Shown here piece by piece: positions 1 through 64,000 of a DNA stretch of 64,000 nt. Within the stretch, counting starts at the first letter, position 1. Every line of letters starts with the position of its first letter. Under the pieces are notes generated by a model that worked only from the letters and a program-made list of their open reading frames with translations, was not told where the DNA came from and did not search any database. The DNA comes from Owenia fusiformis (Eukaryota > Annelida > Polychaeta > Sabellida > Oweniidae): contig CAIIXF020000009.1 in the NCBI GenBank assembly GCA_903813345.2, forward strand, positions 31,621,259-31,685,258. The letters run 5' to 3'. The position numbers and the translations under genes are program-made.

Positions 1-683
1 ATTGGGTTAGCTGATTTGAGAGAAATTGATCACCGGGTATATGGTCACCATGTTGATGAGTTGTATTAACTACTTTGGCTTTATTACTACAATACTAGAT
101 TAGTAGTATTTACTTAATTTATGATTAAAAACTCGTCATGATTTGGGATCGGAAGATTGACCCGCTGTAGGATTAAGCTATTTTTGTCAAAATACTAAAA
201 AAAAACTTCACATTTTGTACTTTAACATCCGATGTCCAGGAGATACACAAAAAACCCTTTCAACCCTATGGCCTGTAAAAAGTGGATACGCCGGAGGAAT
301 ATTCCGATCCCAAAAATTCCGATCCAACCCCGCGAACATGAGATAACCCCGGGGACCAAACTCTCTGTCTTTAGTTGTTAACTAAACATGACCGAGTTAA
401 GATATAATTGCAAAAAGATGGCATGTTACTAAAGCAATTTCATTCTAATCATAGACTCATGCCTATGATGCAAAGCACGATTTGAACTATATGCAAAGCA
501 TGGCAATACGCTATATGAAGCAATATTTGACGTAAGATATTCATGATGGTTAATGTGACTGAAAGAAACAAGAACATGATTTGATTTTAATGCGTTATCA
601 ACATAATCAAAACAACCATAAGCAGGCTTAATCAACCACGTAAACTTAACATTACGTGACGTAAACGTTTTCAATGGATCTGT
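1..683 (-). other. Intron 3 of the synaptotagmin-type gene (partial)
   Basis: Sequence downstream of the exon 3 donor on the minus strand. No further exon, repeat family or RNA gene is recognisable; the next exon should lie left of the window. A small GC-rich patch near 285-355 has no clear structure. Confidence 0.5.
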
Positions 684-690
684 CCCTCAC

Positions 691-903
691 CTGTATAGAT
701 CTGGCTTAATATTGCCAAGGATGCTGTGTTGGTACTGCAGAGCGGTTGAGCTACCGGATCGATCGCCCGGACTCCTTGGTTGAACGCGTTCTGGTGGAAG
801 GGAAAAGTCGGGGACAGTGTCAACAGTCACAGAACGAACGTACATGCCGCGATGCGACGTTTGGTTCAAACTGTGGCGTTTGTCAATGCGTGGAGAATTA
901 GTC
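691..903 (-). CDS. SYT: Synaptotagmin-type gene, exon 3 (cytosolic linker before C2A)
   Basis: 213-nt exon: 1 base, 70 codons, 2 bases. The acceptor is strong (CTATTTTTCAG, ending at 904) and the donor is consensus (ACAG|GTGAGG at 691/690). The reading frame continues from exon 2 through a split Arg codon (AG|G). The peptide is basic and Ser/Pro-rich (RHSLNQTSHRG), then has a VPDFSLPPE segment, and ends in LGNIKPDLY. Synaptotagmins of the SYT3/6/9/10 group carry a very similar Gly-x-Ile-x-Pro-Glu-Leu-Tyr-Lys motif at the end of the linker, just before C2A (family knowledge). This is why I call the gene a synaptotagmin, a calcium-sensing vesicle or membrane-fusion protein. The two C2 domains would be encoded beyond position 1. 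The paralogue cannot be fixed without them. Confidence 0.75.
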
Positions 904-1344
904 CTGAAAAATAGCAGTTAAAGAATTTTTCAAATATGTTTCAAATTGCATTTTTTTGTTTTTACGTTTCGTTCTCTATGCTCACACTAACCCACATGCT
1001 TATACCATGCTAATGGCGTGCATTGTATTGTATCTTGGTTACCGCCATATTTGGCGAGCAATGGCTCATTGGTATATTCCTTATTTTACGTAATATACAC
1101 TCGAAGACAAAGCCAGAAACCCCTCCTTGAAGAACCACTGTGTTCTTTTTTGTGCACGGGTACATCATCATGATATACCATGACATCTCATTTCTTCTCA
1201 GCCCTGAGATGTTTGAGGTGAAACAGAAATACGCTATGAGTATCAGAATGGGGTACATAGACATACAAGTACGCACCATAGCCTTTTATACGAGTTGTGA
1301 ACCACTCAGTCAAACTCCCAGAATTACATAACGCACAAACAAAC

Positions 1345-1400
1345 TTGTCTGAACCGGGAATCGAACCCGGGGCCAAGCTATAGTGGTAATCTTGATTGCG
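1345..1400 (-). repeat. tRNA-like fragment (B box/T arm), probable SINE or tRNA relic
   Basis: The minus strand reads CCGGGTTCGATTCCCGG at about 1354-1370. This is a perfect T-arm stem-loop and an RNA polymerase III B-box core. No full cloverleaf or convincing A box is visible upstream, so it is a tRNA-derived SINE piece or decayed tRNA rather than a working gene. Confidence 0.4.
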
Positions 1401-2233
1401 GATGGAATAAGTTAAGTTGATTATAGCTGATTGTATTTGCATCAAATGGTCACTATGACTACATGTGTTTAAATGTGATTTTTAAGCTAAGATCTATGTT
1501 AGGCAATGAACGTAATTAACTAGCCGTTACGAATGCTGATCATTAATGCGTATGATCATTAATTTGTAAACAGATGCCGGATTTGAAACCCATTCCTAGT
1601 TAGTTATAAATCACGGTATATTTCTATAAGGAGTAACAAAAATCAAAAGAAGGGCATCGATCGTCAACTAGATTATAATTAAATGAGATTTCATTCGGAA
1701 CTATTTACTTTTTCTTGATCACCTTCCGTTTGACGTCTTTGTTGCTATGGTGATAACTTAAAATAATTTTTGTATAAAACACTTGTTGCATCGGATCAAT
1801 ACTTTATATTCAGGGAATCGTAATTGCGATAAATATGTGTTTTAGGGATCGAGTCATACATTTCGAATTCAGACATGAATTTTGCTTAATTTTAGTAGCT
1901 TAAAATGTAGCTTTGTTGATTTGTACGATCCCAAAAAACGTATATGTAACCTGAGACTAACATAACTAAAATTGTGCAATTAGTTACGTTTGTTGGCTCT
2001 CACAGGGATGAGATATGACTCGTAAATGAAAGTATGTGCCAGGTATATTCAGGTGAGCATCCATGTGCGCCTATACCTTAGAGATATGCCGCAGAAAACA
2101 CTATTGAGCAACGTCAGCATATCATTTTACAATCAAGGGAATTTGTCGTCATAACATAAGCGGTTTAAATAACAACTTTTGAATTGTGTTGATAAACGTA
2201 TTGTGCGAAATACAAAATACAATAGCACCAGCG

Positions 2234-2283
2234 AAGAGAGAGAACAGAGAGAGAGAGAGAGAGAGAGAGACCGAAAGAGAGAG
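2234..2283. repeat. (GA)n microsatellite
   Basis: Nearly pure GA dinucleotide tract of about 50 bp, with small interruptions at both ends (AACA on the left, CCGAAA on the right). Confidence 0.95.
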
Positions 2284-4139
2284 CTCCGTGTTCTAAAATA
2301 ACATAAGAATAATTGATATCCTTGACTCTTAGCCTATAATTTGAGTACATAACGGTTTAATACCTGTTGTTAGCCTGTGAAACATCATACTAAGATTTAT
2401 GATTTGATAAATTAAGCAATCAAACGTTTCCGATGATAAATCAATTAATTGTTTCACTGAGGTCTAGATTTTCTTGAAAATTCAATTACCTAGATCAATT
2501 GCTGATGGTGTGAGGATGATCGGATTTTTAACAATATAACCTTGATCTACATATACTTTTAGGCGAGTAGGCCAAGCCTCAGAAGTCCATAAATAAAGGA
2601 GTTTTATAGTCGGCTGACCCTATGGGATATTTTGGTATCGTTGGAAAGCTGAGATATTGACCTGTAATATGTGATAGATACCTACTTTGAAAACAGGTGA
2701 CGTTACCATGGAAACGGGCATTGAACAATAGTTATACTTAATAAGAACTAAATACCCATTTCAGGTTTATGTGCACCAAATGATAAAAATATTTTCCTTT
2801 TTAATGCGTAAATGGCGAGAATTCAATAGAGATAGGTAAATCTTGAACATTTGTGACTAAATTTGTAGTATAAAACAGTTCTAATTTACATTGTGACATC
2901 ACAATTGTGAAATTCAAATAGAAAACTGTTTATTTCATTTGGTCTCCTTTAATCCAATTCATCGTGTAATTCTAATTTAGTTAAAATATCACCTTCATGT
3001 ATATCAAATGAAAGCTGCTTTTCTTACAAATACGTTGGTATACGAAACAAAAGGATTGGACAATCACCCACTGAGATATAGCATATTTTGCTCTGATGAA
3101 GCAATGGCCAGAACTACTGAAATCTACTATAATTGCACAGGTTTAGCACACAGTTTGTGAATTTCAATACCAAAACACATTTTAATTGTCTTATAACTTT
3201 AAATATCTGTGGACCTTTGGATTAGTTTTGGTCTCATTTCAATAAAGAGGTATATATCTAAAATGTATGATATTGACTCATTTGAAAAGCATGTATTGTT
3301 ACCATGGAAACAGGTGTTGAATAGGAGATTTCATTATTAAGAATAATGCATTTATATTCATTATTAGTTGGTGATCTAGTGAATGAATACAAATGAAGTG
3401 ATCCTATGTGGATCCTATGGATAAAATTGGTATGTTCGAACAGTTACCACTTTGTTCTTGTAGACATAGGGATAGATTTGGATTATAACTGAAATGGGGT
3501 TTGTTGCTATGGAAACGCTTGTCAAACAATATATGTCCTTGATATGAGTAAAATATATAAAACAATTTGTTCGCATAGTTAATATTATGAATGTGTATTC
3601 TTTCAGTGCCTGATGTGAGGATATTGGTGGATTTGATTTATATTGACCATTAGTGGCTAATTAGGTTCAGTTAGTTTAAGTGTATATATGCTATGTAATG
3701 TCACAAAGGTGAATTTTGATTAAGATAATTGAAAATCAAAATTAATTACTGCAATTCATTGTGAAATTTCAATTTTATTGGAATGTGACCGTGTTATATA
3801 TCATATTAAAGCTACTGGTCTATTGATTTCAGTGATATATAAAAGTAATATGATCAGTTTGATATATGTGGATATAACCCTTATTTCTTTCTGGTGTATC
3901 AGTACTGGCTACAATGGCTAAATTGACCTGTTTTGGCACAAACAGATTCACGAACAAAATGTTTGTTATTACTGAATTATTTAAACTATTGATAAGAATG
4001 TGCAGAAAACTATTATTTGAATTTTCTCTGCATGTATATCAAATGAAAGCTTATTTTTTCAGAAAAAACATCCATATATTTTATTTTGCAATAACCTTTT
4101 TGTGACTCATGTCACAGATGGGCCACTAGATATGGTTAA

Positions 4140-5335
4140 TGGTTCACAACTGTATTTGAAATCATGATTGTCTAATTTGACATACACTGGCATTCAGCGC
4201 ATTGCCCAATATGAAACTTGTTTTGCCAAAGTTATTACCATTTGCCAGAAAAATAAATTGTTGTAAAATCTTTAGATTTTCCTGAAATAAAGTATACACT
4301 CTGGCAATTTTAGAAAATAGACACTACAAGGAATGATATCAAAAATATTCTAAAATAGAAACAATTTTTGCTAAGCTTACTCGCTAGATCTGATTGGCCA
4401 AAGAAATTATAATATTCGTATTCTATCACAATCATCAATTACCTATGTATTCCATATTTTTTATTTTATTTATTTTCATGTTTTTTATGTCATCGCCCGA
4501 TTATAGTGACCAAAACTGATGCAATTTGATTTTCAACTACTAACAAGTCTTAAAATGGAACGAAAACGTAAAAATCAAGAGAAATCTCAAGGAATAGCTC
4601 TGATACTGGATCTGATACTAAACTTTGGCTAATATGGGATATAGTATGGGATCTGATATTGAATTTTGACTGATAAGTAGTTGCTGTATTTGCAACTTAT
4701 GTACTGTGAAGATTTCAAAGCTCTTGGAATTTCAGTTTTCGATGTTTACTTTAAATTGGCAAAAAGTAGACTTTTTCCATTTTCAAGGAACTTTGTCATG
4801 TATAAGGTCAATTACTAAGTAACCAACTCATATCATTTGGACAAAAAAAGAAGTTTTTCTGTACAAAGTTATACCTTTCCAAACATAATGTGGTTACAAT
4901 TCACTGTGAACACAGGGCCGAAGGTCCTTAATTCTAGTACACGGTGGTTGCTTAACAATGAAAATGATAAGTTTCAGTGATTTTTCAATTTATTAAAGAG
5001 ACTCTATGCCATAGGTTAGCGTAATCAAGATACATTCATGTATGAATCAAAGAACATATCAAAATCAAGATAAAAATAAGATTAATATAATTATCATTAG
5101 TCTATATATAGGATTCCAATTCCAAACATGGAAAATGAGTGATAGTGTTAATACAAGTTTCTCTCTGAAACTAAATGCAGTTACTTTATTTATATTTTAA
5201 TGATCTTTCTTTCAGGTGACCTAATTTCAAGAATACCCCTTCTTCACTTGAGATTTATTCTATCCAGGTATAACATCGAAATATAGGTAACAGTACTAAA
5301 ACAACTAGAAAAACAGCTCCACGGAGTAGCAAATC
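4140..5335. other. Interior of the 7.7 kb element, no gene
   Basis: AT-rich stretch between the left arm and the 145-bp array. Only short low-complexity runs are seen; there is no convincing reading frame. Confidence 0.4.
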
Positions 5336-5339
5336 CCAC

Positions 5340-6305
5340 CGAACAAAACATGTTTTGGTAAATAGCGGCCATATAAAATTTGAGCCAAATCCATCCACTG
5401 GTATTTGAATTATCAAAGATTGTGTTTTTATGATACATGGTTGCCAATTCAGCTGTCATCTTTAGATTTCTTTAGAGCTCCTATGTCCCAAGGCATCAGC
5501 ATATACAATTTAATCCAAATTCGTCAACTGGTACTTGAGTTATCAAGGATTACATGTTTAATGAAAAATTGTGGAGATTTCGATAAACAGCAGCCACCTT
5601 GAATATTTCTTCTCAAGCAGAGCTCCTTTATCTCTAGGCATCAGTATATACAATTTGAAGTAAATACGTCCAATGATATTTGAGTTATCAAGATTACCTT
5701 TTTTATGAAAAATGGCAGCCATTTTGAAATTCAGCTGACGCCTTTGAAATTTCTTCTGAAGCAGATCTCCTATTTCCCTAAACATCAGGATATAAAATTG
5801 AAACCAAATCCATCCACTGGTATTTGAGTTATCAATGATTATGTTTTTTTACGAAAAATAGCAGCCATTTTGAAATTCAGTGTCCATTTTGAAAATGTCT
5901 TCTTGAGCTAAACTTCTTTGTCTCCTAGGCATCAGCATATAGAACAATTTGAACCAAATCAATCAACTGGTATTTGAGTTATCAAAGGTTACATTCTTTT
6001 AAGAAAAATGGCGGCCATTTTGAAATTTAGCTGCCATCTTGAAAATCCCTTCTCGAAACAGAGCTCCTATGTCCCTAGGCATCAGTATGTAAAATTTGAA
6101 CCAAATCCATTCAATGGTATTTGAGTTATCAAAGATAACGTTTTTTACGAAAAATGGCCACCATTTTGAAATATGGTGGCCATCTTGAAAATGTCTTCAT
6201 GAGCAAGGCTCCTTTGTATCCAGGCAACAGCATATGAAATTTGATCCAAATCCATTCAATGGTATTTGAGTTATCAAAGATAACATTTTTTTACGAAAAA
6301 TGGCG
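5340..6305. repeat. Tandem array, ~145-bp unit, about 7 copies
   Basis: A core close to CCAAATCCATCCACTGGTAT followed by TTGAGTTATCAAAG recurs near 5385, 5514, 5660, 5802, 5955, 6102 and 6244. Each is followed by an AATGGC-GCCATTTTGAAA segment and a CTCCTATGTCCCTAGGCATCAG segment. Copies differ by roughly 10-25% (estimated by eye), so this is an old array. Confidence 0.85.
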
Positions 6306-6339
6306 TAGAGTTACCTAGTTAAACGTTCATCTGCTAAGA

Positions 6340-7260
6340 ACTAGCAATCTACCCATTCGAGTGGGTCACCAAGGGTCCATAACAGCTCCACATGGCAACA
6401 GCTCCCATCAAATGCTCGTCTGTATTGATCGTTTGACCTTAATATGACCTTGGCCAAGAAACATTGACTTTGACTTCAGGTCACTTAATCTTTGTTCTTG
6501 AGATCTTGACAAATATGATGTTGACCTTAACCCTAAGGTCACCTAGTCATGGGTTGCCAAAGATCACAACAGCCCACCAGGCTCTTAAAACACCGAATAT
6601 CTAGATATCAACCTTTGATCTTGGTATGACCTCAGGTCACGTAATCATGGGTTGACAAGGGTCACAATTGCCCTTAAGGTACTTACTTAGACCTCGACCT
6701 TGACCCATGAAAACTTTGACCTTGACCCATAAAAACTTTGACTTTGACCTTAGGTTACTTCATCAATGGTCGTCAAGGGTCACAGCAGCCCCAAGGACCT
6801 AACATCACCAAATATCTAGATATTGACCTATGATCTTGGAATAACCATGACCTCAAGTCACCTAATCATGGGTCGCCAAGGGTCAAAGCAGTCCAAAATG
6901 CATTAAAACGCCAAATATCAAGGTATCGACCTCTGATCTTGGAATAACCTTGACCCGTAAATCTGGTCACCAAGGGTAAAAGTAGCCCCAGAAATCTTAA
7001 ATTTCAAAATACCTAGATATTGACATTTGACCTAGTAATGACCTTTACCTCAGATCACCTTATCATTGGTCGCCAAAGGTCACAACAGCCCCAGATGCAT
7101 TTGATCTTGGAATGACCTTGCCCCACAAAGTTGACCTTGACCTGTGGGCACCTAATCATGGGTCGTCAAGGGTCATAGCACAGATCAAGGGTCTTAAAAA
7201 GCCAAATACCTAGATATTGACCTTTTACCTTTAAATGACTTTGACCTCTGATCTTCGTAG
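6340..7260. repeat. Tandem array, ~100-bp unit, about 8 copies, rich in TGACCT half-sites
   Basis: The core ATCATGGGTCGCCAAGGGTC followed by ACAACAGCCCC and ATATCTAGATATTGACCT recurs near 6545, 6644, 6762, 6865, 6961, 7062 and 7155. A more divergent copy precedes these. The units carry repeated TGACCT/AGGTCA hexamers, including TGACCTTGA at 6718 and near 7142. It is followed by a GACAGACAGA-type tail (7340-7365), often seen at the edges of invertebrate repeats. Confidence 0.85.
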
Positions 7261-7419
7261 AATGTCCACCAATCCACTTAGTATGTTGACCAAGTATGGG
7301 AGCTCAGGGTCAAATGGTCTAGGCGGAGGAGATTTCTGGACAGACAGAGAATGACAGACAGACCACCATACTTCATACATGCTGACCCGATTTGTACCCT
7401 AATAGGTATAGTGTTGTGT

Positions 7420-8735
7420 TTATAGCCCCTAGTGCTTCCTAGTTGGCCTTAGAGAATATCCTTGAAGATCCAAAATAGTGGAACCATAAAAGACTAAAGA
7501 CAGATCTTCATCTTTTGGTTCAGAGTTTGAACACAGTTGACAAAATTCAGTTCTTTTGTATGGTGATGAAAAATTAATAGAACTAATGAGCCATTTTGTG
7601 GATCAAAGTTTGAGCCAAATTGATTGGTTTGGCTAATTTTTGCATGCATGTGTTAACTCATCCCTGGCCCATGGGATTATAGTTTCTTATATGAGTTATA
7701 ACATTATTTTGGTGAATTTTTAAATGTTAATGCATTCCTATTCATATTGTCTAAAATTGCCGCTAATGTTTTTTAGAAAAATTTGGCAATCAATTGCATG
7801 TCTATAATTGTTAACTCAAGGAATATAAAGCTATGTATAAAAAAAACAAAGACAGTTCCTTGAAGGAGGGCCTTCGTTTTTTCAATGATGGAAACATTAG
7901 GTCCAAATAAGACTTTAATGATTTCCATACATATGGTGGTGTCTGCATAGAAGGTCCTGATTGGCATTTAGAATCTTCAGAATAAGGGACAGTGGCTTCA
8001 TAGAAGGCCCAGTACCAGCACAACAGTGATTCCAAGGAAGATTCTTGTAGATTACTTCATGGTCATGGTTGTTCCATAGAAGGCCACAGTGGTATCCCGT
8101 CAATCCATAGTAGTTCGCATTTTTGTTCCATAAAAGGCCCTTTCCCTGGTTGTGCCTTGATAGACATTGTCTTTAGCTCAAATAATTCCCATTTAAAACA
8201 TAGCAACTCCTTCAAATAGGCGATGCCAGAACCAGAATTTGATTTATATAAACACAGTATTCCTAACTTGATTGAATGATAAATTCTTATGAAATCATTC
8301 TTTAAAATTGTTGATTGTATAAAAATTAAATTGTTAATTATTTTTAAAGTATATTTCACAATATAAGATTGATACTTATCCAACAGTCGACTACATGAAA
8401 AGAATCCTCAAATAATCATGAATTTATTGAAGGAATATTTTTGCAGACTTTTTGAGGTCATGTGACCATGCCGTACAGAATGTGAAGTTATCATGGATGA
8501 TTGGCTCAAGGAGTGCAACATTGATATTTTTGCGATATATGGACATGTCGTGATTTCAAAATTTGAAGGCTGAACCAAAGTAGAAATATGCATTCGTTTC
8601 TCATTTGTACGCATTTCAATAACAAAAATATTTATAATCGACTTCACAAAAAATAATTCTTATAAAAAATTATCCCTTACAAATACAGCTCGATGGTTTC
8701 CGAAAGTGGTATAATTAGCCTTCACAAAATTGATA
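7420..8735. other. Interior of the 7.7 kb element, short degenerate repeats
   Basis: No gene. A CATAGAAGGCC motif is repeated at about 7945, 7998, 8075 and 8124, spaced roughly 50 or 78 bp. The open frames on the minus strand here are translations of this repeat. Confidence 0.5.
8480..8552. repeat. Dispersed repeat shared with 55.5 kb
   Basis: GAGTGCAACATTGATATT followed by ATATATGGACATGTCGTG is closely matched at about 55480-55530 in the same orientation. Similarity is good over about 75 bp and weak on either side. Confidence 0.6.
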
Positions 8736-8737
8736 TA

Positions 8738-8885
8738 TGAGGGGGTCCAAAAGTTTTGAACGTTCTCCTATTTTTTTAATGAACATGAAACTTTTAAATC
8801 ATTAAGAACAATTTATAAGTTTCACCGAAAAATAATTTAATTTGGGTACTTTTCTAAATAGATTTTAATAAGGAGACCAAGCCAA
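8738..8885. mobile_element. Decayed mariner end (related to the 10.55 kb element)
   Basis: GGGGGTCCAAAAGTTTTGAACG, then ATGAAACTTTTAAA, TAAGTTTCACCGAAAAATAAT and TACTTTTCTAAATA follow the same order as the left end of the mariner at 10553. No opposite end or transposase piece is seen nearby, so this is a solo end or internal deletion. Confidence 0.55.
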
Positions 8886-10552
8886 TCGGAATTAATGAAT
8901 ATAATCATTTCTAAATCACGCCCATGTCTAAAATGAGTAAAACAGTTTAGTGCAACTTTAAAAAACACCAAAAGTTGTAAATCATTTATTATAATGACAT
9001 CACAATAGGAGTATTTACTTAAATAAGTGACTTTAAATGTTTATAAAGCTTTGTCTGATATGAGACATACATGACAACATACCGTACGTACTGAGGAAAA
9101 CACTTTTCTTGCGACTTTCAGACTCATCGATCAGGATAAAAAGTTGTTCCACCTCTCCCGAGACTAGCATAAAAGATGTTAGTCTCAGACCTCTCATACA
9201 GTATTTTGTGTCTATAACCACTGATACCCCAGATTCAAAAGCATGAAACCACGGCATAGCTTGATCTAATCATGTTGATTAACTTATCATAATACTCGTT
9301 ATTGCACTAGCTTTAACTTGATATCCATGCATGTTCTTTTGCAATTGTAATCATGGAAGATATCAGTTTCACGGAGACCATGTAAAGCAAACTGTTTCTC
9401 ATTTGAAATCCGCTATATATTGTGATGTCACAATAACACTTAAAATTTAATTTATAGAATCATTTAATCATTATACTTCAAGATTGATAAAAATTGGTCA
9501 TTTCCACACAATTGCTATTAATAAAATATACATATTTGGATCACTGGCTGGAAATGCCCATTCCTATACGTATTTCAATCTTATTAAGGATACCTATTGC
9601 TCAACGCCCGTTTCCATGGCAACGGCACCTGTTTAAACACTAATCATATATCACACATCATAGACAGTTGTCAAAGCTTTGCATTGATACCAACTTTTCT
9701 CATAGGGTCAAAATACTACTAAAGTTATGATATCAATAAGAATGTATACAATGGTAGAAATTCGCCAATATTTTGTCATTTGCGATAATGCCGAACTGCT
9801 GATAATTTCTGTAACTCAGGCCACAATTTAAATTACCTTATATCATAATATCTCAGAGAGTAAATGATCAATGTTTACAATTTATATACCAAAATGATCG
9901 TGAGAGCAGTAGCTTTCATTTGATATACATAAAGGTAACATTTGTAAGCAATTGTGATTACACAATGTTGAAGATAAACTAAAATTCTTTCAATTCCTTA
10001 ATTTTCATTCTTTCAAAGTTGCACATTGACTTAACCAGATATCCCTTACAATGGTGCTGTACTTTTTATTCTTATTAAGGACATCTTTTGTTCAACGCCC
10101 GTTTCCATGACAACGTCACCTATTCCAACACAAATTATTTATCACACGACATAGACAATTCTCTGAGCTTTGCTATGATACCAAATTTTCCCATAGGGTC
10201 AGTTGAACTATTAAACTCATAATTTATTTCTTTGGCCTACTCGCCTATTATTCAACATACTGAGATTTGTGATTTGGTTAATTTTGTAGAGTATCAACAA
10301 CGCCAGTCTAGTATGACATGCATTGCGTTGATCTGCAGTAGGCATCTTAATAGAGATTTTACATTTTGGCATGCCAACCTAAGGTCCTTACCACACCAAG
10401 GTCCTATCACTTTTGGAAGAGTTTATTGTCATTCAAAAGGTAGTATAGGAGTCGATATATTTTATAAGCACAACATTTGAATATACACTCAGTGGAGTCA
10501 GTTACTTGAATAAAATCTAGACATTGCAAATCTATGTTGTAATGTATTAGTA

Positions 10553-11643
10553 CGAGGGGTGATCCAAAAGTCTTGGACGCCCCGCTCTAACTTTGCTATT
10601 TTCTAATATAATTACATGAAACTTTCAGAAAATAAAGATCAACATCTTAACAACTTTGTGTATAAGTTTCAACAGAAAATAATATATTTTAGCTACTTTC
10701 CTAAATATTTTTTGATACCGGGTCCTTGCTACCCGGAACGGTATTTAAATATAGGAAATCACGTCACAACTGTTATAATATGGCAAATACTTTAGGTGCA
10801 GGTGCACAACCTAACACCAGTCATGATATAAGAGAATTTCCGATTTTCAGTCTGAGTGTCATCTGCCATCATCATCTTCACATATTAAGACCTACTTTTC
10901 AACATATTTTCCACGAATTTGAACACATTTTTCATACCGCTTTACCAATGAATGAGACATTTATGAAACCGCCATTGCTTATGTGATACAAATGCTGCTG
11001 GAGTGCCACTCTAAACCTCATCCAAAGAGTAAAAAACATTTTCTTTCAACCCTCCTTTCAACTTGGAGAAAAGAAAGAAAATCACACGGAGCCATATCTA
11101 GACTGTATCGTGCATTTGGTAGTTGCTCAAGGTCAATAATAGTGAAAATATATTGTAGTATTCTTTGTTTCACTTTGATTTCTTTCATATTCTGCATTTC
11201 AGCAGCCATCTTGGAGCAAAAATGATACCAGAAAGAGGGTTGATTGTCTGATGTCATTTTCTTAGAACTTGACATATACGGCCATTGTCATATGTGACAT
11301 TATGATTAAAACACAATTAATTGGTTGCCTAGTAACAAAGGAAGTAAACTAACATGGTTTAACATTCAAAATTTAAGAAAATATAGTGGTCAAGACTTGC
11401 AAAACAAGTCAAATAGCGGCAACATTTTAGGCTGAAAGTTGCCATGTGCGATAACCGTTCCGGGTGGCAGGGTCACTATATTAATAAATATCGAGAAAAC
11501 TACATAAAATATATCATTTCACCTTGAAACTAATACACAAAGTAGTTAGGTTGTTGGTCTTTATTATTGGAAAGTTTAAAGTAATTTTATCAAAAACCAA
11601 CAAAATAAGAGCAGGGCGTCCAAGACTTTTGGATCACCCCTCG
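10553..11643 (-). mobile_element. mariner-family element, internally deleted, intact ends
   Basis: The element is flanked by TA (10551-10552 and 11644-11645). The ends match as inverted repeats beginning CGAGGGGTGATCCAAAAGTC and continue for about 36 bp with one mismatch. Weaker similarity extends to about 190 bp, including GCTACCCGGAACGG against CCGTTCCGGGTGGC. The transposase remnant inside reads on the minus strand. The total of 1.09 kb, together with the missing N-terminal half of the transposase, shows internal loss. Near-identical terminal repeats imply it moved relatively recently, perhaps mobilised by a relative. Confidence 0.88.
10980..11275 (-). pseudogene. mariner transposase C-terminal remnant
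   Basis: An open segment on the minus strand (11275-11018) contains YSLDMAPCDFLSF followed by a basic RRVERKCF stretch. This is the signature around the third catalytic Asp of mariner DD34D transposases (usual form Tyr-Ser-Pro-Asp-Leu-Ala-Pro-x-Asp). Pro is replaced by Leu here, while the Asp remains. Further left (10990-10870), frames encoding the family's Trp-x-Lys-Cys and Glu-Lys-Cys-Val C-terminal motifs occur, but in shifted frames with a stop. The helix-turn-helix half is absent. It is not functional. Confidence 0.82.
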
Positions 11644-11852
11644 TATAGTATATAATTTATCAATTGTGCAAAAGACCCCATGCAGAACAGTTCTAGTGAT
11701 AAAGACAATCTTCCCATTACAAACCAAAGGCTTTACCAAAATGCCCAAAAAATCACTATGGATTTTTTATTATTGCAGACATTTATGGTTAGTTTATTGA
11801 CTAAATTTCACAAACAGGCACATTTCTAAAAAATCTTACTTGGAAATACAAA

Positions 11853-12213
11853 TTAAGGTGCTATGGAAGTTAACAGGAAATGACAAAACAAAAAATGTCA
11901 AAACCATGCTGGATTTTGAAAATTTTTTGAATCAAAATAACAGAGTTCTGTTTGGACCTCCAGTCATTATAGCAATTTTATAGCTATTTTTCAGTCACAT
12001 TTTCAGAGGGCTGAAAAGGTTATTTCATCATGTTTATGGTCATTCTGACCATTTCCATTGGGTTCCCAGTCATGTAAATGATATGTGCAACTAGTTAAAC
12101 TCACTGGAGGTCCAAACAGAACTCTGTTATCTTGGTTCAAAAGATTTTCAAAATCCAGCATGGTTTTGACATTTTTTGTTTTGTCATTTCTGTTAAGTTC
12201 CATAGCACTTTAA
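11853..12213. mobile_element. Foldback/MITE family, copy 1 (361 bp)
   Basis: Long inverted arms: TTAAGGTGCTATGGAAGTTA at the left and its complement at 12213. Both arms include a GGTCCAAACAGAACTCTGTT block (inverted in the left arm) and a CATGCTGGATTTTGAAAA block. The left arm is shorter than in the copy at 13889, so this copy has an asymmetric internal deletion. Confidence 0.85.
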
Positions 12214-12869
12214 ATTACAAATTAAAATGTGTTGGTTCATGAATGCATGAAACACATTGATGAATAAACAAAATATTTGTTCATACAAACTGGGGAAAGT
12301 ATATTATCTGGGTTCTCCACTTTCAATGAACACATTTTTTTGTACTTTCTCCTGCATGTATGAACAAATATTTTGTGTCCATTCTCCAAAATGCATAAGC
12401 AAATGATTTGTACTTTCTCCATTGTGCATGAACCAAAACGTTGGTCATTCTCTTCCGCGTTTCAACAAATATTTTGTTAATTAATCAATGTGTCAGAACG
12501 AATAAAATGTACCTAAACCAGTGAGTATGAATGAATTTTATGTACTACTATATCTATAATGTGTATGAAGAGACATTACGATCTTTCTCCAGTATAGACA
12601 TGTATATGAACCAAAACCCCTGTGCATATACTTTCTCCAGTATGTATGAACGAATATCATGTACTTCATTGTTTATGAACATAAAAACACACATTTTGTA
12701 TGAACAAATACTATGTACTTTCTCCAGTGTGTATGAACGTACAGAGTATTGGTTAAATAACTAGTGAAGGTACATAATATTTGCTCATACACACTGGAGA
12801 AAGTGTATGATATTTGTCATTATTATATCACTATCTAGCTAGCGACAGTATGATTGGTCAAAACCGGGT

Positions 12870-12958
12870 CACATGTCGTGGGATATCTGGCGATATTCAA
12901 TGGCAATGCTAATCAGATAAGACAACCGTGAGATATCTAGCGATATCCCACGCTCCCG
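12870..12958. repeat. Imperfect palindrome
   Basis: CGTGGGATATCTGGCGATAT is faced by GATATCTAGCGATATCCCACG about 40 bp later, then CTCCCGGG. It is probably one end of the same inserted element as the hairpin at 13111. Confidence 0.5.
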
Positions 12959-13110
12959 GGAATTTTCAAAGAATTTGTTTTCGTTCAGTGTAAATAATTT
13001 AGTTCAGTGTAAGTCAAAATGGCAGACGAACCGAGTAGATTCAATGTATTTCAATGTTAACCTATGACTTAATAATATTAGGGATGTTTAGCTAGACAGT
13101 GATATAATAA

Positions 13111-13249
13111 AACAAATATTTCACTCTATTTTCGGTGAATACCTGTAGCACTTTCACAAGGTGATATTCCACTTGCCCTTCGGGCTTCGTGGAATATCAC
13201 TTGTGAAAGATGTACAGGTATTCACCTCAATAGAGTGAAATATTTGTTC
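13111..13249. mobile_element. Hairpin element, 68-bp arms, TTCG apex
   Basis: The left arm AACAAATATTTCACTCTATT...GTGATATTCCACTTGCCC pairs with a right arm ending GAGTGAAATATTTGTT. Divergence between arms is about 10-15% (estimated by eye). The apex is GCCCTTCGGGC, that is a C(TTCG)G tetraloop on a GC stem. It lies inside the minisatellite, so it was inserted there. Confidence 0.8.
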
Positions 13250-13427
13250 AATACACACAGTTAAAATTTATTGTGTCATATATACACTGGAAAAATATAA
13301 ATAGTAGTTCATACACACATACATAGAAAGTAAATAAAACAATAAAATATTGGTTTTGGCACATGGGAAATTAACCTAGTTTCGATTCATACATACTGGA
13401 GAAAGTATATACACAAGAGTGTGACTC

Positions 13428-13735
13428 AGAAAATGTGACTCAAAAACAGTTAAAAGTTGGACTTTTGGAAAGGTCACCAGACAGAATCTATTGCATTTTT
13501 TCAGAAAGTGTGCCAAATATATTATTTGAAATTATAGAAGCTTTGAAAATTTGAGTTCATTCCTAGAAATAGAAAAAATGAGAAAACTGCTTTAGAAAGC
13601 AATCCATTCTCTTTTTATGATCACAATTTTTGTTTCAGACAACTTTTCAAAATTTCAAAGCTCCCATGACATGTATGATTTAGAGTGATATATTGGGCAC
13701 ATTTTCTGAGAAGTCTTTCACATGATGTTTAGGGT
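13428..13735. mobile_element. Foldback family, copy 2 (inner part only)
   Basis: AAAATGTGACT-AAAA, GAAAGGTCA-CAGACAGAATCT, and ATATTGGGCACATTTTCTGA match the inner portion of the copy at 13889-14653 in the same order. The outer arms with the GGTCCAAACAGAACTC block are missing. Confidence 0.65.
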
Positions 13736-13888
13736 CATTCATTCATACAAACTAGAGAGAGTATGGTAATATTGATTAATCCAATCTGAGTAATATGATA
13801 GATAGTTGATTATTCAAAAAGAGAGGTTTACTTAGATTTTGAATATCAATATAGATTTGGATCAAGTGTTATAAAGAATCCGATCTTC

Positions 13889-14653
13889 TTAAGGTCTCAT
13901 GGAAGTTAACAGGAAATGACAAAACAAAAAATGACAAAGCCATGCTGGATTTTGAAATTTTTTTGAACCAAGATAACAGAGTTCTGTTTGGACCTCCAGT
14001 CGGTTTAACTAGTTCCAAATATCATTTACATGACCAGGAACACAATTGAAAGGGTCAGAATGACCATAAACATGATAAAATAACCTTTTTAGCCCTCTGA
14101 AAATGTGACTGAAAAATAGCTAAAAGTAGGTGCTCAGGAAAGGTCAATGAACAGAATCTTTTGATTTTTTCAGAATATGTGTCCAATATATTGCTCTAAA
14201 TGACACAATCTTTGAAATTTTAAAAAATCATCTGAAACAATAATGGCTGTAGTAAAAAGGAAAATAGATCGATTTTCAATTCAGTTTTTTTCAATTTTTT
14301 CTTTTTCTAAGAATGATATCAAATTTTTTTGAATTGTATCATTTAGAGCAATATATTGGGCACATTTTCTGAAAAAGTCAAAAGATTCTGTTCAGTGACC
14401 TTTCCTGAGCACCTACTCTTATCTATTTTTTAGTCACATTTTCAGAGGGCTGAAAAGGTTATTCTATCATGTTTATGGTCATTCTGACCATTTCAACTGT
14501 GTTCCTGGTCATGTAAATGATATGTGGAACTAGTTAAACTGACTGGAGGTCCAAACAGAACTCTGTTATCTTGGTTCAAAAAATTTTCAAAATCCAGCAT
14601 GGCTTTGTCATTTTTTGTTTTGTCACTTCCTGTTAACTTCCATGAGACCTTAA
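13889..14653. mobile_element. Foldback family, copy 3 (765 bp, complete palindrome)
   Basis: The ends are TTAAGGTCTCATGGAAGTTA and its exact complement at 14653. The arms are about 350 bp and nearly identical, with only a short asymmetric centre near 14250-14290. No reading frame belongs to it; the 108-aa plus-strand frame at 14524 is just the right arm plus flank. The match between arms suggests a young insertion or recent repair. Confidence 0.9.
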
Positions 14654-16210
14654 CTTACTTAACTTTAAGCATGCAAATAAATATTCAATGGATTTACATT
14701 AAATACAGATCTAGAGTTCCTGTGACAATGGCATTTACTTTTAATGATCAAGAAAGTACTTTGCACCCTCCCGCCAAGTTAGGAAGAAGCCAGAGCATTT
14801 TCATTCTGGTACACATCGCATCTAGAAACATTTCTGTGTCTATCATGTAAGAAGAGAAGGTCAAGGTATTCCATGATGGAGCATTTTGGAAACCCTTCTT
14901 AGAAATTGCTATGCTGAAAATGGGCTATTGGTATACACTTTGTACAAGTAATGCAGATTGCTCCGATTTTCACTACGGCGCCCTGCCGATTGAGTATTTT
15001 GTTCAAAATTGAATACAATATTGAACAAACGGAGCAAATGTGACCCTGGTATCAGTGTAGTATGAATTTATTTTGTAAGGATGCCAGTACTAAGTTTGCA
15101 AACATGCATGTCAACCATGGCCAATCAGAAGAGTGCACCCCTTCTATATGATAATATAAACCCTTCCTACACATTGGTTTAGCTTTGGATCACTATGCTA
15201 TCACTATGTGGCAGAAATGCATTCTGATTGGATATAAATGATCACATGACTTAGTTCACCAAGGTATCAGGAGATGCCATGCCAAAATGTAAAATCTCTA
15301 ATAATGTAACCTCAGTCTACCTCCCGAGCTACACCAATCAACCCTTACGTAGGCGGTTAACATGATATGCGTGTTCGTTAGCATTTTAACGAAGTCACAA
15401 TCTTTTTTAAGGTTGTTGACCTGAGAAAATATTCCCACACTTTGGTGACCATTATATAATTAACGTTTCACCCCGGGACTAGGACCATCCCAAAATTTGT
15501 AAAAGAAAGTCGTATCTAAATTGATGTAACGATATCGCTAAGTGTTTTCTACCTAGATTTTGAGAGAAATGAACTTGAAGACACTACCATCCTTCAATCT
15601 ACCTGATTCAGAATACAAATGGGAATATTATAAATGTGCTGGATGTGGTTTTCTCAAATCATGCTATGTCAAATCAATTGCATATGTCTTTCTAAATAAG
15701 GACTGGTTGGAAATGTTTTCAGACTGATCAGTTCGTGTCCTCGCTCACTGTGCGTGGTGAAACTCTTCAAACTAGTTCCAAAAACGGATCCGTATTGGTA
15801 CCATGCGACGCCCCAACCTCAGACAAATATCTTATTGAACGAAATCAATTGTATCATCGCATCACATTCAACGTAGATGTATATGCATCTACTACGCAAC
15901 CTGCGTTTTGATTTACAGTATATTATCGGAAACGATAACAGCAGTTATCGTTCGTATATCATTCATGATTTAGAATATAAAATAAACTTGTTGTGATTGG
16001 CAAATACTAAAATGAATGGGTAGAAGAATGCATGACGGAAAATGAACTGCATTATTTCAAAATAAATGGCTCTAGATAGGCCGTAACTTCTTGCCGTTTT
16101 TAGAATTCCAGAATTTTTGTACCATTTTGCAATTTTAGAGAAAAAATTCTAAGATCCCATGGCCTTAAAAGAATATCGCTTAACATGCAATAAACATGGA
16201 GGTGACTAAC
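14654..16210. other. Intron 2, 5' portion, no recognised feature
   Basis: Unique-looking AT-rich sequence leading from exon 2's donor. No repeat or exon was recognised. Confidence 0.4.
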
Positions 16211-16376
16211 CTTGTGCTTGGGGCAGAGCGTGAGGATGACGTTCCATATATGTCGTCGAACTCAAGATCAAGTTCTTTGCGACGTTTTCTAGCAATTCGC
16301 CTGCAGACTACCGCGATGATGAGAATAATACCGACCAGACCGACTGCCGCTCCAACTGCAATACCCCATGTCACTG
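16211..16376 (-). CDS. SYT: Synaptotagmin-type gene, exon 2 (transmembrane helix)
   Basis: 166-nt internal exon: 2 bases, 54 codons, 2 bases. The acceptor is a T-rich run ending TTTTCAG at 16377, and the donor is CAAG|GTTAGT at 16211/16210. It encodes a single membrane helix (about residues 51-71 of the assembled protein, GIAVGAAVGLVGIILIIAVV), then Cys and a strongly basic stop-transfer run RRIARKRRK. After that comes an acidic stretch (ELDLEFDD) and a Ser-rich tail. This is the N-out, C-in arrangement of synaptotagmins, with one juxtamembrane Cys that could be palmitoylated (inference). It joins exon 1 in phase 1 and exon 3 in phase 2 without a stop. On its own it could belong to any single-pass receptor; the identity rests on exon 3. 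Confidence 0.8.
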
Positions 16377-19300
16377 CTGAAAATATATAAAACGGTACCG
16401 AACATTAACAGACATACCTGAATTGTCGCAACTGCCTACCATCCTTGTTTAAATGGACTGACTGAATTATTAAACGGAATTAAAACTGGGCCTGGTTGTG
16501 GTTCTTTGAACACATGTTTCAAAACAATGTAAATTGTTCTATGAGAAAACATTAGAGTGACGAGCTTGAGCTTAGCAAATGAATTAGGAGGAGACATTTT
16601 TGATTTCTTGCGTTCAATTTTAATTGATGTGTTCTTATGTTTCCCGAATAGGAAAATGACCAACCTTTTTAAACAAATATAAATGGGGATGTATGCCCAC
16701 GTGTAAAACATGAACTAATCATATTAGTTCATAATCCAAAAGAAGATAGGATACCTCAAAATTATAATTCAAACATTTCTGCCAATGCGTAAGATGTTTT
16801 CCACACACAGGATATGTTTTTGATCATGGACTTATCATTCTGATAAATCATACTTTTTTCTTGGAACCCGGATTACTATCCGTTTCAAAAGTCGTTTGAA
16901 GTAATCTATGAAACTCACTGTCAGTGATCATGAATATTTTCACGATCATATTTATTCCTCCGATCAATTAGCGCTTCTGTCGTATTTAATCGACAACACT
17001 GTCAATATAATTGATCGATGTTCTTGATTCCATATGCCATTGGGTAGTATAAATAGTATTAAATACCAATGGATAGAAGTTCACGAATCTACTCGTTGAT
17101 GGAATACCATCAGATTGAAGGGATCGATGCCCATTTGGCGGGTTATGACCCGTCATTCTTTGAAAACACAGAGCCAAATATTGTAACCGTTTCCCTATTT
17201 ATTTTTCTAAGGGCAAAAATTTAGAAGGCCATTTGGGAATAGCGATTCCAGGGAACAACGAGCTCTATAAATCCCCTAGAATCGTATCCACAATCAGGGC
17301 CAGTAAGGGCCTTTAAGAAAGGGGACCATAATCTCCAGGGGATCATAATTTCTTTTACAGGACTATATCTTTGGAGAGAATATTTGCTCTGACATGGATA
17401 TTGTATGGCGACAGGGAGGAAAGCACCGGTAATAGTAATGTTAGTAGCCCCCGGGAGTAACTCTAGGTTCTCTAAGCTCCAAAAAGGAGAAATAGTCACC
17501 AGGTACTTATTGAACACATCCCTTGTGATCTGCAATCAATTGTGTAGTAAAACCTGACGCTAAAATACCATTTGTGTTTATGCTTAGAAATAAAAGAGTT
17601 TACGACGAACAAGGTGACAGTGTATGGGTCTGTTGTACTGAATAATTAATTAATTGATTAATCCATTGGATCCACTCGTCCACCCTTGATGATTTTGAGG
17701 ACCATCCACGATGATGCTTAGGCTACACTTAAATCATCATGGATAGTCCGTAAAATTCGCGCTAACGTGTTATGTTGGACATATGCCCGAGAAAGTGAAT
17801 AAAATTTAGTCTTAGTCCCCTGAGAAAAAAATCTAGGGGACTCAGACTCGATTTTTATACATGTTCCGGGCTTATGGTGGTGCGTTTGCGATTCTGCGTT
17901 ATGTTCAATCAATAACGATTGCTCTGTATCACATTGCCACATTGCGTGATCAAGATTTAGTTGGACTGACCTGCACCCGGATGCATTTCTGAAAAAGTGA
18001 TAATAAATTGAAAACTCAGAGCATTGTCCTCAGGAAATTGATAATGATTCTGTAGTATATCTACGACAATAACTTAATTAAACATTTTCCATTAGCAATA
18101 GAATAGGAACTAGAGGACCTTCATTCTTCAATAACCAAGACATAATACAATATATTTTCCTGAAAATTGGAACTCAATCCATCAGATGCGCAAATCTATG
18201 TCTCGTGTCGCAATGTGTGCCTCCAAAACAGAATATTATTCTGATCTGTCCTGAAATGGACTGTATATGATAAAGAGATGACATCGACCATAAGATCCGC
18301 TATAGACAATAGGCATGTGATACACCTGGAGCCGAGGACACGGGGTAATATCTAAATACAATATACTTTGAAATGAAACTAAAATAAATGAAAGACTAAC
18401 AAATATCTAACTATTAATATTCCTGGAATTTTATCCAGTTACCGTAAAGCTCCTCGTCGTGCGTCATCGGATGCCATTCATCCTTGGTTGCAACTTTGAC
18501 AGGGAGTGTAGGCACTTCTGGATATAATGAGGACACAACCATTGGGATTTTGATTTGGAAAATATAACACGATTTTTCAATCCCCAACAATACTCGATAC
18601 GTTGTCATGTATTACTTACCAGGAATGCTTAACCACTGGAAGGGTTTGATGTAACTATTATTTCCAGCATTTATCCCCGGATGTGACATATCCTTACTTA
18701 ACGCATCTTAACACTCTCCATCAAAGGGGCAGAATGATATGATTTCACAGTCTAATCAATATTTGTTATTATATCGCATGCTTCATTTTCTTTCCTAAGA
18801 TGTGTTATGACTTCATGGGCCTAGACAAACGACTTCATATTTTTGTTTCGTATCCATTGTAATTTTCAATATTCCACTCGCACGTTGCTTTCCAATCGTG
18901 CAAAGCAATTTTGATTTGTTTCAACAGCTCTATACACAAATCGCTGATATTTCAATAAACTATGTTGTTTTTTAAACAGTACATGTTATGACAATATCAA
19001 GACTGGTCTGTGGGTGAACCGGGGGCATCGATTTTATAGATAAAATTAAAATAATGGATGAGTAAAATCGATACAACCAACCTTGGAAGGTAGACCTAAT
19101 TTAAACTGGTAAGTGTGCATGGTTCAACAGTTGGTTACACATGTGATATGTGAGTCATCTTCAACCAAGGAACATTACTCATCTCTTGGGCCTCACCTCG
19201 CATTAGCCCACGTACAGACGCTGGGGAAATATACAATTGAGCTAGAATGCAAGACAAAAGAAGTATAGTTGAACATGAGACGAACATTAAATATTTTATG

Positions 19301-19843
19301 ATAGTCTCAGGTTGAAAAAATATAAAACAGGGACCACGAGAGGCAAGGCCTGGGGGAAACATGCCCATTATCTAATAATTAAAAGACCGCAAAACGCTAT
19401 CGTTGGCAAGTTAGATGAATCGAAATCACGCTTGCACATTTTCCAAAATTTTCATTTTTGCTTGAAAATTATGAATTTGACGTGGCAAAAGGTGGCCGGG
19501 TTTATTGGTAAGGTTTATGGGATTTTTACCTGGTCGTTCAAGTGAACCACTAGGCTATATGGCAATGACATTACATGACCTCGCAGTAGAACAACACATT
19601 GGAATTTATTATAAGCACAATTTTAATGATCATCACATTTGTCTATCGACGCAAACCTAGAAAATAGAGAACAAAAGTGCGCGAGGCTTACTTTAATGCT
19701 GAATTATGCTAATTTTAGTTCTGATTAGTCCGGTGGGATGTACAATGTACCCTGGCTTAACCCATCCCATTTCACCACCACTGGGAGTGAATTAAATGTA
19801 ATTTATTGTACTTTCGTTAGACTAGGTTAATCTTAAGTTACAA
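16377..19843. other. Intron 1, 3' portion, mostly unique
   Basis: Sequence immediately upstream of exon 2 on the minus strand. Apart from the dispersed repeat at 17.3 kb nothing stands out; the short frames here lack coding character. Confidence 0.4.
17294..17363. repeat. Dispersed ~70-bp repeat, copy 1
   Basis: CAGGGCCAGTAAGGGCC, then AAGAAAGGGGACCATAATCT and AGGGGATCATAATTTCTTTT. The same string occurs with few changes at 36328-36396, in the same orientation. Confidence 0.75.
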
Positions 19844-21514
19844 GTTACACTCCCCTCCAAAAGTTTGACAACTGGAAATTCCTCTTTGGGCCACATGTTT
19901 AAGTCTGCTTATAGTTGCGCTCAAAGTTTGAATATGGTATAATGAGTTTATATTATATTTGTCATCCGTCAAACAAGTTATACAAGTTTAAGGTCAGTCT
20001 TTTTTAGTAAACTAAAAATATTTTGATTGGAAATATAAATTTATAATCAATTTATTATTTTCAGGACACGCGTGGTAATTTCCCAAGTTTCATTTTATAC
20101 AGCATATATTTCTGAATTGCAATTGGACAATCAAACCGAGGCACGTGATTCATGGGATTGTGCCTTATACTTGTATTACTGTAAAACAATGATATAGTAA
20201 AAGAACGTAAAGAAGGTAAGCTATTGAACTAGCTGTCAATCTTGATTCGCAAACAAGTCTATATTTCATGGTCGCTGCAGCCGATTATCAGCATCATAAC
20301 TACATGATCAATAAGTATTGTAACTATGGTGATTGTCCTCAAATGGCTATTGTCTCTTCACTTTAGCTTGTGTTGTAGTCTTACCCAATGTTATCAAATT
20401 TTGATGTGTGCAACTTTTATTTAGTTTCAAAAGTTTGTTTCAAATATTTGTTTCTTGTCTCACGCATCTATTAATAAGCGGTAATTCACACCACTGAATA
20501 AATAGCATACGTCACTTCATAATTGAAAAAATCAAGAAGACCGATCGAAAAAGGGAAATGAACTCAGAAGCGCAGAAAAGTGGTTCAAAGAAAAATACAT
20601 TTATAATTGTTAATTCTCATCGAAACCAATGATGAAAATAATTTTTGCACCCCAAATGACATCACGGCATAAACTGATGACATCACACTTTTTAAAAATG
20701 CCATGAAAAATTCAATTTTGAATTTTACCAATGGGGAGAAGAAAATAATGCGTTTTATAGTGTAAAGTGTTGTATTTGATGATCAAGAGATTCAAACTTT
20801 TGAATGGCGGGACATTCAAAAATTCGAAAATTAAAATAACTTTTTTTAACTCAACTTCTTCAGAAATTTTCCAATACAACTTTTCAAGTCATGATAAATT
20901 ATATTTAGATGGTTAATCAATATTTTCAAACTCTGGCATGATCCTTTAAGGACCTTGCTTGTTTTGATTGGGTTGAAACTATAGTGATGGAGACAAGTGA
21001 CCGGGGGTATTATTCCAGGAGAATTCATTCCGTTTGCACTCGCTTGGTAAAATAAAATCGAAAGATAAAATTGATGATCTATTCGATAGAATTGTTCATG
21101 CATGACAAATAACCAAATCGTTCATAGTCAATCAGTATGTTGCCAATGTATCATTTTGCAAGTACTTATCTAGTAGACATATTGGAATAAGCTATTTAAT
21201 CTTTATAAAAAATGCGCATCTTTATTTCATAATATCTAGTTAGCAATTTCAGTTATAGATGGAGCCGTATTTGTTGTATTAATATATTTTGCCATATGTG
21301 ATAAATTACTAACTACACGTTACACCCCCTTCATACGTTTGACAAAGCGTACTGCAGTCTGTTTATGTTTAAATAAAATAGTTTGTTACTCAATTTCCGA
21401 TCAATTCAGAAACGGTATGGCGTTGATGAATTTGTTAAAATCCTCAAGCATATACAGGGTCACGTGATCCGAAAGGGCACTCTCGATTACTAATCTTTTT
21501 CAGGGGAGTGTAAC
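19844..21514. mobile_element. Possible element with 13-bp inverted ends (nested copies)
   Basis: GTTACACTCCCCT at 19844-19856 is matched by AGGGGAGTGTAAC at 21502-21514. A third, direct copy of the left end (GTTACACCCCCTTCATACG, followed by TTTGACA as in the first) lies at 21319. The true pair may therefore be 21319-21514 (a ~196-bp miniature element), with the 19844 copy a solo end. There are no open frames of note. Confidence 0.45.
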
Positions 21515-22229
21515 ATATGTTCATACTTGAAAGTTTTTATATTAAACTTCACCGATTTCATTCAATGAACTTCCTTGACTTTCAATAAATCGATAAAGCA
21601 AACAGTATCTTGTTTATGTGCTAAGGGCTGTGCTTCTATTACATTGCATACTACTACTTTGCACTAGTTATCCGAACAAAATATGTTGCAGAATTTATTT
21701 CTTCGTTCTCCATTTTTTGTCCTTAGATTTCTAGATAGAAAAACGTTGCGTTAATTGATTACGAAAACATCTAACCATTCATTATAAATGCGTTAAATGT
21801 TTAATTTTTTATCTCACAATAAGAAGTTGTTTTGAAAGAAACGTACTATTAGTACACTTCTTTGCTGTTAAATATTGCCAAAGACCTCTGGGTAAAACAT
21901 CAACAACAAAACTATCCAGGCATATCGGTAGAATTCTAAATCAATAAAAACCCAATGGATGTAAACATGTTGTTCGATTTGTTATCTCCACGAGAAACGC
22001 CGGGATGTTAATTTGAGTCTTCGTCGGCTTCCTGATGACTAACTATAATCATTGATAGAATCCCGACTGTCCACCCCCCCCCCCCCCCTCCTGTGTACTT
22101 CACCTTCCCAACACGTATCGAGTGGATCACCTAGAGATGACGGTTAAGATGAAGGTTAAGTACATGGGGGTACACAACTAACAGGGAGTAAAAAATAGAT
22201 TTTAGGTGCACCTAGAATGCTATTGTTTT
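21515..22229. other. No gene; contains a 15-base C run
   Basis: Unique AT-rich sequence with an uninterrupted C15 tract at 22074-22088. Nothing else was recognised. Confidence 0.5.
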
Positions 22230-22240
22230 GGAGAGCCTGC

Positions 22241-22413
22241 ATCCTCCGAACACAGTCCTCCAGAACTCGTACATCCTTCTTCCAGGAAGAAGGAAGGAAC
22301 TTTGTGGATGATGTCTGGAACCCATTCTGATACTCATAGCATCTCTCTCTGTTGGATAGAGATGGAGAGGGCGTGGATTACCACGATGTCTGGAACCCTG
22401 CGTTCGGAGGATG
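22241..22413. mobile_element. MULE-like miniature element, copy 1 (173 bp, 10-bp target duplication)
   Basis: Inverted ends ATCCTCCGAACACAG and CTGCGTTCGGAGGATG. The flanks GAGAGCCTGC (22231-22240) and GAGAGCCTGC (22414-22423) are identical 10-mers, a clear target-site duplication. Duplications of 9-11 bp are typical of Mutator-like elements. An internal direct repeat, GATGTCTGGAACCC, occurs twice. The overlapping 103-aa plus-strand frame is not a gene. Confidence 0.82.
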
Positions 22414-22423
22414 GAGAGCCTGC

Positions 22424-23385
22424 CCCAGTCCTAAATTACAAAATCTGCGTTACCTTTCACGTATATACGATTTATAGGCGGGATCAGAGATGGCCACTTT
22501 GTCATCATATTATCTAAGAGATTTCTCTTCGGATGATCGATCTAAAAAGTCACATTTAAGATAAAATGTAATGTCCCTGGGCATTCTTCTAACTGAGATT
22601 TGATGAAGCAAGCTGCACGTTTGAGGTTCATTCCATTAAATAAATGTCCCTATATATCTTAACCTGATACGGTTGCGGGGAATATTGTTAACTTTAGACG
22701 CTTTTCAGTGATTTGAACATTCAACAACACACCTGAGCCCCTGGGATGCGTCTCAACCTTTTCGCACTAATTTTTAGATTAGTGCGCGCGGGAGTCAAGG
22801 CAACCTACAGATATAACTTGCTTCCATTATCTATAAATTCTAATAAAATAATTCTACTACACTCGAAGAGTACCCATTATCAATATGGCTGCCCTGGGTA
22901 AAATTAAAAGTACATACAGTAGTATGTTACATGACGGCCTGGTTCATTGATTTTATAGAGTAATAAATGTGGCATCTTAACAATATAATATAAAAATGAG
23001 AATCCAGGAAATTAAATTTGCTGATTGTAATATTTATTCAGGATGCGCTTGATGAATGGCTACTATAAAATAAAATGTGGTCGTACGATGTAATCCCATT
23101 CATTCACATTCATTCTTTTCTTCATCAGATTCTACCTGAGAATGGAATACCATTGTGGTAGACAATTTGCAATCAAACCTAATTGGAAACAATTTTCTAG
23201 TTTTACGGATTAATTAGTACTGTCGTTGATTGAACGTGTCGTAGGAATACCCATACTGGAAATCCTTATTTAACTGATATTGTGTCTTTATAGTCCATCA
23301 AGGTGTTTTTATGACTGACTGAGTATGTTGTCAAAGAACGAATCGAATCATTTTATCTGGTTCAAAATAATATTTCCCTTTGGCA
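22424..23385. other. No gene; small palindrome
   Basis: Unique sequence. CGCACTAAT-TTTTAG-ATTAGTGCG near 22765-22788 forms a 9-bp stem. Confidence 0.5.
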
Positions 23386-23390
23386 GAGGT

Positions 23391-25496
23391 CACGGAGCGG
23401 TAGGCAAACTGCGCGCCTACTATGCACGCAGTTTGGAACACTGACAAACTGCGCGCCTATTCACAAAATGACAGACAGGGAGGACACGACTCCCAGGAGG
23501 ATGGAAATTACTGGAAATACTAGGCTAGTTTTGGTTTACAGACAGTACCAAGATGTGGAGACTAACTTAGTTTATACGTAGCACTCGATTTTTTTCCCGA
23601 TGCATATCTAGTTATCTCAAAATAAGGTTCCCAAGGAGCTTTCGTGTTGAAATTATACAGTGTTGCGTCATATAATGTCTGTTTTTCGTAGTTTGACGTT
23701 TATTGAGCCCTTGTGTTTGCATATTGTGAAAGATATAGGATTACTGCACATGGTTTAAGTAATATAGTTTGTTTGTTAAACAGTGACAAGCCATTAACGT
23801 GATTTTATTTTTTTCGCTGTCAAACTGCGTGCATACTTTCACGTGGATTTCACAAACTGCGTGCCTAATATTTACAAACTGCGCGCCTATATTTACAAAC
23901 TGCGCGCCTAATTTGCAAGCTGTGTGCAAGTTTGTTGTGTATTTTCAGAAAACGTAAACGCCACTCACTAAACCTGTCCCTATATAAAAAGAAACCAAAG
24001 TCTGACCCTAACAAAAATGTAGATAACAACGGCGCATCTTCAAAAACCATGACACCCCTTCAGAATTAAACAAGATGTTATTTTAAAACGCACCAATGAA
24101 GAAAAGGAAACCAATCAAGAAACCAAAGAGGCGATTATTTAAAGGTACCAGTGACTCATTTGAAAAAACATTAAAAACTTCTTGCCCGATGTCCTCTCAA
24201 ACCTTAAAAGACCCTTCCTCAATTTCTTTGGACTTATAAGGCTCGTATACTATACATGTACTGCAGTCGGGACATTCAAGTATTACTTCCTTTGGCATAT
24301 GCTATAACATAGACTCGGAACTATTGTATCCCCAAAAATTCAAAGATTTAAGTGAAAAAGTTTTGAATTTCTGAATTTTTGCTCGTCATGCATGCATGGT
24401 CACTTATTTATGGTAACATGGGTAATAAGTTTCACGTCTGCACGTCGAAAGAGTGAGATTGTTGTAATTATCTTTTTCTTACTTATGTTGCTAAAACTGT
24501 GAATTTTTATAGCATTTTATAATGAGGAATTCATTGAATTCTAAGAAATGGCTTTTTGGACTGCATCAATCAAAAATATAAATAAAAAAGGATTCAATAT
24601 ATATTTACACAATTTTTATGAACGAATTGTATTTATATTGCACCATGCATCATGCACCATGTTAGTTTGAAATAAAGTAGTAAAATAGGCACTTCGGCAC
24701 TTCGATGGGGACTAGGCGGGGGCCACCTGGGTGTCTTTTAGTAGGACCCCAATAGAACAAAACCATTTTCATGAGATTTTTGAACTCAACTCTATATGAT
24801 GAAGTCGAATTATTGCATCAATTTTTCTATTAAATCATATAGACAAGAACAAAATAAAATATAAATATGTACATTTCCACCGGTTGTCAACCATCAACCC
24901 AATTTTAGTTTTTGATTTATTTGAACCTTTTCAATCTATACCTTTTCAACTTACTTACGTACTCCCATGAAATCACATAGGCCTGCATTACTGAGAAGTC
25001 ATCGATAATATGCACGCAGTTTGGAAGAGTAGGCACGCAGTTTGTGATTTCTGGCTAAAATAGGCGCGCAGTTTGTGTTTTATTACTTCTTTCTGTCATG
25101 TTCATCTGTTTTAATACGAAATATTTTGTATTGTACGGGAAAACTGGGTTGAGATTTACCTGTGAATCAAAACCCAAGTGTTTTATATTTCTGTGAAACG
25201 TACGATATCAACTTATGTATCGGTGATCGAAAAATCGATGTCAATTTTTTGTATTAATCTGCTTATATTTTTAAACCTACGTTCATCTGGACATGCATTT
25301 CGCTATCACATGGTTGAATCATATAATCGCCACCGAATGGACGTGTTGAACTATAAAACAATTCAGAATAAATGTCTTAAAATGACGTTTGAAAACACAG
25401 ACTCCAACTTTTATGATGCAATGTTGATAGGCGCGCAGTTTGTCAGTCTTTCAAACTGCGTGCATAGTAGGCAAGCAGTTTGGCTACCGCACCGTG
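23391..25496. mobile_element. 2.1 kb CAC-ended element with 5-bp target duplication (Transib-like), subterminal repeats
   Basis: Left end CACGGAGCGGTAGGCAAACT; the right end, read inward, is CACGGTGCGGTAGCCAAACT. The ends match for about 48 bp. The flanks are GAGGT on both sides (23386-23390 and 25497-25501), a 5-bp duplication. CAC termini plus 5-bp duplications fit the Transib/RAG-like class, and the right end CACGGTG resembles an RSS heptamer (inference). A CAAACTGCGCGCCTA motif is repeated about 14 times beneath the ends. It mostly points inward: about 23405, 23445, 23821, 23853, 23875 and 23896 on the left; 25014, 25033, 25063, 25429 and 25470 inverted on the right. No transposase is visible, so it is non-autonomous. 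Confidence 0.75.
24096..24239 (+). CDS. Short basic ORF inside the CAC-ended element (47 aa)
   Basis: Starts with ATG and reads MKKRKPIKKPKRRLFKGTSD, then a Ser/Thr-rich tail to a TAA. It is strongly basic, like a nuclear-localisation or DNA-binding segment, but too short to assign. It could be the N-terminal scrap of a lost transposase or captured sequence, or chance. I do not recognise it. Confidence 0.2.
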   Translation: MKKRKPIKKPKRRLFKGTSDSFEKTLKTSCPMSSQTLKDPSSISLDL

Positions 25497-25582
25497 GAGG
25501 TGAGGAAAGTAAGTGACTGGCATTATGTTTCTTCGTGTTGCGATAACATGTCAAAACACCTTAAACACAAATGGTAACGTAC

Positions 25583-25724
25583 ATGATACTGAGGTCCTTT
25601 CTGCAATTTGACCAACATAGACGTCGTACCATTTTTCATTTCGTGAGTTTGGATGATATTAGATGATAGAACTGGCCTGTAAGGTTTTCTTCGCGGGGTT
25701 TTCTTCACCTCGTCAATGTATGTT
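25583..25724 (-). CDS. Unassigned exon-like segment
   Basis: On the minus strand a 142-nt open segment is bounded by an AG (GGAACAG, before 25724) and a good donor (CAT|GTACGT, after 25583). It encodes about 47 residues of mixed composition, including YIDEVKKTPRRKPYRPVL and HEMKNGTTSMLVKLQKG, which look like protein rather than translated AT-rich noise. It begins in phase 2 and ends in phase 0, so it cannot be spliced between synaptotagmin exons 1 and 2 without breaking the frame. The polypyrimidine tract is weak. It lies just outside the right end of the CAC-ended element. It could be a nested gene's exon, a pseudo-exon or a fossil. I do not recognise the family. Confidence 0.3.
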
Positions 25725-25774
25725 CTGTTCCATTCACAGAATCGACAAAGATTGATATTATAAAGTGTCATTTA

Positions 25775-26195
25775 GAATGGTCGAGACTATCATGGCCAGC
25801 TAACGTATTTGATTACCCAAGGGACATATAAATATGTCTGATTCCTCAAACGAATATAAGACTCCATTATTTAAAAAAATATCAAGTCTCTCTTCAGTTC
25901 TCGAACAATCCAATAAAGTAGATTAAGTGTAGATATCATGAACAGATATAAAAAGCCATATATGTAAGTCGACCGCCTCTTGAGGAATGTAGGAAAGAGC
26001 AGTCTGTCATACTATTACATGCATATTGGTTAACGAATTAAAACATCTGTTTGGAATACATGGTTATTAACAAAAGTATTAGAATAATTGCAATGAGATA
26101 AGATAACAAATAATTATTAATTATCAGCCTTCCTTTTTAAAAAAATCGAGTTTCATCAATTCGCATCCTTCATGGTCCATATGTGATTCAGAGGC
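25775..26195. other. No gene
   Basis: Unique AT-rich sequence between the exon-like segment and the minisatellite. Confidence 0.5.
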
Positions 26196-26198
26196 AAG

Positions 26199-27805
26199 AA
26201 TTGCAAGTGATAGATAAACTTGTTAGAGTTGCAATGAATAGATAAACTTGCTAGAGTTGAAATGAATAGATAATCTTGTTAGACTTGCAATGAATAGATA
26301 ATCTTGTTAGACTTGCAATGAATAGATAAACTTGTTAGAGTTGCAATGAATATATAAACTTGTTAGACTTACAATGAATAGATAAACTTGTTAGAGTTGC
26401 AATGAATAGATAAACTTGAATAGATAAACTTGCTAGACTTGCGATGGATAGATAATCTTGTTATACTTGTAATGAATAGATCAAGGTGTTGGAGTTGCAA
26501 TGAATAGATAATATTTGAGTTGCAATGAATAGATAATCTTGTTAGACTTGCGATAAATAGATACACTTGTTAGACTTGCAATGAATAGACAAACTTGTTA
26601 GACTTGCAATGAATATATAAACTTGTTAGACTTGTAATGAATAGATAATCTTGTTAGACTTGCAATGAATAGATAAACTTGTTAGGCCTGCAATGAATAG
26701 ATAAACTTGTCAGAGTTGCAATGAATAGATAATCTTGTTAGAGTTGCAATGAATAGATAAGCTTGTTAGACTTGCGATAAATAGATACACTTGTTAGACT
26801 TGCAATGAATAGACAAACTTGTTAGACTTGTAATGAATATATAAACTTGTTAGACTTGTAATGAATAGATAAACTTGTTAGGCCTGCAATGAATAGATAA
26901 ACTTGTCAGAGTTGCAATGAATAGATAAACTTGCTAGAGTTGCAATGAATAGATAAGCTTGTTAGACTTGCAATGAATAGATAAGCTTGTTAGACTTGCA
27001 ATGAATAGATAAACTTGTTAGACTTGTAATGAATATATAAACTTGTTAGACTTGTAATGAATAGATAAACTTGTTAGACTTGTAATGAATAGATAAACTT
27101 GTTAGACTTGTAATGAATATATAAACTTGTTAGACTTGAAATGAATAGATAAACTTGTTAGGCCTGCAATGAATAGATAAACTTGTCAGAGTTGCAATGA
27201 ATAGATAAACTTGTTAGAGTTGCAATGAATAGATAAACTTGCTAGACTTGCAATGAATAGATAAACTTGTTAGAGTTGCAATGAATAGATAAACTTGTTA
27301 GACTTGCAATGAATAGATAAACTTGTTAAAGTTGCAATGGATAGATAAACTTGTTAGACTTGCACAGAATAGATAAACCTGTTAGAGTTGCAATGAATAG
27401 ATAAACTTGTTAGAGTTGCAATGAATAGATAATCTTGTTAGACTTGCAATGAATAGATAATCTTGTTAGACTTGCGATGAATAGATAAACTTGCTAGAGT
27501 TGAAATGAATAGATAATCTTGTTAGACTTGCGATGAATAGATAAACTTGCTAGAGTTGCAATGAATAGATAATCTTGTTAAACTTGCAATGAATAGATAA
27601 TCTTGTTAGACTTGCAATGAATAGATAAACTTGTTAGACTTACAATGAATCTCATAGATGATTTTGTTAAAGTTGCAATGAATAGATAATCTGGGAAGAA
27701 TTGCATGGATTAGATAATCTCGTTAGAGTTTCAAGGAATAGATATTATATTGTTAAAGTTGCCAGCAAAAGATGATCTTGTCAAAGTTGTAAGGAATAAA
27801 TATAC
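26199..27805. repeat. 28-bp minisatellite, ~57 copies
   Basis: The unit is close to TTGCAATGAATAGATAAACT plus TGTTAGAC. Variants alternate AGACTTGC/AGAGTTGC and AAACTT/AATCTT. A rarer variant, TTAGGCCTGC, occurs at about 26682, 26878 and 27158, spaced by 7 and 10 units, which shows higher-order duplication. The last ~150 bp are degenerate. There are no unique spacers. The GAT/TAGATAAAC content leaves no meaningful frame. Confidence 0.97.
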
Positions 27806-27887
27806 GGTAATTTAAAGGTCATCCACAGCGTTCATTATAGCAACAATCCGTTTATAAATAGTTGAATAAGACAATGTGGTAAGCCAC

Positions 27888-27963
27888 GTCCTCCGAACGC
27901 AGGGCTCCAGACATCAGCCATTACTCCGAGGTACGAGTTCTAGGGGCCTGTGCTCGGAGGATG
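27888..27963. mobile_element. MULE-like miniature element, copy 2 (76 bp)
   Basis: Same family as 22241-22413 in opposite orientation: GTCCTCCGAACGCAGGG-TCCAGACAT on the left and GCTCGGAGGATG on the right. The flanks GGTAAGCCAC (27878-27887) and GGTAAACCAC (27964-27973) form a 10-bp target duplication with one mismatch. It lacks most of the interior of copy 1. Confidence 0.78.
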
Positions 27964-27973
27964 GGTAAACCAC

Positions 27974-30020
27974 ACCTTCCTCTCCTACGTAATTACTAAA
28001 CCCTGGGCCTCAGAGTACTTTCTCATTTAGTTCCTCGAGTAGTTACTTGCCCCTCCACTACAATTTCACCATACCCTAGGCTCAGGAAGATAAATAATAT
28101 AATCTAGCGCAAAACTGAGGTGTGGCCGAATCCAATCAGAGTTAAAATTTGTTCTAGTTAGACTATTATTTTCCAGAAAATATATCCTGAATAAAGTTAA
28201 CATCCAGTCCCCGATTTACAAACGTCGATTTTGCACTATATCTATACATAACCCTGGCACAGTACTAAAGATAGGGGATTTTAGAATAACAAGAAAAGTA
28301 GAAATTAAAAACGACATTGCAAGAGAAGATTTCACTGGCAGCACGTCTAATAAGTTCCAATGATATCATGTTTATCTATGGTTTAAATGCATCAATCAAG
28401 TGGATTCAGAGAACGGACTAAGACATTCGCCTGCAATATTAATAAGATATTATTGTTACCGCCATCCATCATATTAGACATAAACCCGCTCCCCAAGTTT
28501 TAATAAAACATATTTACGTCATGCGAATTTCTTGTCTTTAAACTATTTCACAGAGATTCGAAAAAGAGAAACATCATCGTGGCTTAAGTTTATTCATGGG
28601 AAGCCCATCGATCATGAGTTTAAAACAATATTAATAGTTATCTATATGCAAATTCTATTCCTCGTTATTTCTAAATTTAGATCAAGAATATTGTTTTGCA
28701 ACTAGTTGTTTAATAACTTTGGAAATCGATTTGCGAATATACATGGTGGTAGTGCATGGGGAGAAGAAAGATGTTGCAATTTGAGTCAATTTTCTTAAAA
28801 TTTGTCACAGCATATACTTCTTGATCACCCTGTATAAATGTGCTTATAGACACATAATCCGAAAACAAATGACACCCTGTCTTCCCATTTGACGCTATTC
28901 GATGGTTTTTAACGTAATTAAATAGATAATTTATTGACTTAGTTTCGTATTGCCAACGATGTGCTCTTATAAAAGATACATGACATGGTTACATCGCCCT
29001 CAATTTGTCCATCGTCGGTTCCCACGCTCAATCGTTACGTTCTATCGGAATAGGTCCGAAGCTTGATGAAGCAAGATGCAATTTGTTTGTGATACTTGAA
29101 ATTTAAGAGTTACACTTAAACATTTTTTTGTTATAACAATTACATTCAGTTCATGTTTATAAAAGTTTGAGTTTTACAAAATAATTCAAAACAGTGTCTT
29201 CTTCATCTATTTCATTCTCATTTATGAAATTGTATTATTAGATTATGTAAGATTTATAAATCTATCAGAGCTCAAAATCAAGAAAATATTTTTTTATATG
29301 GTAATCTATTTCATAAATCTTACATCAGATCAAATTTTACATCAGATGGCTTGCCAATCGCCAAAAAGGCATCAAAGATAACAATATATATACATGTATA
29401 TTATTATATAATGAGCTAATTATGAACAACATTAAGTACATTCTGGCTATCAAGAACTGGGGGCGTCTGGCTAAGAATAATAGTGAAGATGAAGAGGTGT
29501 CAAATAAGCAAATAAATAAAATAGATCGTTCGCATTTACATCGAATGGCAGATTTGCAATATGACGCCCACTTACATGCGTGTATGTAATGAATAGAACT
29601 TAGGGCAATGCTAATCTCTGAAGACTAGGTGCGTTACATGGTAGCTAATTCAATCCAAATCTAAAACCATACCTGATTTGAGGTATATATAAAGGTGTTG
29701 ATAATTACCAATATCTGGATAAGCTTTACAAAATTTCCAAAGCGGGAAATTACTTTAGAGATTGATAACCATCCCCCATCTCCGGAGGTTTGTATCGTAA
29801 CCTTAACGTAACTGTTTTCTTAATTGGTCTTTACTCGACCAGTGGCTAAAATGGGAAAATAATCTTAACCTTTCCTGCACTTATTTGATTTATATTTCAT
29901 TATCTGAAAAACAGAAGAATGAAAACGTGTAGTGATTGGTCAAGATATAAACCGATAAGTCAAGGAGCACCGATCCCTATCATTCCGACCTGAAAATCTC
30001 ATAATGAAACATTAACAATA
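27974..30020. other. Intron 1, unique-looking stretch
   Basis: No repeat family, RNA gene or exon recognised over 2 kb. Only short palindromes and A/T runs are present. Confidence 0.45.
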
Positions 30021-30025
30021 TAGGG

Positions 30026-30167
30026 GTTATGCACTGGGAGGTTTTAGATACAGGGAATATCCCGAGGGATATACAATATATCTTCCCGAGGGACCGAAGA
30101 GACCGAGGGAAGATGTATTGTATATCCCAAGGGATATTCCATGTATCCAAACCGACCGTGCATAACT
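30026..30167. mobile_element. 142-bp hairpin element
   Basis: GTTATGCACTGGGAGGTTTT, a TACAGGGAATATCCCGAGGG block and ATACAATATATCTTCCCGAG form the left arm; the complement follows, ending GGTCGGT-style bases and GTGCATAAC. The arms are ~65 bp with a few mismatches. Inner smaller palindromes (GGAATATCCC, GGGATATAC) make a multi-branched fold. Confidence 0.8.
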
Positions 30168-30168
30168 G

Positions 30169-30475
30169 GTGTATCTCATACTTGAGTGGGTTTAGGGTAG
30201 ATATAATCCTTTTCCACCTTTTTCAAATGACAAGATACTTATATTTAACATTTTCGTAATATTCTTTTTGTTCAATACAATGAAATTGTAACATTTAAAC
30301 TTAAAAAAAGTTAAATTTTAAAATTAAAAAATTAAGACTTTTGATTTTAAACTTTTTTAAACTTTTGAAAAATTCCCGGGAGCGGGATGGATATATTATA
30401 TCTGCCCGCTCCTCAGATACAATATATATTCCCGGGTGATATCTACCACAAACCCACTCAAGTATGAGATACATC
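30169..30475. mobile_element. MITE with ~33-bp inverted ends
   Basis: GTGTATCTCATACTTGAGTG followed by GGTTT at the left; CCACTCAAGTATGAGATACA at the right (30454-30473). It lies directly next to the hairpin at 30026-30167, so the two may be parts of one element. The centre has a second palindrome around CCCGGGAGCGGG...CCCGCTCC...CCCGGG (30375-30436). Confidence 0.75.
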
Positions 30476-30614
30476 AACTTATTCCATCATTATATGTACT
30501 ACATGTAGACATATCAGTTTTGGTGAATTAACATAAATAGATAAATAAACACAGGAATACTATTCAAAGTGGGTTTTCGCAAGGTGTGAGTTTGAAAACT
30601 AATGGCACTATTAA

Positions 30615-32094
30615 CACGGGATACTAGAGTATCCGCGTATATTGAGTATGACCGGTTCTAAGCTTACGAGTGTGACCGTATTTCTGTTCCTATAAACAGA
30701 CGAGGTGAGTACTTGCTTTTTATGAACACTTTCGAACGTTTTCTTTTTATCCTACCTGGTCAATGAATGATACTTGGTATACTTATAATGCCAGGCATAT
30801 CACAAGGGGCCTTAATCAAGAGAAAACGTATTAATATTAGATTGAAGCCGTAAAATCCTAGTTTCCAGCATCTTTGATCAGTTTTTGTGTAACGCAACGC
30901 AACTCCGAAGAGGATGACACATCTTATGTATAATATATAGCTAGATCTACGAATTAGTCATGAATATTTTAAATAATTTAGCATGCTCTGTCCAAATATG
31001 ATACATCTTTGAATTTTTGAGAATACGAATGTCACTGGTGCCCCATTATTGGAGAATACGGTTGTGAAATGTCTTGGATCGGCATTTAACCGGTGTTTGG
31101 ATACGACTTTTAGCGGTGACAGATGCAAAAGGTAATTCGAAATACCAGAATGTTGAGGCTCTTCAGACGCTTGCAGTAGGTCTCCAATATAAAGTGGGAA
31201 GAACTAAATAAGAGTAGATGACTTATAGTGTCAAGAGCCTATCTTTTCCAAAATAATTCAGTTAAACGTAGACCGAAAACAATAGCCTTGTTTGATTATA
31301 ATTATGTTGTCCCATTTCAGACCTTTTGTAGATTTGTGGTTAAATCAGTTGACCCGATTTCAGATGTTGGCGAAAGTAATGGCAAAATATGCTTTTAGAA
31401 CATTTTTTATCGAATTTCAGTAATATAATAAGACAGGTTTTATACCAATACATTACAATGTATGGAAAGAAAAGTTTATCATGTATTTGAATATATAACA
31501 TATTACTCTGTAACCAAATTGCTGAAACTACACATTTAACTTAAAATACAACATTTTTCAGATGGCAGCATCAGTAACACCTCTTATTGAGGAGCATACA
31601 CTCGTATTCTACACCGGTAACATTCCGATCACATCAATCAGTGGGCCGTGTTACACTCGTTTCCATGACATTTCACAAGCGTATCCTCTGGGAAAAGATA
31701 AATCCTTCTCTTGCTCACTCTACGGGGGATCATATAAACTGAGATTTGGAGATCTTGTTCAGGTTAGCCATAAAAAGGTTTGGGATTTGTTTTTTTCTAC
31801 TGTGATATTAATGATTTGGCTCTAAGGCGAGAAATCTGTACTTTCTGATTGATATTCCATTATGAACAGTTACATTGCTAAAATAGCTCATGTTTAACAT
31901 TTTTTTGTTACATTACTATTAAATACAGCATAAACTATATTCAACAAACACAATTTCAAAAAGGATAATATAGAAGTTAACCTTTATTTTCCATTTTTAA
32001 GCAGCTGTGCCTCTCATGACTTTCCAAAACAGGTCATATTCGTAGCCTAAGAACCGGTCATACTCAATATACGCGGATACTCTAGTTACCCGTG
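30615..32094. mobile_element. 1.48 kb CAC-ended element with 5-bp target duplication
   Basis: Left end CACGGGATACTAGAGTATCC; the right end, read inward, is CACGGGTAACTAGAGTATCC. The match then runs on through CGCGTATATTGAGTATGACC and GGTTCT for about 48 bp, then weaker. The flanks are ATTAA (30610-30614) and ATTAA (32095-32099). The architecture is as in the element at 23391 (CAC ends, 5-bp duplication), but the terminal sequence is different, so this is a second family. It carries the open frame at 31562. Confidence 0.78.
31562..31762 (+). CDS. Exon-like ORF inside the 1.48 kb CAC-ended element
   Basis: A 67-codon segment starting with ATG directly after a strong acceptor (ACATTTTTCAG) and ending at a donor (GTTCAG|GTTAGC). 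If unspliced it reads on to 87 aa. The residues are protein-like: IEEHTLVFYTGNIPITSIS, then GPCYTRFHDISQAYPLGKD and YGGSYKLRFGDLVQ. GC content is visibly higher than around it. I do not recognise a domain. Options: part of a spliced transposon protein, or a host exon captured between the inverted ends. An in-frame open segment with a good acceptor lies 2.5 kb downstream (34258). Confidence 0.4.
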
Positions 32095-32388
32095 ATTAAC
32101 GTATTCGTTTCTTTTACGTGCGAAGCTGGGGATTACTCCTCATTACCATAAGCAGGGGAAGGTGACATTCGTACTGTTGAAAACCTCCTCTCATTCATAT
32201 AACCAAATGTAGGCATAATCAACACATTTACAGACTACTATGTCAACGTGATATATTTTTTTAGTCTGATACTTTTTGTGTTAGTACAATCTGAGTTTCC
32301 TAACCTCAATTTGTTACTCAATGAATTCATTCTATTTTGACTGATGTTTCATGATCTGACAATTATTGTTGATACAATGGAATAGTTG

Positions 32389-32640
32389 TTATTTATGTTG
32401 ATAAAGTTGAAACAATACTGTGTTATTTATGTTGATAAAGTTGAAACAATACTGTGTTATTTATGTTGATAAAGTTGAAACAATACTGTGTTATTTATCT
32501 TGATAAAGTTGAAACAATACTGTGTTATTTATCTTGATAAAGTTGAAACAATACTGTGTTATTTATGTTGATAAAGTTGAAACAATACTGTGTTATTTAT
32601 GTTGATAAAGTTGAAACAATACTGTGTTATTTATGTTGAT
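32389..32640. repeat. 34-bp minisatellite, ~7 copies
   Basis: The unit is GTTGATAAAGTTGAAACAAT plus ACTGTGTTATTTAT, almost perfect. Two copies carry CTTGATAAAG instead of GTTGATAAAG. The low divergence implies recent expansion. Confidence 0.97.
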
Positions 32641-32689
32641 ATGATGCAGGTGGCAATCTTGGAATCCATGGCGATGCAAAAATAAAAAA

Positions 32690-33680
32690 TGAAATTGATT
32701 GATATAGACTAGAATCAGGGGGTTGAAAATATAATGACATCTTATATTTTGACGAGCAGGCAAGTCATGTCTACTAATTGAAAGGAAAAGGGTTCCTTAA
32801 TCGATACTGAGATTTAACAAGACGAAATAGGTGTCAAAATGTGTTTTTGGGTAAAAAATGTGTTTTTTGCAAAAAAAAAATTTTAATAATTAAAATTTTT
32901 TTTAGAAATTTTATTTTAGTAAATACAGTCTGGTTGACTATGGAAAAGTGAAAACAAATCAGTTTTTATCGATTTTTGGTGATTTTGGGGAGGTTTTAGA
33001 GATTTCTCTTGTGGTTGGCATAACGTGAAATGAATGTAGACTATCTAAGAATCAGTGCATTGGAAATATAATGATCCCTTTTTGACGAGCAGGCAAGTCA
33101 TGTTAACTAATTGAAAGGTAAACGGTTTCTTAATTGATACTGAGATTTAACAAGAAAAAATAGGTGTCAAAATGTGTTTTTGGGTAAAAAATGTGTTTTT
33201 TGCAGATTTTTTTTAAATTAAAAAAAGATTTAGAAATTTTATTTCAGTAAATACAGTCTGGTTTACTATGGAAACGTGAAAATAAATCAGTTTTGATCGA
33301 TTTTGGTGATTTTGGGGAGGTTTTAGAGATTTCTCTTGTGGTTGGCATAACGTGAAATGAATGTAGACTAGAATCAGTGCATTGGGAATATAATGATCTC
33401 TTTTTGACGAGCAGGCAAGTCATGTTAACTAATTGTAGTTTAACTAGACTCTGCACGCAGGGTAATGGTTTCTTAATTGATACTGAGATTTAACAAGAAA
33501 AAATAGGTGTCAGAATGTGTTTTGGGGTAAAAATGTGTTTTGTGAAGAAAAAATTTAATTTTTTTTAGAAATTTTATTTTAGTAAATACAATCTGGCTAC
33601 AGAGTATAAAAAAGTGAAAATAAACAATTTTTGATCGATTTTGGGAAGCTTTTAGAGATTTCTCTAGTGGTTGGCATAAT
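32690..33680. repeat. Three tandem copies of a ~325-bp unit
   Basis: GACGAGCAGGCAAGTCATGT occurs at 32751, 33083 and 33406. Each is followed by a TTAATTGATACTGAGATTTA block, an AAAATGTGTTTTTGGGTAAA block and TTTTGGGGAGGTTTTAGAGA. A relative in inverted orientation lies at about 34915-34990. Copy 3 differs by carrying an extra ~27-bp insert (33436-33462). Confidence 0.9.
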
Positions 33681-35563
33681 ATGTACAGTGGAATAAATAG
33701 TCAATCTACTATTTTTACATTACTAATAGAGACAATATTTAGGTTTACTACTCGAATTAGCAAGAAAAACAATATGTTCAAATTCAATTTTATTCCGTAC
33801 TTCATTCTGTCATATTCCTTCAGTTATATTATTCACATATTCATAAAAGTAAAGAATATCATACCAAAAATGCATACTTTAATATATTCAAAACCTTTGC
33901 ATACACAATTGCCATTTTGAACAATGGGGTATACCAGGTCGTTTTTACAAGTTTCAATGTTTCCACACAATTTATTACTAAACTGAAAAGCAGATTAAAT
34001 TAACCAGCACAAATAATGACAATGTAAATCGTGCTCCTGGTAGAAATTCGTCTCACACCTTTTATGATCCAATATGATGTTACTGCAGAAGGTATGACCA
34101 TTAGCTAATACTTTCTCTCAATCTGACAACTAAGAACATGTTCCTCTTATAAGCAGAAGATATTTCACTTGTGAGAGAATGCTGCATGCCAAATAAATAC
34201 TGATGTTTGAATTTTGAAAAAGTTGTCTCGATGATCTTTGCATTTCATTGACATTAGGCGATACCAATCCCGATGATGGATATTGTTGGTACTATCGAGA
34301 ATTATATTTTACTGGTTGTTGTGTATGTACTATATTGGTATATCAGAAATGTATTGTACCATTTTAACTTTTGTGGAGTTGTACCTTCCCCATTGTTGAA
34401 AATATATCATATGATTTATCAATTATCTGTAGAGATCCTGTTTGGATGTTATGCATCGATTGTATTTACAAGGGTCTCTTTATTATGTTCGACTGTTTCT
34501 TTTGAGCTTTTTATAACGTTTGACCTTCTTCTGGATTTAGTACAGAAACTGCATACTGTTTTCTGTGTGATAGACCCCGCTGTCTGAACCATTGACTAAC
34601 AAGTCTGTTTTGATAGGGAGATGATTGTGAGTGGTGATTTTTGGTTCTAGACCGTACTAGTTCAATAAAGTCAATCAAACCAGAAAAAGTACAATTATCG
34701 TAACACTAGATTGGCTGGCAGAGCTCCAACCTGGCACAATGACAAGTTGACTACAACTATTTATGTGGTGATCAACACTGATTGTATTGTTTGAACTAGT
34801 TAAGGGATGAAGAATATTATTTTAATTAATTGTCTAATTAGTGCCTTTTGGCACCTCGTTCACCATGTTAAATCTCATAAATCTTTTGTTATATATAAGG
34901 GAGTATTTTGATATAGGTCTCTTGCCTGCTCGTTGAAATATAAGTACTTTCACTTTCTAGAGGCTTTAATCATCATATGATTCTAGTCTAATATGAGCCC
35001 AATATCAATTTGGGCGACTAAAGTGAAACCTTCAAACCCATTTTTGAGAAAGTCTAAAACATAGCAAGTCCAATAGCTTTCTGTGAATCATTGGCATTCT
35101 GGACCGTTCATAGCTTAAACTATATCTGCTGTGCCACCACCGGATGTCACCATGGCCCAGAGGTCCAATCGGTAACACCAGAGACATATTAAACATCTAA
35201 ATGATTACAAAGGTACATTTTCACGATTTAGAGTCAAACTGGTAAGTCAGTATGATGTTAAGTGAATTTGAACAAATATGTACATTGCTAATTGCGCAGT
35301 AACTAATAAAATTATCCATATTAACGAGATGATTGCCATTAGGATATTATTCCATAACAAATACACTGAACTGGACATTTAATTTCAGACCTGCTTTAAG
35401 ATCCTCCTTTTTAAAAAACCCAAAAAACATTTGGTCACAAGTATAAGTCACATATATTTATTTACCTCTCGTGCAAGAATCATTTTCTTTCTTTATTACA
35501 GGATGTCCAGGGTTATAAATGGTATGATTCCTACCCTGCGCGCAGAGTCTAGTTACAAACTAC
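33435..35563. repeat. ~29-bp inverted pair (AACTAGACTCTGC...)
   Basis: AACTAGACTCTGCACGCAGG in array copy 3 (33442-33461) has its complement CCTGCGCGCAGAGTCTAGTT at 35535-35554. Matching extends through GTAGTTT/AAACTAC on the outer side. It may be the ends of a 2.1 kb element, or a small repeat pair. Confidence 0.5.
34258..34587 (+). CDS. Open hydrophobic frame, possible downstream exon
   Basis: Begins after a reasonable acceptor (TTGCATTTCATTGACATTAG) in phase 0, the same phase in which 31762 ends. It stays open for 109 codons to TGA. The product is very hydrophobic (ILLVVVYVLYWYIRNVLY and similar). An AATAAA lies at about 34664. A spliced 176-aa product with 31562-31762 is formally possible, but it would join a transposon-internal frame to sequence outside the element. 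The base composition is AT-rich, so chance is likely. Confidence 0.2.
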   Translation, partial: AIPIPMMDIVGTIENYILLVVVYVLYWYIRNVLYHFNFCGVVPSPLLKIYHMIYQLSVEILFGCYASIVFTRVSLLCSTVSFELFITFDLLLDLVQKLHTVFCVIDPAV

Positions 35564-36327
35564 GAAGACGAAGCTCTCTTTTAAGAAGTGAAGTCGAACG
35601 AATGCAAAGGGTATATGATTCCTTGAGTGGAAGCTAATTCCTTGTATACGAAGCACTCTTTTTGAAGAAGCAAAATCAAACTACACGTATAAACATATCA
35701 CATGTTTGCTTTAAAGTACACAGAGAACATATAATCATAACAATACGAGAATATAAATGTAAGGTTGTGTCATACGATACACGGCTATATGTAATATGAA
35801 ATTAGAAATTAAATTGTAGTTGTAAATATAGCCTTCATATAAATCGTGACAGAGTATGTAATTTGAATTGTTAAATATCATGTTATTAATGTCTGGGGAC
35901 AAACTATTGGATATGGGGGTAGTGTGACTACTCACAATTCGCATGATATGAAAATTAACACGACTTAGCCTTAGTTTAATTCCTAATTGGACGCCAAATT
36001 GGAGTCATTGCTTGCCCTATTGAATTAATTCTTCCCTTGTATAAGAGAATCATATGGCATCGAGTGTGATAGTTTAGGTGGACACCAAGTTTATTTAATG
36101 ATGTTCCTCGTAACTGCAATAGCATTTGGACCAACATGATTAAGTGGTGTCAAGTAATTTGCTTTTGAAGCAAATGGTTGCAATTTGATTTCCCGTAAGC
36201 TAGGCTACCGGTTGGTATCCTAACCCGGTGTAAAAGGGTGGGTGGTCCTATCCAATTTTGGTCCTACTCTCTATTGATCTATATGGTGACCTAATTACAA
36301 TTATTTTCCTTATTATTCATACACATC
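35564..36327. other. No gene; short tandem duplication
   Basis: Unique sequence with an ~84-bp direct duplication of a CGAAGCTCTCTTTT-GAAG segment at about 35570 and 35650. The 68-aa plus-strand frame at 35431 overlaps this duplication and the inverted repeat at 35535, so I do not accept it as a gene. Confidence 0.4.
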
Positions 36328-36396
36328 CAGGGTCAGTAAGGGCCGTAAGGAAAGGGGACCATAATCCCTAGGGGACCATAATTTCTTTTACACAGG
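36328..36396. repeat. Dispersed ~70-bp repeat, copy 2
   Basis: Matches 17294-17363 in the same orientation: CAGGGTCAGTAAGGGCC, AAGGAAAGGGGACCATAATC, AGGGGACCATAATTTCTTTT. Confidence 0.75.
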
Positions 36397-37843
36397 AATC
36401 CTAACGCTATGTACTTAAAACTTACTGATCTCTGTTGGTACATGGTTCGTGAGACTGGAAATAGAAATGACCATTCTGTGTTCAAGCTTAACATGATGCA
36501 GGCGCCTGTATGTTACATTAGGTGAACAATTTTGAGAAATAATATGTAATTGTTTCTCTGTGATCATTCTAGCTTTTGAATAAATTGATTAACAATAACA
36601 CGACAAAGATATTTCCGTTGCCCAACATAATATACATACTACAAGCAGAATCGTTGATGAGTTCAAATATCCTGTTTTTGATTACACAATACCCTGCATG
36701 TTAGAGGAGAGACAAGGGAGGATACAAAACTAAGTCAACGACGTCATCGACGGCATTTTGAATCATCTTAATAAATCAATGAAAAGGAAGAATGGAGACA
36801 AATGTGATTTCGTTATGAGAAGGGATAGTAATGATCGAGAAACTTACAAGTGAGTGGAGAATTGTGAATTACTCAACTAAGTCTGAAGGTGTGCAGAACG
36901 GCCTGACACAATCAATTTGATGCTCATATTGGCTTATTGGACAACCTGTTAATCCCATGGGAGCGATTCATCGATACTTCATCCGTAACTATGGAAACAA
37001 GTGAACATCAACAGCCTGTACCAAAAGGGCACTTTGCCCTCCTCCCCCTATTGAGACATGACTGCGCATAAGCTCGTAACATGAGTTACGTTATATCTAT
37101 ATCTACGAGTTATCTATACAGGGTGTCAAATGGCGCTGCCCCGCCCCCCATCCACAGCATAACCTAGAATAGGAACACACCCATGCTATTTACCATTGGA
37201 AAGAGCATTTAATTCTTGTTAAAGTGTGAAAAGATGTAGGATGCATGATAGGAAATAATACATATTCTGAACTCACTTTTAAAAGAGTATTGCCATTTTA
37301 GGTAGCTTAAAATGATATGAATTTAAAAGGGCATGAAAAAGAGCAGTGACTTTCTCAAGAAATCTCATAACTTTTTGAGGTCCTTGTGAAGGGAATCTTT
37401 GAAAAATCTGTTTTCTCAAGCTTCAGCTTCCATAAGTATCTCTGTTTTTCCATTATATGGGCTCAATTTGCAATGCAGCATTCTAGTCGGAGTTGTTTCT
37501 CAGGATTTCTTCAAAATTAACAAGAAATAGCAAGTGACAAAAATCATGCTCTGAAAGGGGGCATGACACCATCTGACACCCTGTATATGGAAACTTGCCA
37601 TATAATACAAAAAATGACCCCGTCATCCCATATCACCAGGCCTTAGCTTTTAAGATCATATTCCAGGGGCGCCCCCAGGAATTTTCCAAGGGGTGCGTCT
37701 ACATCTGAAAGTTTCGAATCATAGCTTGCACTTGAAGCTTCAGAAAGAAGAGAAATACACTTGGACCGAGGATATAGTTTCTTCACCTTTTTCGCTATAT
37801 TAGTTGAATAAGAAAAACTTCTTTGTCCAGCCTTAAACACACA
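36397..37843. other. No recognised feature
   Basis: Unique AT-rich intronic sequence. Confidence 0.4.
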
Positions 37844-37928
37844 CAGCAGAGAGAGTGGGTAGTGTCGCAATGGACCGATTATTTCAAAAAGCAGAGCTTT
37901 TGTTTATATTGGGTCTGGTGGCAAAAGG
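37844..37928 (+). repeat. 85-bp repeat, inverted partner at 54372-54455
   Basis: CAGCAGAGAGAG, then GTGTCGCAATGGACCGATTA and TTGGGTCTGGTGGCAAAA. The inverted partner lies beyond the other end of the tandem array, so the 15.35 kb array sits between the two copies. Confidence 0.85.
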
Positions 37929-38425
37929 ACCTTATACACCCTCCATTGGGATCTCCCCATGGGAAAAAAATAATTCATCTGATTTTTCAAAATGAGTATT
38001 CTGCTTCAATTATTACATTTATATGCACACTAGTATCTTGTTGACCTATATTCAGCACTGTATTGATGTATAGGCCACTTATTAGGGTCATAATTCAATC
38101 ATGAAGTGTAGAGGCATAGATTCCAAACCAGGAAGTATTTTTGTGTCTGTCAAAATCCATTTACATCCTACGCATCCCTGCATCTTATCCAAATATGTTA
38201 CTACATAATGAAATATAATAGTATATTCTTTGGTTTTACAAACTTGTTTGATATTTGATAAGTGTAAAAGTTGTTTTTGGAGTATTTTTCTATAGCCATT
38301 TTGTAGGGAAAAAATGATGAAAAAATGTACAATCTTTTTAATTTAAGTATGACCTGAATCGATTGCAAACTTCATATTTGCACATTTGATGAGATAAACC
38401 ATTTGAGTCGTATTGTGAAATTATT

Positions 38426-40544
38426 AGACTCCAGATGAAAATCTGGAGTCTATTGCTTTTGCCAGTTTTCTTTATTATTATTAGACTCCAGATGAAAATC
38501 TGGAGTCTATTGCTTTTGCCAGTTTTCTTTATTATTATTATTAGACTCCAGATGAAAATCTGGAGTCTATTGCTTTTGCCAGTTTTCTTTATTATTAGAC
38601 TCCAGATGAAATCTGGAGTCTATTGTTTTCGTCAGTTTTCTTATTCTTCTTATTCTTATTATTATTATTATTCTAAACCAGTTTTCTCAATAACCATAAG
38701 GTTTTCAGTAAAGTCAGTTATTTGGTAAATTTAGGTCCAGAATCTAGTTCCTCGGAAATTGGGTCAAATTTTTATCTAGGTCAAAGGTCAAGAACTAGGT
38801 CAAATTCAGTACTTTGTCACTTTTTTCGATTTTCTCGGTCGTCCTTCAATATTTTTCATCCGGGTTTTTTTCATTGTGTTCCTTATAAAAAAGTAGAAAA
38901 CCTAGGGTCGATTTAGTTTTTGGATATCTCAAACAGATTTCGAGATATCAGTGTCCGAAAACGAGGTCCAAAAAAATGTTCTTCGAATCAAATGTCCAGG
39001 ATATTGGTCTTATAGGAAATTTTATCAGGATTCCGAATCTGAAAACCAAATTCGAATCAGACTTCCGGTTCGGAAGTTATGGCGTTTTGAAAGCTCAAAA
39101 ATCGCTAAATTTGGTGCCCATGTTAAGTCAATGGGGAAAAAGATTTTTTTGAAGTGAAAAATACGAAATATAGACTGAGTTCAGCTAAATATAATGAAAG
39201 CCTATGAAAGAAGGGAACCTCGAAGGCTACCTAACTTCAAAATTTGGACACAAAAATCCCTAGGTCAAAATCTAGGTCAAATTCATAGTTTATCCTTATT
39301 TTTGCGATTCTGACACTACACTTTAATTATATTCCTCGAAATTTTGTATGCATGTAGCCAAGAGTGTGCTAATAGTGTTAGCTTTTTGCCGTCAGAAAGT
39401 ATTGTGCCCCACTTTTGAGATATGGTGTCCGAAAAGTAGGTCAAAATATAAAGCTCTCCAAATTTAACATTTGAGTTATGAATTAAGTATAGAATTTTAT
39501 CAGGAATCCGAATCTGCAAAGCAAATTTCGATCCGACTCCCGGTTTGGAAGTTATGACATTTTGAAAGCTCAAAAATCGCTAAATTTAGTGCCCCATGTT
39601 ATGTCAATGGGAACAAAAATTTTTTTGAAGTGTAAAATACGAGATATAGACTAAGTACAGCTTAAAATAATGAAAGCCTATGAAAGAAGGGAACCTCGAA
39701 GGCTACCTAACTTCAAAATTTGGACACAAAAATCCCTAGGTCAAAATCTAGGTCAAATTCATAGTTTATCCTTATTTTTGCGATTCTGACACTACACTTT
39801 AATTATATTCCTCGAAATTATGTATACATGTAGCCAAGAGTGTGCTAATAGCGTTAGCCTTTTGCCGTCAGAAAGTATTTTGACCCACTTTTGAGATATG
39901 GTGTCTGAAAAGTAGGTCAAAATAAAAAGTTCTCCAAATTTAACGTTTGAGTTATGAATTAAGAGTAGAATTTTCTCAGAAATCCGAATCTGCAAACCAA
40001 ATTTCAATCAGACTTCCGGTTCCGAAGTTATGGCGTGTCCGAAAAGTAGGTCAAAATAAAAATTCGCCAAATTTAACGTATGAGTTATGAATTAGGGGGA
40101 AATTTTTGTCAGGAATCTGAATCTACAAATCAAATTTCGAACCGACTTCCGGTTCGGAAGTTATGGCGTTTTGAAATTTCAAGAAAAATCGATCTGATGG
40201 TATCCTGATAGAAAGTCAAGAGTAGAGAAGCAAATATTGAAAAATGCATCCATCCTTCCTTTCTGATCCTATCCTATCCTTCCTATCTACCCTTGCTTCG
40301 TTTCCTCTCCTTCCTATTCTATCCCTTCTTCCTATTCTATTCTATCCTTCTTTCCTATTCTATCCTATCGTTCCTTCCTATTCTATCCTATCCTTCCTTC
40401 CTTTTTAATCCATCCATCCATCCATCCTTCTTTTTCTTGATGACTTAGTTCATTTTGGATGACTTGGCTTATTCTGGATGACTCGGCTAAAAAATGTCTA
40501 GATCTGGAGTCTGAAATTGAACTCGTTCAATTTCCAAAATCTAG
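38426..40544 (+). mobile_element. Array unit A
   Basis: It has four successive copies of the 5' hairpin (38426, 38483, 38543, 38597), each in a TTATT context. It then has a perfect DR1 motif AGGTCAAAGGTCA (38778-38790), three ~475-bp internal repeats (GAGATATNNNGTGTC near 38941, 39417, 39892), a CCTAT/CCATCC microsatellite (about 40247-40430), a GGATGACT block, then the 3' hairpin and CTAG at 40541-40544. Confidence 0.75.
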
Positions 40545-42159
40545 TTATTAGACTCCAGATGAAATCTGGAGTCTATTGTTTTCGTCAGTTTTCTTATTAT
40601 TATTATTCTTCTTCTTATTATTCTAGCCCAGTTTTCTCAATAACCATAAGGTCTTCAGTAAAGTCAATCATTTGGTCAATTTAGGTTCAGTATCTAGTTC
40701 TCTGGAAATTGGGTCAAATTTTTATCTAGGTCAAAGGTCAAGAACTAGGTCAAATCCAGTACTTTGTCACTTTTTTCGATTTTCTCGGTCATCCTTCAAT
40801 ATTTTTGATCCGGGTTTTTTTCATTGTGTTCCTTATAAAAAAGTAGGACACCTAGGGTCGATTTAGTTTTTTGATATCTAAAACCGATTTCGAGATATCA
40901 GTGTCAGAAGACGAGGTCCAAAAAAAAGTTCTCCGAATCAAATGTCCAGGATATTAGTCTTATAGGAAATGTTCTCAAAATTCCGAATCTGAAAACGAAA
41001 TTTCGATCCGACTTCCAGTTCGGAAGTTATGGCGTTTTGAAAACTCAAAAATCGCTAAATTTGGTGCCCATGTTAAGTCAATGGGAAAAAATATTTTTTT
41101 GAAGTGAAAAATACGGAATAAAGACTGAGTTCAGCTTCATATAATCAAAGCCTTTAAAAGAAGGAGACCTCAAAAGCCATCTAGCTTCAAAATTTGGACA
41201 CCGAAATGCCTAGGTCAAAATCTAGGTCAAATTCATAGGTTTTCCTTATTTTTTCGATTCTGACACTACACTTTAATTATATTCTTCGAAATTGTGTATA
41301 CATGTAGCCAAGAATATGCTAATAGTGTTAGCCTTTTGCCGTCAGAAAGTATTTTGATCCACTTTTGAGATATGGTGTCCGAAAAGTAGGTCAAAATAAA
41401 AAAGTTCTCCAAATTTAATATATGAGTTATGAATTAAGGGTAGAATTCTGTCAGGAATCCGGATCTGCAAACCAAATTTCGATCCGACTTCCGGTTCCGA
41501 AGTTATGGCGTGTCCGAAAAGTAGGTCAAAATAAAAAATCTCCAAATTTAACAGATGAGTTATGAATTAGGGGCAGAATTTTGTCAGGAATCCGAATCTG
41601 CAAACCAAATTTCGATCCGACTTCCGGTTCGGAAGTTATGGCGTGTCCGAAAAGTAGGTCAAAATAAAAAATCTCCAAATTTAACGTATGAGTTATGAAT
41701 TAGGGGTAGAATTTTGTCAGAAATCTGAATCTGCAAATCAAATTACGATCCGACTTCCGGTTCGGAAGTTATGGCGTTTTGAAATTTCGAGAAAAATCGA
41801 TCTGATGGTATCCTGATAAAAAGTCAAGAGTAGAGAAGAAAATATTGAAAAATTCATCCATCCTTCCTATCTCATCCTATCCTATCCTTCCTATCTATCC
41901 TTCCTTTGTATCTTTTCCTTCCTATCCTTCCTATCCTATCCTATCCTTTCTTCCTATTCTATTCTATCCTATCCTTCTTTCTTATTCTATCCTATCGTTC
42001 TTTCCTATTCTATCCTATCCTACCTTCCTATTTTATTTATCCATCTTTTTCTGGATGACTCAGTTTATTCTGGATGACTCGGCTTATTCTGGATGACTCG
42101 GCTAAAAAAAGTCTAGATCTGGAGTCTGAAATTGAACTCGTTCAATTTCCAAAATCTAG
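40545..42159 (+). mobile_element. Array unit B
   Basis: One 5' hairpin (40550-40574). DR1 motif at 40728-40740. Several short ~130-bp repeats around GGTTCGGAAGTTATGGCGTG (41490-41780), then a CCTAT-rich microsatellite (41857-42045) and CTAG at 42156-42159. Closest to unit A. Confidence 0.75.
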
Positions 42160-44215
42160 TTATTATTCTTCTTCCTCCTTCCCAGATTTCTCACCAACTA
42201 GAAGAGCTTACTTTAAGCTGCTTACATGATTAACTAGGGAATGTATCTGGCTTTCTGGGAAATTAGGTCAAATTTTTATCTAGGTCAAAGGTCAAGAACT
42301 AGGTCAAATCCAGTACTTTGTCACTTTTTCCCATTATCTCGGTCGTCCTTCAATATTTTTGATCCTGGTTTTTTTCATTGTGTTCCTCATAAAAAAGTAG
42401 AAAACCTAGGGTCGATTTAGTTTTTTGGTATCTCAAACCGATTTCGAGATATCAGTGTCCGAAAACGAGGTCCAAAAAAAATTTCACCGAATCCAATGTC
42501 CAGGATATCAGTCTTATGGGAAATTTTCTCAGGATTCCGAATCTGAAAACCAAATTTCGATCTGACTACCGGTTCAGAAGTTATGGCGTTTTGAAAATTC
42601 AAAAATCGCTAAATTTGGTGCCCCATGTTAATTCAATGGGAAAAAATATTTTTTTAAAGTGTAAAATACAAGATATAGACTAAGCACAGCTAAACATAAT
42701 GGAAGCCCATAAAAGAAAGGGACCACAAGACCTTCTTTTCATAAAAATTTGGACACCAAAATGCCTAGGTCAAAATCTAGGTCAAATTCAAAGTTTTTCC
42801 TTATTTTTGCGATTCTGACACTACAGATTAATTATATTCTTCGAAAATTTGTGTACATGTAGCCAAGAGTGTGCTTATAGTGTTAGCCTTTTGCCGTCAG
42901 GAAGTATTTTGACCCACTTTTGAGATATGGTGTCCGAAAAGTAGGTCAAACTAAAAAGTTCTCCAAATTTAACGTATGAGTTATGAATTAAGGGTAGAAT
43001 TTTCTCAGGAATCCAAATCTGCAAACCAAATTTCAATCCGGCTTTTGGTTTGGAATTTATGTCGTTTTGATAGCTCAAAAATCGCTAAATTTGGTGCCCC
43101 ATGTTATGGCAATGGGAAAAAAGATTTTTTTGAAGTGTAAAATACAAGATATAGACTGAGTACAGCTTAATTTAATGAAAGCCTATTAAAGAAGGGGACC
43201 TCTAAGGCTACTTAGCTCCAAAATTTGGACACCAAAATGCCTAGGTCAAAATCTAGGTCAAATTTATAGTTTTCCCTTATTTTTGCGATTCTGACACTAT
43301 ATTTAAATGATTTGCTTTAAAATTTTGTATACAGGTAGCAAAGAGTATGCTAATAGTGTTAGCGTTTTGCCGTCAGAAAGTATTTTGACCCACTTTTGAG
43401 ATATGGTGTCCAAAAAGTAGGCCAAAGTAAAAAGTTTTCCAAAATTAACGTATGAGTTATGAATTAAGGGTAGAATTTTCTCAAAAATCTAGATCTGCAA
43501 ACCAAATTTCGATCCGACTACTTGTTCTGAAGTTATGGCGTTTTGAGATCTCAAAAATCGCTAAATGTGGTGCCCCATGTTAAATCAATGGGACCGAATA
43601 ATTTTTTGAAGTGTAAAAATACGAGATATAGAATGAGTACAGCTAAACATAATGAAAGCCCATAGAAGAAGGGGACCTCAAAAGCTACTTTCCTTCAAAG
43701 TTTGGACACCAAAATACCTAGTTTAAAAAATCTAGGTCAAATTCATAGTTTTTTTCTTATTTTGCGATTCTGACACTACACTTCAATGATATTCTCCGAA
43801 ATTTTGTATACTTGTAGCAAAAATTGCAATCCGACCCCCGGTTTAGATTCTACGCCATTTTGAAGTTTGAAATTCGCACTTGCCAGTATTCACGATGCAG
43901 ATTGATCAAATATACTTTCAAAAATTCCTGCATACCCTACTTTACCTCTCTACCTACTCAGCTACTTATTTGACTACTTACTCAATTACTTAATTAGTTA
44001 TTACTTACTTAGCAACTTACTCAGCTACTAACTCAGGTACTTACTCAGCTACCTACTCAGCGTTTTACTCAGTTACTTACTCAGCTACTTACTCAACTAC
44101 TACTAAGGTACTTACTCAGCTAATTACTCAGTTACTTACTCAGCTCTTTACTGATCTATCTAGGTAAAATAAATCTGGAGTCTTAAATTGAACTTGTTCA
44201 ATTTCACAAATCTAG
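42160..44215 (+). mobile_element. Array unit C
   Basis: It starts CTTCTTCCTCC and lacks the 5' AGACTCC hairpin. DR1 at 42282-42294. It ends in an ACTTACTCAGCT repeat (43950-44150), then the 3' hairpin and CTAG. Nearly identical to units D and G along its length. Confidence 0.75.
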
Positions 44216-46282
44216 TTATTCTTCTTCTTCCTCCTTCCCAGATTTCTCACCAACTAGAAGAGCTTACTTTAAGCTGCTTACATGATTAACTAGGGAATGT
44301 ATCTGGCTTTCTGGGAAATTAGGTCAAATTTTTATCTAGGTCAAAGGTCAAGAACTAGGTCAAATCCAGTACTTTGTCACTTTTTCCCATTATCTCGGTC
44401 GTCCTTCAATATTTTTGATCCTGGTTTTTTTCATTGTGTTCCTCATAAAAAAAGTAGAAAACCTAGGGTCGATTTAGTTTTTTGGTATCTCAAACCGATT
44501 TCGAGATATCAGTGTCCGAAAACGAGGTCCAAAATAAATTTCACCGAATCCAATGTCCAGGATATTAGTCTTATGGGACATTTTCTCAGGATTCCGAATC
44601 TGAAAACCAAATTTCGATCTGACTTCCGGTTCAGAAGTTATGGCGTTTTGAAAATTCAAAAATCGCTAAATTTGGTGCCTATGTTAAGTCAATGGGAAAA
44701 AATATTTTTTTGAAGTGTAAAATACGAGATATAGACTAAGCACAGCTAAACATAATGGAAGCCCATAAAAGAAAGGGACCACAAGACCTTCTTTTCATAA
44801 AAATTTGGACACCAAAATGCCTAGGTCAAAATCTAGGTCAAATTCAAAGTTTTTCCTTATTTTTGCGATTCTGACACTACAGATTAATTATATTCTTCGA
44901 AAATTTGTGTACATGTAGCCAAGAGTGTGCTAATAGTGTTAGCCTTTTGCCGTCAGGAAGTATTTTGACCCACTTTTGAGATATGGTGTCCGAAAAGTAG
45001 GTCAAACTAAAAAGTTCTCCAAATTTAACGTAAGAGTTATGAATTAAGGGTAGAATTTTCTCAGGAATTCAAATCTGCAAACCAAATTTCAATCCGGCTT
45101 TTGGTTTGGAATTTATGTCGTTTTGATAGCTCAAAAATCGCTAAATTTGGTGCCCCATGTTATGGCAATGGGAAAAAAGATTTTTTTGAAGTGTAAAATA
45201 CAAGATATAGACTGAGTACAGCTTAATTTAATGAAAGCCTATTAAAGAAGGGGACCTCGAAGGCTACTTAGCTCCAAAATTTGAACACCAAAATGCCTAG
45301 GTCAAAATCTAGGTCAAATTTATAGTTTTCCCTTATTTTTGCGATTCTGACACTATATTTAAATGATTTGCTTTAAAATTTTGTATACAGGTAGCAAAGA
45401 GTATGCTAATAGTGTTAGCGTTTTGCCGTCAGAAAGTATTTTGACCCACTTTTGAGATATGGTGTCCAAAAAGTAGGCCAAAGTAAAAAGTTTTCCAAAA
45501 TTAACGTATGAGTTATGAATTAAGGGTAGAATTTTCTCAGAAATCTAGATCTGCAAACCAAATTTCGATCCGACTACTTGTTCTGAAGTTATGGCGTTTT
45601 GAGATCTCAAAAATCGCTAAATTTGGTGCCCCATGTTAAATCATTGGGACCGAATAATTTTTTGAAGTGTAAAAATACGAGATATAGAATGAGTACAGCT
45701 AAACATAATGAAAGCCCATAGAAGAAGGGGACCTCAAAAGCTACTTTCCTTCAAAGTTTGGACACCAAAATACCTAGTTTAAAAAATCTAGGTCAAATTC
45801 ATAGTTTTTTCTTATTTTGCGATTCTGACACTACACTTCAATGATATTCTCCGAAATTTTGTATACTTGTAGCAAAAATTGCAATCCGACCCCAGGTTTA
45901 GATTCTACGCCATTTTGAAGTTTGAAATTCGCACTTGCCAGTATTCACGATGCAGATTGATCAAATATACTTTCAAAAATTCCTGCATACCCTACTTTAC
46001 CTCTCTACCTACTCAGCTACTTATTTGACTACTTACTCAATTACTTAATTAGTTATTACTTACTTAGCAACTTACTCAGCTACTAACTCAGGTACTTACT
46101 CAGCTACTTACTCAGCTACCTACTCAGCTTTTTACTCAGTTACTTACTCAGCTACTTACTCAACTACTACTAAGGTACTTACTCAGCTAATTACTCAGTT
46201 ACTTACTCAGCTCTTTACTGATCTATCTAGGTAAAATAAATCTGGAGTCTTAAATTGAACTTGTTCAATTTCACAAATCTAG
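44216..46282 (+). mobile_element. Array unit D
   Basis: Near copy of unit C with scattered single-base changes. DR1 at 44338-44350; ACTTACTCAGCT block at about 45990-46215, one repeat longer than in C. The 138-aa plus-strand frame at 44297 is repeat translation. Confidence 0.75.
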
Positions 46283-48133
46283 TTATTATTAGACTCCAGA
46301 TTGAAAATCTGGAGTCTATTGTTTTTGCCTGTTTTCTTTATTATTATTATTATTAGACTCCAGATTGAAAATCTGGAGTCTATTGTTTTTGCCTGTTTTC
46401 TTATTATTATTATTATTCTTTCTTTCTTCCTCCTAACAGATTTTCTCTCCAACTATAACATCTTACTTAATCCAACCTACATGGTTGACTAGGGAATGTA
46501 TCTGGCTTTCTGGGAAATTAGGTCAAATTTTTATCTAGGTCAAAGGTCAAGAACTAGGTCAAATCTTACATTTTCAACATTCTTCATCATATCTTCGTCA
46601 ATATTCTTCGTAACTCCTTCATCTTTTTTTCATCGTGTAGCTTAGAAAAAGGCGAATCAAAGATATGACATCAGAATTTTGATTACTCTTACCGATTTTG
46701 AGATATGGCGTCCGAAATGTAGGTCACGCCTTAACATGCTCCAAATCGAATGTGTGAGCTATGAAAAAGATGTAGAATTTTCTCAGGAATCCAAATCTGC
46801 AAACCAAATTTGGATCGGACTTCCGGTTCGGAAGTTATGTTGTTTTGAAAGCTCAAAAATCGCTAAATTTGGTGCCTATGTTAAGTCAATGGGAAAAAAG
46901 ACTTTTTCGAAGTGTAAAATACAGGATATAGACTGAGTACAGCTTAACATAATGAATGCTTATAAAAGAAGGGGACCTCAAAAGCTATATAGTTTCAAAA
47001 TTTTGACACCAAAATGCCTAGGTCAAATTCTAGGTCAAATTCATAGTGTTTCCTTATTTTTACGATTCTGACACTACACTTTAATAATTTACTTCCAAAT
47101 TTTGTATACAGGTAGGAAAGAGTAAGCTTATAGTGTTAGCCTTTTGCCGTCAGAAAGTATTTTGACCCACTTTTGAGATATGGTGTCCGAAAAGTAGGTC
47201 AAAATAAAAAGTTCTCTAGATCCAACGTATGAGTTATGAATTAAGGAAAGAATTTTCCCAGGAATCCGAATCTGCAAACCAAATTTCGATCCGACTTCCG
47301 GTTCGGAAGTTATGGCGTGTCCAAAAAGTAGGTCAAAATAAAAAAATTCCAAATTTAACGTATGAGTTATGAATTAGGGGTAGAATTTTGTCAGGAATCC
47401 GAATCTGCAAACCAAATTTCGATCCGACTTCCGGTTTGAAAGTTATGGCGTTTTGAAAGCTCAAAAATCGCTAAATTTGGTGCCCCATGTTATGTCAATG
47501 AGAAAAAGGATTTTTTGAAGTGTAAAATACCAGATATAGACTGAGTACAGCTTAATATTCTGAAAGCCTATAAAAGGAGGGGACCTCAAAGGCTATCTAG
47601 CTTTAAAATTTGGACGCAAAAATGCCTTGGTCAAAATCTAGGTCAAATTCATAGTTTTTCCTTATTTTTGCGATTCTGACATTACACTTTAAGGATTTGC
47701 TTCAAAATTTTGTATACAGGTAGCAAAGAGTGTGCTTATAGTGTTAGCCTTCTGCTGTCAGAAAGTTTTTTGACCCACTTTTGAGATATGGTGTCCGAAA
47801 TGTAGGTCAAAATAAAAAATTCTCCAAATTTAACGTATGAGTTATGAATTAAGTGTAGAATTTTCTCAGGAATCAGAATCTTTAAACCAAATTTCGATCT
47901 AACTTCTGGTTAGATAGTTATAGCGGTTTGAAGTCTCGAAAAGTCGATATGATGATATCCCCATGTTAAGCTAATAGAGTCGAAGATAGCCTTCTTAAAA
48001 GTTGTCTAAATGTCTATATTCTAGCTGACTCAGCTTATTCTGAATGACTCAGCTTACAAGTTCTGGATGACTCAGCTTAAAAAAATGTGGAATCTGGAGT
48101 CTTAAATTGAACTTGTTCAATTTACATGTCTAG
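46283..48133 (+). mobile_element. Array unit E
   Basis: Two successive 5' hairpins (46291, 46355), in the variant AGACTCCAGATT-GAA-AATCTGGAGTCT with a longer stem. DR1 at 46537-46549. A distinct left part (ACATTTTCAACATTCTTCAT) is shared only with F. It ends with TGACTCAGCTTA repeats. Confidence 0.75.
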
Positions 48134-49851
48134 TTATTTTTCTTCCTCCTCACCAAATTTCTCGTCAACTATAACAGCTTACTTAATCCAACTTACATGG
48201 TTAACTAAAGACTGAAACCGGCTTTCTGGGAAATTGGATCAAATTTTTATCTAGGTCAAAGGTCAAGAACTAGGTCAAATCTTACATTTTCAACATTCTT
48301 CATCATATCTTCGTCAATATTCTTCGTAACTCCTTCATCTTTTTTTCATCGTGTAGCTTAGAAAAAGGCGAATCAAAGATATGACATCAGAATTTTGATT
48401 ACTCTTACTGATTTTGAGATACGGCGTCCGAAATGTAGGTCACGCCTACACATGCTCCAAATCGAATGTGTGAGCTATGAAAAAGATGTAGAATTTTCTC
48501 AGGAATCCAAATCTGCAAACCAAATTTAGATCAGACTTCCGGTTCGGAAGTTATGGCGTTTTGAAAGCTCAAAAATCGCTAAATTTGGTGCCTATGTTAA
48601 GTCAATGGGAAAAAAGACTTTTTCGAAGTGTAAAATACAGGATATTGACTGAGTACAGCTTAACATAATGAATGCTTATAAAAGAAGGGGACCTCAAAAG
48701 CTACATAGCTTCAAAATTTGGACACCAAAATGCCTAGGTCAAAATCAAGGTCAAATTCATAGTTTTTCCTTATTTTTACGATTCTGACACTACACTTTAA
48801 TAATTTACTTCAAAATTTTGTATACAGGTAGCGAAGAGTGTGTTAATGGTGTTAGCCTTTTGCCGTCAGAAAGTATTTTGACCCACTTTTGAGATATGGT
48901 GTCCGAAAAGTAGGTCAAAATAAAAAGTTCTCCAGATTCAATGTATGAGTTATGAATTAAGGGTAGAATCTTCTCAGGAATCCGAATCTGCAAATCAAAT
49001 TTCGATCCGACTACCGGTTCGGAAGTTATGGCGTGTCCAAAAAGTAGGTCAAAATAAAAAAAATTCCAAATTTAACGTATGAGTTATGAATTAGGGGTAG
49101 AATTTTGTCAGGAATCCAAATCTGCAAACTAAATTACGATCCGACTCCCGGTTCGAAAGTTATGGGGTTTTGAAAGCTCAAAAATCGCTAAATTTGGTGC
49201 CCCATGTTATGTCAATGAGAAAAAGGATTTTTTGAAGTGTAAAATACCAGATAAAGACTGAGTACAGCTTAATATTCTGAGAGCCTATAAAAGGAGGGGA
49301 CCTCGAAGGCTATCTAGCTTTAAAATTTGGACGCAAAAATGCCTTGGTCAAAATCTAGGTCAAATTCATAGTTTTTCCTTATTTTTGCGATTCTGACATT
49401 ACACTTTAAGGATTTGCTTCGAAATTTTGTATACAGGTAGCAAAGAGTGTGCTTATAGTGTTAGCCTTCTGCCGTCAGAAAGTTTTTTGACCCACTTTTG
49501 AGATATGGTGTCCGAAATGTAGGTCAAAATAAAAAATTATCCAAATTTAACGTATGAGTTATGAATTAAGGGTAGAATTTTGTCAGGAATCAGAATCTTT
49601 AAACCAAATTTCGATCTAACTTCTGGTTAGATAGTTATTGCGGTTTGAAGTCTCGAAAAGTCGATATGATGATATCCCCATGTTAAGCTAATAGAGTCGA
49701 AGATAGCCTTCTTAAAAGTTGTCTAAATGTCTATATTCTAGCTGACTCAGCTTATTCTGAATGACTCAGCTTACAAGTTCTGGATGACTCAGCTTAAAAA
49801 AAATGTGAAATCTGGAGTCTTAAATTGAACTTGTTCAATTTACATGTCTAG
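48134..49851 (+). mobile_element. Array unit F
   Basis: Near copy of E without the 5' hairpins. DR1 at 48253-48265. 3' end CATGTCTAG at 49843-49851, as in E. Confidence 0.75.
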
Positions 49852-51900
49852 TTATTATTCTTCTTCTTCTTCCTCCTTCCCAGATTTCTCACCAACTAGA
49901 AGAGCTTACTTTAAGCTGCTTACATGATTAACTAGGGAATGTATCTGGCTTTCTGGGAAATGAGGTCAAATTTTTATCTAGGTCAAAGGTCAAGAACTAG
50001 GTCAAATCCAGTACTTTGTCACTTTTTCCCATTATCTCGGTCGTCCTTCAATATTTTTGATCCTGGTTTTTTTCATTGTGTTCCTCATAAAAAAGTAGAA
50101 AACCTAGGGTCGATTTAGTTTTTTGGTATCTCAAACCGATTTCGAGATATCAGTGTCCGAAAACGAGGTCCAAAAAAAATTTCACCGAATCCAATGTCCA
50201 GGATATCAGTCTTATGGGAAATCTTCTCAGGATTCCGAATATGAAAACCAAATTTCGATCTGACTACCGGTTCAGAAGTTATGGCGTTTTGAAAATTCAA
50301 AAATCGCTAAATTTGGTGCCCCATGTTAATTCAATGGGAAAAAATATTTTTTTGAAGTGTAAAATACGAGATATAGACTAAGCACAGCTAAACATAATGG
50401 AAGCCCATAAAAGAAAGGGACCACAAGACCTTCTTTTCATAAAAATTTGGACACCAAAATGCCTAGGTCAAAATCTAGGTCAAATTCAAAGTTTTTCCTT
50501 ATTTTTGCGATTCTGACACTACAGATTAATTATATTCTTCGAAAATTTGTGTACATGTAGCCAAGAGTGTGCTTATAGTGTTAGCCTTTTGCCGTCAGGA
50601 AGTATTTTGACCCACTTTTGAGATATGGTGTCCGAAAAGTAGGTCAAACTAAAAAGTTCTCCAAATTTAACGTATGAGTTATGAATTAAGGGTAGAATTT
50701 TCTCAGGAATCCAAATCTGCAAACTAAATTTCAATCCGGCTTTTGGTTTGGAATTTATGTCGTTTTGATAGCTCAAAAATCGCTAAATTTGGTGCCTATG
50801 TTATGGCAATGGGAAAAAAGATTTTTTTGAAGTGTAAAATACAAGATATAGACTGAGTACAGCTTAATTTAATGAAAGCCTATTAAAGAAGGGGACCTCG
50901 AAGGCTACTTAGCTCCAAAATTTGGACACCAAAATGCCTAGGTCAAAGTCTAGGTCAAATTTATAGTTTCCCTTATTTTTGCGATTCTGACACTATATTT
51001 AAATGATTTGCTTTAAAATTTTGTAAACAGGTAGCAAAGAGTATGCTAATAGTGTTAGCGTTTTGCCGTCAGAAAGTATTTTGACCCACTTTTGAGATAT
51101 GTAAAAAGTTTTCCAAAATTAACGTATGAGTTATGAATTAAGGGTAGAATTTTCTCAGAAATCTAGATCTGCAAACCAAATTTCGATCCGACTACTTGTT
51201 CTGAAGTTATGGCGTTTTGAGATCTCAAAAATCGCTAAATTTGGTGCCCCATGTTAAATCATTGGGACCGAATAATTTTTTGAAGTGTAAAAATACGAGA
51301 TATAGAATGAGTACAGCTAAACATAATGAAAGCCCATAGAAGAAGGGGACCTCAAAAGCTACTTTCCTTCAAAGTTTGGACAACAAAATACCTAGTTTAA
51401 AAAATCTAGGTCAAATTCATAGTTTTTTCTTATTTTGCGATTCTGACACTACACTTCAATGATATTCTCCGAAATTTTGTATACTTGTAGCAAAAATTGC
51501 AATCCGACCCCAGGTTTAGATTCAACGCCATTTTGAAGTTTGAAATTCGCACTTGCCAGTATTCACGATGCAGATTGATCAAATATACTTTCAAAAATTC
51601 CTGCATACCCTACTTTACCTCTCTACCTACTCAGCTACTTATTTGACTACTTACTCAATTACTTAATTAGTTATTACTTACTTAGCAACTTACTCAGCAA
51701 CTAACTCAGGTACTTACTCAGCTACTTACTCAGCTACCTACTCAGCTTTTTACTCAGTTACTTACTCAGCTACTTACTCAACTACTACTAAGGTACTTAC
51801 TCAGCTAATTACTCAGTTACTTACTCAGCTCTTTACTGATCTATCTAGGTAAAATAAATCTGGAGTCTTAAATTGAACTTGTTCAATTTCACAAATCTAG
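49852..51900 (+). mobile_element. Array unit G
   Basis: Near copy of C and D. DR1 at 49980-49992. It differs by a ~22-base deletion at about 51102 (after GAGATATG) and by a run of extra CTT units at its start. Confidence 0.75.
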
Positions 51901-53779
51901 TTATTATTCTTCTTCTTCCTCCTTCCCAGATTTCTCACCAACTAGAAGAGCTTACTTTAAGCTGCTTACATGATCAACTTGGGAATGTATCTGGCTTTCT
52001 GGGAAATTAGGTCAAATTTTTATCTAGGTCAAAGGTCAAGAACTAGGTCAAATCCAGTACTTTGTCACTTTTTTCAATTTTCTCGGTCGTCCTTCAATAT
52101 TTTCAATCCGGTTTTTTTTCATTGTGTTCCTCATAAAAAAGTAGGGGAAAACAGGTCGATTTAGTTTTTTGATATCTCAAACCGATTTCGAGATATCAGT
52201 GTCCGAAAACGAGGTCCAAAAAAAAGTTCTCCCAATTCAATGTCCATGCTACTGGTCTTGTAGGAAATTTTCTCAGGATTCCGAATCTGAAAACCAAATT
52301 TCGATCCGACTTCCGGTTCGGAAGTTATATCGTTTTGAAAGCTCAAAAATCGCTAAATTTGGTGCCCATGTTAAGTCAATGGGAAAAAAGATTTTTTTGA
52401 AGTGAAAAATACGAAATATAGACTGAGTTCAGCTAAATATAATGGAAGCTTTTAAAAGAAGGGGACCTCAAAAGCCATCTAGCTTAAAAATTTGGACACA
52501 AAAATGCCAAGGTCAAAATCTAGGTCAAATTCAAAGTTTTTCCTTATTTTTGCGATTCTGACACTACACTTTAATAATATTCTTCGAAATCGTGTATACA
52601 TGTAGCCAAGAGTGTGCTAATAGTGTTAGCCTTTTGCCGTCAGGAAGTATTTTGACCCACTTTTGAGATATGGTGTCCCAAAAGTAGGTCAAAATAAAAA
52701 AATCTTCAAATTTAACTTATGAGTTATGAATCAGAAGTAGAATTTTGTCAGGAATCCGAATCTGCAAACCATATTTCGATCCGACTTCCGGTTCGGAAGT
52801 TATGGCGTGTCCAAAAAGTAGGTCAAAATAAAAAAATTCTAAATTTATCGTATGAGTTATGAATTAGGGGTAGAATTTTATCAGGAATCCGAATCTGCAA
52901 ACCAAATTTCGATTCGACATCTTGTTCAGAAGTTATGATGTTTTGAAAGCTCAAAAATCGCTAAATTTGGTGCCCCATGTTAAATCAATGGGACCGAATA
53001 ATTTTTTGAAGTGTAAAAATACAAGATATAGAATGAGTACAGCTAAACATAATGAAAGCCCATAAAAGAAGGGGACCTCAAAAGCTACTTTCCTTCAAAA
53101 TTTGGACACCAAAATACCTAGTTCAAAATCTAGGTCAAATTCTTAGTTTTTTCTTATTTTTGCAATTCGGACACTACACTTCAATGATATTCTTCGAAAT
53201 TTTGTATACATGTAGCAAAGAGTGTGCTTATAATGTTAACTTTTTGCCGTCAAGAAGTTTTTAGGCCCACTTTTGAGATCTGGTGATCGAAATGTAGGTC
53301 AAAATAAAAAGTTCTCCAAATTTAACGTATGAGTTATGAATTAGGGGCATAATTTCCTAAGGAATCCGGATCTGAAATTAAAATTGCAATCCTACCCCCA
53401 GTTAAGCCATTTTGAAGTTTGAAATTCGCACTTGCCAGTATTCACGATGCAGATTGATCAAATAAACTTTCAAAAATTCCTACATACCCTACTTTACCTC
53501 CCTACCTACTCAGCTACTTATTTGACTACTTACTCAATTGCTTAATTAGTTATTACTTACTTAGCTACTCACTCAGCTACTAACTCAGGTACTTACTCAG
53601 CTACTTACTCAGCTACCTACTCAGCTTTTTACCCAGTTACTTACTCAGCTACTTACTCAACTACTACTAAGGTACTTACTCAGCTAATTACTCAGTTACT
53701 TACTCAGCTCTTTACTGATCTATCTAGGTAAAATAAATCTGGAGTCTTAAATTGAACTTGTTCAATTTCACAAATCTAG
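51901..53779 (+). mobile_element. Array unit H (last)
   Basis: The left part is like unit A/B internal sequence and the right part is like C/D/G (ACTTACTCAGCT block, 53495-53712), so it looks recombinant. DR1 at 52026-52038. It ends CTAG at 53776-53779, then TTAAGTTTGC, the apparent flank. Confidence 0.75.
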
Positions 53780-54371
53780 TTAAGTTTGCAATTGATTCAG
53801 GTCATAGTGTATTTTTGGTATTTCTGTGATAATCAATGGAAATCAATGGCCTCTATTGGGATCTGCTGATATCCTCATGTTAAGTCAATGGTGCACAGCC
53901 CCATGTAAGTCAATACAACCTTACTGAACGAAATGATCCCTATCTCAGCTTATGTGTGTCCGAGCACTTTAATATTTTCCAAAGTATTATATGACATTTT
54001 ATTCTTCATGTTACACCTACGAATGATTCATTTTGACCATAGGGATATTTGCCAATAATTGCACCTTGTCCTTTAGCTAAGACATTACTTTTGAACCTCG
54101 GATAACAGGCTAGTGGGGCGACGCTAATCCATAACTCGAAATAAAAAATAAGGCGTTTGCCTTTTTGCCCATTGACTTGTATGGTGACAATTTTGTACAG
54201 GTAACTTGCCAAATTTTATTCTGAATTTAATGAGCTTCTTAGTAATTTGACAGCTTTTAAAGGTAGATAAATATGAAATAAATGTCAACAACCTAAAGGT
54301 TAATAACAGCGCAATGATTTGAATTATGATTGAGTGGTCAATTTCTGACAACCATTTCTGATCAGGTTACA

Positions 54372-54455
54372 TTTTGCCACCAGACCCAATATGAACAAAA
54401 GCTCTACCTTTTGAAATAATCGGTCCATTGCGACACCACCTTCTCTCTCTGCTGT
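54372..54455 (-). repeat. 84-bp repeat, inverted partner of 37844-37928
   Basis: On the minus strand it reads CAGCAGAGAGAGAAGG, GTGTCGCAATGGACCGATTA, TTGGGTCTGGTGGCAAAA. About 90% identical to the left copy by eye. Similarity stops sharply at both ends. Confidence 0.85.
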
Positions 54456-55467
54456 AAAAAATTGAAATTCACTCTCTATTCAAAGCCATTGTAGCAGTGT
54501 AGTACCATTATAGATGGGCTTCGTGTTTCTCATTGACGGTTCACAAAGCACACTTGTTATAGTTTAATTGAATGACCTGATGACGCAAATTTTCATTAAT
54601 ATCATACTTCTGCAACAAAACAACTGATAACAACGCATTAGTAATACTAATTATGACTTGGGTTGAGGAGTGATAATCTGGGTGCCATGTAACCACTTGG
54701 ATTTAATGAATGAAAGAATGTTATTAATAGTTGACAGTCATTGTATGATTGATTATTGCGACTTGTTTTCGATAGTTCTCTAGGCACCTTATCACCATCT
54801 GTGATACTGATAGATATTAATGATTGTTCTTCGAAAAGCGGCATTTAGTAATGAGCATTTATGGCTCATATATGTCTGTGATGCGTCTGTTGACTAGAGG
54901 GAGGCAATCAGTTGATATTTCATCATAAGAGGAAAGAGGGGGAATAACTTCCCATCGTACCATGACCCCATCTCCGTTTAAAGAAATACCTCTATTTAAT
55001 TGGACTAAGACTAACGTTAATCACGCGATATCATCTTCGCTGGGTGGTTGGAAAACTTTAATGATGTCGCTTATGTAAAATAATCAGACGATGAAAAATA
55101 TAGTAAACACGTTAAGAACAACAAAAAACTATTTTCGGTGCAATGACTCAATAACTATTTGTGACCCAATAAATCAAAAGAGAAAGATGTATGCGTGAGG
55201 ATTTTCAGATCAATCAAAACGAAAGTGGTGTACGGAAGAGGTAATTATATGAGGTCAATTATGAACTGTGACATTATCTCCTCTTGTGAAAGGATATCAA
55301 AGTCAAATATTGTCCCGCAAAATGGCAATGCCTAGGATTATGACCTAAATGTATAACTCAGCAGTTAAAGTGCCTTATTAAGCTTATTTAATGCACTTTA
55401 TAAAGACTGTTTTCTTTGATGGCGATTGAAACAGAATTCTGACGTCAGGAAGGCTGTTGAAATCAAA

Positions 55468-55535
55468 GGAGGATTGGATCCCAGAGTGCAACATCGATAT
55501 TCTGTCCCATATATGGACATGTCGTGGTATTAAAT
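55468..55535. repeat. Dispersed repeat shared with 8.5 kb
   Basis: AGAGTGCAACATCGATATTC then CATATATGGACATGTCGTGG, same orientation as 8480-8552. Confidence 0.6.
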
Positions 55536-58500
55536 TTTAATTCAAACAGCCGCCATTTTGTTCACTTCAACATTTGAATCGTGAATTTTGGTCTTATTTT
55601 TTAACGAAAAATATTGGTTGGAATCTTTTGGTTTGTTTATTTTGAATTTATAGTCGGTTATAATTTCAGAAAATAACGACATTTCGACGTTTTCATTGTT
55701 GGAAAATATCGAGTGTCGATCCTTGGAGCCAATCTTTCTTGGTCAATTGAACTTTCATTTGAGGGTGCTTTATTTTGACTTAATGGCACTCCTAAACATG
55801 TATAAACTGAATAAAAATGAATTAACAGGTAGAACTGGCTTTCATTCAGTTGGCATGAACCTTATATTAAACGCAGAATGTCACATACGTTGCTATGGCG
55901 ACTATTTATTAAAGTATCAGAATAGGATACAACTTTCATTTTGTATAAAATCCAACATCAAGGTTGTCATATTTCTCATACACATATGATAAACAACACA
56001 TTTTATACCTTGGGAAATCTTTTGATAAATGACAATTCTTCATCTTAAATAATCGTCAATAACGTTTATATTTGACTATACATCTGAATTCTTCTTTTAG
56101 AATATAAAATAAGGATTACAAGAGTAATATTTGGATACATTTTTAAAAGATTGGTTGTTCATAACATTTAACCGTCTCCCCTCGTGTCCATTCCCCTCCT
56201 TTAAGTTAGGCTACAATATATAGTATTGTTTAATTATTTATCTAATTAGTTATCATGTGTGGGTATATCATTAAAGGTTATGTTGGCAAATTATAAATAA
56301 TCACGCAGGATTAACATTATATCTATTTTGATTGAAATGCCATCAACAATGTGGGCATATACTCATATATCTCATTTCCTGATTAATAAAACCCAGTGTT
56401 TTCCTTCCATTAACAGCTGTTGATGTAAATTTCCATCACTTATCGTTTTGTTGAATATCGGTGTGCTCACCTACATATAAAAGCACAATTAATATTAAAA
56501 AGTGCAACTATCGATTAACTCTCCTATAAATACTGCTGCTAACTATAATATACCCCTGACATTCCTACATCTATATTAATGCAACAGGTGATACAATACA
56601 TTTTAATCCATGTATTAAAGTCACGCTGGATAAACCCGACGCATTAGATAGGTTTTCATAATCATAGGTGCCTTGAAAAATATAACATATCATAAACAGA
56701 TATCAATCATCCTGATTTTGCGTAAAAAAAGAAAAATTAGGTGATTTTGACTATTTCTATAGATTTTATCCAACTTTTATCCAACTGTCTTATTCCTCAG
56801 TCCATTCAATATAATTTTGAAAGTGCCGGCTTTTATTTTGGATATACACTTAGATATAATGTTTAAGGTTATTATAAATCAACTAGATTTATCATCCTTT
56901 TAGAAAGAGGAGTGAATCTTAACAAAAGAAAACAGTTTCTATCAAAATACGATTAATCAAAAATGACAACTTTTAGTTTACGATTTCGTTTGTTGAGTGT
57001 TAATGTATTTTATAGACACATTTTAGGTGAGTATGTCAAGTCACGTCAGAAGTAAGCTGTCTGTAAATAAGATTGGTTTACTCTGCTACTGACTTTGTTG
57101 TTTCAAGAAAAAGATTGACGCTATCACTTCGATGATAGGCACATTACAAATGCACAATACGCCTTACATTTTCTTAGCTTAACACCTAACTAGTAAACTT
57201 CTGAATAGCCACACTTTAAAGATTATTCAATATGTTTTACGTCTTCTGAGTCGATAAGTTTTCGATAAAATGATGATAAAAAGTACATTGAACTAGATTA
57301 TATAATGATATGATGAACATCATGTTACTTAGATAATATAGGGCATATTGACTGGCTTTTATTGGTACATATATATGACACAAAGTAGATTGTCTCATTT
57401 ATTTATTTTTCACTCTTGATATTCATCTGTTGATACTTTTTGAATCAGATAGGCCTACTGCTAATTGAGACGATGTAAAAAACTAAACGGCACTAACCGC
57501 AAATTATACCATTGCCATTATACAGACGCCAAACGCCGACCGCCGGCCACAAAAAATGTGGGAGACTTATGACAATATGTCAACACTTCTGGTGGTGACA
57601 TAACAAAGGTATAATCTATGATTCATCTCCGACATAATGTTACACACCATCGCGATTTTTATAAGTTGATAATTAGAATTTATAGGATGCTATATATATA
57701 TCAACACTTTCATTAATAAATTACTTGAAACAAAGGCACAATACGCCTAACACTGTAATATATTACTCTAGAACAATTGATACAACAGTCTCCTACCAGC
57801 TGTCCAGTCACATACAAAATCTCAAGCACTCGTATACAAAATCTCAAGCACAATTGAATCCCTCAAAAAGTAGGGCAATTGAAACTAAAAAATGAACCAG
57901 GAGTCAAATATTTTGTGATACAATTAAGAAGCAATTTACAACAGTTTAAAATGAGAAGGGCGAAAATAAGTTTCTTGTCGGATCGATTCGAAATTTCTGC
58001 CTTGAACCATTGGTACAAATATTGACGAGAGATACTTGACGACAAAATTATAAACTAAATATATATATCTAAGAGAAATGTCATGCTCCAGCGCTTTACC
58101 GAATAGACATTCCCACACCCTAATATATTATAACCATCTGACATATTCCGTGTTCCAAATCTTTTTTATAATAACAATGATACATCATAATCCATTACCA
58201 ACTTCATTCGTGCTTTCAATTTACTAAGTAGTTGAATTCCTACCCACGTTTGAGGTGGGGAGTGCTATGATCAGCTGAAAATAACAATACGATGTGCCTG
58301 GAAGCCGCTAAATGTCGAGTATTTATGATACAAATGGGATGATAACTGCTGGTGCAATGTCTCATTGTTCATCCAGTTTGGAGTTAATACCCTCTGATGA
58401 TCACATTCTCCAAATGCAACATCCGCAGGAGAGAGTAGAACCAAGATACCTTATGGATGACTTGTAAAACCCTACACTTGGAGGACGCAGTTATGTTTCA

Positions 58501-59039
58501 TAAAGATAATTTGATCTGGTTCATCCATTTCAAACTAAATGCAAGAAAAGTGTTAAGTGGGCTGCTTTATTTCAGCACGAATGTGGCTACCAATAAAAAT
58601 ACTGGGACATTTTTTTATATTTAAGATTTATTTTCATATCATTTTAAAATTTTACAATTACAATACAATGTTTCTTTTATCAAGTTCTATTTTAAAATTA
58701 TGTAAGATATTATTATTTTGGTACAATTCCAACTTTTGCTTGTGGATTGTCCACTTAGCAACAATTATTACTTGATTAAGATACTCTTTTTCTTTACCTA
58801 AAATACCTTTAAAGATGGTTTGTTCATTTAAACTTATTTCACAATTGTTTCTTATAAAGGGAGTACAAAATTGGGAGTACAAAATTGCATGTTATAAATC
58901 TGTGAGTTAAATCATCTTTGTTTTCATTACAAAAATTAAAATTTGGCGTTTCCTTTATTTTCATTTTAAAAACATTTGCCATTTACTGCTGCCAGTTTCT
59001 GTAAAATTTAATTAAATGCCAATGAAAATTTCAAGACTG

Positions 59040-59238
59040 AGATTTTTTGGCCTCTGGCTACGGGCTTGCTATGTCCGCCATTCCCCTCCAGATCCACCCC
59101 AATGTGACCCAGCTCATCGTGGCTTCTGTGTATCTTTCGCCTTTGTCCTTGATATGGATTTTTGGGCGAACCAAACATGGATTGCTCAAGTTCCAACACC
59201 CCTTCGACGTCGTGATGATACGGTGGTATCATTCTTAG
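59040..59238 (+). pseudogene. GC-richer coding-like patch, family unknown
   Basis: An abrupt rise in GC within AT-rich DNA. One plus-strand frame (59047-59238) uses mostly G/C third positions and reads ASGYGLAMSAIPLQIHPNVT, then a hydrophobic LIVASVYLSPLSLIWIFG segment, like one or two membrane spans of a transporter or receptor. The other two plausible frames (plus 59016, minus 59232) are also open over the same interval, so the choice is uncertain. No good splice sites flank it. It could be a retro-copied fragment or decayed exon. I do not recognise the protein. Confidence 0.3.
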
Positions 59239-59239
59239 C

Positions 59240-62200
59240 GACGAGATAGCGTTGTTAGTGCGACATATAATTATGCTTTAGCAACGAGGCATCGTGGCAA
59301 CGTGGCATCGTGATACCATCGTGAATATAATTAGTAATATTAATACAATTCATGATTATGATGATTGATCTGGGACAAAACGCCCTCACCTGTTGATCAC
59401 CACTCATCACATGTTAATTAAAAAACAATAGGATATCATATATTTAAATGTCAGTCAGATTGAACAGAATCATGAATTATAAGTTGGAATTCGTTTCTAT
59501 CTTCGACTTCCAAAGTTATTATAGACTGATGTTGGAGCAAATGAAACCTTGAGAATCAAGAGGATTCGTTTCCCTCTGTCCACGTCAATTGAAAATGTCC
59601 AAATATTACAGGCATAATCAATCAATTTACTTTAATGCAATCCTGTCAACGATCAAGTGATCATTGTCGTGAACCTGTAATATAATGACCTAGATGTCAT
59701 AATATTACATTTTTGTATCATGAAAAAATAAGAAAACCCATTATGGACTGATCGTAAAACTATCTTGGGGATAAACGTTGACACTGATCGGAAAAGATGC
59801 GTTCGTGCCGCTTAAAAATCGATCGGCTTTACACCCTCGATCATCTCACAACATGGAGATCGCGTTTGAACAATTTTTCACGTCTGCTATAAACGAAACA
59901 GCGAAACGATTCCAGAGTCGAGATAATTTTTGAATAATGTGGTTTTAACTCTGATTCTATTCCGTTTGCTGGTACCGCTGACGTTTTGAAATATTGAGTT
60001 AGATGAGGATACATCCGTTGTATTATTAGTCTTTAGCTTTTAGCTGGGATCATGTCAACATTGCAGGTGTAGGCTATTGTTTTCACTGACAGCTAATTTA
60101 TCTTAACAAGATAATGGAACTGAAGTAATTGAAGTCTTGGCACAGTACATCTTTGCATGGTTGCATTTTGGTGCCTGTATCAAATTTAAATCCCTGGATT
60201 TCTTCTCTTTTAAAGTCCACAATATAACTTACATTGATCTTGGGTAGAAAGCAGTGACGTTAAATGTTCTGGGGATGGAGTGTTGTGGGATCCACTGCCT
60301 CAGACCCACAACCTTAAGATAAAGAGACTCTGATAAATCAGAATGGGTATGGAGGGGTACAGAAGGGTTTGATGCAAAACTATCATTCTGGTGTTTTAAC
60401 AAACAGTAGCTTACTGTATTAATATTTACCTCGAGTCTGGTTATTTTGGAACTAAACCAAGACCTCCAAAGTCACCCTGATTTGAAGATTTAGGTTTCAT
60501 TTACAATTCAGAAGGCGAAACAGTTGAATGAATAAAACAATTTCCAGTTAGCTACTGAGAGTTGTCCGTCTTAAGCGCCACTTAAACAGAGAACACGCTA
60601 ATGAGAAGTTACTTAAGAGACTCTACGAGAGGATTAGGAAAACACTTCGATGAAATCCACTCATCAATTTCTGGAAGTCTTGAGATTGCTTGTAATTTTA
60701 AAGCATATTCAGCGTTTAGCATGTTTGATCAATATTACGTTTAATCTATGTTGCAGATATTAACATCAACAACAGGTTGTTCAGATGATAGTGCACTGTT
60801 GTAACAGTTATACCGACGCTTTCTCCTTTATGAATTCTCATTTTCTGTGACATCAATGATTTAAAAACAACTAAAATAAGGGGGTAGCTTATGATAAAGG
60901 GAATAATCTCAATTATGGCTTCGGTGGCCATTTTTCACACAGTAAGAGCAATCATTCCCGTTTGATGAAGTTTTTTAATCATTGCAATCTTGGGACTATC
61001 AAAAGAGAGATACATATTATAGTGCTTCTTTGTTTTAATCACTTGGATCATTTAATTGAAGAAAAAGCGGTACATATTTACTGGTATACACGATCCTCAG
61101 TATTTCCCTTGGTAAATATAAACGAGAATAGAAATGAGAGCAATAGTATTTAATAAGAAAACAATTAATAGGAAAATCCGTCCTTGATTAAAATCAATTC
61201 AAAAGTAACTGACGGGTGTGACGAGTTTTTCTAAGATGGACACAACACCTACACTTATCATTTCACTAACATTTCCCGTTAACACAGGTATGATCTGCGC
61301 TTTTTTGTATTTGCGGATTATGTTTCCTGGCTAGAAAGATTCTCCTTCGGAAAACAAAATGAGATACATGCCATTTGAGTATAAGGATATTTCATACTTT
61401 CATTAAAGAATAGCCCCTCTGCTTAGCTAACAGAGAGAGTCTGATGGATCGGGATGTTTTATGTCCCTGTTTTATATAAGTATCCCATATCCCGACAGTA
61501 ACCTATTAACAAGGATAAAATCATTAAAGAATCATACTCATATACGAGATCAGATAAATATTGCAGTGATCAAAATGACTTGTATTTGAATAGGCGTCAG
61601 TTACATCCATTGATATATTACTGTTACGGTTATGCCGACCCTGCACTTCACGTTAATTGTGATTTGCCTGTAATCGAATTACAACAATGTTTACATCTAC
61701 AAATTGAAACTTTTCCCGCTTATACAGCTTTGATCGTGCAAACACCATGATCCCCATCCACGAATTTCTGAGGATAAACACCGGCTCTTGAATGATAAAT
61801 GCTTTGATCCCCACTTATTGATATTGTATCGATAGTTGAGTATCATCACGTTATCAAAATCTAGTATCATCTAACCCATAACAACAGTAACAACATTGAA
61901 ACACAAAACAAACAATATGCACTTATCTATGCACTTAAAATGACAGCGCCACATTTCATAAAATTAATGATAGCAAGTACAATGCATGGTACGTCAAAAT
62001 TTAAGGTCAATATTAATTTTTTATTGCTTCAATATGGATCGATTCTAACATTGGATGATTAACGTATTTGTGCATATGTTGTGAACATTTAACCCATTAA
62101 TGACTATAGGGTCAATATCAAGGGTAATCACAAAAAATAGCAAGTAACAATTCCACGATGCGTAATTGGGTTCTTATTTTGGTTTGAGGTTAGTGTCCCA

Positions 62201-62310
62201 AAATTCTGAAATTAACAATCTGTTCAACGATATGACACATACTTTATTCAAATACGTGTTTAAGTACGTGTTCAACCTGATGGTATAGCAAATTAAAGAT
62301 ATTTTCTTAC
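59240..62310. other. Intron 1, 5' portion adjoining exon 1
   Basis: Unique AT-rich sequence with no recognised repeat or exon. Such early-intron sequence is a usual place for regulatory elements, but nothing specific is visible. Confidence 0.4.
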
Positions 62311-62449
62311 CCGTTCCGCCTATTCCAGCTGGAGGGATAGCATCTTGAGGTCCGTGTACATTTGGGACGGCAAATGGCCTCTTATCCATGCCATCATTCC
62401 CGTTCACCGCGCTAGTCTTGGGATCAGGGTCGCTATCACCAAAACCCAT
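62311..62449 (-). CDS. SYT: Synaptotagmin-type gene, coding exon 1 (N-terminus)
   Basis: First coding exon of a minus-strand gene: 46 codons plus one base (phase 1). It starts MGFGDSDPDP and ends with the donor GTAAGA at 62310-62305. I chose this ATG because an in-frame TAA lies 18 nt upstream (62465-62467) and no strong acceptor lies between them. The peptide is polar, rich in Asp, Pro, Gly and Asn, and has no cysteine or signal peptide, as expected for the short luminal/extracellular tail of a synaptotagmin. The exon ends with G and exon 2 begins with CA, so the junction makes an in-frame Ala codon. This phase match across a 45.9 kb intron is the main reason for joining the exons. The vertebrate SYT3/6/9/10 N-terminal cysteines are not seen. 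The exon itself is likely; the ATG being the true start is slightly less certain. Confidence 0.68.
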
Positions 62450-64000
62450 CCCAATAAAATCCTTTTAATTGTGTTACATCGTTAATTATATCCTAAAACA
62501 TGTTAATATCTCCTTGAAAATTATTGTCAATAAGTAGTACGGCTAGACTCAGTGAGAGTGGTTGATATTCCAATAGTTGTTTCTTATATTCAACGGATCG
62601 ATCAGCTTGCTTTGAACCCGGGATTGTGTATAACAGTTCTCAGTTACTGCATTTGCCTTATCTACTCGAGTCACAGGTGTATCAAGTTTCTCTTATACAC
62701 ATTCCCCGGCCATAAGTTTTATCACAACTGTTGCATATTGCGGATACGATACTTGACGGATATCAACGCACATCTACAAATGATACTAGTTTTCATAATA
62801 TGAGATATAAGAGAAAGGGTAATCCAAATAAGAGCCTGTGAATAGGCTCATCCACTCATTAATTAGCATGTTGTTGCGACAACAATTGCAATGTAAGTGA
62901 TGTATCGAGGAATCAGGAAATTAGAGGATGTGTCGATCGGTTAACACCATCATAAATAGAAGGTCTATCCATAAATAAGTGATGGGGAATCTCTCATTTT
63001 GAGAGAGAAATGTTGCCCCAAGTCTTTTCTTTCGTCATCCCAAGTTTCTCTCAACGTGGTAATTCACGCACTCTCCATATCTGTCCTTTTGGGAAAATCT
63101 GCAATGCAACAGAGAGATTTGAATTTATAGGTAAATATCAAAAAATTAACCAAATATTTATCATTCTATAAAGCCACATAACTTTCGTAAGAGAGAGATA
63201 GCGTAATCGTGGTGAACGCATCTACCTTGAAGGCAAGGGACCGCCAGTTCGATCCCAGATATTATCGTTAAAACATAAACTCGGCCAACTCTCTCGGCCC
63301 CTTGTCTGTATCAACCCCTTTTCTGTCTCAAATTTTACACATTTCATTATTAAACTATCTATCCAAAATAATATTCCTGTATCTTAAAACGCTTCTAAAA
63401 ATCCTAATTATCGAATATGGAAATACTTGAACAATAAGTATCAAAACTCGAAAGGGAAAATGTTCAACTACGATATTACATAGGGGAACTCCGGGAAACC
63501 TTACCAATTGAACGGGCGGAGAAAAGCAAGGTTTACATGAAACTCTCAAGCCTGCAACCTCTACCTGAAGCCAGAGAGCTGGATGCATTTGGGTTTAAAT
63601 CTAAACTGTATGAGGGGTCATTTTCTTTGTTGTTTACCCACATTGTAAATAATATTATTATTGTATAGCAATCCGAATGATCAATTCCTATTTTAGTTCA
63701 CTGTATTTGTATTCTTATGAATTGCTCCTTGATGTCATTTCCACCTTACTTACTTACAATTTGCTATTTTATGTCATCAATAATATGTGTTGCCATAAAC
63801 TTGCCAATGTATCTATTCTACTATAGTACCAGTGTCTATATACCAACTGTCCAAATTGTTTCAAATATAAAATTATGTATGACAATGTTCACATTTTAAG
63901 TCAGTCATTTTGAATTTTTTTGTGACCTGAACAACCACAAACCACATTAGGCTCAACTTAGTACCACCTTCCTGTTAGAGTACATTCTTGCCACTCTTAG
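62450..64000. other. 5' flank or 5' UTR region of the synaptotagmin-type gene
   Basis: Upstream of exon 1 on the minus strand. An in-frame TAA sits at 62465-62467. I could not identify a TATA box or a definite 5' UTR exon. Confidence 0.35.
63197..63262 (+). repeat. tRNA-like sequence, probable SINE or tRNA pseudogene
   Basis: TAGCGTAATCGTGGTGAACGC resembles a D arm/A box. CTTGAAG resembles a Ser(UGA)-type anticodon loop, and CCAGTTCGATCCC is a B box, at normal tRNA spacing. The anticodon stem has mismatches, and the acceptor stems do not pair well, so it is not a working tRNA gene. Confidence 0.5.

Follow-up and report, generated by a model that had tools for sequence, protein, structure and literature searches.

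An array of eight HINE-like elements in Owenia fusiformis, very probably built by nested self-insertion

Eight noncoding units in one insertion

The window (the whole stretch of 64,000 nucleotides of Owenia fusiformis DNA that was analysed) contains eight noncoding units of 1,615–2,119 bp (n = 8), all on one strand and inside one precise insertion, which is confirmed as a genuine array. Its parts are as follows; module limits are approximate, and severed modules come from a scan for modules combined with bracket pairing.

37924..38425, +, left flank, belonging to a dispersed host repeat (97.6% to the ARR2 left flank across 503 bp)
38426..53779, +, entire nested array, a single precise insertion in the dispersed repeat (limits from empty host-repeat copies)
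38426..38474, +, severed type II 5′ module, paired with unit G
38483..38534, +, severed type II 5′ module, paired with unit D
38543..38590, +, severed type II 5′ module, paired with unit C
38597..40544, +, unit A, type I, own 5′ module at 38597
40550..42159, +, unit B, type I, own 5′ module
42160..44215, +, unit C, type II body without 5′ module
44216..46282, +, unit D, type II body without 5′ module
46291..46346, +, severed type III 5′ module, paired with unit F
46355..48133, +, unit E, type III, own 5′ module (body 100% to a copy ∼79 kb downstream)
48134..49851, +, unit F, type III body without 5′ module
49852..51900, +, unit G, type II body without 5′ module
51901..53779, +, unit H, type II body, for which bracket pairing leaves no module
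53737..53779, +, sample 3′ end: 3′ subTIR ATCTGGAGTCT, hairpin AAATTGAAC..GTTCAATTT, CTAG
53780..54049, +, right flank, belonging to the same host repeat (97.4% to the ARR2 right flank, over the 270 bp compared)

The units stop at 40544, 42159, 44215, 46282, 48133, 49851, 51900, and 53779. Each 3′ end is made up of the subterminal repeat ATCTGGAGTCT, a palindrome (8–9-bp stem, 4-nt loop), six to seven bases, and CTAG, and in 7/7 inner junctions CTAG is followed directly by TTATT. Ends and junctions agree with the initial annotation, which described eight units of 1.6–2.1 kb with a common hairpin and CTAG end, each next unit starting at once after TTATT. One point needs correction: a hairpin of the form AGACTCCAGAT...ATCTGGAGTCT does not open every unit. 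The hairpin module occurs seven times in the array, mostly stacked (four at 38426–38654, one at 40550, two at 46291 and 46355), and is absent from five units (C, D, F, G, and H). Tandem Repeats Finder reports the module stacks as a tandem repeat (minisatellite).

When one mismatch was allowed on either strand, AGACTCCAGAT gave 22 matches in the window, all exact and all within the array; 1.0 is expected by chance, with a maximum of four in 100 shuffles. Scans of the window with Rfam (gathering threshold) and for tRNAs returned no match. The sole open reading frame of at least 130 amino acids in the window has 138 and lies in unit D, so that the scan shows no coding capacity, as in HINEs.

Insertion at TT

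Five host-repeat copies that lack the array (L033-L037) confirm its outer limits. Four of these empty sites read TTATTAAG and one reads TTATGAAG, and the filled site corresponds to the empty site plus the array and two T. For the array and two solo copies taken together, filled sites have two T more than empty ones (three sites, 12 empty sequences), and the flanks meet at one TT in 11 of the 12 empty-site sequences. The two extra T fit either a duplication of TT or terminal Ts. TT precedes 62/62 modules, and across solo copies and arrays it follows 82/83 ends; for solo copies considered separately, TT stands after the 3′ end in 19 of 20. The proposal that these elements insert into T-rich DNA is thus borne out by empty sites whose flanks meet at TT, and a genome search for copies outside the array shows that they start and end at the points first proposed.

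Structural relationship to HINEs

Passages of a study of HINE or DINE-1-like elements in mite and Drosophila (PMC4067079) describe subterminal inverted repeats of 12–15 bp, the 5′ one located 2–4 nt from its terminus and, in mite, palindromic, with a 3′ subTIR 38–60 bp and a 3′ palindrome 8–35 bp from the 3′ end. Internal tandem repeats or microsatellites are also described there, as are T-rich targets flanked by two or more T on either side (PMC4067079). The Owenia array has in common with these passages its subterminal repeats, 3′ palindrome, internal tandem repeats, and T-rich targets, although its subTIR is 11 bp. In both the array and solo copies, AGACTCCAGAT stands directly after TT and ATCTGGAGTCT starts 42–43 bp before the 3′ end. 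The 3′ palindrome has an 8–9-bp stem and lies 10–11 bp from the end; its stability is modest (z of −1.9 and −2.7 for the two ends folded). The target is T-rich, has two or more T on either side, and shows no clear target-site duplication. The Helentron/HINE architecture with asymmetric inverted repeats AGACTCCAGAT and ATCTGGAGTCT, suspected from the outset, is present in array and solo copies alike. Judged by these sequence features, the elements are HINEs (non-autonomous Helentrons) in structure.

Canonical Helitrons carry a 5′ TC and a 3′ hairpin followed by CTRR. In the part of PMC5148889 that treats them, they insert between A and T. An assignment to this group was rejected: the elements do end in CTAG, but they begin with TTAGACTCC and insert at TT.

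The two extra T at the three filled sites would be explained equally well if the elements belonged to a class that does not use rolling circles, with a 2-bp TT target-site duplication and self-insertion. However, the tips lack terminal inverted repeats, and the subterminal asymmetric inverted repeats, 3′ hairpin, central tandem repeats, and T-rich targets match the HINEs of the passages concerned (PMC4067079, PMC7492417), which makes such a class improbable. Structure and copy number suggest rolling-circle copy-and-paste movement.

A Helentron protein would presumably move the noncoding units in trans. There are 58 matches to the Rep domain (PF14214), one in a frame that also holds a PIF1 helicase and a C-terminal endonuclease. 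A partner would be expected to have TTAGACTCCAGAT and hairpin-CTAG ends, and its subTIR, hairpin, and module were sought. The search downstream of nine and upstream of five Rep matches, in stretches several of which stopped before the element end, revealed no autonomous Helentron with such ends, neither a 3′ end of this family nor a 5′ module. These stretches contain only two lone AGACTCCAGAT-like words (at most two mismatches). At three loci of one Helentron family, similarity is lost, as judged by eye, after a different small hairpin without CTAG. A comparison of HINE units with Rep loci, which excluded the upstream stretches L079-L083, gave nothing in common beyond a 23-bp word.

Pairing of 5′ modules with 3′ ends

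The array is best explained by nested self-insertion of HINEs, which we consider very likely: newcomers would enter a TTATT tract just within the 5′ end of older copies. An intact element reads [TT]AGACTCCAGAT-loop-ATCTGGAGTCT-AT..., then CAGTTTTC or CAGTATTC, the TTATT tract, body, ATCTGGAGTCT, hairpin, and CTAG[TT]. The 5′ hairpin module occupies ∼50 bp, and the tract begins about 45–50 bp inside the 5′ end. Insertions fall at TT within T-rich DNA, and the element's own tract is such a target, which may be why it is favoured. Because the tract is T-rich on one strand, a newcomer would enter in the same orientation. After each entry, the older copy's module would lie left of the newcomer, and its remainder, from TTATT, would follow on the right. 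Repeated entry would then build stacks of severed modules leftward and bodies that each stand directly behind the preceding CTAG. In the window, G would hold D and F; D would hold C; C would hold A and B; and F would hold E. Unit H lacks its module and is probably the outermost.

This scheme was examined in 14 arrays with 58 modules and 63 ends by last-in-first-out matching, scored by subfamily type. Types agree in 7/7 pairs in the window. Over all arrays they agree in 37/46 pairs, and in 37/41 where both sides are typed, under a typing rule that was set after both solo copies and arrays had been inspected. When modules were shuffled within arrays, the mean was 18.1 and the maximum 31, and 0/20,000 shuffles reached 37. 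Three arrays are fully balanced: ARR4 (eight modules, eight ends, types 8/8), ARR9 (II IV mirrored by IV II), and ARR10 (three modules, three ends, two modules untyped). For nested non-adjacent pairs (13 arrays), the bracket partner matches in 18/24 and the next downstream 3′ end in 7/24; the permutation restricted to nested pairs is weaker, with 215/20,000 reaching the observed 18. The mirrored types of modules and ends argue for repeated entry into the tract just inside an older copy's 5′ end.

The four failures among the 41 typed pairs fall in ARR1 (two), ARR3 (one), and ARR8 (one). Unpaired are 17 of the 63 ends and 12 of the 58 modules; the examined stretches end before some partners in ARR3, ARR6, ARR7, ARR13, and on the left side of ARR8. 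Lost modules are needed for H, one ARR2 end, and four ARR1 ends. The model also leaves over two more ends in both ARR8 and ARR12 and a surplus module in ARR11. ARR5 has two ends and no module in 6.6 kb, with three stacked same-strand modules 4.8 kb further left.

Unit similarity and other routes to an array

Identities are 92% for A and B, 99.0–99.1% among C, D, and G, 96% for E and F, and 90% for H to C/D/G. On these pairwise values G groups with C and D, as originally noted, and H resembles C/D/G at its ends but less in the middle. Neighbouring units differ by up to 25% (B and C). Among the matches listed, unit A has its best match (98%) at C9:19176562-19178427 and three more at 97%, whereas its neighbour B reaches only 92%; the best full-length relative of B is at 95%. 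Unit E matches the copy 79 kb away at 100% and many others at 97%, with F at 96%, and relatives of H elsewhere reach 99–100%, again among the matches listed. Unit D is 99% identical to at least 13 copies elsewhere, equal to its closeness to C. The lists score only the best candidates, and those for D and H omit even the query's own locus.

Unequal recombination or segmental duplication could have multiplied blocks of units. The similar neighbour pairs A-B, C-D, and E-F fit this, and the modules lost from ARR1, ARR2, and unit H would fit contraction of 50-bp module repeats. However, among the matches listed the neighbour pairs are not mutual closest relatives (A, D, and E are equally close or closer to copies elsewhere), and recombination would copy modules along with units, without a mirrored order. 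The locus with the 100% copy of E, at C9:31.75 Mb, has other neighbours and modules and is therefore not a copied block, so that a duplication of E-F-G was rejected. The multi-unit duplication that was originally inferred is thus not upheld, and we regard this route as very unlikely.

Rolling-circle read-through past the 3′ end, the first origin suggested for the array, would yield one-element concatemers inserting head-to-tail, and the units do lie head-to-tail on one strand. But neighbours are up to 25% apart, copies elsewhere match A, D, and E at least as well as their neighbours do, and a module would be predicted at each junction with no stacks, whereas 5/8 units have no module and modules are stacked. 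First-in-first-out pairing agrees in only 17/46 over the 14 arrays. Read-through is hardly credible on these grounds.

End-to-end insertion, with a newcomer entering the TT just beyond an earlier copy's CTAG, is just as improbable: insertion occurs at TT, which follows nearly all ends and always offers a target in the flank, and single junctions with a complete element after a 3′ end, like that of A and B, are accommodated, but every unit would keep its own module, without severed stacks, leaving C, D, F, G, H, and the mirrored type order unexplained. The junction of A and B also fits a second entry into the remainder of the same tract. The suggestion of insertion into the T-rich junction of a previous copy comes close as regards T-rich self-insertion but differs in position: the main target is the tract ∼50 bp inside the older copy's 5′ end, so that the units are nested, not merely abutted.

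We also considered reading the order of nested insertions from the closeness of relatives, and rejected it: the best values among the matches listed (A 98%, B 95%, D 99%, E 100%, H 100%) do not sort by nesting depth. Nesting predicts that inner copies are youngest; among the matches listed, the inner unit B is at 95% and the outermost H at 99–100%. The divergence of B counts mildly against the nesting model.

Stacks across the genome

The genome contains 2,567 exact modules. By genome counts, AGACTCCAGAT directly follows a module tail 749 times and a TCTAG end 366 times. Same-strand stacks account for 70 of the first 100 listed exact modules, which all lie on C1; 46 of the 47 stack spacings are 49–71 bp and one is 124, and all other gaps are at least 1,200 bp. 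For the 100 exact 3′ ends listed on C1, neighbours less than 10 kb apart are on the same strand in 53/53 cases and those at least 30 kb apart in 20/40. A-like elements occur in the stack II II II I in the window and III III I in ARR11; stacks therefore belong to places, not element families. In ARR4, a second family with other inverted repeats occupies the same tract.

Relation to described elements

Clusters, adjacent copies, and bypassed termination are mentioned in PMC4067079, and tandem Helitron-type arrays have previously been ascribed to bypassed termination. The recursive same-strand nests at one 5′ site differ from the elements in the passages of that paper. Cg_HINE of the Pacific oyster, as described in part of PMC7492417, has a 5′ subTIR of 11–12 bp with a complementary inverted repeat 1–12 bp apart and a microsatellite behind. 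It resembles the Owenia elements in these features and in its central tandem repeats, 3′ subTIR, and palindrome; the main text lacks the word "nested," and array-like self-nesting was not found in the passages of that paper.

Helitron self-insertion has already been proposed. Some copies of the Fusarium oxysporum Helitron2 element FoHeli repeat their first 31–85 nt, which is ascribed to self-insertion (PMC5148889, in part). FoHeli likewise has asymmetric terminal inverted repeats with a 5′ hairpin, but the passages concerned report single cases, whereas here there are 2,567 exact modules, up to eight units in the arrays examined, and a pairing test favouring self-insertion. In another published example, nesting likewise produces several termini; the passages concerned describe multiple 3′ ends but no fixed self-target. 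A full-text literature search and the passages of PMC4067079, PMC5148889, PMC7492417, PMC3288121, and PMC2773423 gave no description of bracket-like recursive Helentron nests.

Bracket pairing of leftover 5′ ends with 3′ ends separates self-insertion from read-through, favours self-insertion in the arrays sampled, and yields a relative insertion history for each array. Selection might even keep the TTATT tract as a landing pad that spares host genes, is shared by other families, and leaves nested copies mobile, since the 5′ module furthest to the left would still form a transposable pair with the closest 3′ end. We offer this as a speculation that is more probably wrong than right; if true, the brackets would record the nesting order of jumps at the locus. 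The arrays provide a natural system for how a transposon comes to target itself. In repeat annotation, their bodies may be labelled as 5′-truncated elements and their stacks as minisatellites.

Anatomy of the array

The eight units (A to H, in order) that the initial annotation had placed head to tail at 38426-53779 are confirmed. They are HINEs in structure (non-autonomous Helentrons), and the longest ORF is 138 aa. Each unit terminates with ATCTGGAGTCT followed by a palindrome and then CTAG, and CTAG|TTATT is found at all seven inner junctions. The sequence AGACTCCAGAT occurs 22 times over both strands of the window, always within the array, versus 1.0 expected. The units group as A/B, C/D/G, E/F and H, and contain tandem repeats of ∼133 and 476 bp as well as short repeats ahead of the 3′ end. 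An intact element starts with a module of ∼50 bp (a hairpin plus a short tail with TTTTC or TATTC as its last bases) that is followed by TTATT repeats. The window holds seven modules versus eight units.

Modules and 3′ ends of the window array
38426-38654, four stacked modules
40544, 3′ end of A
40550, one module
42159, 3′ end of B
44215, 3′ end of C
46282, 3′ end of D
46291-46355, two stacked modules
48133, 3′ end of E
49851, 3′ end of F
51900, 3′ end of G
53779, 3′ end of H

An 84-bp inverted repeat (93% identity) flanks the array on both sides at 37843-37926 and 54372-54455, and 25-bp inverted arms adjoin the insertion site (38348-38372 and 53782-53806). At 26197-27744 lies a 28-bp tandem repeat (54.7 copies) without similarity to the units.

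Copies across the genome

In the 498-Mb assembly, the 3′ end has 1,738 matches with at most three mismatches (947 and 791 by strand), and a genome search with its reversed control found none. Clustering was assessed on 100 exact 3′ ends among the matches listed, all on contig C1. Seventy-one of these sit in clusters with gaps <6 kb; such neighboring gaps number 52 versus 1.7 expected at random. Clusters are same-stranded, with strands agreeing at 53 of 53 gaps <10 kb versus 20 of 40 gaps of at least 30 kb.

Twenty solo copies, isolated among these exact ends, were inspected. The target is TT: the 5′ end, located in 11 copies, is always TT|AGACTCCAGAT...ATCTGGAGTCTAT, and TT directly follows the 3′ end in 19 of the 20. 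Copies thus begin and finish at the points first proposed. One of the 11 (s6) sits behind part of another module.

Exact modules number 2,567 genome-wide. Among the first 100 listed (all C1), 70 are in one-strand stacks of two to six, with spacings of 49-71 bp in 46 of 47 cases. The TTATT tract behind the module is a hot spot. Genome-wide, AGACTCCAGAT lies behind the GTTTTCTT module tail 749 times and behind a TCTAG end 366 times; these counts score the 11-base arm rather than the whole module, and therefore are not strict subsets of the module count.

Empty sites

Left and right flanks were joined for the window array and for ten solo copies, the genome was searched with these joins, and 40 candidates were scored. 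Matches across the site came from the window array (24), solo copy s1 (14) and solo copy s5 (2); none were seen for the other eight solo copies among these 40. In the twelve empty-site sequences read, the filled site equals the empty site plus the element and two T residues, and one window-type empty copy has G at the insertion site. This comparison places the array limits at 38426 and 53779.

Another array, ARR2 (C1:27103500-27115500, at 27.1 Mb), occupies the same TT in another copy of the dispersed host repeat that flanks the window array (97.6% identity over 503 bp and 97.4% over 270 bp). Because ARR2 has different units, this TT was probably taken twice. Besides ARR2, 24 host-repeat copies match across the site without an insertion, and five of these were read.

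Nested order of modules and 3′ ends

A newcomer entering the TTATT tract of an older copy would leave the old module upstream and the old body downstream, and therefore modules and 3′ ends must pair as brackets, last in first out. The 5′ and 3′ ends were sorted into four types that go together in the 11 solo copies where both were located (type I, two; II, two; III, six; IV, one). Solo copy s4 (C1:944026-944107) has two stacked type III modules and one 3′ end, the arrangement predicted for a nested copy mobilized from its leftmost 5′ end.

The order in the window is mirrored: (II (II (II (I I) (I I) II) II) (III (III III) III) II) II). Types agree in all seven bracket pairs. Unit H is without a module, and by type alone the lost module could belong to any of the four type II units.

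Twelve of the 19 C1 clusters with at least two exact 3′ ends among the matches listed were fetched, plus one C9 array; a 16-end cluster (C1:32.78-32.83 Mb) lies outside this set. With the window, the test covers 14 arrays, 58 modules, 63 ends and 46 bracket pairs. Types agree in 37 pairs and disagree in four (two in ARR1, one each in ARR3 and ARR8); five contain an end or module outside the typing rule, three of them TTTCAT-loop modules, each with a type III end. First-in-first-out pairing gives agreement in 17 of 46, and 20,000 within-array module shuffles give a mean of 18.1 and a maximum of 31. For nested pairs alone, the permutation result is weaker (215 of 20,000).

Selected arrays in the bracket test
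ARR4: eight modules, eight ends; balanced; types 8/8
ARR9: modules II IV, ends IV II
ARR6: modules IV II III, ends III II, up to the edge of the fetched stretch
ARR1: four modules, eight ends; fits only given module loss
ARR5: no module within the fetched stretch; three listed 4.8 kb further left
ARR8, ARR11, ARR12: ends or a module left over, unexplained by pairing

In ARR4 (C1:3413500-3431800), a member of a second HINE-like family occupies the TTATT tract that follows a type III module. It spans ∼1.57 kb between two modules, with a 5′ hairpin AGAATGCCG... and a 3′ end ...CGGCATTCT...CTAG.

Relatives of the units

Rolling-circle read-through and duplication of multi-unit blocks, both raised in the initial annotation, are not supported: the relatives of the units and the locus of a twin of E argue against them. 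Among the matches listed, A is 98% and 97% identical to copies elsewhere versus 92% to its neighbor B; D is 99% identical to at least 13 copies; for E, a twin 79 kb away is 100% identical and many further relatives are at 97%, versus 96% for F; and H has relatives at 99-100%. These lists are lower bounds, because those for D and H omit the query's own locus. The E twin (C9:31746282-31747990, 100% over 1,709 bp) lies downstream in another nest and is a recent jump, perhaps a local one. Its locus reads four type II modules, the E twin and then other units; this different composition rules it out as a duplicated copy of the window block.

Related systems and candidate enzyme

HINEs and Helentrons are treated in PMC4067079, and oyster HINEs in PMC7492417. 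In the sections of PMC5148889 used here, Fusarium Helitron2 shows self-insertion and multiple 5′ termini, and a three-copy tandem is left undecided; nested maize Helitrons are described in PMC3288121. Compared with what the cited sections of these papers describe, the O. fusiformis nests are larger in scale, have a fixed self-target and are decidable by pairing.

We infer that the enzyme is a Helentron. This genome has 58 Rep matches, 23 of them within open frames of at least 3,000 aa, and the frame at C6:36035560 encodes, downstream of Rep, a helicase of PIF1 type and an endonuclease at the C terminus. No array-type ends lie beside Rep matches in any fetched stretch. On each of contigs C13 and C515, open frames of at least 3,000 aa contain three Rep matches, and further Rep matches are present.
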